Shown piece after piece: positions 1 through 64,000 of a stretch of 64,000 nt of DNA (position 1 is the first letter of the stretch; each line of letters opens with the position of its first letter). The translations under genes and the position numbers were made by a program. The notes under the pieces were generated by a model. That model was not told where the DNA came from. It saw only the letters and a program-made list of their open reading frames with translations, and made no database searches. The stretch lies in contig NZ_FNDE01000005.1 of NCBI RefSeq assembly GCF_900099925.1, positions 62,001-126,000 of the forward strand, written 5' to 3'. This DNA comes from Aneurinibacillus thermoaerophilus. GTDB taxonomy: Bacteria; Bacillota; Bacilli; Aneurinibacillales; Aneurinibacillaceae.

Positions 1-364
1 TTGCCAGTGCTTCCCGCACTTTTTCATCAATCTCCCGTTTGGACAGCTTTCTGTTCTTCAAGCCATACGCAATATTTTGATAGGCCGTTAAATTCGGAAA
101 CAAAGCGTACGATTGGAATACCATCCCGAAATTACGCTGTGCAGGAGGAAGGGACGTTACTTCCTTCCCCCCGACGAAAATTCGCCCCTGATTCGGCTGT
201 TCCAATCCGGCTAAAATTCGAAGAAGCGTCGTTTTTCCACACCCACTCGGACCAAGCAGGCAAACAAACTCACCCTTACGAATCTCAAAGCTAATATCAC
301 GTAACGCGGTAAATGTACCAAATTGCTTGGAAATGTTATGTACAGAAAGGTATGCATCGTTCAT
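1..364 (-). CDS. ABC transporter ATP-binding protein, partial (cut by left edge)
   Basis: Only the first 121 codons are inside the window; the gene continues past position 1. It starts at ATG 364 with AAGGAG about 12 nt upstream. The translation begins [18 protein letters not shown] and contains Walker [17 protein letters not shown] and Q-loop [12 protein letters not shown], as in the PotA/AfuC/PhnT group of importer ATPases. The signature motif, Walker B and any C-terminal regulatory domain lie outside. It follows the binding-protein gene at 385-1461 by 20 nt, so it very likely powers the same importer. The permease gene must lie further left, unseen. That it is an importer ATPase is safe; the substrate rests on the neighbour. 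Confidence 0.9.
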
Positions 365-384
365 AAGCCCATCTCTTCTCCTTT

Positions 385-1461
385 CTACTTTTTCGGTTCG
401 CTTTTTGCGCTATAGCGCTTGTCCCATTCCGCTAAAATCTTATCACGCTCAGTCGCTGCTTTATTAAAATCATAAGGAATGAGTTGCTTTAACGGATCTT
501 GAGTATACCCTTCCGGAATGCCCTGTCCTTCATTTTTCACACTAACAATCGCAAAGTTCTTGTTGTATTCTTTCATCGCTTCACCGCTAATCGCCCAATC
601 AAGAAATAGCTTCGCTTCCGGCTTGATCTCCTTCTTTTTCACCAGCGCATTTGCCTCCAGATCCCATCCAGAGCCCTCTTTCAGGAATACAACTTCCACC
701 GGCGCTCCTTTTTTCTTCTCCGTAATCCCACGATAACCAAAGGAAATCCCGATTGGATATTCCCCTTGCGCCGCCATTTTCGCTGGCTTGGAACCGGAAT
801 GCGTATATAGCGCAATATTTTCATGCAGCTTATCCATGTACTCCCATGCCTTTTGCTCCCCAAGCAATTGATGTAAACCTGAAACCGTCAGAAACCCTGT
901 GCCGGAAGAAGACGGGTTCGGCATGACGATTAACCCTTTGTATTCTGGCTTAATTAAATCAGCATACGTTTGCGGAATCGGAAGCTTACGCTTTTCTAAC
1001 TCTTTTGTATTTACAATTATCGCTGTTTCCCAAGCGTCAATTCCCACCCAATGCGCAGGCTCTGCTTTATCTTTAAACTGTGGAACAATACGTTCAATTC
1101 CTTTTGGTGAATAACCTTCCAGCATTTGATTTTGATCTAACACCAGCAGGCTTGTCGCTGCTGTCCCCCACACAACATCCGCTTGCGGATTTTCTTTTTC
1201 CGCGAGAAGCTTAGCAGTAATGACACCAGTCGAGTCGCGCACAATATTCAGTTTAATATCAGGATATTTTTTCTTGAATGATTCCAAATACGTTTGAATT
1301 TGGTCATCTTCTAGTGCCGTATAGATCGTTAACTCTTTTGCTTTTCCTTCCCCATTTCCCTGCGTTTTTTCTCCCGTCGTTGCCTTTCCACCGCCGCATC
1401 CTGTCAAGATAGCTAACAGCAATAGCGTCATCACCAGCAACAGCTTGCTCCATCGCTTCAT
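385..1461 (-). CDS. ABC transporter substrate-binding lipoprotein, 2-aminoethylphosphonate/Fe(III) type
   Basis: A 358-residue extracellular binding protein. It has a lipoprotein signal: a hydrophobic stretch at residues 8-20, then LTGCGGG with the lipidated Cys. The mature part starts with [20 protein letters not shown] and contains [21 protein letters not shown] and [10 protein letters not shown], typical of the SBP_bac_8/AfuA fold, and it resembles the PhnS-like set assigned to 2-aminoethylphosphonate. Iron(III) binding by relatives of this fold is the main alternative. GGGAG lies just upstream of the ATG. The ATPase gene follows at 20 nt. No phosphonate catabolic gene is in the window, so the substrate is inferred from family resemblance only. 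Confidence 0.85.
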
Positions 1462-1650
1462 CTTTTTCTCCCTCGCTTCGTTTTATCAAATTTGTAATTG
1501 CTTGACACCTCTCACTATAAAGAAGAAATGTTAATCTAATATTAATTCCACATTAATTTTTGTTTGTTTCGTTGTTTTTACCTGTTTTTAATTTGTTTTT
1601 CTCTTTTCCTTTCACCTTGGTGTGTTACCATTCGTGTTAATTAAATGTAA

Positions 1651-1701
1651 AAAAACTCGCAGACATGCAAAAAAAGTTTTTGGCACGCACTGCGAGTTTT
1701 T
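1651..1701. terminator. hairpin in the 1.46-1.82 kb gap
   Basis: The arms AAAAACTCGCAG (1651-1662) and CTGCGAGTTTTT (1690-1701) are perfectly complementary with a 27-nt loop, and the right arm ends in a T run. On the minus strand this stands between the debris at 1.8 kb and the importer genes. A second imperfect hairpin sits at about 1733-1792 (CTCTTTG...GTAGAC / GTCTAC...CAAAGAG). The rest of 1462-1823 is AT-rich and holds only the promoter region of the importer operon; no gene was seen. Confidence 0.55.
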
Positions 1702-1823
1702 GTCTGATGTGAAAATATTCATAGAAAAAAGAGTGTCTCTTTGCAGCTTGTAGACCTGTCTGAAAGTTAGACTTTGTCTACAATCAAAGAGTGACTTCTT
1801 TAATTGTTTACCTTTATTTCCTG

Positions 1824-2048
1824 TTATCGTAACCTCAGTTTTGGAACAGGAAGTTGAATGATAAAGCCTTCTGGAGCCATGTTAATAGCGTTTTGAATAG
1901 CAGCGGTATCATCTTGTACTCCATCAAAATTCGCCTCATAATCAGAACCATTAATTACGGTTTTAGCTTGGACTTTCTCTTGAAAAAGACATGCATTCAA
2001 CACAAAAATCATTAGCCCAAGAGTGATAAAAAAGTATTTATTCATCAT
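1824..2048 (-). pseudogene. N-terminal fragment of a pectate-lyase-like beta-helix protein
   Basis: A short frame with a signal-peptide-like start (MNKYFFITLGLMIFVLNACL) followed by NGSDYEANFDGVQDDTAAIQ. That last string is the hallmark start of the Pectate_lyase_3 / right-handed beta-helix family, whose members are normally several hundred residues long. Here the frame ends about 35 residues after it (QLPVPKLRLR), and no continuation was found in other frames, so this is a decayed gene stub. The longer open frame begins upstream at 2075, but those codons belong to the neighbouring IS21-like scrap. There is no convincing ribosome site. The family motif is clear; that the gene is broken is inferred from length. 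Confidence 0.6.
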
Positions 2049-2051
2049 TGA

Positions 2052-2150
2052 GCCATCGCAAAAGAAACGGGGCATTGCTTCCAGACTGTACGAAAGTACG
2101 CAAACAAAGTGAGAGATGAATTTCGGAAGAATGTTAAAAGCTGTGCTATC
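2052..2150 (+). mobile_element. IS21-like transposase remnant (helix-turn-helix piece)
   Basis: Plus-strand codons from 2052 read AIAKETGHCFQTVRKYANK and then drift into non-conserved sequence. This string resembles the N-terminal helix-turn-helix of IS21-family IstA transposases (pattern I-A-x-x-T-G-H-x-x-x-T-V-R-K-Y-A). An in-frame TGA directly precedes it and there is no start codon, so it is a scrap. It abuts the 5' end of the beta-helix fragment. No terminal inverted repeats were found. Confidence 0.4.
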
Positions 2151-2209
2151 GATCAGCTAAAGCCAGTGTGCTTTCAAACGGCATTTTCTGTCATGAAAAA
2201 GCGCAGAAA

Positions 2210-2815
2210 TCATGAGCCGGTTTGTACGGGAACGTCCGGATGATCTATAACTGTCAGCAAATTCTCGGCCGCCGTTCTTGGATGTGCAGGCGGAATTTGC
2301 TCCGGATAACCGATTTGTAGCAAACCGACGATGCGCTCGTCCCTTCCTACACCCAGCTTTTCTTTCACATCCTCTTCCTGCAAAAATGGATTCGTTCGCC
2401 ATAAAACGCCAATCCCTATTTCCCATGCCGCTAACTGCAAATTTTGAATCAAAGCACTGGCAGCGGCAAAATCCTCGTCTCTCTCATGTTCGTTCGGATG
2501 AAGAGGCATGACGACAAGCAGAAGCAACGGAATACTTTTAAAATAATCCATTCGCTTATTAACGGTCTCCACATCCATCTTCAAAGGACCATGAATTAAA
2601 AACTCGCTGATCGCATTTGTTAATACAGTCTTTCCACTATCCTTAAAAACAATGAAGCGCCACGGTTCCCGTAGTCCATGATTGGGCGCCCATACCGCCA
2701 CATTAAGCAGCTCATTCAGAATCTCAAGGGACACCGAATCAGATTTGAATTTTTTTATCGTTCTTCGCTCCTGAATGACAGTTGCTACTTTTCCTTTCGC
2801 TATTGAATGATTCAT
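2210..2815 (-). CDS. nitroreductase family protein
   Basis: A 201-residue FMN-dependent nitroreductase-fold protein. The N-terminus has the family signature (ERRTIKKFKSDSVSLEILNE, then AVWAPNHGLREPWRFIVF), and the C-terminus carries GVGRDERIVGLLQIGYPEQI. Length matches the single-domain YdjA/YodC-like members. The ATG at 2815 has GAGGTG about 9 nt upstream. A Fur-box-like sequence lies 20-40 bp before the start, and the siderophore uptake operon lies upstream on the same strand. A role in iron release or flavin/NAD(P)H redox under iron limitation is a reasonable inference; the substrate is unknown. Family call firm, role tentative. Confidence 0.88.
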   Translation of the reverse strand: MNHSIAKGKVATVIQERRTIKKFKSDSVSLEILNELLNVAVWAPNHGLREPWRFIVFKDSGKTVLTNAISEFLIHGPLKMDVETVNKRMDYFKSIPLLLLVVMPLHPNEHERDEDFAAASALIQNLQLAAWEIGIGVLWRTNPFLQEEDVKEKLGVGRDERIVGLLQIGYPEQIPPAHPRTAAENLLTVIDHPDVPVQTGS

Positions 2816-2834
2816 ACATCCACACCTCTAATCA

Positions 2835-2854
2835 ATAATAATTATCATTATCAT
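2835..2854. promoter_or_regulatory. Fur-box-like site before the nitroreductase gene
   Basis: AATAATTATCATTATCAT matches the ATAAT/ATTATC pattern of Fur sites, though less symmetrically than the sites at 7238 and 9002. It overlaps the expected promoter of the gene starting at 2815. Confidence 0.6.
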
Positions 2855-3041
2855 ATAAAACATTAGTCTCTCAGTCAAGCTTAGAGTGTATAGCACACGT
2901 TCTAATATCCGGAGACAGTCGTTTTTGGGCTTCTGACAGAAAACGATCATAACGAGCGAGCCAGTATTTTGCTTCTCCTCAGCTGTCACATGGTCACCGT
3001 TAAAGGATTGTTATTCTCGTCAACGGTATACAAATCTTTTA

Positions 3042-3905
3042 TCAAGATATAGATGTCAATGCAAACCGTACACCGCGGCTGATCAAGACCGGCAGCACCG
3101 ATATATGGCCCTCCTCCTCGAACTCTTTGAACTCTACGTGCACTCCACAGTCTGCGAAGGCAGATAGACGTTCTGAAAGCTCCTTCGCGTTTTCGTTCAT
3201 GCGACTCTTATGTGATTTTTCTAGCTCTCCCGCCGCGATCATGAGGCTAACATTTATACTTTCCTGCTCCAGAAAGGAAACGAATTGCCGCTCCGCTTCA
3301 AAAATGAACGACTTGTTCCAATGAATGGAGGGGCTGCCCGCGACATACGTTTGAAAAGCATGCGGATGAGTAAAAAGCACTTGCAACACAAAGAGACCAC
3401 CAAGTGAATGGCCAAAGATAGTTTGTCTACTTTTATCAATTTTGAACGTGCGCTCGATCTCGGGTTTCAGATCCTCTTCGATGAATCGCAAAAATAATTC
3501 TGCTCCTCCGAGCTCCGGCCATGCTCTTCCGTCAGGGCTTTTGGGCAGATCTTCAGCTGGAGTCGGCAGAGTAAAATCGTAATAACGTGCGGAATCAAAC
3601 GGGGCTTCGGTCTGATAGCCAATCCCAACGATAACTGCCGGAACAACTCCGGTCTTCTCGTGCGCACGCGCCTGTACGCGCACAGTCTCTACCATCGTTC
3701 CAAATACAGAGTTGGCATCCAGCAAATAGATCACCGGATATCCCGAGGGTGGCGGAGCCTCATTGGGCTTAGCGACAAAGATTCGATATTTACGGTTGTG
3801 GACGCTAGAATGCAGCTCCCACTGTTCTGTATGCGGTATTGTAACCTCACTGCCTGCAGTATGTTTGACCGGCGTTTCAATCTGCTTGATTATCTTGCGA
3901 GCCAT
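3042..3905 (-). CDS. besA: ferri-siderophore esterase, BesA-like (alpha/beta hydrolase)
   Basis: An alpha/beta hydrolase of the esterase-D/IroE/BesA group, about 287 residues. The nucleophile elbow GHSLGG is near residue 170, preceded by YPVIYLLDAN and VVPAVIVGIGY, which are characteristic of enterobactin/bacillibactin trilactone hydrolases; a late EEGHIS supplies the likely catalytic His. Such enzymes cut the ester backbone of the imported ferric siderophore so that iron can be released. The gene directly follows feuC, as in the B. subtilis feuABC-besA operon. A start at 3914 would overlap the ribosome site; ATG 3905 has GGGGAGG 12 nt upstream and is preferred. Cytoplasmic, with no signal peptide. 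The exact siderophore is inferred from synteny. Confidence 0.88.
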   Translation of the reverse strand: MARKIIKQIETPVKHTAGSEVTIPHTEQWELHSSVHNRKYRIFVAKPNEAPPPSGYPVIYLLDANSVFGTMVETVRVQARAHEKTGVVPAVIVGIGYQTEAPFDSARYYDFTLPTPAEDLPKSPDGRAWPELGGAELFLRFIEEDLKPEIERTFKIDKSRQTIFGHSLGGLFVLQVLFTHPHAFQTYVAGSPSIHWNKSFIFEAERQFVSFLEQESINVSLMIAAGELEKSHKSRMNENAKELSERLSAFADCGVHVEFKEFEEEGHISVLPVLISRGVRFALTSIS

Positions 3906-3956
3906 TGTTAGCATTTCCTCCCCTAATCCTAATAGAATCCTTTAAACTTTTCTCAA

Positions 3957-4985
3957 TTAGCTCCGCCCCTTTTTCCTGTAAAGCAAAAAAATAAAATACG
4001 GAACGCCAATGATTGCAGTGACGATACCTACGGGCAATTCTGCCGGGGCAAAGACCGTCTTGCTGATATAATCAGAGATCATCACTAACAGTGCCCCGAC
4101 AACTCCGCATACTGGAATGATTCGTCTATGTGCATTGCCGACAAGATACTTCGCGATGTGAGGGGCCATCAGACCAATAAATCCGATCCCCCCCGATACG
4201 GATACACATGCGCTCACAATGCCGATACTGCTTAATAAGAGCACCGCTTTTTCTTTTTGCGAGGCTACACCCACGCTTATGACGCTGTCTTCATCCAATT
4301 GAAATAAATCCAGAATATATGACTTGCTCACAATGACAGGAACAAGAAGTACAAACCATGGAAGAATAGAAATGATATATTTCCAATTGGCATTGTAAAT
4401 GCTGCCCGAATTCCATACCACTGCCATCTCAAAGTCGTTAGGATTCATTTTCAATGTCAGATAAAGCGAAACAGCCCCTAAGCCTGATGCTATTGCAATA
4501 CCGGTCAGCAAGAGACGTTGCGATTCCAGCTTTCCATTCTTCCAAGAAAACAGGTAGATAAGGAACGCTGCGAGAAGCCCGCCTATCAAGCCAAATAGCG
4601 GCATCGCCAGAATAGACGTCCATTCGTCTCCTTTACTTTGTCCTTGATAAAAAAACAAAAAAATGACCATAGCTGCACCTGCGCCCGAGTTAATTCCCAG
4701 AATCCCCGGATCAGCCAATCCGTTTCTCGTAATGCTCTGAATGACAGCCCCTGCGATGGCCAACCCCATTCCAACCAGCATGGCGATGATGATTCTTGGC
4801 AGACGAAATTCAAAAATGACCAAGTCCTGATCAGGCTGCGAATCCATTCGCAATAATGTCCGAATAATATCCATGACCTTAATATCAAAAGCGCCGCTCG
4901 TCAAACTCATATACATAGTAACTAACATCATGGCAATACCGATAACTAACGCGATGACATAGCGACTTCTAGAAACATTATTCAC
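3957..4985 (-). CDS. feuC: ferri-siderophore ABC transporter permease (FeuC-like)
   Basis: A 342-residue FecCD-family permease with about nine or ten membrane helices. Family blocks are present: LRLPRII-type RLPRIIIAMLVGMGLAIAG near residue 60, NPDILG-type DPGILGINSGAGAA, and the late FIGLMAPHIAKYLVG and PVGIVTAIIGVPYFI. It would pair with the FeuB-like protein to form the channel for the siderophore bound by FeuA. It starts with GTG 4985 (GGGGAGG 8 nt upstream) and overlaps the end of feuB by 8 nt, suggesting coupled translation. The ATPase is not encoded here; in B. subtilis a distant shared ATPase serves this system, and the same is likely here. Confidence 0.9.
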   Translation of the reverse strand: MNNVSRSRYVIALVIGIAMMLVTMYMSLTSGAFDIKVMDIIRTLLRMDSQPDQDLVIFEFRLPRIIIAMLVGMGLAIAGAVIQSITRNGLADPGILGINSGAGAAMVIFLFFYQGQSKGDEWTSILAMPLFGLIGGLLAAFLIYLFSWKNGKLESQRLLLTGIAIASGLGAVSLYLTLKMNPNDFEMAVVWNSGSIYNANWKYIISILPWFVLLVPVIVSKSYILDLFQLDEDSVISVGVASQKEKAVLLLSSIGIVSACVSVSGGIGFIGLMAPHIAKYLVGNAHRRIIPVCGVVGALLVMISDYISKTVFAPAELPVGIVTAIIGVPYFIFLLYRKKGRS

Positions 4986-5985
4986 GCGTCCCGCCTCCCC
5001 TCGTTCTGATTAAATAAAGAAAAAAAGGAACGCCAAGGAGAGACGTGACCACACCAATCGGCATCTCGAACGGATAATTAAGGAATCGGCTGAGCACATC
5101 ACACAGTGCAAGAAAGAGTCCTCCAAGCACCCCGGAGCATGGAATTATCCATTTATAATCGGCACCTGTCAAAAAACGGGCGATATGAGGTACGATAAGC
5201 CCTACAAATCCAATCTTCCCTACAAGCGCCACCGAGATGCCCGTCAAAATGACAACGCTGAATGTAGCAGCAAACTTGATCAGCGTCGTTTTTTGCCCCA
5301 AGCTAACGGCAATCTCTTCACCAAGAGATAGAACAGAAATGGATTTGGAAAGCTGGATTGCCATCACAATGCCGACCACGGCAAAAGGGATCGCGAGCTT
5401 AATCAGTTCTGGATCCATCTGGTGCAGCCGCGCATTGTACCAAAAGCTGATGTTTTGCGAGACTTGGAAATAGGTCGATAACGCTGCGGAAATGCTGCTT
5501 AGAAACGTACCGATGATCGTACCTAAAATCGCCATCCGAACCGGCGAGAGCCCTCCGGGAAGCAGAATTGCCATCCCGAACACGAGGACGATGCTAAGCG
5601 CCGATCCCATAAAAGAGTACAGAATCATTTCTATAGACGAAGAATTCGGCATAAAGATCATACAGATCGTAATCGCAAAAACCGAGCCGTCAGAAACCCC
5701 CATAATAGAGGGAGATGCAAGATAATTTCTTGTCATACCCTGCATAAGCGCTCCTGAAATGGCCAGAAAAGCTCCAATTAACAGAGCCCCGACCACCCTT
5801 GGGAATCTGGAATGCATAATAATCTGGTGATTCACATTTCCTGGATCAAAAGAGAACAACGCATCACGAATCGTGCTTATCTCTATGTTCTTGGCTCCAT
5901 ATAAAATCGACAAAAGAATCGTAAGTACAATGAGAAATGGTGAACTCCATAGGATCAGGGCAGATGGAGAAATCCTTGATCGCAT
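4978..5985 (-). CDS. feuB: ferri-siderophore ABC transporter permease (FeuB-like)
   Basis: The second FecCD-family permease, 335 residues, with the same helix pattern. Diagnostic strings are HSRFPRVVGALLIGAFLAIS near residue 60, LASPSIMGVSDGS, and the C-terminal FVGLIVPHIARFLTG and PIGVVTSLLGVPFFLYL. It forms the heterodimeric membrane channel with the FeuC-like protein. It starts 10 nt after the feuA stop; the ribosome site is weak (GAGTAGAG), consistent with coupling. Gene order btr-feuA-feuB-feuC-besA is the B. subtilis order, which supports the symbol. Confidence 0.9.
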   Translation of the reverse strand: MRSRISPSALILWSSPFLIVLTILLSILYGAKNIEISTIRDALFSFDPGNVNHQIIMHSRFPRVVGALLIGAFLAISGALMQGMTRNYLASPSIMGVSDGSVFAITICMIFMPNSSSIEMILYSFMGSALSIVLVFGMAILLPGGLSPVRMAILGTIIGTFLSSISAALSTYFQVSQNISFWYNARLHQMDPELIKLAIPFAVVGIVMAIQLSKSISVLSLGEEIAVSLGQKTTLIKFAATFSVVILTGISVALVGKIGFVGLIVPHIARFLTGADYKWIIPCSGVLGGLFLALCDVLSRFLNYPFEMPIGVVTSLLGVPFFLYLIRTRGGGTRE

Positions 5986-5995
5986 AGCGCTCTAC

Positions 5996-7015
5996 TCACT
6001 TTGTTTGAACTAATTTGCTGCTTTTAATGGCTTCCAAGAAGGCAATTTTACTGTAAACCGTACCGCCCTGAAGAGTCGGATCGACCAAATTGACAAACAC
6101 GTTGTCATTTTTTACTGCATTGATGCTTTTCCAAATCGGATTTTTTTGCAAATCTTCAAGCACCTTAGGTGTGTCTTTATTCTCAGCTTCCGAGAATTGA
6201 ACAAAAAGGTAATCCGGGTTCATCTCAGACAGCTTTTCAAGAGAAATCACTTGTTGAGCCTTCGCTTGCTTCACTTCTTTCGGAACCATAGCCCCCAGAT
6301 CGGAATATACTGATGGATTAAAGAACACATTTTCAGGATAGATCATGATGCTGCCTGCCCGCACCCTCATAACCAGAACGTTCTTGTCTTTAAAAACAAC
6401 TCCGATCTTTTCTTTAAGCCCATGAACCTCCTCATTGTACTTTTGCAATGCCTGTCTGGCTTGCTCCTGCTTCCCTGTAAGCTCAGCCAACAAGTTTAGG
6501 TTAGATTCCCAATTAGTGGAAATGTGTGAGACGGGGATCGTTGTGGCTATCTTGTTCAGTTTTTCCACTGTTTCGGCAGGAAACTTAGTGCTGGCCAGAA
6601 TAACATCCGGCTTAAGCTTCAGGATGGTTTCCATATTGGGCTGAGTCTTCTCCCCGACCCCTTCCGCACCTTCGATAATCTTGGCAAACAGTGGCGCGAA
6701 CCTGCCGCCGGTTGTCATAGCTCCCACAGGTTTAACGTCAAGTACCAGCGCATCTTCCATTGATTCCACCGACCCGGTAATGACAATTTTTTCTGCTTTC
6801 ACTGGAACGCTGTACTCTTTGCCTAAGTAATGAATGGTTCTCATTTCGTTTGTAGCGTTCACCGTATTCTTGGAAGAATTGTTTTCAGACATGCCTTTGC
6901 TTTGCGAACTCGTCGTTGCAGCGGTTGCTGGCTTGGCCTCCTCTTTCGCTCCGCAAGCTGCCACCCCAAACATCATCATACCTGCCAAACCTAATGCCCA
7001 TACTTTCTTATTCAT
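5996..7015 (-). CDS. feuA: ferri-siderophore-binding lipoprotein (FeuA-like)
   Basis: A 339-residue class III (cluster A-II) iron-siderophore binding lipoprotein. The signal peptide ends in GVAACG with the lipid-anchored Cys, followed by a Ser/Thr/Ala-rich linker. The mature protein has two lobes (YSVPVKAEKIVITGSVESME; later KPDVILAS and NPDYLFVQFSE) joined by a long helix, as in FeuA/YfiY. It captures the ferric siderophore at the cell surface and hands it to FeuBC. GGGAG precedes ATG 7015. Upstream are a perfect Fur palindrome (7238-7267) and two direct repeats likely bound by the Btr-type activator. Bacillibactin/enterobactin as ligand follows from synteny; schizokinen-type ligands are the alternative. 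Confidence 0.9.
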   Translation of the reverse strand: MNKKVWALGLAGMMMFGVAACGAKEEAKPATAATTSSQSKGMSENNSSKNTVNATNEMRTIHYLGKEYSVPVKAEKIVITGSVESMEDALVLDVKPVGAMTTGGRFAPLFAKIIEGAEGVGEKTQPNMETILKLKPDVILASTKFPAETVEKLNKIATTIPVSHISTNWESNLNLLAELTGKQEQARQALQKYNEEVHGLKEKIGVVFKDKNVLVMRVRAGSIMIYPENVFFNPSVYSDLGAMVPKEVKQAKAQQVISLEKLSEMNPDYLFVQFSEAENKDTPKVLEDLQKNPIWKSINAVKNDNVFVNLVDPTLQGGTVYSKIAFLEAIKSSKLVQTK

Positions 7016-7237
7016 TCTACTGCTCCCTCTCTACTGTCATATCATTAGAAGCATCCCTGTAGGAGCTTCCGTAAATTATGTGTTAAAACCTTGTCATTTG
7101 CATGCTGCACTGTACTCTCCGTAATGAAGACATTCCACCTCCAGACGGACAATCCTGAAAGCCTATGTACTCTTTCTTAATAAGCAAACAGGTGTTATGA
7201 CATTCCTCCTAAATAATGAACTCCGACTCTTTTTTAA

Positions 7238-7267
7238 GAATCATTATCATTTCAATGATAATGATTC
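7238..7267. promoter_or_regulatory. Fur box in front of feuABC-besA
   Basis: GAATCATTATCAT (7238-7250) and ATGATAATGATTC (7255-7267) form a perfect 13-bp inverted repeat with a 4-bp spacer and match the Fur consensus strongly. It lies in the 352-bp gap between btr and feuA. The gap also carries the direct repeats at 7306-7340; nothing else was recognised there. Confidence 0.85.
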
Positions 7268-7305
7268 TCATTAAAATTATAAACTACGACTTTCACAATC
7301 GAACA

Positions 7306-7340
7306 TGGACAATATCCAGAATTAATTTGGACAATCTCCA
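7306..7340 (-). promoter_or_regulatory. direct repeats, candidate Btr activator site
   Basis: TGGACAATATCCA (7306-7318) and TGGACAATCTCCA (7328-7340) are near-identical 13-mers whose starts are 22 bp apart, about two helical turns. They stand upstream of the Fur box relative to feuA, where an AraC-type activator would bind. In B. subtilis Btr activates feu from direct repeats; the assignment here is inferred. Confidence 0.55.
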
Positions 7341-7367
7341 TAAAACGCGGCATCAGAAAAGGGCTCT

Positions 7368-8975
7368 CTAAACGGCCTGAAATAGTTGCTTCAACAGGTC
7401 ATCCACTATTCGTTCACAGGCATACGCAGAATATTCCCGCCATGGATCGGAGGAAATTAAATATACATGGTTCCTGCGGACGGCTTTCAAGTCTTGCCAC
7501 AGCCGGGAAGTTTGCAGCAATTGCCATTGGTTCAATGATTGCGGTTCCTGGCATATATTCAGTAGAATCCGATCAGCATCCATTTCCGCTAATTGCTCCA
7601 AGGTGACAGCTTGTTTGTATTCAGCATCATTGAATCGAGGCACCATATTCAGCTGTAAATCATCGTATAACACATCTTTCATCCCGCGGGCGGGGCAAAG
7701 ATAATAACTTTTCTTATGAATACTCATAATGAGCATGGTGTCGTTTCCTAATTCCCGATTCAGTCGTTCTCTGGCAGACTTCACCTTATGCTCATAGTTA
7801 TCCAGCCAGTAATCTGCTTCTCGCGCAGCTCCAAGGAATTGCGCCGTCAGCTGAAATTGCTCCCGCCAATTCTTTTCTTTCCAGGGAATGTAAAATACTG
7901 GTGCAATTTTTTCCAGCTGTTTCTTCTCATTGGGATGCAGATTGTCCTTGTCGCATATCACAACATCCGGTTGAGCAACGTTCAGCGCCTCAATATTGGA
8001 TTCCCAGTCTTGATTGAACCGGTATGCGCTGAGATGCAGCGGAATATCTGTCCGATACATTTTGTGGTAGTAAGCCGTCCATTTCGGGTGAAGCGGAGCG
8101 GCATAGGGAATGATGTTGAGCGCAAGCATTTGGCCGAGAATCGCAGACGTATAAGCTACGATTTTGCGACGACGATTCTTCATATAGACTGTAGGAGATA
8201 CCCCTACCTCTTTTTTAAATTTGCGGCTAAAATAAAATTCATCATTATAGCCCACTTGATGAGCGATATCGCGCAGCCGGGCATCCGATTGTATCATCAT
8301 CTTCTTGGCATTGTTGAGCCTCACTTCCGTTATATAATCGATCGCGCTTTTACCGTACGTTTTTTTAAATAAGTCGACGTAATATTTAGGGCTAATATCC
8401 GCCATGCGAGCCAAGAACTCAATCGTCAGGCTTTCGTTGTAATGGCTGTCGATATAGGCCTTGGTGCGATCCAGCGCTGTTCGCTGGTCTGACTCAGGAA
8501 AAAGCCGAATATTTTTCAGCAGCCAATACAGCAATTCCTGAAATGCGGACTGCCCACGAAACCGTTCCAATGAATGTTCACTGCGGCAACTCCTGTACAT
8601 CAACTCGCATAACATAACCATCTGGGTATCTTGATAAATCGGAAGCTCTCTTTGCAGTGGGAACGCTTCTCTCGAATCCGAATCCCAAGATACATCAAAT
8701 CTGATGACATATAGCTCCCCCCTCTCCCCTTCCTCTGTAGATATTCCAATGGTTTGTCCGGGTAAAGCGAAATGAACGGCATCCTGTCTCAATCGGTAAT
8801 CCGTATAATCGATCGTCAAACGTCCCTCGCCGTTCTTTACTATAATCAAGACATGCGACTCAATGAGTTGTTGCTCTATCTGTCCGACACGCACTAATTC
8901 GATGCTTCGCAATTTACACCAAAGATCGTCCAAAAAAATAGACGTATGTTCTTTATCAATACGTGGATTTAGCAA
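7368..8975 (-). CDS. btr: AraC-family siderophore-sensing activator (Btr-like)
   Basis: About 535 residues with three parts. An N-terminal AraC-type sensor/cupin region spans roughly residues 20-160. A double helix-turn-helix AraC domain follows at about 170-270 (LTIEFLARMADISPKYYVDL, then LRDIAHQVGYNDEFYFSRKF). The C-terminus (about 280-535) is like a FeuA binding protein (QPDVVICDKDNL, ADRILLNICQEP). This is the B. subtilis Btr architecture, in which the fused domain senses ferri-bacillibactin and activates feuABC. A GTG at 8984 overlaps the GAGG ribosome site, so TTG 8975, 8 nt after it, is preferred. A near-perfect Fur site lies just upstream, giving iron repression plus ligand activation. 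Confidence 0.9.
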   Translation of the reverse strand: MLNPRIDKEHTSIFLDDLWCKLRSIELVRVGQIEQQLIESHVLIIVKNGEGRLTIDYTDYRLRQDAVHFALPGQTIGISTEEGERGELYVIRFDVSWDSDSREAFPLQRELPIYQDTQMVMLCELMYRSCRSEHSLERFRGQSAFQELLYWLLKNIRLFPESDQRTALDRTKAYIDSHYNESLTIEFLARMADISPKYYVDLFKKTYGKSAIDYITEVRLNNAKKMMIQSDARLRDIAHQVGYNDEFYFSRKFKKEVGVSPTVYMKNRRRKIVAYTSAILGQMLALNIIPYAAPLHPKWTAYYHKMYRTDIPLHLSAYRFNQDWESNIEALNVAQPDVVICDKDNLHPNEKKQLEKIAPVFYIPWKEKNWREQFQLTAQFLGAAREADYWLDNYEHKVKSARERLNRELGNDTMLIMSIHKKSYYLCPARGMKDVLYDDLQLNMVPRFNDAEYKQAVTLEQLAEMDADRILLNICQEPQSLNQWQLLQTSRLWQDLKAVRRNHVYLISSDPWREYSAYACERIVDDLLKQLFQAV

Positions 8976-9001
8976 TATGGACACCTCTATCCAATACGAA
9001 A

Positions 9002-9018
9002 ATGATAATCATTATCAT
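9002..9018. promoter_or_regulatory. Fur box in front of btr
   Basis: ATGATAATCATTATCAT is a perfect palindrome matching the core TGATAATnATTATCA Fur consensus, followed by a further TTGATAA half. It sits 27 bp upstream of the btr start. Confidence 0.88.
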
Positions 9019-9067
9019 ATTGATAAATTAACATAGAGTACGAACAACGATCAAACAGATTCAAGAT

Positions 9068-9106
9068 ACAAAAATAGATCTGTCTCTCTGCGAGACCGAT
9101 CTATTA
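9068..9106 (-). terminator. intrinsic terminator upstream of btr
   Basis: The arms AATAGATC-GTCTC and GAGAC-GATCTATT (14 bp, one mismatch) form a hairpin that on the minus strand is followed by TTTTTGT. It ends minus-strand transcription arriving from the 9.1-9.5 kb remnant region before btr. Confidence 0.65.
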
Positions 9107-9343
9107 TGCTCAGTGGCTTAATCTGTGTCCTTTTCTCCTATCTTGGCCTCCCCTGCAACAGCAGATTATTGGCTTGCATCGCGAGGTGGAGGCTTCTCCA
9201 ACGAGAGTCATTTTACCAAGCTATCAAGCTTGTTCTATGCTCTATATCGGAAGCATGTTAAAATTCTTCTCGCCATAGTTTTCGAGGTATGATGTGGAGA
9301 AGGTAACTCATTTGTGACTGAGTAGCCCTCTCCAAAAAAGAAA
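9107..9343. other. non-coding stretch with an imperfect inverted repeat
   Basis: No credible gene. An imperfect hairpin (about 9290-9337, arms around GGAGAAGGTAACTCA and TGAGTAGCCCTCTCC) allows G-U pairing. A short minus-strand frame near 9150-9220 (RWRSLHLAMQANN) looks like transposase-tail debris, but is too short to assign. Confidence 0.3.
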
Positions 9344-9370
9344 CCTTGAAAGGCATAAAGCCTATCAAGG
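9344..9370 (-). terminator. intrinsic terminator downstream of azlD
   Basis: CCTTGATAGGC and GCCTTTCAAGG (minus strand) pair around a TTTAT loop and are followed by a T-rich tract (TTTCTTTTTT). This is the likely end of the azlC-azlD transcript, beyond the coding remnant at 9392-9517. Confidence 0.7.
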
Positions 9371-9391
9371 CTGAAAATAGTAATCATCTAA

Positions 9392-9517
9392 TCAACTAAT
9401 ATAGATATGAATGTCGAAATTAATACGTTCATTAATAGGATGACCCACAATCGGAAACAAATCCGACAATGCGGCGCGGTAGAAAGCTAATGATTGCCGT
9501 CCCTTTGAAATAAAATC
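9392..9517 (-). pseudogene. possible 3' remnant of a lost coding sequence
   Basis: Immediately after the azlD stop, one minus-strand frame stays open for about 41 codons to a TGA at 9392. It reads protein-like sequence (SLAFYRAALSDLFPIVGHP, then NERINFDIHIYIS), has no start codon or ribosome site, and is followed by a good terminator. It looks like the tail of a deleted gene. The family was not recognised, and chance is possible at this length. Confidence 0.25.
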
Positions 9518-9518
9518 G

Positions 9519-9851
9519 TTACAAGGTAAATGATAATATGTAACGAAGCAACGCCATTACCACGATCCCTGTCATGACCGTGGCAAGCAAACTTCGAGTA
9601 AAATAAGCGACAGCAAACGCTGGCAGGGCGGCAATGAGCCCAGTGGGCGACGGCGAGAAAGATCCGTTCGAAATAAGCAGCTCTTGGGCCAGCAAGGCGG
9701 ACATAACGGCAATCGGAATATGATTAAGCCAGCGAAGCACCCAATCCGGCAAACGAATCCGGCTCAGCACAACGAGCGGTAAAACCCTTGGTATGAAAGT
9801 AACAAGTGAGGCTCCCAGAAGCATCCATAGAAAACTCCATCTCACTTCCAT
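9519..9851 (-). CDS. azlD: AzlD family branched-chain amino acid transport subunit
   Basis: About 110 residues with four predicted membrane helices and the AzlD pattern: an early VTFIPRVLPLVVLSRIRLPD, then LNHIPIAVMSALLAQELL, then LIAALPAFAVAYFTRSLLAT. AzlD is the small partner of AzlC; the pair exports branched-chain amino acids in characterised relatives. ATG 9851 overlaps the azlC stop by 10 nt and has AGGGG about 12 nt upstream; a GTG at 9863 would sit on top of that site. Tight overlap with azlC indicates coupled translation. Confidence 0.9.
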   Translation of the reverse strand: MEVRWSFLWMLLGASLVTFIPRVLPLVVLSRIRLPDWVLRWLNHIPIAVMSALLAQELLISNGSFSPSPTGLIAALPAFAVAYFTRSLLATVMTGIVVMALLRYILSFTL

Positions 9852-10570
9852 TTCTCGATCCACACCCCTATATTTGCAGCGATAATGATAGCGATCAATA
9901 CTCCAGCGTTTTCGGATACGAAAACAGTTCCAGCGATCGCTATAACGACTGCACTGATCGCAACGACCAGATCAACGCCAAACTTTGAACGTTCTATCAA
10001 TTGTAGCATGAATAAGCCGACAAACATGGCAGGTAAAGCGAAATCCAGACCGAACTTCTCCGGCGAAGTGAGCCATTGGCCAAAAATCCCTCCAGCCATA
10101 TTGGCTAGCAACCAGTTGAGATAACCGGTAAAATTTAAACCGAACATCCATCGGTCACTTCCCCTTGCCTTTCCAGACAGCCGAGTAGCGGCAACGCCAA
10201 ACGTTTCGTCCGTTAATTGAGATCCGATCAAGACGTTTTTCCATACAGGCAGATGACGATAATAAGGGGCGATCGCCGCACTCATTAGAAGATGGCGCAA
10301 ATTGACAAAAAACACGGTGAAAATAATAGCTGTAGCCGGGTTACCTGCTGCCATCATCCCGGCAGCGATGAACTGAGCCGAACCAGCATACAACAGTAAA
10401 GACATTAGAGCAATTTCAGCCAAGGACATACCGGCCGTTTTCTCCACCACACCAGCAGCAAATCCGATGCTCAAATAACCTAATACCGTGGGCAAGCAAT
10501 CCTTCACACCTTGAATAAAACTTTCGTCGTTACTTGTCGGGTAATCCAAGTAAACTTCTTTCTCGCTCAT
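9842..10570 (-). CDS. azlC: AzlC family branched-chain amino acid exporter, large subunit
   Basis: About 242 residues with seven to eight membrane helices. Family blocks are GVKDCLPTVLGYLSIGFAAG near the N-terminus, LYAGSAQFIAAGMMAAG, VFFVNLRHLLMSAAIAPYYR, and LTDETFGVA. AzlC with AzlD forms an efflux pump for branched-chain amino acids or analogues. The long frame begins at 10630, but ATG 10570 has GGAGGA 6 nt upstream and is the credible start. A terminator-like hairpin separates it from trmB, so it may be transcribed by attenuated read-through or its own promoter. Confidence 0.92.
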   Translation of the reverse strand: MSEKEVYLDYPTSNDESFIQGVKDCLPTVLGYLSIGFAAGVVEKTAGMSLAEIALMSLLLYAGSAQFIAAGMMAAGNPATAIIFTVFFVNLRHLLMSAAIAPYYRHLPVWKNVLIGSQLTDETFGVAATRLSGKARGSDRWMFGLNFTGYLNWLLANMAGGIFGQWLTSPEKFGLDFALPAMFVGLFMLQLIERSKFGVDLVVAISAVVIAIAGTVFVSENAGVLIAIIIAANIGVWIEKWK

Positions 10571-10636
10571 GATTCCTCCATTGAGAACTTTTCTATATAA
10601 GAAGTTATTGTTATAAACACTAACATGCATGTGTTA

Positions 10637-10667
10637 AAAAACGGTTCTCTGCTAGTCGAACCGTTTT
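10637..10667 (-). terminator. hairpin over the end of the TrmB-type gene
   Basis: AAAACGGTTC and GAACCGTTTT are perfectly complementary around a short loop and on the minus strand run into TTTTTTAA. The structure overlaps the stop codon at 10652. It would end or attenuate the alaX-trmB transcript before azlC. The same AACGGTTC word recurs in the hairpin at 12287-12317. Confidence 0.7.
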
Positions 10668-11461
10668 CCCCTCACGACATAAACCAAATCGGGGTTATTT
10701 CGCCAAAGTGCATCCAACCTTTCTGAACCAAACTCAGCGGTAATTTCTTCGATCATAATGTCGTGTCGAATATATTCTGTCGCAACTAATACGAGCACCG
10801 GATCGTGTGTCTTAACTGCCCAAGAGGTGGATTCATCCGAAAAATTGGCGATTAACACTTCTTGGCCGTCTCGGGCTACAATCGTCAAATGGCCGTTCGT
10901 CCGCTCTTTTACGACTTCAGGCGTCATGTAATCATGGTGAAAGGTTGCCCCGATTTTTATGTCCGGCGCCCCGAAAAGAACGGAGAAGACATGAACCCCT
11001 TCCCGAAGATGTCGTTCTACCGCCTCTTGAATCATCGGAACTTGCGGTTCCCAGACGGAAAGCCATAACTCCTTTTCGGCCCTGCCGATCATCTCTGTCA
11101 TTTCATTCAAGACCAGTTCGTCGCTGCGAATATGCCATATCACGTCCATTTCCCGTTCCTGCTGCAGCATGGTCAGTTTTTTCTCTAAATAGGAAAATGA
11201 GCGATCGAATTGTTTCCTCAACCGGTCGATTAACTTATCAGCGGGTACCGGGGAGTATTTTACCGGTTCGGAAGGGACAAGATGGACAGCGCCTTTGTCC
11301 ATCAGTTTCCCCAACACCTCGTAAATCATTGATCGAGGCACGCCTGAACGCTTGCTGATTTCATATCCTGTTACCGGATGAACCTTGAGCAGACTAACGT
11401 AAGCTTTGCACTCATACAGCGAAAAACCAAACTTTTGCAGTTCCTTAAAGATTTCCTCCAT
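10652..11461 (-). CDS. TrmB family transcriptional regulator
   Basis: A 269-residue regulator. The N-terminal winged helix matches TrmB (FGFSLYECKAYVSLLKVHPV, then YEISKRSGVPRSMIYEVLGK at about residues 12-55). It is followed by a coiled segment (residues 80-100) and a C-terminal ligand-binding region with WLSVWEPQVPMIQE. TrmB proteins, common in archaea and present in many bacilli, sense sugars or other small molecules. Here the gene lies between an alanyl-tRNA editing protein and an AzlCD exporter, so control of amino-acid efflux is the natural inference. The start at 11461 has only a weak ribosome site. The effector is unknown. Confidence 0.85.
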   Translation of the reverse strand: MEEIFKELQKFGFSLYECKAYVSLLKVHPVTGYEISKRSGVPRSMIYEVLGKLMDKGAVHLVPSEPVKYSPVPADKLIDRLRKQFDRSFSYLEKKLTMLQQEREMDVIWHIRSDELVLNEMTEMIGRAEKELWLSVWEPQVPMIQEAVERHLREGVHVFSVLFGAPDIKIGATFHHDYMTPEVVKERTNGHLTIVARDGQEVLIANFSDESTSWAVKTHDPVLVLVATEYIRHDIMIEEITAEFGSERLDALWRNNPDLVYVVRGKRFD

Positions 11462-11491
11462 ATATCACACACCCAATCATTACGTTCGTGT

Positions 11492-12226
11492 TCATGACCG
11501 TACCTCCTGTGGAGCATGAATAATTCTCACTTCCAGGCGCTTGTTGTTTTTTCCTTTGCTTTTTACATTGGTAATCTCCATTTGACCAATTTCTCTGGTA
11601 CGTTTCACATGCGTACCTCCGCATGCTTGTTCATCGACAGAATCAATAGAGACAAGACGGACATGGGTAACAGAGGGCGGAAGCAGGCTGACCATCGTCT
11701 TGATCATGCCGGGAATATTTTCTGCTTCCTCCCTGCTTACCGTGCGGTACGAAATCGGATAATCCGAATCAATTATGCGATTTGTTTCTTCCATGACGTC
11801 GTTAAGCTGCTCCGGTGTCAAATCGTGAAGCTGGTTAAAATCAATGCGGGCTCGGTCAGGATAAATTTGATTACCGGTACACAACGCGCCGTACTTTTTG
11901 TAAACGACCGCGCTGAGTACGTGCAAAAGTGTGTGGTGCCGCATCAGTCCGTAGCGGCGCTCCCAGTCAACTCGAGCAAAGACAGGGCCCTTTTCCAATT
12001 TCTCCGCATTTCTCACATAGTGAACAATTCGCCCCCCTTCCCGTTTCACCCGGTAGACCTCAAACATCTGCTCGCCTTGTACGAGCATGCCAGTGTCATG
12101 CTCCTGCCCTCCCCCTGTAGGATAAAAAACGGTTTGATCCAAAATTACCTTGTCCTCCGCGATTTCTAAAACGGAGGCTTCACATTCCCTTCGATAGCTG
12201 TCGGTCAAAAATAATTCCTTCGTCAA
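11492..12226 (-). CDS. alanyl-tRNA editing protein (AlaX type)
   Basis: A 244-residue free-standing homologue of the alanyl-tRNA synthetase editing domain. The zinc-binding set is visible: HHTLLHVL near residue 95 (HxxxH) and CGGTH near residue 200. FYPTGGGQEHDTG near residue 36 and SKGKNNKRLEVRI near the C-terminus are also typical. Such proteins hydrolyse Ser-tRNA(Ala) or Gly-tRNA(Ala), or related mischarged tRNAs, in the cytoplasm. TTG 12226 has GGGAG 8 nt upstream. It heads a probable operon with the TrmB-type gene (30-bp gap). Co-occurrence with AzlCD suggests protection against a non-cognate or toxic amino acid, but that is speculation. Confidence 0.9.
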   Translation of the reverse strand: MTKELFLTDSYRRECEASVLEIAEDKVILDQTVFYPTGGGQEHDTGMLVQGEQMFEVYRVKREGGRIVHYVRNAEKLEKGPVFARVDWERRYGLMRHHTLLHVLSAVVYKKYGALCTGNQIYPDRARIDFNQLHDLTPEQLNDVMEETNRIIDSDYPISYRTVSREEAENIPGMIKTMVSLLPPSVTHVRLVSIDSVDEQACGGTHVKRTREIGQMEITNVKSKGKNNKRLEVRIIHAPQEVRS

Positions 12227-12286
12227 GGGTCATCTCCCTTTCTCTTTCGGAGTTATTATACTAACTACTTAAAATGAACGGAAGAA

Positions 12287-12317
12287 AAACGGCTCAACAC
12301 GAAGTGAACCGTTTTTC
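12287..12317. terminator. hairpin in the alaX upstream region
   Basis: AAAAACGG-TCA and TGA-CCGTTTTT pair around ACACGAAG with one bulge per arm. It lies between the monooxygenase and alaX promoters. It shares the AACGGTTC word with the hairpin at 10637-10667, so it may be either a terminator or a regulatory element of the alaX operon. Confidence 0.4.
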
Positions 12318-12512
12318 GGGCGACTCTATGTATATCACATAGCTACACTTGTCAAATGCCACCCACTTATTTTTTTATTTCCTGTATCAAAAATAAACCG
12401 TCCAAATATAAGTAGTTATATTATTACCCACTATAATTCAGATACTTCCAAAATGTCAAGCATTTCAATCAAAGCGACGAGGGGAATCGAATCGTTCCCT
12501 ATCCATGTTCTT

Positions 12513-13781
12513 TCACGATTCCTGGGATAAAAAGAACGATGTATTCACTTCTATCTTCTGAACTCCCATGGCAATTTTATCCCTCATTTTCTTAAAGAGG
12601 GAAGTACGCCGCGCCACGGGTGCGACCGTACGACGCAATCCGAGAAAGGTCGGATTTTTTATTGCAATCAAGCGGGCCTGCATCGCTTGAATTCTTTGAA
12701 TTTCCGCCACCGCCGGTTTGCGGTATAGCTCGTAATTTTTTAAAAAGGATTCTTGCAAAACACCAGATCCTTGAGTAGTCATCGCTTTCATGATAGAGTC
12801 GTGAGCTATGACCGCATCTTGAATCGCCAAACTGTTTCCTTGTCCCGAAAACGGCGAAGCGATGTGAGCCGCATCTCCAAGCAATAGCAGTCCATCCCGC
12901 ACCCATGTATCTGTCATCCCTACCTGAATGTCCAAGACAGAACACTGCTTGAAACTTTTAAGATGATAAGGCAACACGTCTTGCAAATCCGGCTCGATGA
13001 CAATCAATGTGCGAATAAAATCATCGATTCCTTTTTTTACAAGCTCGGGATATGTTTTTTTCTTAATCACCCAACCGACCTGTACCTGATCCTCTCCTTT
13101 CGGAATATAGATCAGCATACCTTCGTCCTCAATCTTTATTTGCAACGGATAGTCTTTTCCCAAGGCTTTGGGCATATCGAACCAGACAAAGTCAAACTCA
13201 AATTTGTCCATCGTTTGGCTTATGTCCGCCAGTTTCCGAATCGTGGAATAGCGTCCGTCGGCGCCGACCACTAACCGGCTGTGCAGTTCGATCTCCTCCT
13301 CTTGGTTTATCGCCAAAATTCCATGTACGGAATCACCTCGTTTGATTAAATTCTTTGCTGTCGTTCCGCCAAAATAGGTGAAATTCGAGAATCGAGAAGA
13401 TTGTTGTATGAAATATTCCAACAACGGAGGCTGCGAAATATTTAACCCGTAATTGTAAGGAGGCTCAAGTTCGTCAAAACGAACTTCAAACAACGTTTTT
13501 CCGTGATCCACAAACTTAAACATATCAACGCGCTCATGTGGGATGCGTAAAATGTCTTCCAGCAATCCGAGCTGATCAAATAGCTTTAACACTAAAGGTT
13601 GAAAAAAATAGCCTCGAAATTCACGGTCCAAACTATTGTGCCGTTCCAAAAGTGCGGTTTTCACCCCACTCCGGGCAAGCAAATAACTGAGCATGCAGCC
13701 ACCCGGTCCAGCTCCGACGACGACTACATCAACATCAAATCTGTTCAGTGGGGTTGACTTACTCATCTCTGTACTTTTCAT
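12513..13781 (-). CDS. FAD-dependent monooxygenase (PHBH/UbiH-like)
   Basis: About 422 residues of the group A flavoprotein monooxygenase fold. It has VVVGAGPGGCMLSYLLARSG for FAD binding at the N-terminus, the mid-protein DG motif LVVGADGRYSTIRKLAD, and GD motif LLLLGDAAHIASPFSGQG near residue 300. These enzymes hydroxylate aromatic or other conjugated substrates with NAD(P)H and O2; TetX-like antibiotic inactivators belong to the same fold. ATG 13781 has GGAGG 8 nt upstream and is preferred over 13796, which overlaps it. The TetR gene lies directly upstream and both share a matching operator, so the enzyme is probably induced by its own substrate. Substrate unknown. Confidence 0.88.
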   Translation of the reverse strand: MKSTEMSKSTPLNRFDVDVVVVGAGPGGCMLSYLLARSGVKTALLERHNSLDREFRGYFFQPLVLKLFDQLGLLEDILRIPHERVDMFKFVDHGKTLFEVRFDELEPPYNYGLNISQPPLLEYFIQQSSRFSNFTYFGGTTAKNLIKRGDSVHGILAINQEEEIELHSRLVVGADGRYSTIRKLADISQTMDKFEFDFVWFDMPKALGKDYPLQIKIEDEGMLIYIPKGEDQVQVGWVIKKKTYPELVKKGIDDFIRTLIVIEPDLQDVLPYHLKSFKQCSVLDIQVGMTDTWVRDGLLLLGDAAHIASPFSGQGNSLAIQDAVIAHDSIMKAMTTQGSGVLQESFLKNYELYRKPAVAEIQRIQAMQARLIAIKNPTFLGLRRTVAPVARRTSLFKKMRDKIAMGVQKIEVNTSFFLSQES

Positions 13782-13798
13782 TTGGACAACCTCCATTT

Positions 13799-13828
13799 AA
13801 TTAATTAAATACTTAGTAAATAAATATT
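13799..13828. promoter_or_regulatory. candidate TetR operator before the monooxygenase gene
   Basis: AATTAATTAAATACTTAGTA and the following AATAAATATT match the sequence in front of the TetR gene (14459-14488) at most positions. It lies in the 56-bp gap between the TetR stop and the monooxygenase start. Confidence 0.55.
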
Positions 13829-13837
13829 GTAAAAAAA

Positions 13838-14428
13838 TTATTGTAAAACTTTTAAAAACTGGCGAACGGATGTCTCAATATATTTATTACGATCCGTTTC
13901 ATTATCGGCGAACCGATCGGTCATCAGAAAATAAAGAACCATGGCGGTCTGTATATTACGGATGGCGATCAGCAGATCATGCGTTGCCACTCGAACACGG
14001 GGTGCAAGATAAGCATGTAACAGTTCCACACCTTGTCGAATAACCCCCTCAAGCCGTTTGCGAACGTCAGAATTATGTTGTGCCTCGCCAAAACACATAA
14101 CAATCAGATCTTGCTGCTCGTGCAAGCTGCGAAACAATGAGTGGAAATAAACCGTCAGATTATGCTCAAGCGATGCCTGATTGTCCATCTTATTCAACAC
14201 TTCTTGCAAAGAATGAAGGAGCGTGTACTTATCTAAGATCGCCCAAAGCAGATCTTCCTTCGACTGAAAATAGTGATAAATTAAACCGTCAGTAACCCCC
14301 GCTTCTTTAGCAATATCTTTAGTCGTACTTTGACTGAAGCCCTTGCGTGAAAACGTTCTGAGTGCGGCATCGATCAGCCTGTTTTTCGTTTCTAAAGCCT
14401 TTAGTTGGCGGTTGGTTCTCATCTTCAT
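13838..14428 (-). CDS. TetR family transcriptional regulator
   Basis: A 196-residue TetR repressor. The N-terminal DNA-binding domain reads LIDAALRTFSRKGFSQSTTK, then DIAKEAGVTDGLIYHYFQSK at residues 18-58, a canonical TetR_N domain. The all-helical C-terminus should bind a ligand. ATG 14428 has AAAGGAT about 9 nt upstream. It directly precedes the flavin monooxygenase gene on the same strand. Matching palindromes before each gene argue for autoregulation and joint control. The inducer is unknown, but is probably the monooxygenase substrate. Confidence 0.9.
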   Translation of the reverse strand: MKMRTNRQLKALETKNRLIDAALRTFSRKGFSQSTTKDIAKEAGVTDGLIYHYFQSKEDLLWAILDKYTLLHSLQEVLNKMDNQASLEHNLTVYFHSLFRSLHEQQDLIVMCFGEAQHNSDVRKRLEGVIRQGVELLHAYLAPRVRVATHDLLIAIRNIQTAMVLYFLMTDRFADNETDRNKYIETSVRQFLKVLQ

Positions 14429-14458
14429 TGCGATTCATCCTTTGCAGAAACTAAGATT

Positions 14459-14488
14459 CAATTAATTAAGTACTTACTTAATAATATT
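14459..14488. promoter_or_regulatory. candidate TetR operator (autoregulatory)
   Basis: TTAAGTA-CT-TACTTAA (14466-14481) is a perfect inverted repeat just upstream of the TetR gene. It is embedded in a 30-bp stretch that is nearly repeated at 13799-13828. Confidence 0.65.
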
Positions 14489-14989
14489 GTGTATTTTCTA
14501 TTTTGTCAATTATATCCTCCATTCATGAATGAATTCACCAAACACTTGACAGGGTTCTGTTTAAGAAAAGCTTATATTCTGATCCCCGACCCGTTCTACA
14601 CGATCAAATTATTGTTTTCTACATTTCACGAGCAAAAAAAGCGGTCTCCTTCCATGTTCGGCCAACTCCGGTCTTTCAACCACCGCTTCAGATATCGCCT
14701 CCGGCTCTTCCACCAAGTTACTTTTGATTGGTAGGAAAAATGAAAATTGGCTTATCATCACGTTTATATAACCAGTGATTATCTATGTTACTATTACCTA
14801 AATAAATATCGAGAAAAAAGACACCAACGAATGTGTTGGTGTCAGATTGAAGACAGGGTTCTGCAAGGAACAGGATTTACAGGCTGAATCATTTTTCATT
14901 TTTCCGTTCGCCATTGCCTGTTTGAATTCATGTGAAGAATATCGTATAAATTCTTATCAGACAACGTTCAGAACAAGGATTACATCAAA
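14489..14989. other. intergenic region between TetR and DUF1641 genes
   Basis: Contains the terminator at 14814-14843. One minus-strand frame at about 14610-14757 (starts MISQFSFFLP, later ERPELAEHGRRPLF) is open for roughly 49 codons, but has no ribosome site and no recognised family, so it is not called a gene. Nothing else was seen. Confidence 0.4.
14814..14843 (-). terminator. intrinsic terminator of the DUF1641 gene
   Basis: GACACCAA (14820-14827) and TTGGTGTC (14836-14843) form a hairpin followed on the minus strand by TTTTTTC, a textbook rho-independent terminator, 150 bp beyond the gene end. Confidence 0.8.
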
Positions 14990-15577
14990 TTATTTGACAA
15001 CCTTCTTTTCTGATAAAACCTCCAGCAAAGCCTGAACGAATTTTAGTCCATCCTGAACTGTAGGATCTTTTAACAATTTCAACAGGCCAAATATGGATAT
15101 ATTCGTTTGATTCTGTGCTGCCCTTTCCTTTGCTTCCTTCACGATCGATACGCCCTCTTGAACACGTTCCGTCACTGGCGTGGTGACCAGTTTAACCGTA
15201 TCTGCCAGGTATGCCAAGGATTCCTTATCTGTGATGAGAGGTTCAATGGTCGAAAATAATCGGTCAAGCAACGTTACGCATTTTGCAATTCTCGGGAGAC
15301 TTTCAATCATAACCGCAAGGGCTTCCATATTTTCCTTGTTAAGAGCAAGTTTTGAGAACCTATCCACGCGTTCAGCCAAATAATTAATAGAATCGGTATC
15401 ACTGGCAAAAGCTGAAACCACTTCTACGCCTTGTTCCACTTTTACGATTGCTTCTTTCACTTGAGGGAGCTTCTGAATAAGCATAGCCAATGCTTCTTGA
15501 ACTTCCGGGTTGGACAGCTCGTTTATCCATAGAGCTGAATCTTGCTTCAAATTTTGCTGTTTAATTTCTGTGTCCAT
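14990..15577 (-). CDS. DUF1641 domain-containing protein (YjgD-like)
   Basis: A 195-residue soluble, mostly helical protein. It repeats a LPRIAKCVTLLDRLFSTIEP-type helical unit and ends in SIFGLLKLLKDPTVQDGLKF, the DUF1641 hallmark, of the type seen in B. subtilis YjgD. Relatives are often encoded next to formate-dehydrogenase-like oxidoreductases, but here the gene stands alone with its own terminator and a 500-bp upstream gap. AAGGAAG precedes the ATG. No enzyme activity can be assigned; a role as a partner of a redox enzyme encoded elsewhere is a guess. Confidence 0.82.
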   Translation of the reverse strand: MDTEIKQQNLKQDSALWINELSNPEVQEALAMLIQKLPQVKEAIVKVEQGVEVVSAFASDTDSINYLAERVDRFSKLALNKENMEALAVMIESLPRIAKCVTLLDRLFSTIEPLITDKESLAYLADTVKLVTTPVTERVQEGVSIVKEAKERAAQNQTNISIFGLLKLLKDPTVQDGLKFVQALLEVLSEKKVVK

Positions 15578-16079
15578 TTATTCTCTTCCTTTCGTCAAAA
15601 ACATTTTGCGTGAACCTTTTCACCATTCGATTCTGCTGCATAAGGAGTGTATCCTTAGTGATTAGTTTCACAATCTCTAAGATACATGCCTGCTCATACG
15701 TAACAATCGCTCCCGCATATGGCGAAACGGAAAAGGCTCACAAGGAGACCGGTTACATAAAATCCAACTAGCCCAAGTTTATTATACTCCTGTTGCAAAC
15801 AGCCAGAAAGTATAACTATACGCAAACCGTATTATGGAGGATTCCATTATGTGCCAAACAGCCCTTCTTAAATATGTAAGCTAATTACTACAATCCCCTA
15901 TTTAAATAATATATTAGAATAATGCTTACATTGCAAATAGGAGCTTTGAAAAGGAGAAAGCATCATTCACACAATGTCAACATAACTTTTGAAAAGTTGC
16001 CATACCTTCCCCGCAATTTTTTCCCGTTTTTTCTGTACAATACAGGTAAACACCCCGGGGCATACAAGGAGGATACCTT
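15578..16079. other. long regulatory gap upstream of the cyd operon
   Basis: Holds divergent promoters. AACTTTTGAAAAGTT (15984-15998) is near-palindromic, and a possible -10 TACAAT lies near 16036. An 11-codon frame at about 15849 (MCQTALLKYVS) has GGAGG 7 nt upstream, but is too short to call. No clear Rex, Fnr or ResD site was recognised. Confidence 0.35.
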
Positions 16080-16172
16080 ATGATTAGAAAACAGGAAAGA
16101 TATCTACTAATGGTTTCCATAACTGTGGCAATGGTTATGCTCCTGTCGATGCTTGGTCGACTGTTTCGCTAA
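16080..16172 (+). CDS. 30-residue single-helix membrane peptide leading the cyd operon
   Basis: A short ORF starting at ATG 16080 and ending at TAA 16170-16172, with a very strong AAGGAGG 7 nt upstream. It encodes a basic N-terminus (MIRKQERY), one hydrophobic helix (LLMVSITVAMVMLLSMLG) and a short basic tail (RLFR). It ends 14 nt before the cydA ATG, so it is co-transcribed with the oxidase genes. Small single-helix subunits are known in bd oxidases (CydX, CydS, CydH), and this operon separately encodes a CydS at its 3' end. It may be a further small subunit, an assembly factor or a leader controlling cydA translation. The family was not recognised; the case rests on ribosome site, hydrophobicity and position. 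Confidence 0.65.
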   Translation: MIRKQERYLLMVSITVAMVMLLSMLGRLFR

Positions 16173-16186
16173 TAAGGGGGATTGTC

Positions 16187-17548
16187 ATGTTTGCATACGA
16201 TGCAACATTATACAGCCGAATTTTGACCGAGGTGACGTTGGCGTTTCATATTCTGTTTGCCACCATTGGTGTCGGCATTCCATTAATGATTGCGCTGGCC
16301 CAATGGATCGGCATTAAACAAAACGATCCGCATTTTATCCTGCTGGCGCGCCGCTGGACAAGGGGTTTCGTCATTACCGTAGCTGTCGGCGTCGTAACCG
16401 GAACGGCCATTGGTTTGCAATTGAGCCTGCTGTGGCCGAAATTTATGGAACTGGCAGGTCAGGTGATCAGTTTACCTTTGTTCATGGAAACATTCGCCTT
16501 CTTCTTTGAAGCGATTTTTCTTGGCATTTACTTATATACATGGGATCGCTTTAAAAAACCAATGAAGCATTTTCTTTTGCTGATCCCGGTCGCGATCGGC
16601 TCCTCGCTGTCTGCCTTTTTCATCACTGTTGTGAATGCATTTATGAACACGCCGCAAGGTTTTGAGCTCAAAAACGGGGTCATTACGAATATTCAACCGC
16701 TCGTGGCCATGTTTAATCCAGCAATGCCTACGAAAGTGGCTCACGTACTGGCTTCGGCCTATATGACATCGGCCTTCGTGCTGGCGTCCATTGCGGCCTA
16801 TCATCTGTTACGCAACAAAAAAACGCATGTGTACCATAAGAAGGCATTGCATTTGACGCTCGTTGCTGGTTTTGTGTTTTCCTTAGCTACAATCGTAGTC
16901 GGTGACTTCTCTGGAAAATTTCTGGCCGAATATCAGCCAGAAAAACTAGCGGCTGCCGAATGGCATTTTGAGACAAAACCAGAAGCTCCGCTGATCTTAT
17001 TCGGTACATTGGATGAGAACAACGAAATCAAAAACGGGATCGAGATTCCGTACGGGTTAAGCATTTTGGCGCATAACCGCCCTTCCGCTGAAGTAACCGG
17101 CCTGAATGAATTTCCAGTGGATGAACGCCCCCCGCTCTATATACATTATTTGTTTGACCTAATGGTCGTCATCGGGATTTTGCTGACAATCGTTGCTTTC
17201 ACCTATCTTGTACTGTGGAAACAAAAACAGAAACGTAGCAACATCAATCTGTATCATAAAGCGCTCATGTTTCTTGTGCTATTGTCGGGCCCGCTTGCGC
17301 TCCTGGCCATTGAACTCGGCTGGATTTTTGCTGAAGTAGGACGACAGCCGTGGATTTTGCGCGGGTACATGAAAACAGTAGCTGGCGCAACAACCGCCGA
17401 TTATGTGGATGTGCTGCTCATCTTCTTTATTATCCTTTATGTTCTACTCGCCATTGCAAGTACATTCATTTTACGGAAAATATTTAAAAACAATCCGGTA
17501 GAACATGAACTCAAAACAATGAACGCCTCACAGGAGGTGAACGTATGA
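16187..17548 (+). CDS. cydA: cytochrome bd-type quinol oxidase subunit I
   Basis: A 453-residue polytopic membrane protein (nine helices expected) of the CydA family: it oxidises menaquinol and reduces O2 at the b558/b595/d haem site. Visible features are the N-terminal SRILTEVTLAFHILFATIGV with a haem-ligand His, the LSLLWPKFMELAGQVISLPL stretch, FFFEAIFLGIYLYTWDR, and GWIFAEVGRQPWILRGYMKT near residue 385, where the GRQPW motif is diagnostic. The periplasmic Q-loop is short, so it belongs to the short-loop Bacillus/Geobacillus type (YthA/CbdA) rather than the E. coli type. The stop overlaps the cydB start (ATGA). It probably serves microaerobic respiration. Confidence 0.95.
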   Translation: MFAYDATLYSRILTEVTLAFHILFATIGVGIPLMIALAQWIGIKQNDPHFILLARRWTRGFVITVAVGVVTGTAIGLQLSLLWPKFMELAGQVISLPLFMETFAFFFEAIFLGIYLYTWDRFKKPMKHFLLLIPVAIGSSLSAFFITVVNAFMNTPQGFELKNGVITNIQPLVAMFNPAMPTKVAHVLASAYMTSAFVLASIAAYHLLRNKKTHVYHKKALHLTLVAGFVFSLATIVVGDFSGKFLAEYQPEKLAAAEWHFETKPEAPLILFGTLDENNEIKNGIEIPYGLSILAHNRPSAEVTGLNEFPVDERPPLYIHYLFDLMVVIGILLTIVAFTYLVLWKQKQKRSNINLYHKALMFLVLLSGPLALLAIELGWIFAEVGRQPWILRGYMKTVAGATTADYVDVLLIFFIILYVLLAIASTFILRKIFKNNPVEHELKTMNASQEVNV

Positions 17549-18558
17549 CGCTCGAATTGGTTGGAATTTCGGTTCTTTGGCTGTTCTTGTTCGGCTATGT
17601 CATCATCGGCTCGATCGACTTTGGTGCCGGGTTTTTCAGCACATACAGCGACTGGTCTGGCAAAAAGCATATTATTCACAAAGTCATTCAACGCTACCTA
17701 TCGCCAGTATGGGAAGTAACAAATGTATTCCTTGTGTTTTTCTTTGTTGGAATCGTGGGCTTTTTCCCGAAAACCGCCTACTATTATGGCACGGCACTGC
17801 TGGTTCCGGCCAGCATTTCAATTATGTTGCTTGCCATTCGCGGCTCCTATTATGCGTTCGGCACATACGGGGCCAAAGACAATAAACTCTATACCTTTCT
17901 GTATGGTGTAACCGGTATTCTCATTCCCGCCTCATTTACAACCGTACTGACGATATCCGAAGGAGGTTTCATCGAAGTAACAGACCAAAGCGTACGCTTG
18001 CTATACAGCAAACTGTTTGCCAGTCCTTATTCGTGGAGTGTGGTATTGTTAGCCATTGTTAGCGTACTGTTTATCTCGGCCAGTTTTTTGACCTATTATG
18101 CTCATGCTGCCGGGGACGAAAAAGCAACAGCACTGCTCCGCATCTATACATTGCTCTGGAGTTTGCCATCAATTTTAGCCGCGTTTGTCGTACTATTTAC
18201 ACTCAAGCAGCACAATTCCATGCACTTTGCGCGGATGCTCGACATCGCCTGGGTATTTGTGTTATCCGTTCTGTGTTTCGCGGCCGCAGTGTATCTTTTC
18301 TATAAGAAAAAGCGGTACGGCACCGCGTTTGGTCTTGTGACATTACAATACGGGTTTGCTTTCTTCGGCTACGGATTCTCCCATTACCCGTACCTATTGT
18401 ATCCTTACTTAACCATTTATGATGGATTTACGAATCAAACGATGGCTATCGCGCTCATCGTCGCCTTTATCGCCGGATTGTGCTTGCTTCTGCCTTCTTT
18501 ATATTTGTTGTTGCGACTGTTTCTGTTCGATAAAAAATACGTCCAAGGTCAACGATAA
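17545..18558 (+). CDS. cydB: cytochrome bd-type quinol oxidase subunit II
   Basis: A 337-residue CydB-family membrane protein with about eight helices. It opens with the conserved FGYVIIGSIDFGAGFF block and continues with SPVWEVTNVFLVFFFVGIVG, both typical of subunit II of the YthB/CbdB branch. It forms the heterodimer with CydA and stabilises the haem groups. It overlaps cydA by 4 nt and is followed 13 nt later by cydS. GGAGGTG precedes the ATG inside the cydA end. Confidence 0.95.
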   Translation: MTLELVGISVLWLFLFGYVIIGSIDFGAGFFSTYSDWSGKKHIIHKVIQRYLSPVWEVTNVFLVFFFVGIVGFFPKTAYYYGTALLVPASISIMLLAIRGSYYAFGTYGAKDNKLYTFLYGVTGILIPASFTTVLTISEGGFIEVTDQSVRLLYSKLFASPYSWSVVLLAIVSVLFISASFLTYYAHAAGDEKATALLRIYTLLWSLPSILAAFVVLFTLKQHNSMHFARMLDIAWVFVLSVLCFAAAVYLFYKKKRYGTAFGLVTLQYGFAFFGYGFSHYPYLLYPYLTIYDGFTNQTMAIALIVAFIAGLCLLLPSLYLLLRLFLFDKKYVQGQR

Positions 18559-18571
18559 GGAGGAAGATACG

Positions 18572-18679
18572 ATGCAACAATTTCTGATTACGTATGCGCC
18601 CATTCTCGTAGTAGCCCTCTCTGTTATTGGCATGTTTATATGGGGAGCCAAAGGAAAGTTTTTAAAGCATATCAAATAA
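18572..18679 (+). CDS. cydS: cytochrome bd oxidase small subunit CydS
   Basis: A 35-residue one-helix peptide starting at ATG 18572 with AAGGAGG 8 nt upstream. The sequence MQQFLITYAPILVVALSVIG closely resembles the Geobacillus CydS subunit (pattern MQ-FLI-YAP-VVVALSV), which packs against CydA near haem b558. The basic tail GAKGKFLKHIK should face the cytoplasm. It ends the cyd operon and confirms the Geobacillus-type bd oxidase. Confidence 0.9.
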   Translation: MQQFLITYAPILVVALSVIGMFIWGAKGKFLKHIK

Positions 18680-18834
18680 AACAAAAATCAACTGGCAATC
18701 GATCGAACATGATATCTGTTCCCAAATCGAGGGGCTACCCGCTGAACCAATGCAAATAAAGCAGTCCTCAGCAGGATATTCAAATCTGACTTATTTGATT
18801 CAGTTAAGCATTAGATTTAACGTAATAAGCCAAG

Positions 18835-18873
18835 ACGACTCCCGCTTCAAGCGTTAGCTAAGCGGTGAGTCGT
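18835..18873. terminator. convergent hairpin between cydS and yhfC-like gene
   Basis: ACGACT-CCCGCTT and AAGCGG-TGAGTCGT form a long stem with small bulges between two converging genes. There is no strong T run, so efficiency is uncertain. The rest of 18680-18834 holds nothing recognisable. Confidence 0.5.
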
Positions 18874-18879
18874 TCACTA

Positions 18880-19578
18880 TCATCTGAACACAATGAATCC
18901 AGATACTAGTAATCCCGTACCTACAATTGCTGCTAATAATTGTGCGAAAATCATGTTTTTACGGGCTATCCAGACAATGGTAAGATTAAACAAGCTATGC
19001 ACAATAAGAAGAATCAAGGTTAGCAAGGGGATTTTCGCTATAAGCAGGGTCGCTCCAATATGAAAGGCAGTAGCAAAGATCCGTTCAACCACACCCCACC
19101 ATGGATTTAAATAAAGCGTTCCTTGTGATTCTAAAAACTCTTTTGCCTGAATCGCCTTTTCGTCATTTTGCTGAAGAACATAGATCAAAGCCAATCCATT
19201 GATAATGGTAAACAATACTTCAATCGCAGCCCATCCTTGCCCAACTGAGAGAGCCCAAGAAAAAGAAGATCCAGTCAGCAACAAAAGGATCAAACGAACC
19301 CCTTCCTCTAAAGGTCCAGAAGATAAACCAATGTAAAGCATGGCTCTCTCTTTAGGCAATCCTTTCATAAGTACAGTGACTGGTCCGCGCAACATAAGCG
19401 CAACCACCCAGCCAAGAGCACCCAAACCAAATGCTTTCCAATGAATGTAGCCAAACACATAGTGAAAAAAAATCCCGATTGATAGAGGAACAGCTAGATA
19501 AAAAGGGATAACAAAGAGAAACTTGCGAGCAATGTTTTGAAGTGATTGATCAGATAAAGCATTTTCATTTTTAGGCAT
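18880..19578 (-). CDS. YhfC family intramembrane metalloprotease-like protein
   Basis: A 232-residue protein with about seven membrane helices. The pattern GPLEEGVRLILLLL near residue 95 carries the paired Glu, and FHIGATLLIAK and IVHSLFNLTIVW supply two membrane His residues, the arrangement of the YhfC (DUF2324) branch of the CPBP/PrsW-like membrane proteases. The target is unknown. AAGGGG lies 8 nt before the ATG. It begins 3 nt after the stop of an ArsR-like regulator gene, so the two form a regulator-membrane protein operon. Confidence 0.82.
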   Translation of the reverse strand: MPKNENALSDQSLQNIARKFLFVIPFYLAVPLSIGIFFHYVFGYIHWKAFGLGALGWVVALMLRGPVTVLMKGLPKERAMLYIGLSSGPLEEGVRLILLLLTGSSFSWALSVGQGWAAIEVLFTIINGLALIYVLQQNDEKAIQAKEFLESQGTLYLNPWWGVVERIFATAFHIGATLLIAKIPLLTLILLIVHSLFNLTIVWIARKNMIFAQLLAAIVGTGLLVSGFIVFR

Positions 19579-19581
19579 AAA

Positions 19582-20148
19582 TTAATCCCCTTCTCTATTA
19601 TCATTTGAAGACGTTTGTTCCGGCTGAGGAATGATGATCGTTGAAAGTGTCCGGGGACGTCGACCCGGGGCAGGATGGTTTTTAAAAAATGGTTCAACAA
19701 CGGAACGAAGCGCTTTTATCAATTGAGAAAACTCCTCATCATTTACGTACAATGTAGCCTTTCGATAGCTAACCCCATCTGCTTCCAAATCAAACTGTTC
19801 CTGCTGAAGATACCTTTGAAAATCAGATTGAAGAGAAGCTAAAAAAGTTAAAAAATATAACATATGCTCATCACGGCTACAGTCTGCTAAGTCATCCTTT
19901 GTCAAATTTGCTCCTTGTTCCATCAGTGCATAAACTTTCTCTGTTGTTCCACGCACTTGACGTTGATCGATTACATAAATAATATCTCCTTCAAAAAGCT
20001 TATTAAGGTGTCGATACAAGCTAGCCTGCGGGACATCTGGTAACAACTCTATTAATTGCTGAGCCGTTAGATGTCGACCACCGATGAGAGCTTGAACGAT
20101 ACGCAGTCGGATTGGATGAAGGAGTAAGTCTGCCTTTGACTGTTTCAT
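19582..20148 (-). CDS. ArsR/HTH_20-type transcriptional regulator
   Basis: A 188-residue regulator. The N-terminal winged helix reads LLLHPIRLRIVQALIGGRHL, then LIELLPDVPQASLYRHLNKL (residues 9-52), typical of the HTH_20/ArsR group that pairs with small membrane proteins. The middle is helical and acidic; the tail is proline-rich (HPAPGRRPRT). GAGGTG lies 7 nt before the ATG. An AT-rich palindrome (core ATTATTAATAAT, near 20170) sits directly upstream and is a plausible autoregulatory site. It is followed at 3 nt by the YhfC-family gene, presumably its target. Confidence 0.85.
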   Translation of the reverse strand: MKQSKADLLLHPIRLRIVQALIGGRHLTAQQLIELLPDVPQASLYRHLNKLFEGDIIYVIDQRQVRGTTEKVYALMEQGANLTKDDLADCSRDEHMLYFLTFLASLQSDFQRYLQQEQFDLEADGVSYRKATLYVNDEEFSQLIKALRSVVEPFFKNHPAPGRRPRTLSTIIIPQPEQTSSNDNREGD

Positions 20149-20164
20149 TATTGTTCACCTCTTT

Positions 20165-20193
20165 TTTATTATTATTAATAATGATAATAAAAA
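20165..20193. promoter_or_regulatory. AT-rich palindrome before the ArsR-like gene
   Basis: TTTTATTATTATT and AATAATGATAATAAAA face each other with one inserted triplet; the ATTATTAATAAT core is perfectly symmetric. A plausible operator, though low complexity weakens the case. Confidence 0.4.
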
Positions 20194-20316
20194 TTGACTA
20201 GTATTGTCAATCCTTAAAGTAAATCACAATCAGCAGCAACTTCTACACCAAAGCAAGAAAAACAGTCAGACCATTCACCATATAATACCGGATAAAAATC
20301 TGATCATTACAAAAAA

Positions 20317-20426
20317 ACACCCAATAGCTATCAAAGATCCTCTTTCGCCTGTTTAACCTCCTACAAAAAAACAGGCGAACCCCCCACCGATATGAGAAAA
20401 AAACGATCTTTGATATATTGGGTGTT
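20317..20426 (-). terminator. large nested hairpin downstream of the glucosaminidase gene
   Basis: The outer arms AACACCCAATA (20317-20327) with ATCAAAGATC (20330-20339) pair with GATCTTTGAT (20405-20414) and TATTGGGTGTT. Inside, TTCGCCTGTT (20344-20353) pairs with AACAGGCGAA (20370-20379). On the minus strand the whole ends in TTTTTTT. It follows the gene stop by 16 nt. At 110 nt it is far larger than an ordinary terminator and could be a processed small RNA or a decayed mobile hairpin. Confidence 0.6.
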
Positions 20427-20442
20427 ACTAGAGTTTAATGAT

Positions 20443-21165
20443 TTATTGTATTTCAGACGAAGTCGGTGTTTGGAGCATTTGATAATAAATTCTTAGAATA
20501 TCTTCTCCATACCCCTTTCCCGGAACAGCCCAGCGACCATTTAAATCTTGCCAGCTTGGCGCTATCCCTCTGGCTACATACTTAAAACGCGGATCTACCA
20601 ACTTTTCACCTTGGGGAAGGTTTTGTTTTGTAGCATATGCATACAAATGCTGAATATGTGCCAGCACTCCTTGTTCCGGGCTTTGGAATGAGTTTCCCTT
20701 ATTCGTTTTACTATTCCCAGTGGCACCGATTCCGGCATAATTATACTGGTTGGCCTCAACAATTCCTCCAAATCGATGATATCCCGTCTCTTTTATCATC
20801 TGACAAAAGGCGATATCGCCCCGTATACCGTATTTTTTACCAATTTCGAGATACAGCTTAGGCAATTCCGCAGGAAAGCTGGGGTTTACAGCACGAGCGA
20901 ATGCAAGCATTTGTTCTTCTGTAGCTATTGATTCTCCGATAATCGGCTGTTTCTCTTCCAGTAATTGAGATAAAGGTACAGAAGTGACAGAGTACAAAGA
21001 CCCTTTATTGCTCTGCGCATATGTAATATGTTTACTAGAAACCGGGAGCATTCCTCCTGTATATACCATACTCGTAGCAACCGCAACAAATACGACTTTT
21101 CTTACCATATATTTATTGTACAATCCCTTTCTCTTAACGTATAAAACAGTACGAAAGGTTTGCAC
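20443..21165 (-). CDS. secreted glucosaminidase-domain protein (peptidoglycan hydrolase)
   Basis: A 240-residue secreted protein. A basic N-terminus and hydrophobic segment (VVFVAVATSMVYTGGMLPV) near residue 25 act as the export signal. The C-terminal 160 residues are a glucosaminidase domain: YGIRGDIAFCQMIKETGYHR with the catalytic Glu, NYAGIGATGN, and SPEQGVLAHIQHLYAY. It should cut N-acetylglucosaminyl bonds in the cell wall. GTG 21165 has AAAGGAGG 6 nt upstream; the later ATG (residue 20) lacks a site. It stands alone, with the nested hairpin behind it, and ends in a flexible Ser/Thr tail with no wall-binding repeat. Confidence 0.85.
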   Translation of the reverse strand: MQTFRTVLYVKRKGLYNKYMVRKVVFVAVATSMVYTGGMLPVSSKHITYAQSNKGSLYSVTSVPLSQLLEEKQPIIGESIATEEQMLAFARAVNPSFPAELPKLYLEIGKKYGIRGDIAFCQMIKETGYHRFGGIVEANQYNYAGIGATGNSKTNKGNSFQSPEQGVLAHIQHLYAYATKQNLPQGEKLVDPRFKYVARGIAPSWQDLNGRWAVPGKGYGEDILRIYYQMLQTPTSSEIQ

Positions 21166-21388
21166 TCACATCCTCCTTTTCATTTTTTGCTGAAAATATA
21201 TGTAACCTATGTAAGAGAATAGAGTCTATTAAATACTCCTATCATTTTTTATTAGACTTCATTTCTTCCATTTAGTTTTGCTTTTTCATTTTTTATTTTT
21301 CATTTTTTCGACTCAAAACCAAAGAATAGAGTTAAATGAGAAAAACTCGCGGGCATTGCCGCTCGTCTTCGCCTTTTTCCTATACGTT

Positions 21389-21416
21389 AAAAAACCTCCT
21401 GCTTTGGCGCAGGAGG
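21389..21416 (-). terminator. intrinsic terminator of the spore-coat sugar operon
   Basis: CCTCCTGC and GCAGGAGG pair around a short loop and are followed on the minus strand by TTTTTTAACG. It ends the operon running from 27.1 kb to 21.4 kb. Confidence 0.85.
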
Positions 21417-21448
21417 AAACAGAAACAATGCAACCTAAACTTATTTCT

Positions 21449-22393
21449 TTAAAGGTTATACAACGTTTTAACGTCCTGAATTTGCAAGTACATTCCTTTT
21501 TCCACATCAAACTGCGGATCATACTGTAGCATATTTTTTGCTTTGGTAATATCTGCCCATGTATGTTTCGGATCGCCCGGCTGCTCCGGCAAATATTGTC
21601 GTTTGGCCTTCTGTCCCGTTTGCTTTTCAATAATATCAATGATTTCGTTGATCCGCAACCGCGAAATACCTCCAACATTAAATACCTCACCTATATAGGG
21701 CGATTGCATGGCTAAAATGTTGGCCGTCACCGCATCCTTAATAAAGGTAAAATCTCGTGACTGCTCTCCGTCGCCAAAAATCGTAACAGGCGCATCTTGC
21801 AAAATGGAATAAATCATTTTGTGAAAAGCCATGTCCGGACGTTGTCTTGGGCCAAATACGGTAAAGTACCGAAGCGAAATGACGGGGACGTGAAAATTGC
21901 GCGCATACAATTGGCACAAGTGTTCAGCCGCTAGTTTTGTCACGCCGTAAGGGGAAATTGGATGCGGAGTTCGCTGTTCATCCGTAGACCCCATCATCCC
22001 CCCGTATACGGAAGACGAAGAGGCGTATATCATTTTTTTAATCGAAGAATGTTTTACTGCTTCTAGCAACAGCTGCGTAGCTAAAACATTGTTCTTCGCA
22101 TATTTTGCAAAGTGTTCCCCCCAACTCGTGCGCACGCCCGGAATCGCCGCCAAATGGAAAACGTAGTCCACCTTGTCAAGAAGCGATGCAAGCGGAAAGG
22201 CGGCAAGATCAACTTCCATAAAGCGAAAGCGGCTAAACTGTTTTAACGACTCCAGATTGCGTTCTTTTATCCAGCGTTCGTAATTAGATGTAAATATGTC
22301 GATACCTGTTACATAATATCCGTCCTGTAACAGCGCATAGCAAAGACTTGAGCCGATAAAGCCGCCGCATCCGGTAACCAGTACCTTTCCCAT
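21449..22393 (-). CDS. NAD-dependent sugar epimerase (YtcB-like UDP-glucose/glucuronate 4-epimerase)
   Basis: A 314-residue extended short-chain dehydrogenase. The Rossmann start is VLVTGCGGFIGSSLCYALLQ, the catalytic set is SSSSVYGG plus YGVTKLAAEH (YxxxK near residue 148), and RYFTVFGPRQRP is the epimerase hallmark. It resembles UDP-glucuronate/UDP-glucose 4-epimerases such as B. subtilis YtcB. It would feed nucleotide sugars to the two neighbouring glycosyltransferases. Its ATG overlaps the glycosyltransferase stop by one base (TAATG), and it is last in the operon. Confidence 0.9.
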   Translation of the reverse strand: MGKVLVTGCGGFIGSSLCYALLQDGYYVTGIDIFTSNYERWIKERNLESLKQFSRFRFMEVDLAAFPLASLLDKVDYVFHLAAIPGVRTSWGEHFAKYAKNNVLATQLLLEAVKHSSIKKMIYASSSSVYGGMMGSTDEQRTPHPISPYGVTKLAAEHLCQLYARNFHVPVISLRYFTVFGPRQRPDMAFHKMIYSILQDAPVTIFGDGEQSRDFTFIKDAVTANILAMQSPYIGEVFNVGGISRLRINEIIDIIEKQTGQKAKRQYLPEQPGDPKHTWADITKAKNMLQYDPQFDVEKGMYLQIQDVKTLYNL

Positions 22394-23853
22394 TAGTTTG
22401 CCTTCTTTCTAATGACAACTTTTGCTTCCCAAACATCAAGAATTTCATGTGCCACACGGTTCCAACTATAGCGTTCAAGAGCCAAGCGGCGATTTTTGCT
22501 TCCCATTTGTTCCATAAGTTTCGGATTGGAAAACAAAGTAGTAATTGCTTCGGCAAATGCTTTTGGGTTTTCCGGCTCGCTGATAATAAGCCCGGTCTCA
22601 TTGTGAACAACGACTTCTGCGTTTCCGCCACGCGCTGTCGTGATAATCGGCAATCCGGCGGCCATCGCTTCGTAATGGACACGAGCCAGCGGCTCTTCCC
22701 ACTGGGAAGGACAGACGAATATATCACCGGCCCAGAACCATTTATGAACTTGATCCGCTGGCACAAATCCTGTTGTAACAATCGGAATGGGAGAGCGTGC
22801 GGCAAGCGCACGAACGTACGCTACATAGTCGCTAATTTCATCGTCGCTATACCACTTGCTTCCTACCAAAACGAGGGCCACATCTTTGTACCTGTCGGCT
22901 ACATCGGTCATGGCTCGCACAAGGATGTCCGCACCTTTCTTTGGTGACAGGCGACCCACAAAGAGAATGACTTTTTTGGAGCTGAGTTCATATAGGGTTC
23001 TTAGACCTTCCCGCTCTTTTTTTGCCGTACCAGGACTATCCGGAATGTATCGCTTAAGATCCACGCCGGAGTAGATCGTTCGTAATTTATCAGCTGCCTG
23101 CGGGTACAATCCGGCAATCGTTCGGCCCACATAGTCGCTGACAGTGATAATACGATCTACTTCCTCAATCGCTGTCTCTGCTTCGGAAGAACTAATTTTC
23201 TCCGGAAGAAACATGTCATTGTGCATGCTTAGCACAATACGTGCGTGCGGAGCCACTTTGCGCACAGGAGCGACCAAGCGAGGGCGATTGAAAATATGAA
23301 TCAAATCAAAAGTATGCTGACTCAGGTAAGAAACGACTTCTTCCATATAAATATCAAATACTTTACCAGGAACCCGTACATAGTTTACATTCCCAATTTT
23401 CTGCTGTGTGGGAAGCTCCGGATCAGCAATACCAAGGATGGTAACATGATGATGTTCACCGAGTATGGGAGCAACCCCATCAATGTACGTTTGAATGGCT
23501 CCGCCGCGCACAGGCGGAACCGGAAGTTTTTCCGTACAAATCATCAAAATTCTGGCCGGTTTAGGCAATTCGTATATTTCAGGAGAAAGCAGTATGGTAT
23601 CACCCGATTCGGTAACTTCTTGTGTCTCCAATATTTGTACTGTTTCATCACTTTCAGTGATTTCGATTTTCCCTACATCTTTTGGACGCGGCCGCTTCCA
23701 TACCGTACCCTGTTTGACCCTCAATTGTTTTATGTTCGTATTGGCCTTTTTCAGCACAGGAAATGACCAGGATACTTTCTTTGGCGTATTCACAGAAACC
23801 ACGAACTGTTTCACGCGTCTGTCCGATGCCTCATTTTTTCGGCTGTAGCTCAA
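22393..23853 (-). CDS. GT4 family glycosyltransferase (spore coat, YtcC/CotSA-like)
   Basis: About 486 residues. A non-conserved basic N-terminal extension of roughly 100 residues is followed by a GT-B glycosyltransferase: RILMICTEKLPVPPVRGG at the start of the fold, LFVGRLSPKKGADILVRAM, and the sugar-nucleotide site CPSQWEEPLARVHYEAMAAG with GNAEVV. It should transfer a sugar to a coat glycan or protein. The frame opens at 23904, but TTG 23853 has GGAGG about 10 nt upstream and is preferred; either way it overlaps the upstream glycosyltransferase. The extension may anchor it to the coat. Family call firm, acceptor unknown. Confidence 0.88.
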   Translation of the reverse strand: MSYSRKNEASDRRVKQFVVSVNTPKKVSWSFPVLKKANTNIKQLRVKQGTVWKRPRPKDVGKIEITESDETVQILETQEVTESGDTILLSPEIYELPKPARILMICTEKLPVPPVRGGAIQTYIDGVAPILGEHHHVTILGIADPELPTQQKIGNVNYVRVPGKVFDIYMEEVVSYLSQHTFDLIHIFNRPRLVAPVRKVAPHARIVLSMHNDMFLPEKISSSEAETAIEEVDRIITVSDYVGRTIAGLYPQAADKLRTIYSGVDLKRYIPDSPGTAKKEREGLRTLYELSSKKVILFVGRLSPKKGADILVRAMTDVADRYKDVALVLVGSKWYSDDEISDYVAYVRALAARSPIPIVTTGFVPADQVHKWFWAGDIFVCPSQWEEPLARVHYEAMAAGLPIITTARGGNAEVVVHNETGLIISEPENPKAFAEAITTLFSNPKLMEQMGSKNRRLALERYSWNRVAHEILDVWEAKVVIRKKAN

Positions 23854-25078
23854 AACGTTTTCCTCCTTTATGCTTTTTCTGCAATGCCTTTTCATAAACG
23901 GCAAGCGTACGCTTCATCATCATCTCCAGAGACCATTGTTTCTGTCCCCATTCTTTCGCGTTATCTGCGATTTGATGGCGCAACGTTTCTTCTTCCATCA
24001 CTCTTTTTAAGTTAAGGTATAAAGGCTCTTCTTGGCCGGGAGGTGAAAGAAGGCCCGTTATTTCGTGCTGCACCATTTCCGTGATACCACCAACTGCGGA
24101 TGCTACAATGGGCTTTCCTGCCACTTGTGCCTCCATGACAGAATAAGGGCAATTCTCTTGTAGAGAGGGAAGGGTGCAGATATCCACCTTTTTCAGCAAG
24201 GCGGCGACATCATTACGGGCACCTAAAAACATGACATGCTCTTCCAACTGCAAATCTTGACTCTGGCGCTCTAAGTCTTTCTGTAAACTGCCAGCTCCGA
24301 TAATCCAACATACCCAATCCGTTCTTTCGTTTTTTAGTCTAGCAAGTGCCTCAAGTAGGTGATGGTGACCTTTTAGTTTATGAAGCCGGGCAACACAAGC
24401 GATTATTTTTTTATCCAAAGGCGACACAAATTCGTCAGCGCTTTCCATCTCTTTTAGGAACCGCTCAATGTCCATTCCATTTGGAATCACTTTCATATAA
24501 TGGGAAGGTACGTTGAACTGTTGAACAAGGAGATTTTTCATCCATTGCGAAGGAACAATCGTCACGTCGCTTGCTGTAACTCCGTAATATTCAAGCAGTG
24601 AGCTATATGTCCAATGAGGGGAATCTTTCGATGAGATAACTCCATTCTCTAGTATCTCCACCGTATAGCATCCGTGAATGGTTGCAATCAAAGGGGTTTC
24701 CTTTCGCTTCACCCGTGCAATTGCCATAGTAGAAATAATGTCTTGTGTATGGATGATGTCATACTCTGTTACCCCAAGATGAAGCGCGGCTGCTTCGTAA
24801 ATGCACCGCTGTAGTTCCATATCTGCAATCTTTGGATCAGATAGTGAATCAACCTGGTAATAAGCCGGTGAAAAAACAGGAGAAACCTGTGTTTTAGCTT
24901 TTTTAATGTCAAAGTCATTCGTCTGGTGGAACATATAGTAGCTTCGCTTTTCTGGATGATGAGCGAATACATCGACATCATGCCCCATTCGTTCCAAATA
25001 TTGCTTTAGTTGCTGAACGTATGTCCATAATCCTCCTATACTAGGAAGGGCAAAAAATGAGGCTAATAAAATCTTCAT
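23831..25078 (-). CDS. GT4 family glycosyltransferase (CotSA-like)
   Basis: A 415-residue GT-B enzyme. It starts MKILLASFFALPSIGGLWTY (donor-fold loop GG), then IACVARLHKLKGHHHLLEAL, and the C-terminal active site PSLQENCPYSVMEAQVAGKP with VGGITEMV. It is similar to CotSA-type spore coat glycosyltransferases. AAAGGAGG precedes ATG 25078, which overlaps the HipA-like kinase stop as ATGA. It sits between the kinase and a second GT4 enzyme, so all four genes are probably co-translated and work in sequence on a coat polysaccharide. Confidence 0.9.
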   Translation of the reverse strand: MKILLASFFALPSIGGLWTYVQQLKQYLERMGHDVDVFAHHPEKRSYYMFHQTNDFDIKKAKTQVSPVFSPAYYQVDSLSDPKIADMELQRCIYEAAALHLGVTEYDIIHTQDIISTMAIARVKRKETPLIATIHGCYTVEILENGVISSKDSPHWTYSSLLEYYGVTASDVTIVPSQWMKNLLVQQFNVPSHYMKVIPNGMDIERFLKEMESADEFVSPLDKKIIACVARLHKLKGHHHLLEALARLKNERTDWVCWIIGAGSLQKDLERQSQDLQLEEHVMFLGARNDVAALLKKVDICTLPSLQENCPYSVMEAQVAGKPIVASAVGGITEMVQHEITGLLSPPGQEEPLYLNLKRVMEEETLRHQIADNAKEWGQKQWSLEMMMKRTLAVYEKALQKKHKGGKRFELQPKK

Positions 25079-25905
25079 TTTTTCCTCCTTTCCGGCCGGA
25101 TTTCATTGTGTTCAAAGAAGTCGACTGCTGAACTCCATATAAGGAAATACGGCTTTAATTGCTCGATGGCCTCGCGCACGTGCGATTGCCGCTGGATTAA
25201 GTGTTCAGTTAACACATGCAATTCATCCTGGGAAACTTCCCACTCCTCAGGTATATCGATGACTGCTTCTTCGATTTGTGTTCTGCTTAATGATTCAAGC
25301 AAGGCAAGCGCCTCATCAAACGGGCGGGGACCATCAATGAAGGGCACGAATCTTTCATACACTTCGCCCCAATATGCTTCAATATGACAGCTGTTTTGCC
25401 TTAGTATGTCACTGGTCCATCCAGCACCGTAGAAGCAACTTCCGTGATCAATCAGACGCAGGGTCCATACATCTTCCCGAGTAACAATGAAATTGGCGCT
25501 GCTCCCGGCCCGGTCATTGTTATTAATCCAATAATCAAATACAATGATTAATGGCACTTGACAAAGATTTGCACACTTAGAGATAGAGTCATTCGTAGCG
25601 TGTATTGCGTTTGGGTAAAAGACGCTGCCGAAGTGCGGTCCGGGCGTCAGGTGAAAAGGAGAAAGGTCAGGCGTTGTGACGATGAGTTGTTCCGGAATAT
25701 AAATGATTTTTCCCTCAACAACAGGAAGATGTAAAAGCTTTCCCAAGCGATACGCGATCAGCTCATTCGGCAAAATCCGGATTCCTTGGGGATTGGACAT
25801 GAACTTAATTACATACTGATTCCCGTCATCGCATTCAAATAACTGCGGCCGACAAAATCCGGTACGCATCGGCCTTATATAACGAGCCGCTGTTATTGTT
25901 GTCAC
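25075..25905 (-). CDS. HipA-like kinase family protein
   Basis: A 276-residue protein with the fold of the HipA-type kinases. The catalytic loop appears as YWINNNDRAGSSANFIV near residue 125 and the metal-binding Asp in RLIDHGSCFYG near residue 150. The N-terminus lacks the HipA_C dimer region and there is no HipB partner, so this is not a toxin-antitoxin pair. Genes of this short HipA group often sit among spore-coat genes in bacilli. It starts with GTG 25905 (AGGAGG 8 nt upstream) and overlaps the next glycosyltransferase. A phosphotransfer role in coat assembly is inferred from context. Confidence 0.8.
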   Translation of the reverse strand: MTTITAARYIRPMRTGFCRPQLFECDDGNQYVIKFMSNPQGIRILPNELIAYRLGKLLHLPVVEGKIIYIPEQLIVTTPDLSPFHLTPGPHFGSVFYPNAIHATNDSISKCANLCQVPLIIVFDYWINNNDRAGSSANFIVTREDVWTLRLIDHGSCFYGAGWTSDILRQNSCHIEAYWGEVYERFVPFIDGPRPFDEALALLESLSRTQIEEAVIDIPEEWEVSQDELHVLTEHLIQRQSHVREAIEQLKPYFLIWSSAVDFFEHNEIRPERRKK

Positions 25906-26034
25906 AGTAGATGCCTCCTATATAGAACATCTCATATCTTCATCGCCTTTATATCCCCTTCTTTTGATGCTCGCGGCATGTAGGCTGTGATTCATCGTTG
26001 CTCTCAATCCATAAGGCGTGCCTGCCGGTTCACT

Positions 26035-27132
26035 TCATAAGGAAGAAGTAAATGTCCAATTGTTGCTTAGTTCTTGCAGGGCAGGCCATTTCGTTGCATC
26101 CGATGCTTCCAGCCGCTGCAGAAGGCTACTTAATTCATCATTTAGAAACGTTGTTGGACTGTATACCATTTCTTTAACATGCTTATAAAATTCATTCGGT
26201 AGTGACATATCAATAATCAGCACTTGATACAACTCAGGTTCAATAGGATTTGCTTCATGGTATGCTTCAATCATGCCCCGCATCCATGTCACATCCCAGT
26301 TCCCCATATCATCCATGGTACTTGTGATTAACTTGCGTAAATCGCGGATGGGTAAATCATATGCGACTCCATCCAAATCGATAATCCAGATGCCACCCGG
26401 CCCTTGCTGTCCGTTGGACCAACCGTAATCTTGATGGGCAATGCCCCAATACTCTTCACCTCTGGCTACTAGATCGGCATAAGGAGAACGATTTAATTTT
26501 TCAAACGCTTCGCGCGCCTGTTGCTCATACACATCGACCATAGAAAGGATATGCTTGCTGGCGGACATATCGGAATAAGTAGTAGCCAATACTCTAAACC
26601 ACCCGATTTTCGTAATAATTTTTTGATACAATTTTGGATAGCGATAAAGACGAGTTGCACGCTGCGCACCTTTTGGCGGCACATAACCTCGCGAATGACG
26701 ATGAAATTCACCAAGCCCGTAACAAAGTACTTTCGCCCCTTCCAAATCAATTTTGCTGGCTTGTGTTAATGGTTCGATCCATTCTGTGACAATCCAGAGC
26801 TTTCCGCCGCGTTCCACATAGTTCTGGCCTTCCTTCGTCTGAATTAGCTTTGGCACTCGTGCCCCCTGCCCTACTAGATATTCCTGTGCGCCAATGCTGA
26901 AAAGGCTGCGCTGCGGAGAACGATGTAACACTTTTAAGCTGCGCGGCCCTTTATCCGTTTCAATTCGCCAGATTGCTCCTCCTTTATCTGGCTTAGATGT
27001 AATAAGTGTCATGCCTGTTACTTCCATTTCATAATGTGTAGCCACTTGTTTTGCCATATCTTCGATTTCTGGAGGTACGGTGGCCAAGTCTTCCTCTACG
27101 GTTCCCCATGGCTGAATGAGATAATCCGTCAT
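26035..27132 (-). CDS. CotS family spore coat kinase-like protein
   Basis: A 365-residue protein with an aminoglycoside/choline phosphotransferase fold. SLKVLHR gives the ATP-contacting Lys, IAHQDYGWSNGQ the catalytic loop, and WIIDLDGVAYDLPI the metal-binding Asp. This is the CotS/CotI/YutH spore coat family. The open frame extends to 27219, but ATG 27132 has AAGGAGG 6 nt upstream and removes a spurious hydrophobic leader. It heads the minus-strand coat operon and is divergent from the UDP-glucose dehydrogenase gene. The substrate is unknown. Mother-cell sigma factors should control it, but no clear sigma-K or sigma-E promoter could be fixed in the 207-bp gap. Confidence 0.88.
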   Translation of the reverse strand: MTDYLIQPWGTVEEDLATVPPEIEDMAKQVATHYEMEVTGMTLITSKPDKGGAIWRIETDKGPRSLKVLHRSPQRSLFSIGAQEYLVGQGARVPKLIQTKEGQNYVERGGKLWIVTEWIEPLTQASKIDLEGAKVLCYGLGEFHRHSRGYVPPKGAQRATRLYRYPKLYQKIITKIGWFRVLATTYSDMSASKHILSMVDVYEQQAREAFEKLNRSPYADLVARGEEYWGIAHQDYGWSNGQQGPGGIWIIDLDGVAYDLPIRDLRKLITSTMDDMGNWDVTWMRGMIEAYHEANPIEPELYQVLIIDMSLPNEFYKHVKEMVYSPTTFLNDELSSLLQRLEASDATKWPALQELSNNWTFTSSL

Positions 27133-27339
27133 TTCTTTCCTCCTTCTTTGGCTTAAAATGTCTATGACAAGATATGCTAAGACAAGGATTATAGTATAGG
27201 CTGACGTCTTAAATTTCAAAAATTTATCTTGTGAATGCGAAAACTAGGCGCTGAAATATAGGTGTTTCACCGTTTCACTCGTCCTGCTTGCTTCGTAAGC
27301 TGTATAAATCATAAAGAGATAAGGAGCGAGGTGAGCCTT

Positions 27340-28647
27340 ATGAAAGTGGCGGTCATTGGATGTGGATATGTAGGGACTTCAACGAGCATTGCTTTTGCTA
27401 TGTATGATCATACGGTTGTTGCTATCGATAATGATATGGGAAAAATAAAGAAGTTAAAGCAAGCGGTTCTGCCTTTTTATGAAGCAGGCATGGAAGAGAC
27501 GCTACAAAAACTTGTAAAAGACGGAACCCTTTCTTTTACAACCGATATGAAAGAAGCAATCACACAATGCGATGTTTTATTCATTGCTGTGGGTACCCCC
27601 TCTTCGTCAGATGGCTCAGCAGATTTATCGCATGTGGAAGAAGTAGCACAGCAAATTGGAAAAACAATGGAAAGTTACAAAGTAGTTGTAATCAAAAGTA
27701 CCGTACCGATAGGTACATGTGACAAAATAAAAAAAATCATTAAAAATGAGCTGGAAAAAAGGCGTCTGGCTCTCTCTTTCGATCTAGTTTCCAACCCTGA
27801 ATTTCTGCGGGAGGGAAAAGCGTTATATGATGCGCTGCATCCGGAAAGAATTGTTATCGGTTGTGACACAAAGAAAGCGCAGAAAATCATGCAAGAATTG
27901 TATAAAGATATAAAGACGAACATACTCTTTGTTAGCAACAAAGATGCGGAAATGATTAAGTACGCCTCCAATGCATTTCTGGCAACTAAGATTTCATTTA
28001 TCAATGAATTAGCGCGGATATGCGAAAAAATAGGCGCAAATATTATCCAAGTAGCAAAAGGCATGGGAATGGACAGTCGGATTGGGTTCCAATTTCTCCA
28101 GGCAGGAATCGGATATGGTGGCTCTTGCTTCCCGAAGGATATAAAGGCTTTGCTTACCTTAGCCTCCGAAAACGGAAATCCTCTGCATATTTTACAAGCT
28201 GTAGCTTCCGTTAATCAAACACAAACAGATTGGTTTATGGAGAAAGTACAAAAAGCAATAGGCCCACTCTCCGGAAAACGGATCGCTGTCCTGGGTCTTA
28301 CGTTCAAACCAGAAACCGACGACATTCGTGAAGCGCCTTCTTTGAAAATCATTGATTATCTTATAAAGGAAAAAGCTTTCATTACGGCTTATGATCCAAA
28401 AGGTGTCGAACACGTCAAAAAATTGTATCCCGCGATTCACTACACGTTTACTCCACTGGAGGCGCTACAAAAAGCGGACGCTGCTTTGCTCGTAACGGAA
28501 TGGAAAGAAATCGTGAATATAGATTGGCAAAACGCTAAACATATCATGTCTCAACCGTTTGTGTTCGATGGAAGAAATGCGCTTAATTCCTCGGAAATGT
28601 TAACATTCGGCTACCATTATGTAGGGGTAGGCACACCCCATGCTTAA
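27340..28647 (+). CDS. UDP-glucose 6-dehydrogenase (YtcA/TuaD-like)
   Basis: A 435-residue enzyme oxidising UDP-glucose to UDP-glucuronate with two NAD+. The NAD-binding start is MKVAVIGCGYVGTSTSIAFA. The catalytic Cys lies in GIGYGGSCFPKDIKALL near residue 255, and the C-terminal Rossmann domain starts GKRIAVLGLTFKPETDD. The frame opens at 27262, but ATG 27340 follows a GAGGTG ribosome site and matches the family start. It pairs with the nucleotidyltransferase 16 nt downstream and supplies sugars to the divergent glycosyltransferase operon, as B. subtilis ytcA does. A teichuronic-acid role (TuaD) is less likely in this context. Confidence 0.92.
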   Translation: MKVAVIGCGYVGTSTSIAFAMYDHTVVAIDNDMGKIKKLKQAVLPFYEAGMEETLQKLVKDGTLSFTTDMKEAITQCDVLFIAVGTPSSSDGSADLSHVEEVAQQIGKTMESYKVVVIKSTVPIGTCDKIKKIIKNELEKRRLALSFDLVSNPEFLREGKALYDALHPERIVIGCDTKKAQKIMQELYKDIKTNILFVSNKDAEMIKYASNAFLATKISFINELARICEKIGANIIQVAKGMGMDSRIGFQFLQAGIGYGGSCFPKDIKALLTLASENGNPLHILQAVASVNQTQTDWFMEKVQKAIGPLSGKRIAVLGLTFKPETDDIREAPSLKIIDYLIKEKAFITAYDPKGVEHVKKLYPAIHYTFTPLEALQKADAALLVTEWKEIVNIDWQNAKHIMSQPFVFDGRNALNSSEMLTFGYHYVGVGTPHA

Positions 28648-28663
28648 TTAAAAGGAGAAATAT

Positions 28664-29698
28664 ATGAAAGGCGTTATTTTATGTGCAGGCAAGGGGACGC
28701 GCATGCAGCCATTTTCTTCTACGGTTCCAAAAACTCTTTTGCCCATTTTAAATCAGCCTATTCTTTATCATTGTATAAATAAAATGAAAGAGGTAGGAAT
28801 CCGGGAAATCGGAATCGTGATCCATCCTCGGCAAAAAATGATTATTGATTATGTTTCCGCATACAAAGGAGAGGTAACGATAAAGTACATGTACCAAGCG
28901 AAACCGTTGGGCATTGCGCATGCGCTTATTCAGGTGCAATCGTTTGTTGGTGATGATTCTTTCGTACTGATGTTAGGAGATAATTTAATTATGGAACCTC
29001 TGCACACATTAATACAAGCGTATCAAGGACATAAAGGCTCTATTCTTCTCTCCCAAGTAGAAAATGCGAGCGATTACGGAATTGCTGAGATTAAGAATGA
29101 ACGTATTATAAAGGTAGAAGAAAAACCTGAGAAGCCGAAAAGCAATCTTGCGATTATCGGTACTTATATGCTTGATTCTTCTATTTTCGAAGCAATTCAA
29201 CATATTACGCCTTCAAAAAGAGGAGAGTATGAAATTACTGATGCAATTCAGTGGATGATCGAGCAAGGGTACTCTATTTCTTATTCGATTACTGAAAAAC
29301 CATATACAGATGTCGGCACAATTGAAAGATGGCTGGATGCCAATCAATGGACGTTAACAGAACAACTCGGGCACAAAGTACAAGTAGGAAAAAATACCAC
29401 CCTGGAAAATTGTATTTTGCAAGGACCTGTTCTTATTGGAAATAATTGTACAATTAAAAATGCCGTTATTGGACCGTATGTTTCCATTCAAGATGACTCC
29501 ATGCTTACAGATTGCATGGTAGAAAATAGCATCTGTCTTCAAAACACGAAAATTGCGAATGTACAGTCGCTAATTTGCCGCAGCATTTTTGGACAAAAAA
29601 CCATCGTACAGGGAATCCCCAATGAAACAGAACATGTACATTTTATCATAGGAGATCATTCACAGATCTCCATTCTTACCAAACCAAATGAACGATAA
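28664..29698 (+). CDS. sugar-1-phosphate nucleotidyltransferase (RmlA-long/YtdA type)
   Basis: A 344-residue enzyme with two parts. The nucleotidyltransferase domain starts MKGVILCAGKGTRMQPFSST and carries LMLGDNLIM near residue 105. A C-terminal left-handed beta-helix region follows (about residues 235-320: GKNTTLENCILQGPVLIGNN and similar hexapeptides). This is the long RmlA/glucose-1-phosphate thymidylyl- or uridylyltransferase group. It makes an NDP-sugar for the coat polysaccharide enzymes. It lies 16 nt after the dehydrogenase gene with AAAGGAG upstream. Base specificity (dTTP or UTP) cannot be read from sequence. Confidence 0.88.
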   Translation: MKGVILCAGKGTRMQPFSSTVPKTLLPILNQPILYHCINKMKEVGIREIGIVIHPRQKMIIDYVSAYKGEVTIKYMYQAKPLGIAHALIQVQSFVGDDSFVLMLGDNLIMEPLHTLIQAYQGHKGSILLSQVENASDYGIAEIKNERIIKVEEKPEKPKSNLAIIGTYMLDSSIFEAIQHITPSKRGEYEITDAIQWMIEQGYSISYSITEKPYTDVGTIERWLDANQWTLTEQLGHKVQVGKNTTLENCILQGPVLIGNNCTIKNAVIGPYVSIQDDSMLTDCMVENSICLQNTKIANVQSLICRSIFGQKTIVQGIPNETEHVHFIIGDHSQISILTKPNER

Positions 29699-29731
29699 CT
29701 TGTGTTTGATCATATGCTGCTGAAACCGAGG

Positions 29732-29761
29732 CCATGTCGTAATATTGTTCACTGCATGGCC
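29732..29761. terminator. inverted repeat between converging operons
   Basis: AGGCCATG and CATGGCCT are perfect arms with an 18-base loop in the 75-bp gap between the nucleotidyltransferase and pxpC ends. There is no T run, so its terminator role is uncertain. Confidence 0.4.
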
Positions 29762-29773
29762 TGCTTCTGTGAT

Positions 29774-30757
29774 CTATCCGTGTTCCTTCAAAAGCTCGGC
29801 CAATCTCGTCAGCTTTTTCTTTCTCTCGAGCCGCACCTGCATGGCCTGATCTACGGTAATAGCCAAAAAACGGCACTTCGACATTGGCCTGGATTGAGCA
29901 ACAATGTCCAAATCCGTGCTGATTACGGTGCCGATTGTGACAAATCCCCCACCCGACGTGGCATCGTTGAGTAAAATAATCAACTCCTCTTCGTTTGGAA
30001 CCATAAGCGCCCCGATCGGATAGGCAAAATCGACGACATTTGAGAAACCATCACCGGCTCCGAACGGGGGCTCATGCTCCTTGAAAGCGATTTTCGCTCC
30101 GGTATAGCGATATGCCACCTGATTCGATTCCGTCGATACTGTCCATTCCGAGTTCAAAAAGGCTCTGATTCCCTCATCGCTCACCCGGTGTCCGGACAAC
30201 CCCATAACCACACGAAGGTCTTGAAAATTCTTGTATTCAGGAATAAATTCAGAAGGGAGCCGTTTTCCGACCTGTTTAAAGGCTCCTGGGAGCGGTTCGC
30301 CGATCTCCAATTCATCTCCAACATCCAATTTTCTCCCTTGAAAACCTCCAAGCCTGCTCAGGGTATAAGTAGAACGACTTCCAAGAACCTCTGGAACTTG
30401 AATCCCTCCAGAAACACAAAGATAGCTTTTTACCCCTTGTTTACAAAACTTGAAAGAAAGAATATCTCCCTCGTTTACTTGAACGGGTTCCCATAGGGGA
30501 ATCGGCTGCTGGTTAAGATACGCCTCCATCGGAGCTCCCGTTATAGCAATGACCGTTTTTTTCAAAAACTCAACCTTTGGGCCAAGCAAGGTCATCTCCA
30601 GCCCGGCAAATTCCAACGGATTACCAAGCAGCAAGTTACCCACCATAAAAGAGTACTTGTCTGCGGCTCCTGAAGGAGGAAGCCCAAAATGATAATAACC
30701 TTGGCGTCCTATGTCCTGTACAGTGGTCCATAAACCGGGTTCCAATATGCGTAGCAT
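29774..30757 (-). CDS. pxpC: KipA/PxpC family biotin-dependent carboxyltransferase-type subunit (copy 1)
   Basis: A 327-residue KipA/AHS2-family protein, the second half of the carboxyltransferase-like unit found in urea carboxylase and in 5-oxoprolinase PxpABC. Visible blocks are GLWTTVQDIGRQGYYHFG at the N-terminus, SGAADKYSFMVGNLLLGNPL, SRSTYTLSRLGGFQGRKL and NDATSGGGFVTIGTVI. With PxpB and PxpA such proteins cleave 5-oxoproline with ATP. It begins directly after the pxpB stop (TGAATG). This copy travels with the sigma-54 regulator and lacks its own PxpA, so it either shares PxpA with the upstream operon or acts on a related lactam. Confidence 0.88.
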   Translation of the reverse strand: MLRILEPGLWTTVQDIGRQGYYHFGLPPSGAADKYSFMVGNLLLGNPLEFAGLEMTLLGPKVEFLKKTVIAITGAPMEAYLNQQPIPLWEPVQVNEGDILSFKFCKQGVKSYLCVSGGIQVPEVLGSRSTYTLSRLGGFQGRKLDVGDELEIGEPLPGAFKQVGKRLPSEFIPEYKNFQDLRVVMGLSGHRVSDEGIRAFLNSEWTVSTESNQVAYRYTGAKIAFKEHEPPFGAGDGFSNVVDFAYPIGALMVPNEEELIILLNDATSGGGFVTIGTVISTDLDIVAQSRPMSKCRFLAITVDQAMQVRLERKKKLTRLAELLKEHG

Positions 30758-31642
30758 TCAGAATCCCTCCATCAATTCCCGAATATATACCTTCCCCTTT
30801 GTCACATATTCCTGCGGCGAAAACTCGATGTATTTCATTCGATAGCGATACGTTCCCTGCTTCACTTCCTCTACGATCCGGCTATATTCCCGCTCATCAA
30901 CGGAGCGATACTTCCAAATATCTCCCGGTCGCGCCAAAAAATAAGTATCCTCCAAATCTACCAGACGTTTTTCATTATCGTAGACAGGAACTGCTGATAT
31001 GCCGATTAACTGATAGCTCCCCGGGCCATTGACAGGATAAACTACAGTAAAAGCTCCGCCAACTCCTACAGCTTGTCTGGGAGTGTCCGTTCGAGGACTT
31101 AGATATTTCGGAACCTGAATAATTTCTTGCGGATGCAAACCCAGTGGAAACCCCCAAGCCGTCCCAGGCAGAAAGCCAACCATCGTAATTAAATAGGGCA
31201 TGCGTGTATGCGCCTCGATAAACGCTTCTTTTTCTCTGAATCCGTTTACCTTCATAGCAAACTCGAAATTAGAAATATCAGGTTCTTGATGACGGCTTTT
31301 AAACCGCCTAGAATATTCCCGCGTAATCGGATCATCATACCAGACAGGGATTTCTACCATACGAACCGATAAATTCAACTCTGCCGGATTGCTTTTCGTA
31401 ATATCGATGTCCTTCAAATAATCAAGCAAATCCCTAGCTGGTATAATCTCCGGATTATAACGGACCAAATACGAAGCGTTGGAAGGAACGATTTCGATAA
31501 TACCCGGGATATTGCGCTTCCTTAATTCATTGACGATAGCCAATGCTTTAAAATTGCTTTCTGCGCTCATATCACGGGAAATTTCCGCGTAAATGTATTC
31601 ATCTCCACCAAAATCAAACCGCGTTTCCGGCAATGTAAACAA
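30758..31642 (-). CDS. pxpB: KipI/PxpB family subunit (copy 1)
   Basis: A 294-residue KipI/AHS1-family protein. Signature strings are FGGDEYIYAEISRDMS near the start, VPSNASYLVRYNPEII, MVGFLPGTAWGFPLG near residue 165, and PRTDTPRQAVGVGGAFTVVY. It pairs with the PxpC-type protein that follows. The start is TTG 31642 with GGGAGG 7 nt upstream. It lies 15 nt after the sigma-54 activator, so regulator and PxpBC copy 1 form one transcript. KipI in B. subtilis also inhibits kinase A of sporulation, a function that cannot be excluded or supported here. Confidence 0.88.
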   Translation of the reverse strand: MFTLPETRFDFGGDEYIYAEISRDMSAESNFKALAIVNELRKRNIPGIIEIVPSNASYLVRYNPEIIPARDLLDYLKDIDITKSNPAELNLSVRMVEIPVWYDDPITREYSRRFKSRHQEPDISNFEFAMKVNGFREKEAFIEAHTRMPYLITMVGFLPGTAWGFPLGLHPQEIIQVPKYLSPRTDTPRQAVGVGGAFTVVYPVNGPGSYQLIGISAVPVYDNEKRLVDLEDTYFLARPGDIWKYRSVDEREYSRIVEEVKQGTYRYRMKYIEFSPQEYVTKGKVYIRELMEGF

Positions 31643-31656
31643 ATGGCTACCTCCCT

Positions 31657-33723
31657 TTATTTAAACAACTTATTCATTCGTCTGCTAATGGTGGCCGGAC
31701 TTACTCCCAGCACTTCCGATACTTTAGCCGCTGTTCCATATTTCTTGAGCCCAAGCTGAATCAATTGACTTTCCAGTTCGGCTACGGCCTCCTTAAGCGG
31801 CATCAGCTCAAACACCATCGTTTTCTTGCGCTTCCCCCCTGCTTCACCGTACAGCACCCTCAGTACATCTTCACGCTGGATGAATTCCTCGCGGCTCGTT
31901 ACAATCAACCGTTCAACAATATTCTGCAACTCCCTAACATTCCCCGGCCAATCATAGTTTTCCAACACTTCAAGCGCCCCCGGAGAAAATCCTTTTTCCA
32001 TCTGGTACGTTCGGTTAAACTGTTGAGAGAAATAAAGAACCAGGGAAAAAATATCTTCCGTACGTTCCCTTAAGGGAGGAATATGAATCGGAATAACATT
32101 CAGCCGATAGTAAAGATCTTCTCGAAATTCCCCCTGCTCCATCATATCCTTTATATTTTTGTTGGTTGCCGCAATCACCCTGACATCCACAGGAATGGTC
32201 TGTACACCGCCTATCCGTGTCACTTCCTTCTCCTGCAGAACCCGAAGCAACTTGACCTGCATGTTTAATGATAACTCGCTGATTTCATCAAGGAAAATCG
32301 TCCCCCGATGGGCCATTTCGAAAAGACCTGGCTTTCCTTTCTGATCCGCGCCGGTAAAGGCTCCCTTCTCATAACCAAACAATTCGCTCTCGATCAGATT
32401 CTCAGGAATCGCCCCACAATTAACCCGAATGAGGGGATAATCCTTGCGGCGACTCGCTGCGTGAAGGGTACGGGCAAACACTTCTTTCCCCACCCCTGAT
32501 TCTCCCTCGAGCAGAACGGTGGAGTCGACCTGAGCGATCCGCTTCACTTCCTCGACTAAGTCCTCCATAATACGAGAGCGATAAATTAAAGGTTTATCAG
32601 CACTGTATCGGTTCATCAGCTGGTCCAATTCCTGTTTGTATGTATTCGATTTCTTAGTAACTCGCTTCAATTCCTCTTGCAGTTGATTCGTTTTCGTAAT
32701 ATCGCGCGAAAGAACGACGACTTTTTCCAGTTTCCCTTCATGATAAACAGGAGTTGCGACAGACCAAACTTTCCGTCCATGAACAGTGTCCTGAATCATG
32801 GTTAGCTTCTTTTTTTTCTTTATGCATAGATCGACGATATTAGGCCGGAATACTCCCTTGCGTTCGAATTCAGCAACATTTCTACCAATGACCTTCTCAG
32901 GCTGATCCAAACCCCAAAACTCCTGCAAAAATGTACCTGCCAACCGAATCACTTCACCTTTTGGATTGACGACAAGAATTTGCTCATGGGAGGAAGAATA
33001 AACCGCCTGCAAATCAGAGTACAAATTACGCACAAATTCCAATTCTTGAACAGCTTCCTCAAACGCTTCACGAAGAAAAAAAACATGTACCAAACCTGTA
33101 ATCCGACCGTCGATTCGGAGCGGAGAGAAATTCCCGCTGATTTGCTTGAAGTTAATTGAACTGTTCACGCTGATAAATGTCTCTCCTTGAATCACTCGAT
33201 CCAAATCCTTATCCATAGTAAGTAGCGTTTTGTAATTACGAGACAAAAGAAACGAGCGAGACAGCCCCAGAATATTCTCTGCTGTTTCATTAATGAATTC
33301 AATTTCAAAACGAGTGTTTGTTCTGATGATTCCTACCCCGGCCCCGTCTAAAATTTGATTCATGTGTCTAAGTTGCAGTTCATTCATCTGGTGGCGCGCT
33401 TGCTGCACCAAACTGTAACCGATGATTTCTCCACCCGGATTTACCCCTAGTACAACAGAAATATTGTGATAGTACTCAACAGGGTGCATGTAAGGAACTT
33501 TGAGAATATCTTTTCGATACTGGATGGGTTGCTGAAGGTCTGGTGTATGTCGCAATTGTTCCAACAGAGAATCCGTATGGATGAAGCCAACAATATTTCC
33601 CTTATCCATGACAAAAGCAATATCGGCTCCCCGCTCGTGCATTTCACGCAGAACATCCTGAATCGTACTTTCCCGGTTCACCACCGCCGAAATCGGCCGC
33701 AGAATTTGTTTCCAGGTAATCAC
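31657..33723 (-). CDS. sigma-54 dependent activator with CBS and PAS sensor domains
   Basis: About 688 residues. In order: a CBS-like pair (residues 5-120; STIQDVLREMHERGADIAFV), PAS 1 (about 125-230), PAS 2 (about 245-355), and an AAA+ domain with Walker A GESGVGKE, the sigma-54 contact GAFTGA intact, and Walker B GTIFLDEISEL. A Fis-type helix-turn-helix ends the protein (GTAAKVSEVLGVSPATISRR). It should activate sigma-54 promoters of the pxp genes after sensing a ligand or nucleotide. GTG 33732 overlaps the ribosome site; GTG 33723 lies 8 nt after AGGAGG and is preferred. Identical palindromes before its own gene and before the 38-kb operon are its probable sites. Confidence 0.93.
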   Translation of the reverse strand: MITWKQILRPISAVVNRESTIQDVLREMHERGADIAFVMDKGNIVGFIHTDSLLEQLRHTPDLQQPIQYRKDILKVPYMHPVEYYHNISVVLGVNPGGEIIGYSLVQQARHQMNELQLRHMNQILDGAGVGIIRTNTRFEIEFINETAENILGLSRSFLLSRNYKTLLTMDKDLDRVIQGETFISVNSSINFKQISGNFSPLRIDGRITGLVHVFFLREAFEEAVQELEFVRNLYSDLQAVYSSSHEQILVVNPKGEVIRLAGTFLQEFWGLDQPEKVIGRNVAEFERKGVFRPNIVDLCIKKKKKLTMIQDTVHGRKVWSVATPVYHEGKLEKVVVLSRDITKTNQLQEELKRVTKKSNTYKQELDQLMNRYSADKPLIYRSRIMEDLVEEVKRIAQVDSTVLLEGESGVGKEVFARTLHAASRRKDYPLIRVNCGAIPENLIESELFGYEKGAFTGADQKGKPGLFEMAHRGTIFLDEISELSLNMQVKLLRVLQEKEVTRIGGVQTIPVDVRVIAATNKNIKDMMEQGEFREDLYYRLNVIPIHIPPLRERTEDIFSLVLYFSQQFNRTYQMEKGFSPGALEVLENYDWPGNVRELQNIVERLIVTSREEFIQREDVLRVLYGEAGGKRKKTMVFELMPLKEAVAELESQLIQLGLKKYGTAAKVSEVLGVSPATISRRMNKLFK

Positions 33724-33757
33724 GTCATACACCTCCTACTAACAAACGAAATCATTT

Positions 33758-33812
33758 CCTCTAAATTATAACAAATAATCTTTCAAAATTGAAATTAATT
33801 TCATAAATGAAA
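33758..33812 (-). promoter_or_regulatory. promoter and tandem palindromes before the sigma-54 activator gene
   Basis: TTTCAAAATTGAAA (33781-33794) and TTTCATAAATGAAA (33799-33812) are palindromes 18 bp apart. On the minus strand TATAAT lies 17 bp after TTCAAT within the first palindrome, so a housekeeping promoter overlaps the sites. Binding would repress the activator gene itself. The first palindrome with its flank is identical over 20 bp to 38327-38346. Confidence 0.6.
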
Positions 33813-33830
33813 TTATATTAGAAATAAATA

Positions 33831-33852
33831 GGCTGTTGATCATCAACAGCCC
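33831..33852 (-). terminator. terminator overlapping the pxpA stop
   Basis: GGGCTGTTGAT and ATCAACAGCC form a tight hairpin that includes the pxpA stop codon and is followed on the minus strand by TATTTATTTC. It separates the 38-kb operon from the activator gene. Confidence 0.7.
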
Positions 33853-34619
33853 ACATTCAAAACTTCTCTAATAGGAGCAATCTGAACCCCGTTTTCACGA
33901 AGAGCCTCTACAATGGTTTTGGCCAGTTGTGAGGCTCCTGGCGTGTCCCCATGAATGCAGATCGTATCCGCTTGAATGGCTATCTCTTCACCATCATGTG
34001 TCATAACTTTTCCTTCTTTGACCATCCTAACCACACGCTGGGCCATCTCATGATAATCCTTAATCTGTGACCCTTTTCTCGTTAAAATAATCGAACCGGT
34101 CGTCGTATGCTCGCGATCTGCATAAGCTTCCCGTGCGACCGGAATCCCCATTTTTTTTGCTTCCTCTAGTACAGCGGAATTGTTCAAGGCAAAGATAACG
34201 GTTTGCGGATCAACTTCCGCAATCGCTTCTAGAATCGCCCGGGCCAGCGCCTTATCTTCCATAGCTTTCATATATAATGCGCCATGGGGTTTACAATGCT
34301 GAATTTTTATGTTTGCCGCCACGGCAAATTCGCGCAGGGCTCCTAATTGATAGGTAACATAATCCTTAACTTCTGCCGCTGTACATGTCATATAGCGGCG
34401 ACCAAACCCTAGCAAATCCGGAAAAGCAGGATGCGCCCCGATGCCGACTCCGTATCGTTTGGCCAGCTCCACCGTTTTCCGCATTACATGCGGATCCCCT
34501 CCATGAAAGCCACAGGCAATATTGGCGGATGTAATGTACTGCATCATTTCTTCATCATTACCCAACTCATACAAACCGAAACTTTCTCCCATATCACAAT
34601 TCAAATCCACTTTATGCAA
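33843..34619 (-). CDS. pxpA: 5-oxoprolinase subunit PxpA (LamB/YcsF family)
   Basis: A 258-residue LamB/YcsF protein. Family motifs are DLNCDMGESFG at the start, SANIACGFHGGDPHVM near residue 30, GAHPAFPDLLGFGRR near residue 57 and CKPHGALYMKAM near residue 109. In PxpABC this subunit carries the lactam-opening activity with PxpBC supplying ATP-dependent activation. TTG 34619 has AGAGGTGG 6 nt upstream. It is the last gene of an operon with a biotin carboxylase, a biotin carrier and a KipI/KipA pair, an unusual setting suggesting a biotin-linked variant of the reaction. Confidence 0.92.
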   Translation of the reverse strand: MHKVDLNCDMGESFGLYELGNDEEMMQYITSANIACGFHGGDPHVMRKTVELAKRYGVGIGAHPAFPDLLGFGRRYMTCTAAEVKDYVTYQLGALREFAVAANIKIQHCKPHGALYMKAMEDKALARAILEAIAEVDPQTVIFALNNSAVLEEAKKMGIPVAREAYADREHTTTGSIILTRKGSQIKDYHEMAQRVVRMVKEGKVMTHDGEEIAIQADTICIHGDTPGASQLAKTIVEALRENGVQIAPIREVLNVGC

Positions 34620-34645
34620 CTCGTACCACCTCTTTTCAGGAATAG

Positions 34646-35986
34646 TCAGACAAGCAATTTCTCAAGGAAACGTGTCGTATAATGTCCGTCCCGGAAATCT
34701 TTGTCCTGAACAATCTTTTGAAGCAGGGAAACGTTCGTCGTCAGACCTTCCACCGCGATTTGTTCCAGGGCCTTTTCCATCTTGTGGATGGCATCGGAAC
34801 GATCGCGTCCATGCGTAATGATTTTCCCAATCATCGGGTCATAAAATGGTGTGACTGTACTGCCTTCGATCACGCCAAAGTCCAGGCGCACCTCCTCCTT
34901 CGGCAAAGCTAACCGCTTCAAAACGCCCGGCGAAGGAAAGAAAGTTTTCGGGTCCTCGGCATATAGTCTGCATTCGATAGCATGACCTGTTTTTCGGATT
35001 TCTTCTTGCTGAAATGGCAACTTTTCTTTGGCAGCAAGACGGATTTGCAATTCTACCAAATCAAGACCGGTGATTTCCTCCGTCACCGGATGCTCAACTT
35101 GCAGGCGTGTATTCATCTCCAAGAAGTAAAAATTTCGATTTTCATCGAAAATGAATTCCATCGTCCCCACATTGGAATATCCAATGTGTCTTGCTCCCCG
35201 CAAGGCGGTCTCTAACAGCTTAGCTCTGGTTTCTTCATCCAGAAAAGGAGACGGGCTTTCTTCAACGACTTTCTGGTTTCTTCGCTGTACCGAGCATTCC
35301 CGCTCAAATAAGTGTACCGCATGGCCATAGGCATCACAGGCCACCTGTACTTCAATATGACGTGGGCCAGAAATCCATTTCTCCAAAAATAAGGTCCCAT
35401 CACCGAAATACGACTGAGCCCGTTGCATGGTAGACGCAAACGCTTTTTGCAGTTCATCGGGATTATGGATCACCTGCATCCCAATCCCTCCACCACCAGC
35501 GCTCGCTTTTAGCATAAGCGGGTACCCTAACTGGTCGGCGATAGACAACGCTTCTGTAACAGAATCAATTTTTCCATCCCATCCAGGAACCACTGGCACC
35601 CCCGCCTGCTGCATCTGACGGCGCGCCTCAATCTTACTGCCCATCAACTCGATCGTCCTAGCATCCGGACCGATGAACACAATTCCCTCTTCTTCACAGC
35701 GACGAACAAAACGCGGGTTTTCCGACAGAAACCCGTATCCGGGATGAATCGCGTTTGCCTCTGTTTCTTTGGCAACCTGGATCACCTTCTCAATGTCCAG
35801 ATAGCTCTTTTTGACCTGAGCTGGACCGATGCAAACAGCCTCATCCGCCTCCTCGACAAAAGGCGCGTCCATATCCGCTTCTGAATAAACAGCTACAGTT
35901 CGAATCTTCAACCGCTTACAGGTTCGGATAATCCGTCTGGCAATCTCTCCTCTGTTGGCAATTAAAATTTTGTCAAAATAACTCAT
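34646..35986 (-). CDS. accC: biotin carboxylase subunit (AccC paralogue)
   Basis: A 446-residue ATP-grasp biotin carboxylase. The N-terminal domain is KILIANRGEIARRIIRTCKR, then HPGYGFLSENPRF; the glycine-rich ATP loop ASAGGGGIGMQVI is near residue 160; EMNTRLQVEHPVTEEITG near residue 290 carries catalytic residues. It carboxylates the biotin carrier using ATP and bicarbonate. It is 67 bp after the carrier gene and 26 bp before pxpA. In this operon no fatty-acid or propionyl carboxyltransferase is present; KipI and KipA are homologous to the carboxyltransferase part of urea carboxylase, so it probably serves them rather than fatty-acid synthesis. Confidence 0.93.
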   Translation of the reverse strand: MSYFDKILIANRGEIARRIIRTCKRLKIRTVAVYSEADMDAPFVEEADEAVCIGPAQVKKSYLDIEKVIQVAKETEANAIHPGYGFLSENPRFVRRCEEEGIVFIGPDARTIELMGSKIEARRQMQQAGVPVVPGWDGKIDSVTEALSIADQLGYPLMLKASAGGGGIGMQVIHNPDELQKAFASTMQRAQSYFGDGTLFLEKWISGPRHIEVQVACDAYGHAVHLFERECSVQRRNQKVVEESPSPFLDEETRAKLLETALRGARHIGYSNVGTMEFIFDENRNFYFLEMNTRLQVEHPVTEEITGLDLVELQIRLAAKEKLPFQQEEIRKTGHAIECRLYAEDPKTFFPSPGVLKRLALPKEEVRLDFGVIEGSTVTPFYDPMIGKIITHGRDRSDAIHKMEKALEQIAVEGLTTNVSLLQKIVQDKDFRDGHYTTRFLEKLLV

Positions 35987-36012
35987 ACTCTACCCCCATG
36001 TTACGTGTTGGA

Positions 36013-36042
36013 ATAGGGATTCAAACAAACTTGAATCCCTAT
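36013..36042 (-). promoter_or_regulatory. intercistronic hairpin between biotin carrier and biotin carboxylase genes
   Basis: ATAGGGATTCAA and TTGAATCCCTAT are perfect 12-bp arms with a 6-nt loop inside the operon. There is no T run afterwards, so it is better read as an mRNA-stability or processing element setting the carrier-to-carboxylase ratio than as a terminator. Confidence 0.5.
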
Positions 36043-36053
36043 CAGCATCACTG

Positions 36054-36299
36054 TTACCTTTTGATCACGGCTATTTCCTGTCCGGCATCCACGATTTCTT
36101 CGTTTTCCACACAAAAACGTTCAAGGACGCCGTCTGATTCCGCTTTGATTTCATAAAAATTCTTCATAACTTCGATTAAGCCGATAGTATCCCCGACTTT
36201 CACGGTGTCTCCTTCCTTTACATATACATCCTGGTCCGGAGCGGGTCTGCGGTAAAACACGCCAGGAATCGGGGATAGGATGGATTTGCTTTCTGCCAC
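36054..36299 (-). CDS. biotin carboxyl carrier protein, short form
   Basis: An 81-residue single biotinyl domain. The biotinylated Lys lies in LIEVMKNFYEIKAES, a variant of the usual EAMKM motif, preceded by VKEGDTVKVGDTIG. It lacks the Pro/Ala-rich N-terminal arm of housekeeping AccB, so it is a minimal carrier. GTG 36299 has GGGAGG 8 nt upstream. It lies between the KipA-type gene and the biotin carboxylase gene and should shuttle carboxybiotin between BC and the KipI/KipA unit. Lipoylation is unlikely because the residue after Lys and the neighbours fit biotin domains. Confidence 0.88.
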   Translation of the reverse strand: MAESKSILSPIPGVFYRRPAPDQDVYVKEGDTVKVGDTIGLIEVMKNFYEIKAESDGVLERFCVENEEIVDAGQEIAVIKR

Positions 36300-36304
36300 A
36301 GTTC

Positions 36305-37288
36305 TTACCTCCCATTCTCTGAAATTACTTGTTTTATTTGCGCAATCTTGTCCTTCATTTCCCGCCTCGCCCGCAGAGCTTCTTCGAGGCTGACAGACAC
36401 GAAACGCACCTTTTCATTCGTCTTAATTTGTGCCATCCGATTGAGATCGGCGCTAATAATCGTAGCAATAGTAGCATAGCCGCCGCCCGTTACCGCGTCA
36501 TTCAACAAAGCGATTGGTTCCACTCCATCCGGAACTTGGATGGAGCCAATGGGATAGCCTAAATCAACAACATTCGAAGGATTGCTTCCGGCACCGAAAG
36601 GCTGCTCCCGGGGGACAAAATTCAAGCGTTCACCCTTGAAGCGGTACCCGACACGGTTCGCTTCCGGCGTTACAGTCCAATCCAGGGACAGGAAGCGCTC
36701 CTTGCTTTCCTCTGTTAAGCGGTAACTGCAAAGCCCCATAAGCACGCGGATTTCATAAGACTTGGAGAATCTTGGGATAAAAGTCTCCGGAATGCGGGTT
36801 CCCGCACTGATCTTCCGGCGGATGTCGCTGCCGATGCAGAGTCCATCCCCGGCTTGCAGGGCGCGCCCCTCAAAACCGCCAATTCCACACAGCGTATAGG
36901 TTGAACGAGAGTCCATAATAACTGGAACATTAATTCCACCAGCTACAGCAAGGTAAGCCCTCGCCCCCTGCCTGATAAAATCAAAAGATAGCTGGTCACC
37001 GGCTTTAACAGCGATTGTCTCCCACATCGGGGCCGGCTGTCCATTAATCTTCGGGGGGATTTCGCCGCCCGTCACCGCAATAACAGAATCGCGCTGGAAT
37101 TCGAGCGTCGGACCCATATATGTAATCTCCAAAGCCGCCGCATTCTCGTCATTTCCTACAAGTAAATTGGCAATAACGTAAGAATATTTGTCCATCGCGC
37201 CAGAAGGCGGCATTCCAATTTCGTAGTAGCCGATTCGGCCCTGATCCTGAACCGTCGTTTGAAGCCCGGGGGTTATCACTTTAATCAT
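36305..37288 (-). CDS. pxpC: KipA/PxpC family carboxyltransferase-type subunit (copy 2)
   Basis: A 327-residue KipA/AHS2 protein, colinear with copy 1 but clearly diverged. Blocks are GLQTTVQDQGRIGYYEIG, SGAMDKYSYVIANLLVG, SRSTYTLCGIGGFEGRAL, GAGSNPSNVVDLGYPIG and NDAVTGGGYATIATII. It overlaps the pxpB copy 2 stop as ATGA. Followed by a biotin carrier, biotin carboxylase and PxpA, this copy can form a complete four-part biotin-dependent enzyme like a split urea carboxylase. Old duplication within the locus, or independent acquisition, would explain the two copies. Confidence 0.88.
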   Translation of the reverse strand: MIKVITPGLQTTVQDQGRIGYYEIGMPPSGAMDKYSYVIANLLVGNDENAAALEITYMGPTLEFQRDSVIAVTGGEIPPKINGQPAPMWETIAVKAGDQLSFDFIRQGARAYLAVAGGINVPVIMDSRSTYTLCGIGGFEGRALQAGDGLCIGSDIRRKISAGTRIPETFIPRFSKSYEIRVLMGLCSYRLTEESKERFLSLDWTVTPEANRVGYRFKGERLNFVPREQPFGAGSNPSNVVDLGYPIGSIQVPDGVEPIALLNDAVTGGGYATIATIISADLNRMAQIKTNEKVRFVSVSLEEALRARREMKDKIAQIKQVISENGR

Positions 37289-38154
37289 ACATATAACCTC
37301 CCTAACACGTTTTCAGAAAACTGTTTCGGATTCTCGATAACATCATGGGGCGTAAAAGTAATTTCCGTCGTTAAATAACGGAAAGTACCTGCTTCCACCT
37401 GTTCCCGGATCGATTCGAACTCTTCCTTTGTCACACTGCGATAACGGAAAATATCTCCCTGCCTGGGAAAAGTCATAGAATCTGCAAAATCCGGCAACCG
37501 CTGCTCCTTGTCGTAAATAGGAGCGGCCGCTATGCCAAACAACTGATATCCGCCTGCTCCCTGCACCGGGTAGATAACGGCAAAGGCTCCGCCAAAGCCA
37601 AAAGCTCTCTCCGGCGTATATGTACGCGGACGAACATATTTCGGCACCTCGATTTGCTGCTCCCGGGGCACCATCTGATAGCACCAAGGCAGTCCAGGGA
37701 CAAACCCGACCATAGACACTAGATAGGGATAATCGGTGATAGCCTGGATCAACTCTTCCTTGGATGCGAACCCATTAATGCGAGCAGCATATTCCAGATC
37801 GGTAGAATTCGGGTCTTGGTGACGGTCTCTGAAGCGCATCAATGCTTCGTGTGTCCACGGATCTTCAAACAAGATCGGGACGTCAACAATGCGCGCGGAT
37901 ATTTCAAAGTCATCGATCGAAACAGAGTGTTCCAAGTCCTTCAATTCCTTAATAAGCACATCCGGATGCAACTGGTCGGGATCAACCCGAATCATATAGG
38001 AAGCATTGGAAGGACAAATATCCAGGATACCCGGAAGCTGTTTTTCTCTCAATTTTCGAGTGATGGCCATGGCTTGGAAATTCACTTCAAGGCTCATTTC
38101 TTCCGCCAGTTCCACAAAGACAAATTCATCTCCGCCATACTCATAACGTACCAT
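37285..38154 (-). CDS. pxpB: KipI/PxpB family subunit (copy 2)
   Basis: A 289-residue KipI/AHS1 protein. Blocks are EYGGDEFVFVELAEEMSL near the start, ICPSNASYMIRVDPDQL, MVGFVPGLPWCYQM near residue 165 and RTYTPERAFGFGGAFAVIYP. Compared with copy 1 it differs in the loop after the GF-PG motif. The frame opens at TTG 38175, but ATG 38154 lies 9 nt after GAGGTG and is preferred. First gene of the sigma-54 operon; a -24/-12 promoter sits about 70 bp upstream. Confidence 0.88.
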   Translation of the reverse strand: MVRYEYGGDEFVFVELAEEMSLEVNFQAMAITRKLREKQLPGILDICPSNASYMIRVDPDQLHPDVLIKELKDLEHSVSIDDFEISARIVDVPILFEDPWTHEALMRFRDRHQDPNSTDLEYAARINGFASKEELIQAITDYPYLVSMVGFVPGLPWCYQMVPREQQIEVPKYVRPRTYTPERAFGFGGAFAVIYPVQGAGGYQLFGIAAAPIYDKEQRLPDFADSMTFPRQGDIFRYRSVTKEEFESIREQVEAGTFRYLTTEITFTPHDVIENPKQFSENVLGRLYV

Positions 38155-38218
38155 CGTTCGTTTCACCTCACTCAAGAAATGGCATAGCTTCTTTTTGACT
38201 TACTCCATAAAAATTCAA

Positions 38219-38236
38219 TAGCAAAAACGATACCAA
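38219..38236 (-). promoter_or_regulatory. sigma-54 (-24/-12) promoter of the pxpBC-accBC-pxpA operon
   Basis: The minus strand reads TTTGGTATCGTTTTTGCTA. The invariant GG and GC are exactly 10 bases apart and the TTTTTGC half matches the -12 consensus. It lies about 100 bp downstream of the tandem palindromes at 38333-38366, the expected enhancer distance, and upstream of the first gene of the operon. Confidence 0.75.
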
Positions 38237-38326
38237 ATAGACAAAATATAATAAATAAATTTTATATACAGTTAATTCAAAGCATTGGCTGGCCTATCCT
38301 ATTCGAAACGAACCAAACACCCAAGC

Positions 38327-38366
38327 ATAATCTTTCAAAATTGAAAAATATCTTTCAAATTTGAAA
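38327..38366. promoter_or_regulatory. tandem palindromic enhancer sites for the sigma-54 activator
   Basis: TTTCAAAATTGAAA (38333-38346) and TTTCAAATTTGAAA (38353-38366) are perfect or near-perfect palindromes 20 bp apart. The first, with its left flank, matches 33775-33794 over 20 bases. The remainder of 38155-38426 carries the -24/-12 promoter and no gene. Confidence 0.7.
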
Positions 38367-38426
38367 TTTATCATTTCACACCTTCACAACCAACTTTTAA
38401 ATGTCGTTATAAAGTCATTACACATC

Positions 38427-38460
38427 AAAAGCCCGGAATTCGGTTGAATTCCGGGCTTTT
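38427..38460. terminator. bidirectional-looking terminator after the histidine kinase gene
   Basis: AAAAGCCCGGAATTC (38427-38441) and GAATTCCGGGCTTTT (38446-38460) form a perfect 15-bp stem with a 4-nt loop. Lies 3 bp after the kinase stop and marks the boundary to the pxp control region. Confidence 0.85.
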
Positions 38461-38463
38461 GCC

Positions 38464-40683
38464 TTATTTGGTATTCAATGAAACGGTTACTTTGAATAAG
38501 TCACCATCTACTTCAATGTCTAAACTGCCTTCGTGAAGGTCTATAATCGATTTAGCAATAGCAAGCCCAAGTCCTGAGCCTTCTGTATGACGAGATGTAT
38601 CACCGCGTTTAAATCGTTCAAACAGTTCGTCTATATCTTCACTAAGCTCGTATTTAGTAATATTTTTAAAAGCAATTACCGCTTTGTCATTTGCTTTTTT
38701 CACTGAAATATATACTCTCGTATTTTCTAATGAATATTTGAGGATGTTTCCAATTAAGTTGTCAAACACCCGCCACAGTTTTTGTCCATCGACAACAGCA
38801 TAAACAGGTGTATCAGGGGTAGTGATCCGAAATTGCAATGTTGACTCTTCGATTGTTTCATTGTATTCAGCTAATGCCTGCTGTAAAAGCTGGACAAGAT
38901 CTACTTTTTCTTTTTCAAGCTCAATGTTCCCGCTTGCCATTTTGGATGCTTCAAATAAGTCATCAATGAGCACTTTTAATCGTTTAGACTTACGGTCAAT
39001 AATCTCAATGTATGCGTCACGCTCTTCATCTGTTACATCTGATGTCTTCAAAAGCTCTGTGTATGTAATGATAGAAGTTAACGGTGTTCGCAAGTCATGA
39101 CTTACATTTGTAATTAGTTCCGTTTTTAATCGTTCACTTTTCGCCTGTTCCTTTTGTGATACTTTTATACCATGCTTTAATGCATTAATATTGGCTGCAA
39201 GAACGGCTAACGCCGATTTCCCTATCACAGGTATATCCTGCTCGAAATTTCCATGTACTAACTCGTCCGTGTTGGTAACAATACGATTAAAATAACCGCT
39301 ACGCTTTATAATTATGATGAAAATTGGAACGCAGATCACAATAAATAAAGGGATATAAATCCATATATATATGGGCTCTATAAGAACAATTGCCGCACCA
39401 ACGCCAAAAGCAAACACAACCGATAACAGAATAAATAGTTGCATACCAATACTTCGGATGAGAAACGCTTCCTTTATGCCTTGGTATGCTCTGTGTAGCA
39501 GGGCCTTTTGCCAATCTGCTTTTAGGTTCGCCGGGGCCTTTGCTCTCTCTAACAAAAATTTTCCTTGAATAAGTGTTAGTGCAACAAAAAGGGTTGTAAC
39601 GATTAAACGAAAGAGTGTATCTCTAATATAGATATATAAATTTTGATGTAAGGATAGGGTATTATCCATTATGAATAGCAAAAGCGTGAGAAGTCCCGTA
39701 AATACTAAAGCCATTACTGTTACGTCTATCGGAATACAGTTGTAGTAAGGCTGCCATTTCCCTGTAGGAATGCATTGAATGACCCTTGTTTTTTTGTTTA
39801 AATAAAAACTCAGCAGAAAAGCGAGAATACCGCTAATGGTGTAGATAAAAAAGATTTTTTGTTTTTGTTGAAAATCATAATAATCTGCCAGAATAGGGTT
39901 TTCTGAAGACGCTGCTTTCGGTAACGCAATCTTCCCCTCAAACGTGCTCGTTTCCTTTTCTATTAACGGAGTGACCACATCATTATCACCAACAAAGCGA
40001 TATTGTCCGCCAGTTGAAAGGTAAGCATATTTTGACGAAGGATAGCTTTGAATAAATATCATATTTTTATTGTTTATAAACGTATCTATTGAATCGCCAC
40101 TGCTTATATTTACATTCGTATAAACTTCTCCCGTTGCGGTGTTCTTTAAATAATACGTAAAAAGCGCTTTGTATCTCATAAAATCCGAACGGTAATTTTC
40201 TATCTCACGAAAATATTCGTCAATCTTTTGTTCTTTTTCTTTAACGATTTTTGCCCGGACATGTTCGTCGCTTTTAAAATTGTTTGTAATATCCTCTATT
40301 TTCTTATCTCTTTCAGCAATATAGGCATCAGCTACTTCTTTGTTGCCTGCTAACAGTGCATCCTGAATTTTATGCTCATATTGACCTTTTATATTTGAGA
40401 CTTGTGTCGATAAATCTCCATAGCGATAGCGGTGTTCTTCAATTTCCTCAGCTGTAACGGTAATCTTCTTTTTGAGTTCTTCTTTATTTATATTATTTAA
40501 TTCAAACATCTTTAGATAATCAACAAACTGATTTAGTTCATCTTCAAACTGTTGAGTCTGAAAATAATCTTTTTTTATATAGTCTTTTCCGTTAAATAAC
40601 CCTGAGATAATACCGCTTAATCCGAAAGTAAATAATAAAATCCAAATCACGAATATCATCTTACTTTTCGATTTTGTATCCAA
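38464..40683 (-). CDS. membrane sensor histidine kinase
   Basis: A 739-residue kinase. One N-terminal membrane helix (about residues 9-29), a 240-residue external domain rich in charged coiled-coil (residues 35-165), then about six further helices (residues 275-460) with an unusual multi-span membrane core. A linker leads to a HisKA domain with the phospho-accepting His in NVSHDLRTPLTSIITYTELL, then DNLIGNILKYSLENTRVYI (N box) and GSGLGLAIAKSIIDLHEG (G box). It overlaps the response regulator gene by 23 nt and starts with TTG. No target genes flank it, and the stimulus is unknown; cell-envelope stress is a common theme for such kinases. Confidence 0.9.
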   Translation of the reverse strand: MDTKSKSKMIFVIWILLFTFGLSGIISGLFNGKDYIKKDYFQTQQFEDELNQFVDYLKMFELNNINKEELKKKITVTAEEIEEHRYRYGDLSTQVSNIKGQYEHKIQDALLAGNKEVADAYIAERDKKIEDITNNFKSDEHVRAKIVKEKEQKIDEYFREIENYRSDFMRYKALFTYYLKNTATGEVYTNVNISSGDSIDTFINNKNMIFIQSYPSSKYAYLSTGGQYRFVGDNDVVTPLIEKETSTFEGKIALPKAASSENPILADYYDFQQKQKIFFIYTISGILAFLLSFYLNKKTRVIQCIPTGKWQPYYNCIPIDVTVMALVFTGLLTLLLFIMDNTLSLHQNLYIYIRDTLFRLIVTTLFVALTLIQGKFLLERAKAPANLKADWQKALLHRAYQGIKEAFLIRSIGMQLFILLSVVFAFGVGAAIVLIEPIYIWIYIPLFIVICVPIFIIIIKRSGYFNRIVTNTDELVHGNFEQDIPVIGKSALAVLAANINALKHGIKVSQKEQAKSERLKTELITNVSHDLRTPLTSIITYTELLKTSDVTDEERDAYIEIIDRKSKRLKVLIDDLFEASKMASGNIELEKEKVDLVQLLQQALAEYNETIEESTLQFRITTPDTPVYAVVDGQKLWRVFDNLIGNILKYSLENTRVYISVKKANDKAVIAFKNITKYELSEDIDELFERFKRGDTSRHTEGSGLGLAIAKSIIDLHEGSLDIEVDGDLFKVTVSLNTK

Positions 40684-41353
40684 TTCCCCATACCACCTTT
40701 AAATATTTTGGTTGTTTTGGATTGATTTCGATTTTTTCACGAATCTTACGGATGTGAACGGCTACAGTATTTTCAGCATTAAAACCTGGTTCCTTCCATA
40801 CCCGTTCATAAATTTCGTTAATAGAAAACACACGTCCGGCATTTGTCATAAGCAATTCAACGATTTTATATTCAGTCGGCGTTAATTTCACAACTTCACC
40901 GTCAACCGTTACTTCTTTTGCCGACTGATCTAATGTAAGACCATTGAGATGAATCACTTTTTCTATTCCTTCGTAAGTGCCCAGAGTCACGTATCTTCTT
41001 AGCTGTGACTTCACTCGAGCAATAAGCTCTAAGGGATTAAACGGCTTCGTGACATAGTCATCAGCACCAACCTGAAGACCTAGAATTTTATCCATATCCT
41101 CGCTTTTGGCACTAAGAATAATAATCGGAATGTTTTTTTCTTCACGTATTTTAAATGTAGTTGCGATACCGTCAAGGCGCGGCATCATGATGTCTAAAAT
41201 AATGAGGTGAATAACATGCTCGTTCAATTTTTCAATCGCTTCGATGCCGTCTTTTGCTTTTATAACCGTCATCCCTTCATTTTTTAAATATATTTCGATA
41301 CCATCCCTGATCTCTTTTTCATCATCGACAACTAATATGGAATAATGATTCAT
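40661..41353 (-). CDS. OmpR family response regulator
   Basis: A 230-residue regulator. The receiver domain has the acidic pair DDEKE near residue 10, the phospho-acceptor Asp in LIILDIMMPRLDG near residue 55 and the conserved Lys in DYVTKPFNPLELIARV near residue 105. The C-terminal winged helix includes LTPTEYKIVELLMTNAGRVF and VAVHIRKIREKI. It is translationally coupled to the kinase gene. Four TTCTTAA-like words upstream suggest autoregulation. Confidence 0.93.
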   Translation of the reverse strand: MNHYSILVVDDEKEIRDGIEIYLKNEGMTVIKAKDGIEAIEKLNEHVIHLIILDIMMPRLDGIATTFKIREEKNIPIIILSAKSEDMDKILGLQVGADDYVTKPFNPLELIARVKSQLRRYVTLGTYEGIEKVIHLNGLTLDQSAKEVTVDGEVVKLTPTEYKIVELLMTNAGRVFSINEIYERVWKEPGFNAENTVAVHIRKIREKIEINPKQPKYLKVVWGIGYKIEK

Positions 41354-41421
41354 ATTTTTTCACGCTCCCTTCAAAAGCATATCATGGTCAGTTCCCGGGA
41401 CTTTCTATATTGTAAGATGTA

Positions 41422-41483
41422 TTTCTTAACATTAAATTAAGGGAATCCTTAAGACTTTCTTAAGATTTATACTCTTTCTTAAG
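41422..41483 (-). promoter_or_regulatory. repeated TTCTTAA motifs before the response regulator gene
   Basis: TTTCTTAAC (41422-41430), TCCTTAAG (41446-41453), TTTCTTAAG (41457-41465) and TTTCTTAAG (41475-41483) recur in one orientation within 62 bp. OmpR-type regulators bind such direct repeats. No other feature was recognised between 41354 and 41636. Confidence 0.4.
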
Positions 41484-41636
41484 GATATACCATTGTATAA
41501 CCCTTTTTCATAAATTCTCATGTAGGTACATGGCATACTTGTGAAGGAAACCACAAGCAACATAAACCAAGTTATCGGCCCGTTTTCTTTTTTGTTTTAT
41601 ATTTACTTTCACAGATTCATGTTGACTAATTAACTT

Positions 41637-41774
41637 AGGGTGTTCCAAAAGTGTAAGTGAGGAAGTTTTCTATCGCTCGAAACAATATATTTAGATTTTT
41701 TGCACAAATGAATATTTATATGTAGGTATCGTTTCATACCAAAGGGGCTGGCTCATGACTTTTGAGACAGCCCC
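41637..41774. mobile_element. short IS relic or MITE-like element
   Basis: The left end GGGTGTTCCAAAAGT and the right end ACTTTTGAGACAGCCC are imperfect inverted repeats resembling the ends of several Firmicute insertion sequences. The intervening 110 bp encode nothing. Its right half (41717-41774) recurs at 53037-53092. The right end also folds into a GGCTGGCTCAT/GAGACAGCCCC hairpin. No target duplication was found. The stretch 41775-41924 holds nothing recognisable. Confidence 0.45.
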
Positions 41775-41924
41775 CAGTTTCCGTGTAATTAAAGAAAGTG
41801 GCGTCAATTTTCCCCTCTTCTATAACTAACATTAGTTGCCTGCCTGAAATGTCGAAACGTTAAGCACCTATATCGTTTAAAGATTTTAAGAAGAGCAGAA
41901 ATAATAACATTTAGTTTCTCTATT

Positions 41925-42329
41925 CTACTCCTTCTTATTTGATAATCCCAGTGGAATGATCAGATACATAGCATAGGCACATACCATCCAGATCGTGAAC
42001 GCAATGACTTGATCTTCTGAAAGTTTTGGAAAAACAATCGAATGATTCCATACTGAAAAAGTGTCAATAAACAAACCGATCGCAGAACCCCAAATTCCAA
42101 GTTTAATACTTGCATACGGTGATTTGTCAAGTTTTTTATAAATAAGTAACACAACATATAAAACAATAGCTGTCGCAGCTTCTAGAAGTAAGAAAGTTCC
42201 CAAAAAGTTATCTTTACTAGGATCCACTAGGACTAAGTCTCCAAAAAGTACAAAGAACATCGTTGCACCTAACCAAACAAGAAAAGAAAAAAGAAATGTA
42301 AGACCTAATTTGTGTGTAAACATGTTCAT
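41925..42329 (-). CDS. DUF5367 family membrane protein
   Basis: A 134-residue protein with four predicted membrane helices: residues 9-28, 43-63, 73-93 and 105-127. Motifs include FGDLVLVDPSKDNFLG after helix 1 and WNHSIVFPKLSEDQ before helix 4, as in DUF5367 proteins of bacilli. No enzymatic residues are visible. It lies 85 bp after a TetR gene on the same strand; such pairs often form a repressor plus membrane efflux or stress unit. Function unknown. ATG 42329 follows GGAAGGG; ATG 42323 with AGAGG is an alternative. Confidence 0.7.
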   Translation of the reverse strand: MNMFTHKLGLTFLFSFLVWLGATMFFVLFGDLVLVDPSKDNFLGTFLLLEAATAIVLYVVLLIYKKLDKSPYASIKLGIWGSAIGLFIDTFSVWNHSIVFPKLSEDQVIAFTIWMVCAYAMYLIIPLGLSNKKE

Positions 42330-42414
42330 CCTCTTTGCCCTTCCTTTATTTAAAAGACACTATCGTATAAAGTTATTTTCACCCAAGTAATTTAACAAGA
42401 TAAGAGCAACTAAA

Positions 42415-43002
42415 TCAATGCTTTTGCGTCTTTTCTGTTAGTTTCAGCAGAATAACTTCCAATTCCTTGTAGACCTCTTCAGATGAAAAGTTAGATGAAA
42501 TTAAAGATTGTAATGCAAGACCATCAACTAATGCGTTCAATAAAATCCCCCAAGTTTTTAAAGATACTCCTTCAATAGGAGAACAACTCCATATATTAGA
42601 GAGTTGATCTGTTAAAAACGCATTTTCATCGTCCAAAAGTTGACTCAATTGATTTTTTATCATTTCATTCTGGAATCCAAATACAATTAACGTTAAAAAT
42701 AACTGATGGTAACAGGAATCTTCCTTTGTTCGTGATTGGGCAGAAATGAGTCCTTCTTTAATCTTTTCAATTGCTGGCTTCGGATCGGTTTTTAAATTGG
42801 CCCATGAAGTGTAGCAAACATCTCGAACGACTTCAAAAATAAGCTGTTCTTTTGTACGAAAGTGATAATATACGGTTCCCTGTGTCACATTTGCTTTTTC
42901 TGCTACCGCTTTTAACGTCAGCTGTTCTATTCCATGCTCCACAATACATCTCTTAGCCGAATCAATTAATGTTCCTTTCGAAGTGACATTTGGTCTGGCC
43001 AT
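42415..43002 (-). CDS. TetR family transcriptional regulator
   Basis: A 195-residue TetR repressor. The DNA-binding domain reads LIDSAKRCIVEHGIEQLTLK, then AVAEKANVTQGTVYYHFRTK (residues 12-52), with a helical C-terminus. A perfect palindrome TTAGTTA-AA-TAACTAA lies 18 bp upstream, the likely operator. It precedes the DUF5367 membrane protein gene, its probable target. The inducer is unknown. Confidence 0.9.
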   Translation of the reverse strand: MARPNVTSKGTLIDSAKRCIVEHGIEQLTLKAVAEKANVTQGTVYYHFRTKEQLIFEVVRDVCYTSWANLKTDPKPAIEKIKEGLISAQSRTKEDSCYHQLFLTLIVFGFQNEMIKNQLSQLLDDENAFLTDQLSNIWSCSPIEGVSLKTWGILLNALVDGLALQSLISSNFSSEEVYKELEVILLKLTEKTQKH

Positions 43003-43020
43003 TTCCTTCTCTCCTCTTAG

Positions 43021-43036
43021 TTAGTTAAATAACTAA
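43021..43036. promoter_or_regulatory. candidate TetR operator
   Basis: TTAGTTA-AA-TAACTAA is a perfect 7-2-7 inverted repeat 18 bp before the TetR start, extended on the left by a further TTAG. The same geometry as the unrelated operator at 14466-14481. Confidence 0.65.
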
Positions 43037-43079
43037 TTTATATAAATGACTGTAATATGAATAGTTTGGAATGTCAATA

Positions 43080-44057
43080 TTAAAACACGCTCAACTCCCA
43101 CTCTTTCGATATATGCTCAAGGAGCTTAACGCCTGCGACGCTGTTGCCGGCCTTATCGATCGCCGGACCGTAGATGCCGATGCCACAGCCGTTGTGAAAC
43201 GGCGTAGCTTTGTGGATCCGCGATGGAACCGCCGTCATAATTCCACCAGAAACTCCGCTTTTGGAAGGGGCTCCTACAAAAGCAGCGAATTTTCCGGAAG
43301 CGTTGTACATGCCACACGTTAGCATAATCGCTTTTGTCAGACGGGCAAGTTCCGGATGAATCATCTGTTTCTCTTTCAACGGATGGTAGCCATCACAGGC
43401 AAGAATCAACCCGATGCGCGCCAAATCTTCGGTGGTCACTTCAATGGCGCATTGCCGTAAATATACGTACAGCGCCTCTTCCACTTCACATTCGAGGAAT
43501 CCTTCAGCTTTTAGAAAGTGGGCAAGCGCAAAATTATAATGGGCGGTGTTCCACTCGGACATAAATACTGTTTCATCCACCTTGGGATGACGCCCTAACA
43601 ACTTCGCAAGCAATTCTAACAAAGAATCAAACTTTTCTTCTTTTGTCGTTCCCGGAAGCAAAGATGCGATCGTAATAGCGCCCGCATTAATCATCGGATT
43701 AAACGGTTTGCTGGGCTTTTTTAATTCCAAGCGCATAATCGAATTGTACGGGTCTCCTGTCGGCTCTACATCAACCCGTTCCAGAGCGTAGGAAACTCCT
43801 TTATCGAGACAAACGGCCATAAAACTGATAACTTTCGAGATGCTTTGCATGGTAAACGTAACATCCGCTTCACCTGCCTTGATTACTTCTCCGTTATGAC
43901 CAATAATGCAAATGCCGAGCTGGCTCTGGTTGACATGCTGAAGCGCGGGAATATACGACGCGCATGCGCCTTCAAGGGTATACTTACGGTACTGTCGAAC
44001 CCAACAACAAAGCTGTTCGACGCACTTGTCTTCCGTTTGGTAGCGATTATCATCCAT
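43080..44057 (-). CDS. glsA: glutaminase A
   Basis: A 325-residue serine-dependent glutaminase converting L-glutamine to L-glutamate and ammonia. The catalytic SxxK is in FTMQSISKVISF near residue 70. NPMINAGAITI near residue 125, SEWNTAHYNFALAHFLK near residue 170 and CGMYNASGKFAAFVGAPSKS with the late GVSGGIM are family hallmarks. Length is typical. GAGGG lies 8 nt before ATG 44057. Single-gene unit with no glutamine transporter beside it and no recognised regulator. Cytoplasmic. Confidence 0.95.
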   Translation of the reverse strand: MDDNRYQTEDKCVEQLCCWVRQYRKYTLEGACASYIPALQHVNQSQLGICIIGHNGEVIKAGEADVTFTMQSISKVISFMAVCLDKGVSYALERVDVEPTGDPYNSIMRLELKKPSKPFNPMINAGAITIASLLPGTTKEEKFDSLLELLAKLLGRHPKVDETVFMSEWNTAHYNFALAHFLKAEGFLECEVEEALYVYLRQCAIEVTTEDLARIGLILACDGYHPLKEKQMIHPELARLTKAIMLTCGMYNASGKFAAFVGAPSKSGVSGGIMTAVPSRIHKATPFHNGCGIGIYGPAIDKAGNSVAGVKLLEHISKEWELSVF

Positions 44058-44359
44058 AAATTTTTCCCTCTTCCCGTTCTCAAAAATCTGCTATGCCAAT
44101 ACATAAACATATTCTTTCCAAAATTGATGCAACTAACCCACATTTCTACTACACATATCGATCGTATCTTCACAAATCCAGGCGCTTTTTTATTGTTTTT
44201 TGTCGTTTATTGCACATAGAGAGTAGAATTTGACGAGCGATTCTTGTTTCATCTCCCTTGTTATCACGATAAAATAATCAGTGAAAACCTCGTAGGATAC
44301 CTCTTTTAAATCCCCGGTTATCCTTCCTTGCTCGGTGCGCCTCTTAGCACCCTCTTTTT

Positions 44360-44394
44360 TTTCAAAAATAAAAAGCGGAACGTATTTTCCGCTT
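44360..44394 (-). terminator. intrinsic terminator of the FixH-like gene
   Basis: AAGCGGAA (44373-44380) and TTCCGCTT (44387-44394) form a hairpin followed on the minus strand by TTTTATTTTTG. The rest of 44058-44359 is the glsA promoter region; no gene or clear motif was seen. Confidence 0.8.
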
Positions 44395-44428
44395 TCTCTC
44401 GTTGCGCCTTGTATACAGGAACGCTGTC

Positions 44429-44812
44429 TTATTCAATGGTCACCGTTTGCGTGGACGGCATAGCAAGACCGCGGGCGTTCACAAGCACAGATACCTTATA
44501 TTTTCCTTTTTCTTTAAAAACTTTCTCAATGCCGTACCGCCCTTCTCCAAGATGTTTACCCTGTATCCGCTCGCCAGTCTTCTGCCCGACCTTTCCTATT
44601 TCAAATTCGACGCTGGAAGCATCGTCCACTTTTTCTTTGCCCTGGGTGACTTCAACATAAATCGTAACCGTTTCGCCCGCTTTGCTAGATTCTGGTTTGA
44701 TCACGAACTTCCCTTCTAACGGCATTTCGTGCGTGTCGGTTTCCCCAGTGCAGGCAGCAAGCGCAAGTATAAAACAAAGCAATAACCCGGCTATAAACTT
44801 CCATCTTCTCAA
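44429..44812 (-). CDS. FixH/YtkA-like lipoprotein
   Basis: About 127 residues. A lipoprotein signal (IAGLLLCFILALAACTG, Cys near residue 21) precedes a single immunoglobulin-like beta domain: GKFVIKPESSKAGETVTIYV, then LGEGRYGIEKVFKEKGKYKV, as in the YtkA/FixH-like extracellular domains. Function in this family is poorly defined; links to copper and cytochrome oxidase assembly exist for some members. The frame opens at TTG 44836, but TTG 44812 lies 9 nt after GGGAG and gives a clean signal peptide, so it is preferred. It stands alone and ends at the terminator below. Confidence 0.75.
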   Translation of the reverse strand: MRRWKFIAGLLLCFILALAACTGETDTHEMPLEGKFVIKPESSKAGETVTIYVEVTQGKEKVDDASSVEFEIGKVGQKTGERIQGKHLGEGRYGIEKVFKEKGKYKVSVLVNARGLAMPSTQTVTIE

Positions 44813-45033
44813 GCGGTCTCTCTCCCTTTCCGACAATTGATAAAAAAGTCTGGAGTGTTTCGGTTTCGTCTTTATTTTAGCACAACCAGGCTGTTCATCG
44901 GCCTTTCTTCGCGCTTATTCCGCGCCGAAGAAAATTGATTAGTCTATCGGAAACTTATGTTTATGTGGGAGCCGGTTAGCGCATCCGTTCCTGCATTCTG
45001 ATTGATAGGATGAACATTTAAAGACTAAGACAT

Positions 45034-46023
45034 TTATAGCGTCCAATTTATCAATAGACCCGCCTGCACAAGTCCTCCTCCGAACCCGTAGAGCATAACC
45101 TTATCTCCCGTATGTAGTTTCCCTTCTTTTTCCCCTTTGTCCAATGCCAGCGGAATGCTAGCGGATGATGTATTCCCATAATATTCTAGACTCCACAACG
45201 TCTTTGCCAGCGGAAAACCGCTGCGCTGGCAAATCGACTCAATCATGCGTAAGTTCGCGCTGTGTGGGACAAACCAGTCCACGTCCTCCAATTGGTATCC
45301 ACTTTTTTCTATCAAACACCGCATTCCCAAAGGCACACTGGTAACGGCCCATTTATACACCTCTCGCCCGTTTTGGACAATGCAGCCGTTGCTTTTTAAT
45401 TCTTGCCCTTCCATTTTCTGAGACAGTCCGGTTCGGTACAGGTACAGGCCACCTTCTCCGTTAGAAGTCATATGCGAAGCCAAAAAAACTGGATTCGTTT
45501 CGTCATATTCTACCAATACAGCGCCTGCTCCATCCCCGAACAGAATGCAAGTAGTACGGTCGCTGTAATCCACTGTTTTGGACATTGTTTCCGCACCAAT
45601 AACCAGCACTTTTTTGTTTACGCCTGACGTTATCAGAGCGTTCGCCATCTGCAACGCATACACAAAGCCCGCACACGCCGCATTTAAATCAATTGCCCCT
45701 GCATTCTCTATTCCTAACCGAGCCTGCACTTGGCTGGCAACACTCGGAAAACCATAATCTGGCGTCGTCGTGGCAACTAAGATACAATCTACATCTCGTA
45801 CGGACTTTTCATATCTTTGTATTAAATCTTTTACGGCCGCCACGCATAAATCTGTAGTAAACTCCTGCGGCCCAGCAATGCGCCGTTCCCGGATGCCGGT
45901 TCGGCTGAAAATCCATTCATGACTCGTATCAACCATTTTTTCAAAATCAAAATTCGTAAGTACGCGCTCCGGAACATAAGTTCCAATAGCTGTAAGCTTG
46001 GCCTTAGATAAGAAACTCTGCAT
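45034..46023 (-). CDS. fabH: 3-oxoacyl-ACP synthase III (FabH)
   Basis: About 329 residues; condenses acyl-CoA with malonyl-ACP to start fatty acid synthesis. The catalytic Cys-His-Asn triad is complete: LNAACAGFVYALQMANALI (Cys near 112), WFVPHSANLRMIESI (His near 250) and EYYGNTSSASIPLALDKG (Asn near 280). It resembles the FabHB/YhfB branch, which uses branched primers in bacilli. ATG 46029 is too close to GGAGGG; ATG 46023 is 8 nt away and preferred. It is isolated from other fab genes, so it is probably a second, accessory FabH, or part of an unseen pathway. Confidence 0.92.
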   Translation of the reverse strand: MQSFLSKAKLTAIGTYVPERVLTNFDFEKMVDTSHEWIFSRTGIRERRIAGPQEFTTDLCVAAVKDLIQRYEKSVRDVDCILVATTTPDYGFPSVASQVQARLGIENAGAIDLNAACAGFVYALQMANALITSGVNKKVLVIGAETMSKTVDYSDRTTCILFGDGAGAVLVEYDETNPVFLASHMTSNGEGGLYLYRTGLSQKMEGQELKSNGCIVQNGREVYKWAVTSVPLGMRCLIEKSGYQLEDVDWFVPHSANLRMIESICQRSGFPLAKTLWSLEYYGNTSSASIPLALDKGEKEGKLHTGDKVMLYGFGGGLVQAGLLINWTL

Positions 46024-46154
46024 ATCCATTCCCTCCTAAGATTTATAATACAACATTATAACACTAGCTATTAATATCAGGTGCTAATTTTTAAAGAAAA
46101 AGCCCCATGAAAAATATCGTAAAGAAAACTCCTTAAAACTATAGAATAACCAAT

Positions 46155-46192
46155 AAAACGCTCCTTGAGACGATCATCTCAAAGAGCGTTTT
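46155..46192. terminator. intrinsic terminator between lipoprotein and fabH genes
   Basis: AAAACGCTCCTTGAGA and TCTCAAAGAGCGTTTT form a 16-bp stem with one mismatch and a 6-nt loop, T-rich on both sides. It ends the lipoprotein gene on the minus strand. Confidence 0.8.
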
Positions 46193-46196
46193 ATTT

Positions 46197-46823
46197 TTAC
46201 CAGCTGCCGTTCACCGATGATATCACTGATTCCTCCGGCGCACCGACTGCTTTGCCGGATGCATTCCGCATCAACCGGTCGTAGTGCTTTTCCATGCTTT
46301 CAGCCTGTGCAAAAGCCGCTTTGATTGTCGTCAAATCCCCCGATTCGATGCCTTTCCGCATTAAAATTGCAAATCTCTCATACTGACGTATCATTTCCAA
46401 ATAAGAATCATACAGCCTATTCAACTGCGGGTGCGGTTTCGGAATAGACATAGCTTTCTTTACTGCAGCCTCGTAAGCGTTAAGCTTCTCACCAAGTCCT
46501 TTGCTCCAATCTTCTAGCTTAAATTCACTTTGCATACTCCCCTGTAAGTCGGCACTAGTTATAATCAAATCATTCATGTATTCCGCAGCCTGCAACCCAA
46601 AATCCGCAGCATTTTGCGCAGACACCGTCAGCAGGGGCTCTGACATATCGAACGTGCCTTGAATTGCAGCATCTTCTCCTTGCGTCATTTGGGCATCAGG
46701 CACGTTGCTTGATACTTCTGCAGACATATTCCTAAAATCATGTTCGGAAAAATAAGTGCATGCCGACATAGATAGAGCAAAAACAAGCGCAACAACGAGA
46801 CTGGTCAAAAAGTTTCGGATCAA
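46197..46823 (-). CDS. lipoprotein of unknown function
   Basis: About 208 residues. A signal peptide (FLTSLVVALVFALSMSACTY) places a lipidated Cys near residue 22. The mature part is mainly helical, including EDWSKGLGEKLNAYEAAVKK and YLEMIRQYERFAILMRKG, with no recognised domain. The open frame extends to 46901 without a ribosome site; TTG 46823 has GAGGTGG 6 nt upstream and gives the lipoprotein signal directly at the N-terminus. It stands alone with its own terminator. Extracellular, membrane-anchored, function unknown. Confidence 0.65.
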   Translation of the reverse strand: MIRNFLTSLVVALVFALSMSACTYFSEHDFRNMSAEVSSNVPDAQMTQGEDAAIQGTFDMSEPLLTVSAQNAADFGLQAAEYMNDLIITSADLQGSMQSEFKLEDWSKGLGEKLNAYEAAVKKAMSIPKPHPQLNRLYDSYLEMIRQYERFAILMRKGIESGDLTTIKAAFAQAESMEKHYDRLMRNASGKAVGAPEESVISSVNGSW

Positions 46824-47046
46824 GTTATCCCACCTCGTTTTCATATATATTTTTTTCAAGTTCAAACCATACCTTGTCTTCTGTACTTTCTTCGCTATCA
46901 AGAGGGCTCCATCATGTTGTCGATGATCTAACCGCTACAAAAAAGCGAAAGTACGCGCAGAAATAAAGAGTGGGATTTCTTTATCTTAAATCTTTTGTAA
47001 TCCATATTTTTAGTTTACATAATAAAAATATGGTAAATTAAAAACC

Positions 47047-47086
47047 AATCCCCGAATCAGACTGCTTTCCGCCTAATTCGGGGATT
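47047..47086 (-). terminator. terminator of the aminotransferase-dehydrogenase operon
   Basis: AATCCCCGAAT (47047-47057) and ATTCGGGGATT (47076-47086) pair and are followed on the minus strand by GGTTTTTAATTT. The remainder of 46824-47128 is the lipoprotein promoter region, with nothing else recognised. Confidence 0.8.
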
Positions 47087-47128
47087 CATTCTTACGAAAA
47101 ATCAATTTCCATTTTTCACATCTTACCG

Positions 47129-48487
47129 CTATAAGTGTTTTTTCAACACGCGCTTCAATGTGCTCACAATAAATGCTACATCTTCGTCTGTAACGGATAG
47201 TGGTGGGGAGAGGACAATTACGTTATTAAAGCCCGCTACAGTATCGCCGTTTCTGCCAACGATCAGACCATTCGCTTTACAATCCGCGATAATCTGGCCT
47301 ACTTTCGCCGGTGCGGCAGGCTCTTTCGTTTTCTTATCTTCTACCAGTTCAATGCCAAGCAGAAATCCAAAGCCGCGAATATCCCCGACCAAGGGATGAT
47401 TCTCCATTTCCTTCATTTCTTCCTGCAAACGTTCACCGAGCACACGTGCACGTTCGATTAAATTTTCCTGCTCCATAATCTCCAGGTTTTTCAAAGCGAG
47501 CGCGCAAGCCGCCGGATTGCCGCCAAACGTATTAACATGACGCAGATAACCGTATTCGTCCGATGCTTTGAACACCTCATAAATATCCCTGCGAACCGCC
47601 GTCGCAGAAAGCGGAAGGTAACCGCTTGTCAAGCCTTTGGCCATTGTCACAATGTCCGGGTGTACACCAAAATGCATATGACCGAATTTCTTGCCTGTAC
47701 GCCCGAATCCACAAATCACCTCATCAATAATTAGCAGCACACCGTATTTATTGCAAATCTCCTGCACTTTTTCCATGTAAACCGGATGCGGAACGATAAT
47801 ACCGCCACCTGTAATCGCGGGCTCCATAATCACGACGGCCACTGTTTCCTTGCCTTCCCAAATTATCGTTTCTTCAATCGCTTGGGCGCATTGGATATTA
47901 AATTCTTCTATACTTTGCCCAGCAGGGCGACGGTAACTATCCGGGGGACGAACGTGAATGAAACCGGGTGCCAGGGGTTCATACTTATATTTCCGCACTG
48001 CCTGGCCCGTCGCCGCCAGAGCACCCATGGAGTTTCCGTGGTAAGCACGGTAGCGGGAAATAAACTTGTAGCGGCTCGGCTCGCCGTTTTGCTCATGATA
48101 TTGTCTCGCAATTTTAAAGGCTATCTCGTTCGCTTCAGAACCGCTGTTAGAGAAAAAAATAACATATTCTCCTTCGAGCCATTCATTTAGTTTTTCAGCC
48201 AGTTGAATGGCGGGAAGATGGCTTTGTGTGAGCGGAAAATACGGCATCGCTTTTAATTGCTCATACGCTGCTTCCGCCAGCTCTTCCCTTCCATATCCGA
48301 CATTCACGCACCATAATCCGGCCATTCCATCCAGATAACGGTTTCCATTGATATCCGTGATCCATGCCCCCTTCGCTTCTACAGCTACCGTAGGAGGAAC
48401 CTTTTCATTATAAGGCGTGATATGGTGCCACAAATATTTTCGGTCGCTGGCAATTACATCCTCAACTTTGTTTTGCAACATAGACAT
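47129..48487 (-). CDS. class III aminotransferase (beta-alanine/omega-amino acid:pyruvate type)
   Basis: A 452-residue PLP enzyme. Features are YLDGMAGLWCVNVGYGREEL near residue 52, SNSGSEANEIAFKIARQYHE (phosphate loop) near residue 112, the PLP-contact LLIIDEVICGFGRTGK near residue 255 and the Schiff-base Lys in MAKGLTSGYLPLSA near residue 285. It belongs to the omega-aminotransferases that take the amino group from beta-alanine, GABA or taurine to pyruvate. GGAGGTG precedes the ATG. It directly follows the acylating semialdehyde dehydrogenase gene, so beta-alanine to malonate semialdehyde to acetyl-CoA is the most natural pathway. Exact amine unproven. Confidence 0.9.
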   Translation of the reverse strand: MSMLQNKVEDVIASDRKYLWHHITPYNEKVPPTVAVEAKGAWITDINGNRYLDGMAGLWCVNVGYGREELAEAAYEQLKAMPYFPLTQSHLPAIQLAEKLNEWLEGEYVIFFSNSGSEANEIAFKIARQYHEQNGEPSRYKFISRYRAYHGNSMGALAATGQAVRKYKYEPLAPGFIHVRPPDSYRRPAGQSIEEFNIQCAQAIEETIIWEGKETVAVVIMEPAITGGGIIVPHPVYMEKVQEICNKYGVLLIIDEVICGFGRTGKKFGHMHFGVHPDIVTMAKGLTSGYLPLSATAVRRDIYEVFKASDEYGYLRHVNTFGGNPAACALALKNLEIMEQENLIERARVLGERLQEEMKEMENHPLVGDIRGFGFLLGIELVEDKKTKEPAAPAKVGQIIADCKANGLIVGRNGDTVAGFNNVIVLSPPLSVTDEDVAFIVSTLKRVLKKHL

Positions 48488-48503
48488 ATTTTCACCTCCT
48501 CAG

Positions 48504-49973
48504 TTAAAACGAATAGCGCGCGGTGACCATCTTTTTACGAGTATAGAATTCAACCCCATCGCGGCCGTTGGCATGAAGATCTCCATAGAACGAATTCTTA
48601 TAACCTGAGAATGGGAAGAAAGCCATCGGCGCGGGCACTCCGAGATTGATGCCAATCATGCCCGGATCGATTTCATCACGGAGCTGACGTACCGCTTTCG
48701 CGCTGTTCGTATAAAGACATACACCATTGGCAAATTTAGACTTATTGGTAAGCTCAATCGCCTCATCCAAATCTTTTACGCGGACAACGGAAAGAACAGG
48801 GGCAAAAATCTCGTCTTTCCAGATGGACATCTCCGTTGTTACGTTATCAAAAATTGTAGGACCTATAAAATAGCCTTGACCATTTACCGCTGCATCTTTT
48901 CTTCCGTCACGGACAAGCAATGCGCCTTCCTTTTCGCCCGCTTCGATATAACCGATCGTGCGCGCTTTATGCGAATCGCGAATAACAGGTCCTAAGAAAA
49001 CGCCTTTTTCAAGCCCGTTTCCAATCTTGATTTTATCCGCTTCCTCTTTCAGGCGGCTTACGAGTTCATCCGCGATCTCTCCGACAGCCACTACGACAGA
49101 GCAAGCCATGCACCGTTCACCGGCGGAACCGAAAGCGGCGCTGATGATATTTTTGGCGGCATAATCCAAATCAGCATCCGGCATAACGATCGAATGGTTC
49201 TTTGCGCCGGCAAGAGCCTGCACACGTTTTAAATTCGCGGCTGCTGTTTTATATACATATTCCGCTACAGGCTGTGAGCCGACAAACGATACTGCTTGAA
49301 TGTCCGGGTGTTCCAAAATACCGTTTACCACATCATGCGCTCCATGCACAATATTTAACACTCCATCCGGAAGCCCGGCTTCCATAAGCAGTTCGGCAAG
49401 ACGGTTCGCCAAAAGCGGCGTACGCTCCGACGGCTTTAGCACAAACGTATTTCCGCAAGCAATCGCCAGCGGGAACATCCAGCACGGAACCATCATCGGG
49501 AAATTAAACGGTGTAATACCGCCTACAACCCCGAGTGGATAACGGTACATACCGGACTCGATCCCAGCGGCAATATCAGGAAGCTGGGTGCCCATCATCA
49601 GCGTAGGAGCTCCCGCCGCAAACTCCACGCATTCAATGCCACGCTGCACTTCGCCATACGCTTCCTCGTAGCTTTTGCCATTCTCAATCGTAATGAGACG
49701 AGCCAATTCCTGCCAATGTTCAACAAGGAGCTGCTGATACTTGAAGAGAATCCGGGCGCGGCGCGGCACCGGTGTTTTCTTCCATGTTTTAAACGCTTCC
49801 TTCGCCGCTTGTACCGCTCTGTCTAAATCTTCCCGTGAGGATATCGGAACATAAGCAATAATTTCGCCTGTTGCTGGGTTAGGTACTTCCTCGTAACGAG
49901 AAGTAGCAGCTTCCACCCATTTACCACCTACAAAATTTTTCAATGTCATTACTTTATCTTTTGCAATTGTCAT
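48504..49973 (-). CDS. mmsA: CoA-acylating (methyl)malonate-semialdehyde dehydrogenase
   Basis: A 488-residue aldehyde dehydrogenase of the MmsA/IolA group: NAD+ and CoA convert malonate or methylmalonate semialdehyde to acetyl- or propionyl-CoA with CO2. Seen are [20 protein letters not shown] near residue 150, [32 protein letters not shown], and the catalytic Cys in [18 protein letters not shown] near residue 285, the MmsA-specific context. The frame opens at 49988, but ATG 49973 lies 8 nt after GGGGGTG. It is divergent from the PucR regulator and 16 bp before the aminotransferase gene; together they handle beta-amino acid or similar carbon. Confidence 0.93.
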
Positions 49974-50011
49974 AAAACACACCCCCATTATTCTTACATC
50001 TGTTTACATGC

Positions 50012-50055
50012 TGTAGCGTTTCTTTCACTATAGCAAAGCTTATGAAACGCTTACA
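50012..50055. promoter_or_regulatory. inverted repeat in the mmsA-pucR divergent promoter
   Basis: TGTAGCGTTTC (50012-50022) and GAAACGCTTACA (50044-50055) are inverted repeats, one base from perfect, separated by 21 bp in the 170-bp divergent gap. Candidate PucR-type operator; the GCGTTTCA core also resembles catabolite-responsive sites, but with the wrong spacing. Confidence 0.5.
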
Positions 50056-50143
50056 CTAGACAAAATGTCAAAAATAATACCATTTATTTTAAACTTATAA
50101 TAACATTAAAAATAAAAAATGAATGGAATGGGGATGAATCGCA

Positions 50144-51835
50144 GTGCATTCTGAATTTATACTCACAGTAAACGATGTATTAAAGCGCCCCCTATTTCAA
50201 GAAGCACGCATCATTGCCGGAAAACACGGGTTGCATCGCCGTATCCGCTGGGTTCATATTCTTGAAACCTCTCATTTTGACACCCTAATTCACGGAGAAG
50301 AAATGATTCTGGCAACCGGCATTGGTTTTCAATCGGATGGACAACGTTTCGCATCCTATCTGCAAAAATTAATAGACGCGAACGTCTCCTGCTTATGTTT
50401 AGAAATCGGGCAATACGTAGAGTCCGTTCCTGACGAGATGATTAAGCTTGCCAACAAGCATAACTTTCCGCTGATTATCTTTCTGAAAACGGTCCGCTTT
50501 GTGGATATCACGCAGGATTTGCACCCGTTAATCATTAATCGCCATTATCAAATGCTACAAAAGCTTGAAAGTGTTTCAAGGGAATTTCACCGTCTATCCC
50601 TTACTTCTCAAGGTGCTTTGAATGTTTTAAAATTGCTGCACGACAGTACGAAAACGCAAATCGTTTACCTCCCAACCCAAGGAAAGCCGGTTTTTATACC
50701 CACCTTGGAGCCGATTGCCCAAAATGATTGGCTGACTTTTCTTTATGGACATTTGCAAAAATTATGCCAGCATCCTTTCAATCTATCTTCTTATCGTTTA
50801 AAAAAGGAAGACAAAACCATGCTTCTACAGCCTGTAGGTGCCATGGGACAAGTCTGGGCATTAATCGCGATGGCGAGCAAACAAGAGCCGAGCGAATATC
50901 ATGATTTGTTATTGGATTCGGCCTCTCTTTCTATCGCCCAGGATTTATTACGAAAGCGTTATATGGAAGAGCGAAAACTCCATGCCGAAAATTTGTGGGT
51001 GAATGATTTATTGCACAATCGACTCAACGAGGAAGAGCATATCAAAACACTTATTGGCCCGGATTACAACAAACTCAACAAAATGAACTACTGGGTTTGC
51101 TTATTTGAAATTGAGCACATTCCCAATGAGAAGGAAAGCATTTCAGAGGAATCGCTTGAATCGATAGGGTTCCATCTTTCTTTGCTATTGCGTTCCGCTT
51201 TTGAACAGCATGCCTTTCGTCCATTCATCACTCTTAAAAATAACCAGCTTGTAGTCATGGCCCTTGATTTGACATCATTCGGGCAATCAAAGAAAAAACT
51301 CCAAACCAAAGAAAGACTACAACAAGTATTAGACTATATCAAAGAGGCAAACGCAAACCAAAAAATCGGCCATTTTCATCTGCGCATCGGAGTCGGACAA
51401 TCTTATCGCCAGTTTAAAAATGCGCATCTCAGTTACCAGGAAGCAACGCAGGCGCTTTTGCTGTACCCTTATTATCAAAAGCCGCTAATTTTTTATGATG
51501 AACTGGGCGTGTTTCAGTTGCTTATTCATCTTCAGGAAGGTAATATTCTTGAATCATTTGTGCATCGTTACCTCGGCCCATTAATTGAAGAAGATCGGCT
51601 TAAAGGAAGCGATCTCCTTTACACGTTGAAGGTATATCTAGAAAACAACGGCTCAAAAAAGCTTGCGGCCGAAAAACTTTATATCGTTAGACAGTCTCTC
51701 TATTATCGACTAGAAAAAATCAAAGAACTGCTTGGACAAGATTTTATGTCTCCAGAAAACCAGTTGGCGCTCCAATTGGCGCTGCGCGCATATAAGTTGC
51801 TATACCCGGATAAATCAGGCGATATCACAACATAG
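50144..51835 (+). CDS. PucR family transcriptional regulator
   Basis: A 563-residue activator. The N-terminal PucR purine-catabolism-type domain starts LTVNDVLKRPLFQEARIIAG and includes RRIRWVHILETSHFDTLIHG. The C-terminal PucR helix-turn-helix is LKVYLENNGSKKLAAEKLYI, then VRQSLYYRLEKIKELLG. Between them lies a GGDEF-like central region. It starts with GTG 50144 after GGGGATG. Divergent from mmsA and the aminotransferase, it probably activates them in response to a degradation intermediate. No purine genes are nearby, so the family name should not be taken as function. Confidence 0.9.
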   Translation: MHSEFILTVNDVLKRPLFQEARIIAGKHGLHRRIRWVHILETSHFDTLIHGEEMILATGIGFQSDGQRFASYLQKLIDANVSCLCLEIGQYVESVPDEMIKLANKHNFPLIIFLKTVRFVDITQDLHPLIINRHYQMLQKLESVSREFHRLSLTSQGALNVLKLLHDSTKTQIVYLPTQGKPVFIPTLEPIAQNDWLTFLYGHLQKLCQHPFNLSSYRLKKEDKTMLLQPVGAMGQVWALIAMASKQEPSEYHDLLLDSASLSIAQDLLRKRYMEERKLHAENLWVNDLLHNRLNEEEHIKTLIGPDYNKLNKMNYWVCLFEIEHIPNEKESISEESLESIGFHLSLLLRSAFEQHAFRPFITLKNNQLVVMALDLTSFGQSKKKLQTKERLQQVLDYIKEANANQKIGHFHLRIGVGQSYRQFKNAHLSYQEATQALLLYPYYQKPLIFYDELGVFQLLIHLQEGNILESFVHRYLGPLIEEDRLKGSDLLYTLKVYLENNGSKKLAAEKLYIVRQSLYYRLEKIKELLGQDFMSPENQLALQLALRAYKLLYPDKSGDITT

Positions 51836-51846
51836 TCGCCACATGA

Positions 51847-51884
51847 AGAAAAGGAACTGAATGCTTAAAACGTCAGTTCCTTCA
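51847..51884. terminator. convergent terminator after the PucR gene
   Basis: AAGGAACTGA (51851-51860) and TCAGTTCCTT (51873-51882) form a 10-bp stem with T/A tracts nearby, between the converging PucR and DUF2935 genes. Confidence 0.75.
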
Positions 51885-51898
51885 TCCCTTTTGTTCTC

Positions 51899-52333
51899 CT
51901 ACGTATACGCATAATGGCCCAGCAATGCTTCCGCGATTCCAATAAAGTATTCGGACTCGCGACGAATATGATTCAAAACCGTGACTGCAGTCGGGTTATT
52001 TTTTAATGCACTACTTTCCGTTCCCAGTTGATTTAATAACTGAACAAACTGATGGCTCTGTCCGAGCGCACAGCATACGAGCTGCATGATTTCATTGTAT
52101 ACCATCGAATCTACACGATGACCTAATCTAACGACTCGTTCAATATATCTGACAAAAGCGGCTTGCGTTTGTGAAAAAGCCTGTTCCCAACCCTGGAGCG
52201 CCTGAACAAAAACAGGCTCCAGATTCGGTACCAAAGCGCGAATCACCTGTGTATGTTCTGCTTCCTGTAGTTTCCAAAATTCGCCTTCATCCAGAATCCG
52301 GAGCGGCATTTTTTCTCCATAATAAAATTGCAT
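51899..52333 (-). CDS. DUF2935 family protein (hemerythrin-like helical bundle)
   Basis: A 144-residue soluble helical protein. GEFWKLQEAEHTQVIRALVP near residue 17 supplies the early Glu/His pair, and HIRRESEYFIGIAEALLG near residue 122 the late Glu, as in DUF2935 proteins of bacilli, which have a di-metal ferritin/hemerythrin-like bundle. It is about half the length of two-domain members, so only one bundle is present. GGAGGAG precedes the ATG. It stands alone, facing a small zinc-binding ORF on the other strand. Function unknown. Confidence 0.7.
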   Translation of the reverse strand: MQFYYGEKMPLRILDEGEFWKLQEAEHTQVIRALVPNLEPVFVQALQGWEQAFSQTQAAFVRYIERVVRLGHRVDSMVYNEIMQLVCCALGQSHQFVQLLNQLGTESSALKNNPTAVTVLNHIRRESEYFIGIAEALLGHYAYT

Positions 52334-52552
52334 CGTGTCAACTCCTCCTGTATGAAAATGTGGCCCTGATTAACATATGTAGGCAAAACAGAAATGGTGA
52401 ATATCTTCTCCAGAACGCACCCCGAATAGCCATCATCCTACACAAAAATCTTGAAAAATATGGATATCTGCATTCCTCCTCATTATTTTCTGTTCCATAT
52501 AAAAAAATAAAGGTAGCCATAAATTTCGCAGGACAAATGAAGGAGGTACACA

Positions 52553-52690
52553 ATGGCTGATACATGTTATTATTGCGGTCATGATATGCAAAATGCCCAT
52601 TGCGTTACTTTTTATGATTCCAATACTGAACGCAATGAACTTCTGTGTGACGAATGTTATGCCGAATGGCTGGAATCCACAAAAGGTTGA
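52553..52690 (+). CDS. 45-residue zinc-ribbon-like small protein
   Basis: ATG 52553 has GGAGG 6 nt upstream and the frame ends at TGA 52688-52690. The product has two CxxC knuckles, TCYYCGHDM at the start and LLCDECYAEW near the end, separated by about 28 residues with a His and a further Cys between them. The layout is that of a compact treble-clef or ribbon zinc finger. No family was recognised. Divergent from DUF2935 across a 219-bp gap. A hairpin AACGGACTG/CAGTCCGTT lies 82 bp downstream. The case rests on the ribosome site and the ordered Cys pairs. Confidence 0.6.
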   Translation: MADTCYYCGHDMQNAHCVTFYDSNTERNELLCDECYAEWLESTKG

Positions 52691-53102
52691 CGCTTCTCAC
52701 AATCTAATGTTAGAAATTTCACAGTGCTGGATGATCAATTTTTTGCACGGAAGCATCAAGCAAAACATACAAACGGACTGCCTGATCGGACAGTCCGTTA
52801 TCCTATCGTTTGAAAAAAAATGAAGCTTATATATACCAAATAGTAACAAATATGAATTCCGTTGTTTTTACTCTATAAAAAATAAATGTCATAACCAGGA
52901 GGTCTACAAATGCCAAAAGGTGGGGCTTTAACATAATCATCGACACCCCATGCTTAACCTTGAGAAATATGGAGCGACCAGGTGAAAATCCCCCATACGC
53001 TAATGCCAACTAACATGAACAAAAGAAATAAGTCTCTATATGTATGTACCGTTTCATACCAAAGAGGCTGGCTCATAACTTTTGAGACAGCTCTACTTGC
53101 TT
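52691..53102. other. non-coding stretch with IS-end repeat
   Basis: Contains a hairpin at 52772-52799 (AACGGACTG/CAGTCCGTT) and an 8-codon frame at 52910 (MPKGGALT) with AGGAGG upstream that ends too soon to be a gene. The right part (53037-53092) repeats the right half of the element at 41637-41774. No larger frame was found. Confidence 0.5.
53037..53092. repeat. second copy of the IS-end repeat
   Basis: Matches 41717-41774 over about 56 bp with a handful of differences. It includes the shared cores CGTTTCATACCAAAG and ACTTTTGAGACAGC. It lies just after the chemoreceptor gene end, where its hairpin could act as a terminator. Confidence 0.7.
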
Positions 53103-54809
53103 TTATTCTAACGACTTTAACAAATCATCAATGTACGATAACACTTCCTCAGAGGCTTTAGAAAGTAAGCGCAAATGGTTTTCGGCTTGAAGAATATTTC
53201 CATTCTTATACGATTCCGCAGCTAATCGTGCCTGTTCATGTACCTGTTGATGTGGAACATCTAATAAATTAAAACTTTTATAACTCTCCAATCTTTCACG
53301 GGTCGTAGCATCAAAATACCATTTACCCAGTCTACAAACCTTATGAGAAGACACATCTTCCGGACGTACTATCTCATATCCAAGAATCATATTGTAAATA
53401 CGCCATTTCCATAAAATATGGTCTGTCTTTGCTAGCTGTAATAATGCCCTGGTAGACAACTTAATATTATTATGGAACACTTCTGTTCGTAATAACTCTG
53501 TCATTTTACTAAGTTCATATACAGTTTTCCCTGTATCCTTTCCTAACTCTTCAATCTCTTCTGCAAGCTTGCTAATGGATACCATGCGTTGCGAAATTTC
53601 ATCTACAGAAGCTGCTTGTTGTTGGGAAATCGCTGCCGTATGGCTGGTTGCCTCATTAATTTGCTGAATATCTTCCGTAATTTCCGTTAAAATAGGAAGA
53701 GCCAATTCAGCCTCATCAACTCCTTTTTTAATCGATTCAGCAGTTATCGCGACAGTATTCGATACATCTGAAGAAAACACTTTTAAATTTTCTACACTCA
53801 CATGAACCTGATGTAAGGAATCAACCGTACTTTCTGCAAGTTTTCGTACCTCATCGGCCACTACCGCAAATCCACGTCCATACTCCCCTGCTCGGGCTGC
53901 TTCAATCGAAGCATTTAATGCAAGTAAATTGGTCTGATCGGCAATCCCTCGAATAATTTCAACAACATTGACGATAGAAGAAACATGATTTTGTAGGGAA
54001 GAAAATTTATCGACAATGCTTTCAAATGTTTCTCCTGTATGCACAATATCGTTAAGTGCCTTTTCAATTACCTGTTTTCCTTCTGTCGCTTTCGATACGG
54101 CCGTTTTGGTTTTTTCTGCTACAGATGCAGCATTATTTGCAACTTCTATAATTGAAGCCTTCATTTCTTCCGTTGCCGCAGTGACAGTTTGTATATCCGA
54201 ATTTTGCAAATCAAGCTGCCTCACTAGCTCTTTAATTTGCATAACTTCGGAATTTTTATCCATCAATCGTGCAATTCCTTCGGCTACCTGTTCAATAATC
54301 TTTTCTGTATACACCTCAATTAATATTTGATGTTCGATATTAATAGCACGCTGCAAAGCTTCTGCTAATTGCAAATATGTTGATGGCAAAATTGTTTTTT
54401 TAGAGAATAAAGACATTTGCAAAAAGAAATGTAGTTGATTGAAAGCCACAATTAGCTTTCCTATATTATAACGTCTTATCCGCAGTTCATTAAAAAAAGG
54501 AATAATTTTATCTACGTACTCTTTATCCCTTTTTTCGTTAAAGAAAATATAGAGGTATCGTTTGATTTCCTCGCTATGAATCTCCTGTTCCCCTTCTTCC
54601 TTCAACTCGATAAGATATTTATGAAAAAGATCAGCGGCTTCTGAGATTGATTCCTGTACTATTTCCCTCACTTGAAACAGAGTATTTTCATCTTCTTCTG
54701 TAAAATGATTGTAGGCAAGTGTATCTTTAAATCTTCCCTTAAACTCGATGTTAGTTCCTCTTTCTATAAGTTTCAGCGCAGAAATTTGAGGGCGGATATG
54801 TTTAAACAT
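53103..54809 (-). CDS. globin-domain methyl-accepting chemotaxis protein with C-terminal CZB domain
   Basis: A soluble 568-residue chemoreceptor with no membrane helices. Residues 1-175 form a protoglobin-like domain as in HemAT. The signalling domain occupies roughly 200-430 with the hairpin tip [20 protein letters not shown] and [16 protein letters not shown]. The C-terminus (about 445-555) is a chemoreceptor zinc-binding (CZB) domain: [26 protein letters not shown], and VPHQQVHEQ. HemAT-type sensors bind O2 at haem through a proximal His in the R-I-x-x-x-H context; here that segment reads [15 protein letters not shown] with Asn at the aligned position, so haem binding is doubtful. Single gene with GGAGG upstream. 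Confidence 0.88.
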
Positions 54810-55049
54810 AAAATTCCTCCTTTATACTGTTAACCTACACGAAACATTTTAGCAAGGATTACCAATTAGTTCAACCGTATCATTTTTTGTCTTTGTTTAT
54901 AGTCATATTATACTAAAATAAATAGTTTATTATTCCTATTTATAAAATCATAAACATACTACACAGCCTAAATTGACTAAAATGATATGCATCACAAAAC
55001 AAATAATAAAGATAAAAATCAGAGGAACGAATGAAATGTGTCCACTAAA

Positions 55050-55083
55050 TAAAAAAAAGACCTGAATTGCATCAGATCTTCTT
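55050..55083 (-). terminator. terminator after the 55-kb regulator gene
   Basis: AAGACCTGA (55057-55065) and TCAGATCTT (55072-55080) pair with one mismatch and are followed on the minus strand by TTTTTTT. The rest of 54810-55049 is AT-rich promoter region for the chemoreceptor gene; no gene seen. Confidence 0.75.
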
Positions 55084-55128
55084 CACTGAATTGAAAGCGA
55101 AATAATAGCTGAGCGGCTATGGCGGCAA

Positions 55129-56427
55129 CTAGAAGTTCATTTTATAAATTGAGCGTGGTCTTCCTTTTTGATAAGGCTGTTCTTCACCAGATATTTCTGC
55201 ATAATTCTTCTCTACAAGTATTTTTAACATTCTCTCCGCACTGCGCCTGCTTAACTGCAAGTAATCAGCCAGATCATTCGCGGAAAAACCATGATTGTGA
55301 CGCAGATTGGTAAAATTCACTATTTTTGATATACTTGAAACACTAATACCGGTTTTTTTAGCTATTGCAAGAATACGCTCATCCTGACTCTGCAGCTCAA
55401 ACATTTTTGTTATCTTTTTATTTAATGGCCCAATTACTTTCTTTTCTTCCGTTACAATAAAAACACTGTGTTCGTTCAGTTTTTTTGCATGATACAAGCC
55501 AATTTGCGCATGTTCCTCTGCTTCTGTCACCGTAATACCGAAACCAAAACCAAAGTTGATGTTCACATCTTTCATTTCTTTTACATGATTCAATAAAGGA
55601 AATACACGGTATCGATCCGTTAGCTGTTCAACACCGCCCCTTGTTCCATAAATCATAAACGTGCGTTCATCGACCGTTTTAACAGACGCATTCATCTTTC
55701 GAGCGAACTCTGTAAGAAATCCAAATATAGTAGCTTTTAATTCTTTTACATCATAATGATCCTGATCATGTTGATCAGCTATTTGAACGATTCCAACCGC
55801 AATTTGTGAAGATTTACTTAGTAAAAGCTCTCCTATTGTTACAGCTTGTTCAAGTGTAGCGATCATATTTTTTCGTGGGATCATCATACGAAGGCTTGGA
55901 ATATTTAGTTTCTGCAGTTCATTGTAAACAGACTGCACGCTTGTCAAAACAAATGAAGTTTCACCTTTCTTCCAAAAATCGTAATGAAATTGAACGATCT
56001 CATCTGTATACCTATGTTGATTCATTTTGTCTTCAAACTCTTTAATAAAAATTGACGTAGTGTCTAGTCCCAATTCATGAAATATATTATAGACCACTTC
56101 TTTTTTTGGAATATCAATAGAAAGCTTTGACGGATAAATACCGAAAGCATGCTGTATATGATATAAAGACAAAGAAAAGGCCAGTTCGTCAAAGGGAATG
56201 TAAACAGCATGCAAATTGTACTCCTCAATTTTACCTTTTGCCATATAATAAGGAATGGGACCTGTGAAAAAAAGAACCGTACAGCCCTTTGCTTTTTCAA
56301 CAAGTTTCAAACTTTCCTCAGGTTTTTCATAAATGAAAGGTTTAATACCGATACGTTCATTCTGATTTAAACGGATGATTTCATGAACCATTTTTTCAGA
56401 ACCGATCACTGCAATATGAACAACCAT
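55129..56427 (-). CDS. transcriptional regulator with a C-terminal helix-turn-helix
   Basis: About 432 residues, family not recognised by name. The N-terminus (MVVHIAVIGSEKMVHEIIRL) looks like a response-element fold. The middle (about 190-330) has KATIFGFLTEFARKMNAS and NFGFGFGITVTEAEEHAQIG, resembling degenerate GGDEF/cyclase-like sensor domains. The C-terminus is a winged helix: FSANDLADYLQLSRRSAERM, then EKNYAEISGEEQPYQKGRPR. It is the last gene after the epimerase operon (124-bp gap), so it probably controls that operon, perhaps through the 24-bp repeats at 61.1 kb. ATG 56427 follows GGAGG; the frame opens at TTG 56448. Confidence 0.7.
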   Translation of the reverse strand: MVVHIAVIGSEKMVHEIIRLNQNERIGIKPFIYEKPEESLKLVEKAKGCTVLFFTGPIPYYMAKGKIEEYNLHAVYIPFDELAFSLSLYHIQHAFGIYPSKLSIDIPKKEVVYNIFHELGLDTTSIFIKEFEDKMNQHRYTDEIVQFHYDFWKKGETSFVLTSVQSVYNELQKLNIPSLRMMIPRKNMIATLEQAVTIGELLLSKSSQIAVGIVQIADQHDQDHYDVKELKATIFGFLTEFARKMNASVKTVDERTFMIYGTRGGVEQLTDRYRVFPLLNHVKEMKDVNINFGFGFGITVTEAEEHAQIGLYHAKKLNEHSVFIVTEEKKVIGPLNKKITKMFELQSQDERILAIAKKTGISVSSISKIVNFTNLRHNHGFSANDLADYLQLSRRSAERMLKILVEKNYAEISGEEQPYQKGRPRSIYKMNF

Positions 56428-56572
56428 TTTATCCTCCAACGGTAACAAAAATCATAAGAAATTGTTTAACATAAAATTCGCTTTTTCGATTCTGTACAAA
56501 AAACTTTATATTTAATATTAAACCGCTGAAAAATTACAAAATCAAATAAAAGTTTCCCTTTCCCTTTGGTTC

Positions 56573-57364
56573 TTATGCACGCAAGTAATCAAAAACAAGT
56601 TTTCCCACTTGAGCGATCACCCGTTGGCCAGAAGCATTATCAGACAGTTCTGTTGTTAAAACAGCTACATAAGCATACTTTCCATTAAAACAGAAAATGC
56701 CAGCATCATGTTCGGTTCCTGGAAGTTCTCCCGTTTTATGAGCAAGAGTAGCATGAAGGGAAAAACCGCCTGTAATCAAGGCAGGCAATTTTGTATGAAA
56801 CTGTTGGTTTAAAAGAGTATCATAAACAGCTTTTTTGTTTTCTTCATTTAATATACTTCCTTCTACTATCTCCTTCAAAAAGCGAACGATATCACTGGCC
56901 GATGTCATATTATCCTTACCTCGTTTGACCGCCTCATGATCCATCATCATCCGTACCAAAACGGTTTGTCCACAGTTTAAATCAGCCGCTAACTGATTCA
57001 CAGTATCCATGCCAACATTGCGAATGACCATGTTGGTTGCCGTATTATCAGAAATCATGATCATAAGCGAAATCAGATCTTTTAATGTTAAGCGGAGTTC
57101 AGGTGAAAGATGAGAAAGAACGCCCATCCCTCCTACCCTATCTTCGGGTAGGAAGGAATATTCACTGAACAAGTTCAATTTACCTTCTTGTGCTTGACGA
57201 TATGCTGCAATCATGATTGGAATTTTAATCAAACTTGCAGACGGAAGCGGATCATTTGCATTAATCAAAATGTGGCCCTCATCTGTTTCAATGGCAACAC
57301 TTACTTTTCCATCGACTTGTGACACTATTCTCTCTACATCTCTTCTAAGTTTCTGCCAGTCCAT
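56573..57364 (-). CDS. cytosolic class A beta-lactamase-fold serine hydrolase
   Basis: A 263-residue serine hydrolase with the class A beta-lactamase motifs: SASLIKIPIMIAAYRQA (Ser-x-x-Lys near residue 43), ISDNTATNMVIRNVG (SDN near 105) and AHKTGELPGTEHDAG (KTG near 213). A DHEA segment near residue 145 may supply the Glu of the omega loop. Unlike secreted penicillinases it has no signal peptide, so it should act in the cytoplasm. GAGGTGG precedes the ATG. It is the fourth gene of an operon with an epimerase, an amidohydrolase and a permease, so it probably cleaves an imported amide or ester, possibly a lactam or D-amino acid compound. Antibiotic resistance is not the leading hypothesis. Confidence 0.85.
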   Translation of the reverse strand: MDWQKLRRDVERIVSQVDGKVSVAIETDEGHILINANDPLPSASLIKIPIMIAAYRQAQEGKLNLFSEYSFLPEDRVGGMGVLSHLSPELRLTLKDLISLMIMISDNTATNMVIRNVGMDTVNQLAADLNCGQTVLVRMMMDHEAVKRGKDNMTSASDIVRFLKEIVEGSILNEENKKAVYDTLLNQQFHTKLPALITGGFSLHATLAHKTGELPGTEHDAGIFCFNGKYAYVAVLTTELSDNASGQRVIAQVGKLVFDYLRA

Positions 57365-57392
57365 ATTAAGCCACCTCTTTATCCGTCATAGT

Positions 57393-58709
57393 TTACAAAA
57401 ATAACACACGTATAACAATAAATAAAACGACAATAATGGTTACAAACACCCCGAAGATAATTACATTCTTAAGATCTTTTGAGCGAGCAAGTCCCATTGC
57501 TCCTAAAGCATCTCCGGTCGGATACAAGAAGAACGGCATTTGTGAACCGACAAGTAGTGCCAACACCCAGACAGACATCGGAATATGCAAGTCCATGACA
57601 GTTGGAATGAACATCTTATGCATAAGAATGGAGTGTGCAACCGCTGCACCAGGAATACCCGCAATGTTTACGATCGTGCTTAATATCACCATTGTAGCTT
57701 GTCCGCCATTCTCTACATAAGGAAGAAGCAAGTTTTTAAGCGCTTCAAAACCTCCCATTTTTTCAGTAAAATAAATGAATGGCGTAAATAAAACAAATTG
57801 AATGAAGATCCACAGCAATGGTTTTGCACCTTCTACAAATGTATCAGCAATTTGATTCGGTGACATTCTGCCGGCAAGACCAGTTATAATGGCTGTTAAT
57901 AAAATGACGACAATCGTATACGTTGATCCGCCTTTAATCATGATACCGTATACAATAGATGCGATGAGCGTTACTAAAAAGGCAACTGTTGCCTGAGTTG
58001 TAATTTTTTTTTGTTTCAGCTCCACTTCCAGTTCTTTCTGATTGAAACCGCTTAAATCTTCTTCCGGATAAGAATGCTCAATAAGAGACTTCTTCAGAAT
58101 CATTTTTGAATAAACGAATGTGCATAACCATATAATGATGGCAACCGGAAGACCAGCATGCAAAAGCACTTGAGGATACGTTAATCCTGTCAATTCCATT
58201 AATGTAACTACTGGCGGAGTAAATGGTCCGATTAAAATCCCCGCCGCCGCTGCGCCGTGAAAAATAATTGCTACAACGCTCGATGATAATCCAGCCGCTG
58301 CCACTACCGGGATAAGTACGGGTGCAACAATGGCATTCGCACCTGCCAACGTTCCTAATAATGCAGCTAATAAAGATGATGCTATCATTGTGCTAATCAT
58401 TGCTTTATTGGGCGTATTAATGCCGACTTTATTCATAATAAAATACACAATATTACGGGCAACTCCTGTTTTTTCCGCAATTTTTCCAAGTCCGCCGCCC
58501 GCCAAAATAACCAGACCAATATAAGCGATAAAATCTGTCAGCCCGTTTTTCCCAATGACCTTTGCAACATCCATTAAACTTGCACCGCTCATAACCGCTC
58601 CAAAAATAATGGCACCGGAAATGGCAGCGATCGGATTCCATTTTCTGAATATTAGGATAATAAAAACGATAAGGGGGACAAGCCCCCAGAGCGAAGGGGA
58701 ATGAATCAT
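57393..58709 (-). CDS. GntP/CitMHS-type organic acid permease
   Basis: A 438-residue membrane protein with 11-12 helices. Features are FIAYIGLVILAGGGLGKIAE near residue 60, GTLAGANAIVAPVLIPVVAA, and the repeated late block IVNIAGIPGAAVAHSILMHK with FFLYPTGDALGAMGLARSKD. It belongs to the ion-transporter superfamily of H+ or Na+ symporters for gluconate, citrate and related acids. GGAGG precedes the ATG, and it lies between the M20 hydrolase gene (20-bp gap) and the serine hydrolase gene (28 bp). It should import the operon substrate. Which acid cannot be read from sequence. Confidence 0.85.
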   Translation of the reverse strand: MIHSPSLWGLVPLIVFIILIFRKWNPIAAISGAIIFGAVMSGASLMDVAKVIGKNGLTDFIAYIGLVILAGGGLGKIAEKTGVARNIVYFIMNKVGINTPNKAMISTMIASSLLAALLGTLAGANAIVAPVLIPVVAAAGLSSSVVAIIFHGAAAAGILIGPFTPPVVTLMELTGLTYPQVLLHAGLPVAIIIWLCTFVYSKMILKKSLIEHSYPEEDLSGFNQKELEVELKQKKITTQATVAFLVTLIASIVYGIMIKGGSTYTIVVILLTAIITGLAGRMSPNQIADTFVEGAKPLLWIFIQFVLFTPFIYFTEKMGGFEALKNLLLPYVENGGQATMVILSTIVNIAGIPGAAVAHSILMHKMFIPTVMDLHIPMSVWVLALLVGSQMPFFLYPTGDALGAMGLARSKDLKNVIIFGVFVTIIVVLFIVIRVLFL

Positions 58710-58729
58710 AAAAATCCTCCTTTTTTGTT

Positions 58730-59971
58730 TTAATCAAGTTGCTCATCTACGTTCAAAATAGCTTGAAGCATCACATTACTGGCAATTTCAATATCGTCCG
58801 GGGTACTATATTCTTGTGGACAATGGCTCTTTCCGTTGATACTTTTTACAAAAATCATCGCCGTTTTTGAAATATCAGCCATATGGCTTGCATCATGTCC
58901 GGCCATACTTGCCAATCTTACAATTGGCACATGACGTTCCTGTGCTGCCTTTTCAATACAAGCAACAATATCCATATCTAAATGAACAGGTTTTTGGTTA
59001 AGAATATTTTGCTCTTTAACGTCCACTTGACGTGCCTTTCTAATCTTTTTCCATTCCGCTTTAATATTGGCTACAAGCCGTTGAATATCTTCTTCCGTTT
59101 CTCCACGTACTTCGAGAATAAACTCTACTTTTCCCGGTATTATATTTGCTGCATTTGGAAAAACGTTAAACTTTCCAACCGTACAAACGGTATCTTTCGC
59201 GTCCTCTCTTCCAAGCTTTTCTGCTATGAGCACCATTTCTGCCGCTGCTGTAAGCGCATCAAAGCGATGTTCCATCATCGTCGTTCCGGCATGATTTGCC
59301 TGGCCGATAACAGTCACTTGATCGCGGTAAATACCGACAATTTTATCAACGGAAGCAACTGAAATATTTTGTTGCTCCAAACGTTTACCTTGTTCGATAT
59401 GAAGCTCAATAAAAGCTTTTTTGTCTTTCTTGGCTTGAGCCATTTCGGAAAAATACTCTAGGCCGCCGCCTGCTTTTTGAAAACAGTCGGCCAAACGTGT
59501 GCCTTTCGAATCTGTCACATCCATCAGGTGTTCAGGAAGTAATTTTCCAGTAAAACTGCGGCTGCCCATAGTGGACACATTAAAATCGTTTGGTTCCTCA
59601 GCGGTAAACGATACAATTTCAAGATCATGATTCAGCATGATATTATGGTCTTTTAATGTTCGAATGATTTCTTTTGCGACTAAGACACCTAAAGCACCAT
59701 CATATTTTCCCCCGTTAGGTACGGTGTCAAGATGAGAACCAATGACAATCGTTCCCTTTTTTCGACCATTTCCCTTCATCAACCCCCATATGTTAGAGGC
59801 ACCGTCCACTTTTACTTCAAGTCCGAGTTGTTTGAGTTCGTTAATAAATAAGTCCCTTACTTCAAAATCCGCTTCCGAAAAACTTGGTCTTGTTATGCCG
59901 TTGTTTGGATCTTTTCCATAACGTGCATACTTTTCTAAATCATTTTGCAGTCGTTCAATCGAGATGTTCAT
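58730..59971 (-). CDS. M20 family Zn-dependent amidohydrolase (HyuC/allantoate amidohydrolase type)
   Basis: A 413-residue metallohydrolase of the M20 carbamoylase branch (N-carbamoyl-L-amino acid hydrolase, allantoate amidohydrolase). Metal and catalytic motifs are IGSHLDTVPNGGKYDGALG near residue 77, SFTAEEPNDFNVSTMGSRS near 122, ELHIEQGKRLEQ near 193 and SMAGHDASHMADI near 360. These enzymes hydrolyse N-carbamoyl or N-acyl amino acids to free acids plus CO2 and NH3. Its ATG overlaps the epimerase stop by 4 nt (ATGA). In the operon it probably acts after the epimerase, but the acyl group is unknown. Confidence 0.9.
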   Translation of the reverse strand: MNISIERLQNDLEKYARYGKDPNNGITRPSFSEADFEVRDLFINELKQLGLEVKVDGASNIWGLMKGNGRKKGTIVIGSHLDTVPNGGKYDGALGVLVAKEIIRTLKDHNIMLNHDLEIVSFTAEEPNDFNVSTMGSRSFTGKLLPEHLMDVTDSKGTRLADCFQKAGGGLEYFSEMAQAKKDKKAFIELHIEQGKRLEQQNISVASVDKIVGIYRDQVTVIGQANHAGTTMMEHRFDALTAAAEMVLIAEKLGREDAKDTVCTVGKFNVFPNAANIIPGKVEFILEVRGETEEDIQRLVANIKAEWKKIRKARQVDVKEQNILNQKPVHLDMDIVACIEKAAQERHVPIVRLASMAGHDASHMADISKTAMIFVKSINGKSHCPQEYSTPDDIEIASNVMLQAILNVDEQLD

Positions 59972-61092
59972 TTAGACTCTCTCCCAAGTAATGAGATGTT
60001 GACATCAATGCCTAATCCTGGCTTGTCCGAGACTTTCATCGCTCCGTTTTCCACTAGATCCATCATAGGCGTTTCAGTAATGTCATATTCATGCAAATAA
60101 GCTCCACATATAAAGTCGCTCGGATTTTTGACAACTGGGGTACTTGTAACAAATTGGGCACTTGCGGCAATGCCGATACCGAGCTCCAAGTTGCTTCCAA
60201 CCGTACAGGACATTCCTGCCGCTTCCGCCAATGCAGCAATCTTTCGAGATTGATAAATTCCGCCTACTTTACAAACTTTCAAATTGATAATATCAGCGAT
60301 GCCAAGTTTGATGGCATTCATCGCGTCTTCAGGGCTAAAGACCGTTTCATCGATCATGATTGGTGTTTTTACTTTTTCACGGATTTCTTTTATACCGAAA
60401 ATGTTCCATTTTCGAACTGGCTGTTCAACCGACTCAATTTCGCCCGTCTCCTCAAGTTCCTTAATCACTTTAATTGCAGTCGGTACATCATATCCCTGGT
60501 TCGCATCCAGGCGAATCTTTGCCTCTTTTCCTGAATCGCTTATCGCTTTACGAATTAGATTCACTAAAGTGATATCTCTTTTCGGCTCATTTCCAACTTT
60601 AATTTTGATCACGTTGAATCCTTCATTCACTCGTCGTATGGCTTCTTCGTAAGCATCTTCATTATTCTTAATACCCACCACATATGTGAGTGGAACCGTT
60701 TTTCTAGTTTCTCCACCCATCAATTTATAGAGCGGCTGGTTCAACGTTTTTCCCCATGCATCATGAAGCGCGATGTCAATCGCTGATTTTGCTGCTGTTT
60801 GTGCGTAAATCACCTGATTCATTTTCGTATGTGCAACCGCTATTTCGTCAACAGGCAAGCCAATCAACGCCGGTGCTAAATAAAGGTCGTTTACCAGCTT
60901 AATTGTTTCTGCCGTCTCCCCCATGAAGGCCGGAGATGGAGCGGCTTCACCGAAGCCGTGAATGCCATTTTCCAAAATTACTTCTACAATAGCATGTTGT
61001 CTTATGTTTGCAGAATACAAAGAAATTTGCCACTTGTTTTTAAGCGGTACTTCTACAATGTGAGTGACTATTTTCTTTATTCTATTGGTCAT
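59968..61092 (-). CDS. mandelate racemase/muconate lactonising (dipeptide epimerase-like) enzyme
   Basis: A 374-residue enolase-superfamily protein of the MLE/dipeptide-epimerase subgroup. The catalytic Lys is in NVIKIKVG near residue 165. Metal ligands are in KIRLDANQGYDV near 193, IESVEQPV near 220 and PIMIDETVFSP near 246, and a second Lys is in IINLKVCKVGGIYQ near 268. It abstracts an alpha proton and racemises or epimerises an amino-acid-like or N-acyl substrate; some relatives are L-Ala-D/L-Glu epimerases or N-succinyl amino acid racemases. First gene of the operon (AGGAGG, ATG 61092). Specificity is open. Confidence 0.88.
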   Translation of the reverse strand: MTNRIKKIVTHIVEVPLKNKWQISLYSANIRQHAIVEVILENGIHGFGEAAPSPAFMGETAETIKLVNDLYLAPALIGLPVDEIAVAHTKMNQVIYAQTAAKSAIDIALHDAWGKTLNQPLYKLMGGETRKTVPLTYVVGIKNNEDAYEEAIRRVNEGFNVIKIKVGNEPKRDITLVNLIRKAISDSGKEAKIRLDANQGYDVPTAIKVIKELEETGEIESVEQPVRKWNIFGIKEIREKVKTPIMIDETVFSPEDAMNAIKLGIADIINLKVCKVGGIYQSRKIAALAEAAGMSCTVGSNLELGIGIAASAQFVTSTPVVKNPSDFICGAYLHEYDITETPMMDLVENGAMKVSDKPGLGIDVNISLLGRESK

Positions 61093-61108
61093 TCTCTGTT
61101 ACCTCCTG

Positions 61109-61132
61109 TTTTGTCGTTATATAGTCGTTAAT
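61109..61132 (-). promoter_or_regulatory. 24-bp repeat 1 before the epimerase operon
   Basis: The minus-strand copy reads ATTAACGACTATATAACGAC then AAAA. It contains two TAACGAC half-sites and lies 17 bp upstream of the epimerase start. Shares 19-20 positions with repeat 2. Confidence 0.6.
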
Positions 61133-61173
61133 AGGGTAAAAAAATAACTTTTTATCATTTTCCGATATTTTAA

Positions 61174-61197
61174 TTTTGTCGCTATAATTTCGTTAAT
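61174..61197 (-). promoter_or_regulatory. 24-bp repeat 2 before the epimerase operon
   Basis: The minus-strand copy reads ATTAACGAAATTATAGCGAC then AAAA, 65 bp further upstream than repeat 1. The paired copies are a likely operator for the regulator at 55.1-56.4 kb. The remainder of 61093-61391 is AT-rich with no gene. Confidence 0.6.
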
Positions 61198-61391
61198 TAG
61201 AATATACTCGTTTCTTTGTTTTTTGTCAATTAGAACTTTTTTTTCAATATCAAAATATGACTGATTCTTTTCTCTCTAAGACGGGTAACACTCGTTACCG
61301 CCTCCATCTGATATTGTTAATTGGAAACTCTGTTAGAGCAGTACACCTAGATTTCTAGCAACAAAAGATAGGTAATTTTACCAAAGACGTA

Positions 61392-61426
61392 AAGGCATCT
61401 GCCATTATAAATTTTGCAGATGCCTT
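61392..61426 (-). terminator. terminator of the thiC transcript
   Basis: AAGGCATCTGC (61392-61402) and GCAGATGCCTT (61416-61426) are perfect arms with a 13-base loop, followed on the minus strand by TACGTCTTT. It lies 25 bp after the small zinc-binding ORF. Confidence 0.7.
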
Positions 61427-61450
61427 CAAGCTTGCTTAGCTCTTGAACTC

Positions 61451-63501
<2,051 letters not shown>

Positions 63502-63557
63502 TTAACAAAACATCTGCACACCCGCAATAGATGGGAAGACGCAAACATTACGCATGC

Positions 63558-63660
63558 AAACTACTTTCCTACGCTGGTATGATCCAGATCAGGTCCCAAG
63601 GGTTTAGAAACGTACGCGTGTTTCATTCTCAGCCCGGACTCCCGGACACCCCTAGTAGTA
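63558..63660 (-). ncRNA. TPP riboswitch (THI element)
   Basis: On the minus strand the conserved CTGAGA lies near 63625 and the block ACCTGATCTGGATCATACCA then GCGTAGGAAAGT near 63570-63600, the two signatures of the THI box. The P1 arms (ACTACTAG start, AGTAGT end) close the structure. It senses thiamine pyrophosphate and, through the terminator at 63469-63499, switches off thiC. Confidence 0.96.
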
Positions 63661-63908
63661 AAATGATTCAGTTGTAAACTTCGCGCAGCCAAAAGACCCT
63701 GCGCTTAAGAAGATTATACCAATAAATTACTAGATTGTAAAATGGAAATTTTACAAGCAAATTTTGTCTTACCATCCCCTTGTAGGATAGTAAGACAAAA
63801 GATAATATAAGTATAGTAAGAACGTTTTTTCTTTGATACCGGAATCATACGGAGTTGTGGTAGGGAATTAGCTACTACGTAAAATGATTCCTGTACCAAT
63901 AGGTAAAA
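63661..63908. other. intergenic region with a strong hairpin
   Basis: TTTTGTCTTACCATCC (63762-63777) and GGATAGTAAGACAAAA (63785-63800) form a 16-bp stem with one mismatch, a possible terminator for an unseen upstream gene. No credible complete gene is present. Confidence 0.5.
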
Positions 63909-64000
63909 ATGGTGTACGACGAAAACTGTCGGAGGGTACGCTCATAAAGATATGGATGCTCGTTGGCGGTTCAACCCAGAAAGCTCTGTCGAGAGAGCAG
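63909..64000 (+). mobile_element. possible transposase fragment at the right edge
   Basis: The plus-strand frame without an upstream start reads GGYAHKDMDARWRFNPESS and runs off the window. It resembles the DDE region of IS5-like transposases (pattern HKDxDARW), but only about 30 codons are visible and another frame is equally open. Confidence 0.25.

Follow-up and report, generated by a model that had tools for sequence, protein, structure and literature searches.

Described Systems

Urea carboxylase and urea amidolyase (structures KlUC, 3va7, and KlUA, 5i8i) rely on a general-base lysine, K1605 of KlUA, which is K1012 of KlUC (PMC5770610). Two other described systems bear on the locus considered here: the 5-oxoprolinase PxpABC with its KipI-KipA relatives, and the caprolactamase CapAB, for which three mechanisms were weighed, one of them proceeding via a carboxylated lactim (PMC8453981). 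A literature search, whose reach did not extend to the key 5-oxoprolinase papers, found no characterised biotin-linked Pxp system.

The window, a stretch of 64,000 nucleotides from Aneurinibacillus thermoaerophilus, holds on its minus strand (38175-33843) pxpB-like, pxpC-like, biotin carrier, biotin carboxylase (BC) and PxpA genes, with a sigma-54 promoter ahead of them. The reading that we favour, with moderate confidence, is that the five gene products make up a biotin enzyme of the urea-carboxylase type, split into separate chains, together with a PxpA-like hydrolase: the former would N-carboxylate a lactam or a similar amide and the latter would then open it.

Organization of the Locus

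The features of the locus, in the order in which the minus strand is read, are:

38333 to 38366, either strand: two palindromes (TTTCAAWWTTGAAA), likely upstream activator sites
38220 to 38235, minus strand: sigma-54 -24/-12 promoter (TGGTATCGTTTTTGCT), upstream of B1
37285 to 38175, minus strand: B1, PxpB/KipI-like subunit of urea-carboxylase type (Pfam CT_C_D, PF02682)
36305 to 37288, minus strand: C1, PxpC/KipA-like subunit (CT_A_B, PF02626)
36054 to 36299, minus strand: biotin carboxyl carrier (PF00364, EVMKN motif)
34646 to 35986, minus strand: BC (PF00289/02786/02785), active-site motifs present
33843 to 34619, minus strand: A, PxpA/LamB-YcsF hydrolase of the Lys-class group (PF03746)
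33781 to 33794, either strand: third palindrome (TTTCAAAATTGAAA), upstream of the regulator gene
31657 to 33732, minus strand: REG, sigma-54-dependent activator (CBS, PAS, AAA+ with GAFTGA, HTH)
30758 to 31642, minus strand: B2, second PxpB-like subunit, Lys179 kept
29774 to 30757, minus strand: C2, second PxpC-like subunit

From B1 through C1, carrier and BC to A, the genes are separated by -4, 5, 67, and 26 bp, consistent with a single operon; these short gaps and the Pfam domains bear out the gene order and operon given in the preliminary description. The B1 open reading frame begins with TTG at 38175, from which residues (including Lys179) are numbered here, although the true start is probably the ATG at 38154 because its ribosome-binding site is better. 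All three BC domains score above cut-off, with RRNQKVVE and EMNTRLQVEH among the motifs present, and Lys46 of the carrier (EVMKN) aligns to the biotinyl lysine of E. coli BCCP, so that biotinylation is predicted. The operon therefore encodes, as far as sequence can tell, the parts of a biotin-dependent carboxylase: BC motifs, a carrier biotinyl lysine, and a carboxyltransferase with its catalytic residue. Genes of such operons are usually annotated as 5-oxoprolinase.

Kinship With Urea Carboxylase

B1 aligns to residues 837-1107 of KlUC with Lys179 at K1012, and both B1 and B2 carry lysine at this general-base position. Among 138 classifiable PxpB-type sequences, the 70 that are long or belong to urea carboxylase all have lysine, and the 68 canonical ones all have arginine. 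The PxpB tree needs a single Lys/Arg change and unites the Lys clade with the urea carboxylases (SH-aLRT 99), and the PxpA and PxpC trees divide into groups that match the two classes. Further B positions and one C loop also occur in urea carboxylase, whereas canonical sequences seldom or never have them; residues 233-245 of C1 form this urea-carboxylase-specific AG..PSN..D..Y loop. A structure model of B1 matches 3va7 (Z 19.4 over 271 residues) better than canonical PxpB/KipI (Z 11-14 over about 190 residues). The model was rejected for placing Lys179 in an active site, as residues 179-211 have pLDDT below 50, which might be expected because C1 is absent from the single-chain model and the alignment is shallow; only the overall fold match of B1 is therefore used.

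A PxpABC-type ATP-dependent lactamase, in which B1-C1 would phosphorylate the lactam and A would open it, BC and carrier being mere operon companions, would fit the overlap of the gene set with pxpABC, the occurrence of BC and carrier in some canonical clusters too, and the score of A against the NCBIfam PxpA subfamily (NF003814, 347.6 bits; cut-off 226), though the PxpA tree sets A apart with the Lys-class group. We regard it as unlikely, however. B1 falls well below the PxpB equivalog TIGR00370 (75.7 vs 145.55 bits) and C1 well below the PxpC equivalog NF045499 (253 vs 500 bits), and the genome already has a canonical pxpBCA operon elsewhere. The Lys-class signature, the grouping with urea carboxylase, the near-constant BC and carrier linkage, and the apparently separate recruitment of BC also speak against it. 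The preliminary description had called the system a biotin-linked relative of 5-oxoprolinase, a label to be refined: B1 and C1, failing the PxpB and PxpC cut-offs, group with urea carboxylase, and the canonical pxpBCA operon of this genome lies apart.

A split urea or guanidine carboxylase, with the PxpA-like protein in place of allophanate hydrolase, would share the domains and the catalytic lysine, and urea carboxylase is indeed the nearest characterised relative. This is nonetheless distinctly improbable: the three urea carboxylases cluster together within the Lys grouping but outside the split-enzyme clade, and the split operons have as neighbours genes for Mo hydroxylase, class III transaminases, and semialdehyde dehydrogenases. 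Next to the split operons examined there is neither an allophanate hydrolase gene nor a UAAP gene, whereas the Pantoea uca locus has UAAP1/UAAP2. The single-chain urea carboxylase equivalog TIGR02712 is matched by each subunit over a part, below the cut-off of 1303.85 bits.

Gene Linkage and Lineages of Biotin Carboxylase

BC accompanies the Lys-class B gene in 38 of 42 loci and the carrier does so in 41 of 42; at canonical loci the corresponding counts are 6/68 and 3/68. A conservation survey of the gene set, as proposed in the preliminary description, placed it also in Rubrobacter, haloarchaea, Rhizobium, Diaphorobacter, Thioclava, Sulfitobacter, Methylobacterium, and Agrobacterium, so that the arrangement is widespread and not confined to the source genome. 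An adjacent BC is lacking in four of the 27 Bacillales loci, and the A gene is missing from the locus in Aneurinibacillus aneurinilyticus (L030) as well as in its relatives L112 and L131.

The operon BCs of Bacillales form one clade (98), separate from the genome's own housekeeping AccC, while proteobacterial and Rubrobacter as well as haloarchaeal operon BCs sit elsewhere in the BC tree; these different lineages suggest that operons of different groups recruited BC separately. NCBIfam labels BC and carrier as acetyl-CoA carboxylase subunits, as would suit a general acetyl- or acyl-CoA carboxylase whose genes lie here by chance. Such an assignment is very hard to credit, given that a separate housekeeping accB-accC pair is found in the genome, that an acyl-CoA carboxyltransferase gene is absent at the locus, and that the operon BC has its own lineage and a linkage conserved across phyla.

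Lysine versus arginine proved too strong as a marker of biotin use, some Arg-class clusters carrying BC and carrier; BC genes are adjacent in canonical clusters L132, L150, L151, and L152. Because BC stands beside these few clusters, and the pair in PDB 9yx5 is itself Arg-class, the lysine, as read from the alignments, marks a subfamily and not biotin use as such. The earlier proposal of a biotin-dependent enzyme made up of BC, carrier, and the KipI/KipA-like pair is nonetheless well supported at the level of sequence, through the catalytic lysine, the urea-carboxylase grouping, the near-constant linkage of BC and carrier, and lineages of PxpA and, in Bacillales, of BC that are dedicated to these operons; the solved mycobacterial structure PDB 9yx5, in which, to judge by its title and chain names, KipI-KipA is assembled with a biotin enzyme, points the same way.

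Sigma-54 Promoter and the REG-B2-C2 Triad

Sites scoring at least 9/11 with GG and GC retained were counted as sigma-54 sites. They lie upstream of 22 of 42 B1 homologues (shuffled mean 0.8, maximum 3) and of one of 60 canonical pxpB genes, which, with TGGTATCGTTTTTGCT itself and rpoN in the genome, upholds the sigma-54 promoter of the preliminary description. The span covered there, to 38366, finishes at the TTTCAAWWTTGAAA palindrome, of which the 3.66 Mb genome has only three copies, two upstream of B1 and one upstream of the regulator gene. A search of 28000-52000 against Rfam gave no match.

Past A the cluster runs on with REG and a second pxpB/pxpC-like pair (33732-29774), overlooked in the preliminary description, which had nevertheless predicted a dedicated regulator; REG, directly beyond the operon, agrees with that. 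A -24/-12 promoter, a GAFTGA activator, and rpoN, as expected of a sigma-54-dependent operon, are thus all present. Against the PrdR equivalog NF041552, REG scores 433.9 bits, below the cut-off of 795. B2 and C2 directly follow all 20 REG genes of the same type, and REG lies directly upstream of 20 of 21 B2-class genes. Beside the triad lie ATP-dependent lactamase-type genes of two unrelated kinds, one of them caprolactamase-like, and one relative (G004) has the triad without a dedicated carrier or BC.

Tentatively, the triad may be a signalling module, the carboxyltransferase-like pair being reused as a sensor of lactam or carboxy-lactam that controls the sigma-54 activator. KipI acts on the KinA kinase, which this recalls. 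Since B2 retains Lys179 and most other positions common to B1 and urea carboxylase, it is no less likely that the pair is a second functional carboxyltransferase.

Candidate Substrates and Proposed Mechanism

A CoxL-type Mo hydroxylase gene is present in 27/42 Lys-class loci and 0/68 canonical loci. This best-linked gene across the loci is absent from the source genome, which rules it out as an obligatory partner. One locus (L038) has a GABA transaminase above cut-off behind an 11/11 sigma-54 site, and another (L048) a GABA transaminase homologue with a near-cut-off SSADH; the GABA transaminase clue thus comes from two genera. A further pointer to lactams is the caprolactamase-like genes next to the REG triad. 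The window itself holds aminotransferase and semialdehyde dehydrogenase genes (47129-49988), which were rejected as the downstream pathway because, 9 kb off, they look like a separate cluster, PucR-linked and of beta-alanine type. From the PxpA homology and the neighbours, a lactam opened by the PxpA-like protein is a plausible substrate; our best guess, a doubtful one, is a gamma-lactam such as 2-pyrrolidinone.

Given the genes, motifs, lineage, linkage, and promoter-like and operator-like sites observed, the favoured split enzyme could work as follows. BC would use ATP and bicarbonate to carboxylate biotin on the carrier. B1 and C1, presumably in complex, would act as carboxyltransferase with Lys179 as general base, passing the carboxyl group on to a small lactam or similar cyclic amide, at its amide nitrogen. 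So carboxylated, the ring amide would hydrolyse more readily, as urea does once converted to allophanate, and A, acting second, would open the ring, the carbamate then losing CO2 to give an omega-amino acid. REG would activate the operon from the sigma-54 promoter by binding the TTTCAAWWTTGAAA sites.

If this is correct, an uncharacterised biotin enzyme, whose subunits currently go under the names of 5-oxoprolinase or allophanate hydrolase, is common to bacteria and haloarchaea and activates amides through N-carboxylation. Biotin-dependent carboxylases would gain a new substrate class, a one-residue rule (Lys or Arg) would divide a large, misleadingly annotated family, and a breakdown route would be at hand for such lactams as the monomers of nylon and pyrrolidone.

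Comparison With Known Systems

Caprolactamase CapAB shares ATP-dependent lactam opening, and its homologues adjoin the REG-B2-C2 triad (PMC8453981), but its protein families are unrelated and it has no biotin. PxpABC and KipI-KipA share the A, B, and C subunit families; canonical PxpB, however, is shorter, has arginine for lysine, and often occurs with an NRAMP transporter and a YcsI-type hydro-lyase, usually without BC or carrier. In PDB 9yx5, as its title and chain names indicate, the MSMEG_0435-0436 KipI-KipA pair is bound to the M. smegmatis long-chain acyl-CoA carboxylase, although that pair is Arg-class and its carboxylase appears to be shared with acyl-CoA enzymes. Urea carboxylase and urea amidolyase have the same BC, carrier, and carboxyltransferase domain families, the same catalytic lysine and surrounding residues, the same carboxyltransferase loop, and the best structural match (Z 19.4). 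The operon's enzyme differs in being split into four polypeptides, in grouping apart from the urea carboxylase sequences, and in being joined to a PxpA hydrolase rather than to allophanate hydrolase.

Gene organisation and genomic context

Five closely packed genes on the minus strand of the window encode a PxpB/KipI-like carboxyltransferase subunit (B1), a PxpC/KipA-like subunit (C1), a carrier, a biotin carboxylase (BC) and a PxpA/LamB-YcsF hydrolase (A). The preliminary description had named all five as one operon, and that gene set stands; its list missed what follows them, a sigma-54-dependent activator gene (REG) and then a second carboxyltransferase pair (B2 and C2). The operon recurs in a genus-mate, G003. 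The same genome also holds an ordinary pxpB-pxpC-pxpA operon adjoining an IclR-type regulator gene, a housekeeping accB-accC pair, one further BC gene and pyruvate carboxylase. Elsewhere in the window, a class III aminotransferase and an MMSDH-type dehydrogenase (47129-51835, divergent from a PucR-family regulator) look like a beta-alanine-type catabolic cluster, and a protein of the beta-lactamase family (Pfam Beta-lactamase2) is encoded at 56573-57364.

Promoter and operator

38220-38235, upstream of B1: -24/-12 element (sigma-54 type)

A site matching at least 9/11 sigma-54 positions precedes 22 of 42 B1 homologues (0.8 expected from shuffling) and only 1/60 canonical pxpB genes. REG contains GAFTGA, and rpoN is present in the genome. 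The 3.66 Mb genome has exactly three copies of the palindrome TTTCAAWWTTGAAA, two of them upstream of B1 and the third upstream of REG; a search with the reversed control pattern gave no match.

Conservation of the gene set

Among Bacillales loci, the carrier is found in 27/27, an adjacent BC in 23/27 and A in 26/27. The same set, in differing gene order, is carried on plasmids of Rubrobacter, haloarchaea, Rhizobium, Diaphorobacter, Sulfitobacter, Thioclava, Methylobacterium and Agrobacterium. When 42 B1 loci with lysine at the urea-carboxylase general-base position (Lys class; Lys179 in B1) were compared with 68 canonical, Arg-class loci, BC (38/42 vs. 6/68) and the carrier (41/42 vs. 3/68) were linked to the former, and NRAMP (0/42 vs. 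26/68) and YcsI-type hydro-lyase genes (0/42 vs. 28/68) to the latter, although p-values here overstate independence, as the loci share descent and some were retrieved through C1 or B1 similarity. The Lys/canonical division is repeated in the PxpA and PxpC trees. It is absent from the BC tree, where BCs of Bacillales operons form one group, proteobacterial and Rubrobacter BCs another and haloarchaeal BCs a third, with weak deepest nodes. This suggests that separate BCs were recruited to one common carboxyltransferase-PxpA core, which argues that BC is functionally needed.

In another genome, G002, a REG-B-C-B-C-A cluster (L115) has no adjacent BC or carrier; apart from it, contig C6 groups a PxpB-like match with a carrier-like frame and a BC fragment that contains a stop.

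The REG-B2-C2 triad

REG, B2 and C2 form a fixed triad (20/20 REG genes, 20/21 B2-class genes). The triad (29774-33732) neighbours the biotin operon or, in relatives, caprolactamase-like HyuAB genes. In four genus-mates it adjoins caprolactamase-related HyuA/HyuB genes (NCBIfam CapA 538 bits, below the cut-off of 1000) and permease-like genes; one of these, G004, lacks both a dedicated carrier and a dedicated BC. The catalytic lysine is retained in B2, as are most of the signature positions near it, and the second pair may be either another enzyme or a sensor. A further caprolactamase-like HyuA/HyuB pair in the window's own genome (contig C7, L163, 5172-9202) has a 10/11 sigma-54 site and no adjoining triad.

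Substrate

A belongs to the PxpA family, which opens 5-oxoproline, and this serves as a hint to the substrate. A CoxL-type Mo hydroxylase accompanies 27/42 Lys-class B1 loci vs. 0/68 canonical loci, and could convert cyclic imines or N-heterocycles into lactams; it is absent from the window's own genome. Among loci L030-L056, L057, L059 and L145, this hydroxylase is often accompanied by CoxG and by maturation genes of the XdhC/MocA type. Next to B1 in Aneurinibacillus sp. BoGa-3 is a GABA transaminase gene that has a sigma-54 site of its own; Candidatus Pseudogracilibacillus has homologues of GABA-transaminase and succinate-semialdehyde-dehydrogenase near the operon, and at five more Bacillales loci a different class III transaminase is encoded together with an aldehyde dehydrogenase. 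These neighbours fit a pathway that would run from lactam to omega-amino acid, semialdehyde and acid, but are no proof, and the substrate is the weak point.

Relationship to known carboxylases

Association with biotin enzymes is not confined to the Lys class, because PDB 9yx5, by its title the M. smegmatis long chain acyl-CoA carboxylase complex with MSMEG_0435-MSMEG_0436 bound, holds, by title and chain names, a KipI-KipA pair with the alpha3 (BC) subunit, and this pair, a physical precedent for such an assembly, carries Arg at the key position. BC genes also lie within canonical clusters of Lactiplantibacillus, Klebsiella and Paracoccus. Arg-class pxp clusters with BC (L150, L151, L152 and L132, from Lactiplantibacillus, Paracoccus, Klebsiella plasmids and G023) include a carrier in 3/4 and neighbour NRAMP genes, mostly with YcsI-type hydro-lyase too.

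In K. lactis urea amidolyase, the carboxyltransferase general base is probably Lys1605 (PMC5770610), corresponding to K1012 of its urea carboxylase numbering (KlUC). Both B1 and B2 have Lys there, vs. Arg in canonical PxpB and KipI proteins. Among 140 aligned sequences, 138 were scored (two were truncated at the site): 70 have Lys, three urea carboxylases included, and 68 Arg. On a tree of 109 sequences a single Lys/Arg change suffices, and the Lys group comprises urea carboxylases, the B1 group and the B2 group. Urea carboxylase also shares additional B positions and a loop of C, features that the Arg class seldom has or lacks altogether. The earlier proposal of a biotin-linked relative of 5-oxoprolinase was right in its core, the five genes probably encoding a urea-carboxylase-type enzyme in split form, coupled to a PxpA-like hydrolase, a widespread and uncharacterised arrangement; it groups with urea carboxylase, however, and is no version of 5-oxoprolinase. 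The predicted structure of B1 matches urea carboxylase with Z 19.4 over 271 residues, compared with Z 11-14 over about 190 residues for canonical PxpB or KipI proteins.
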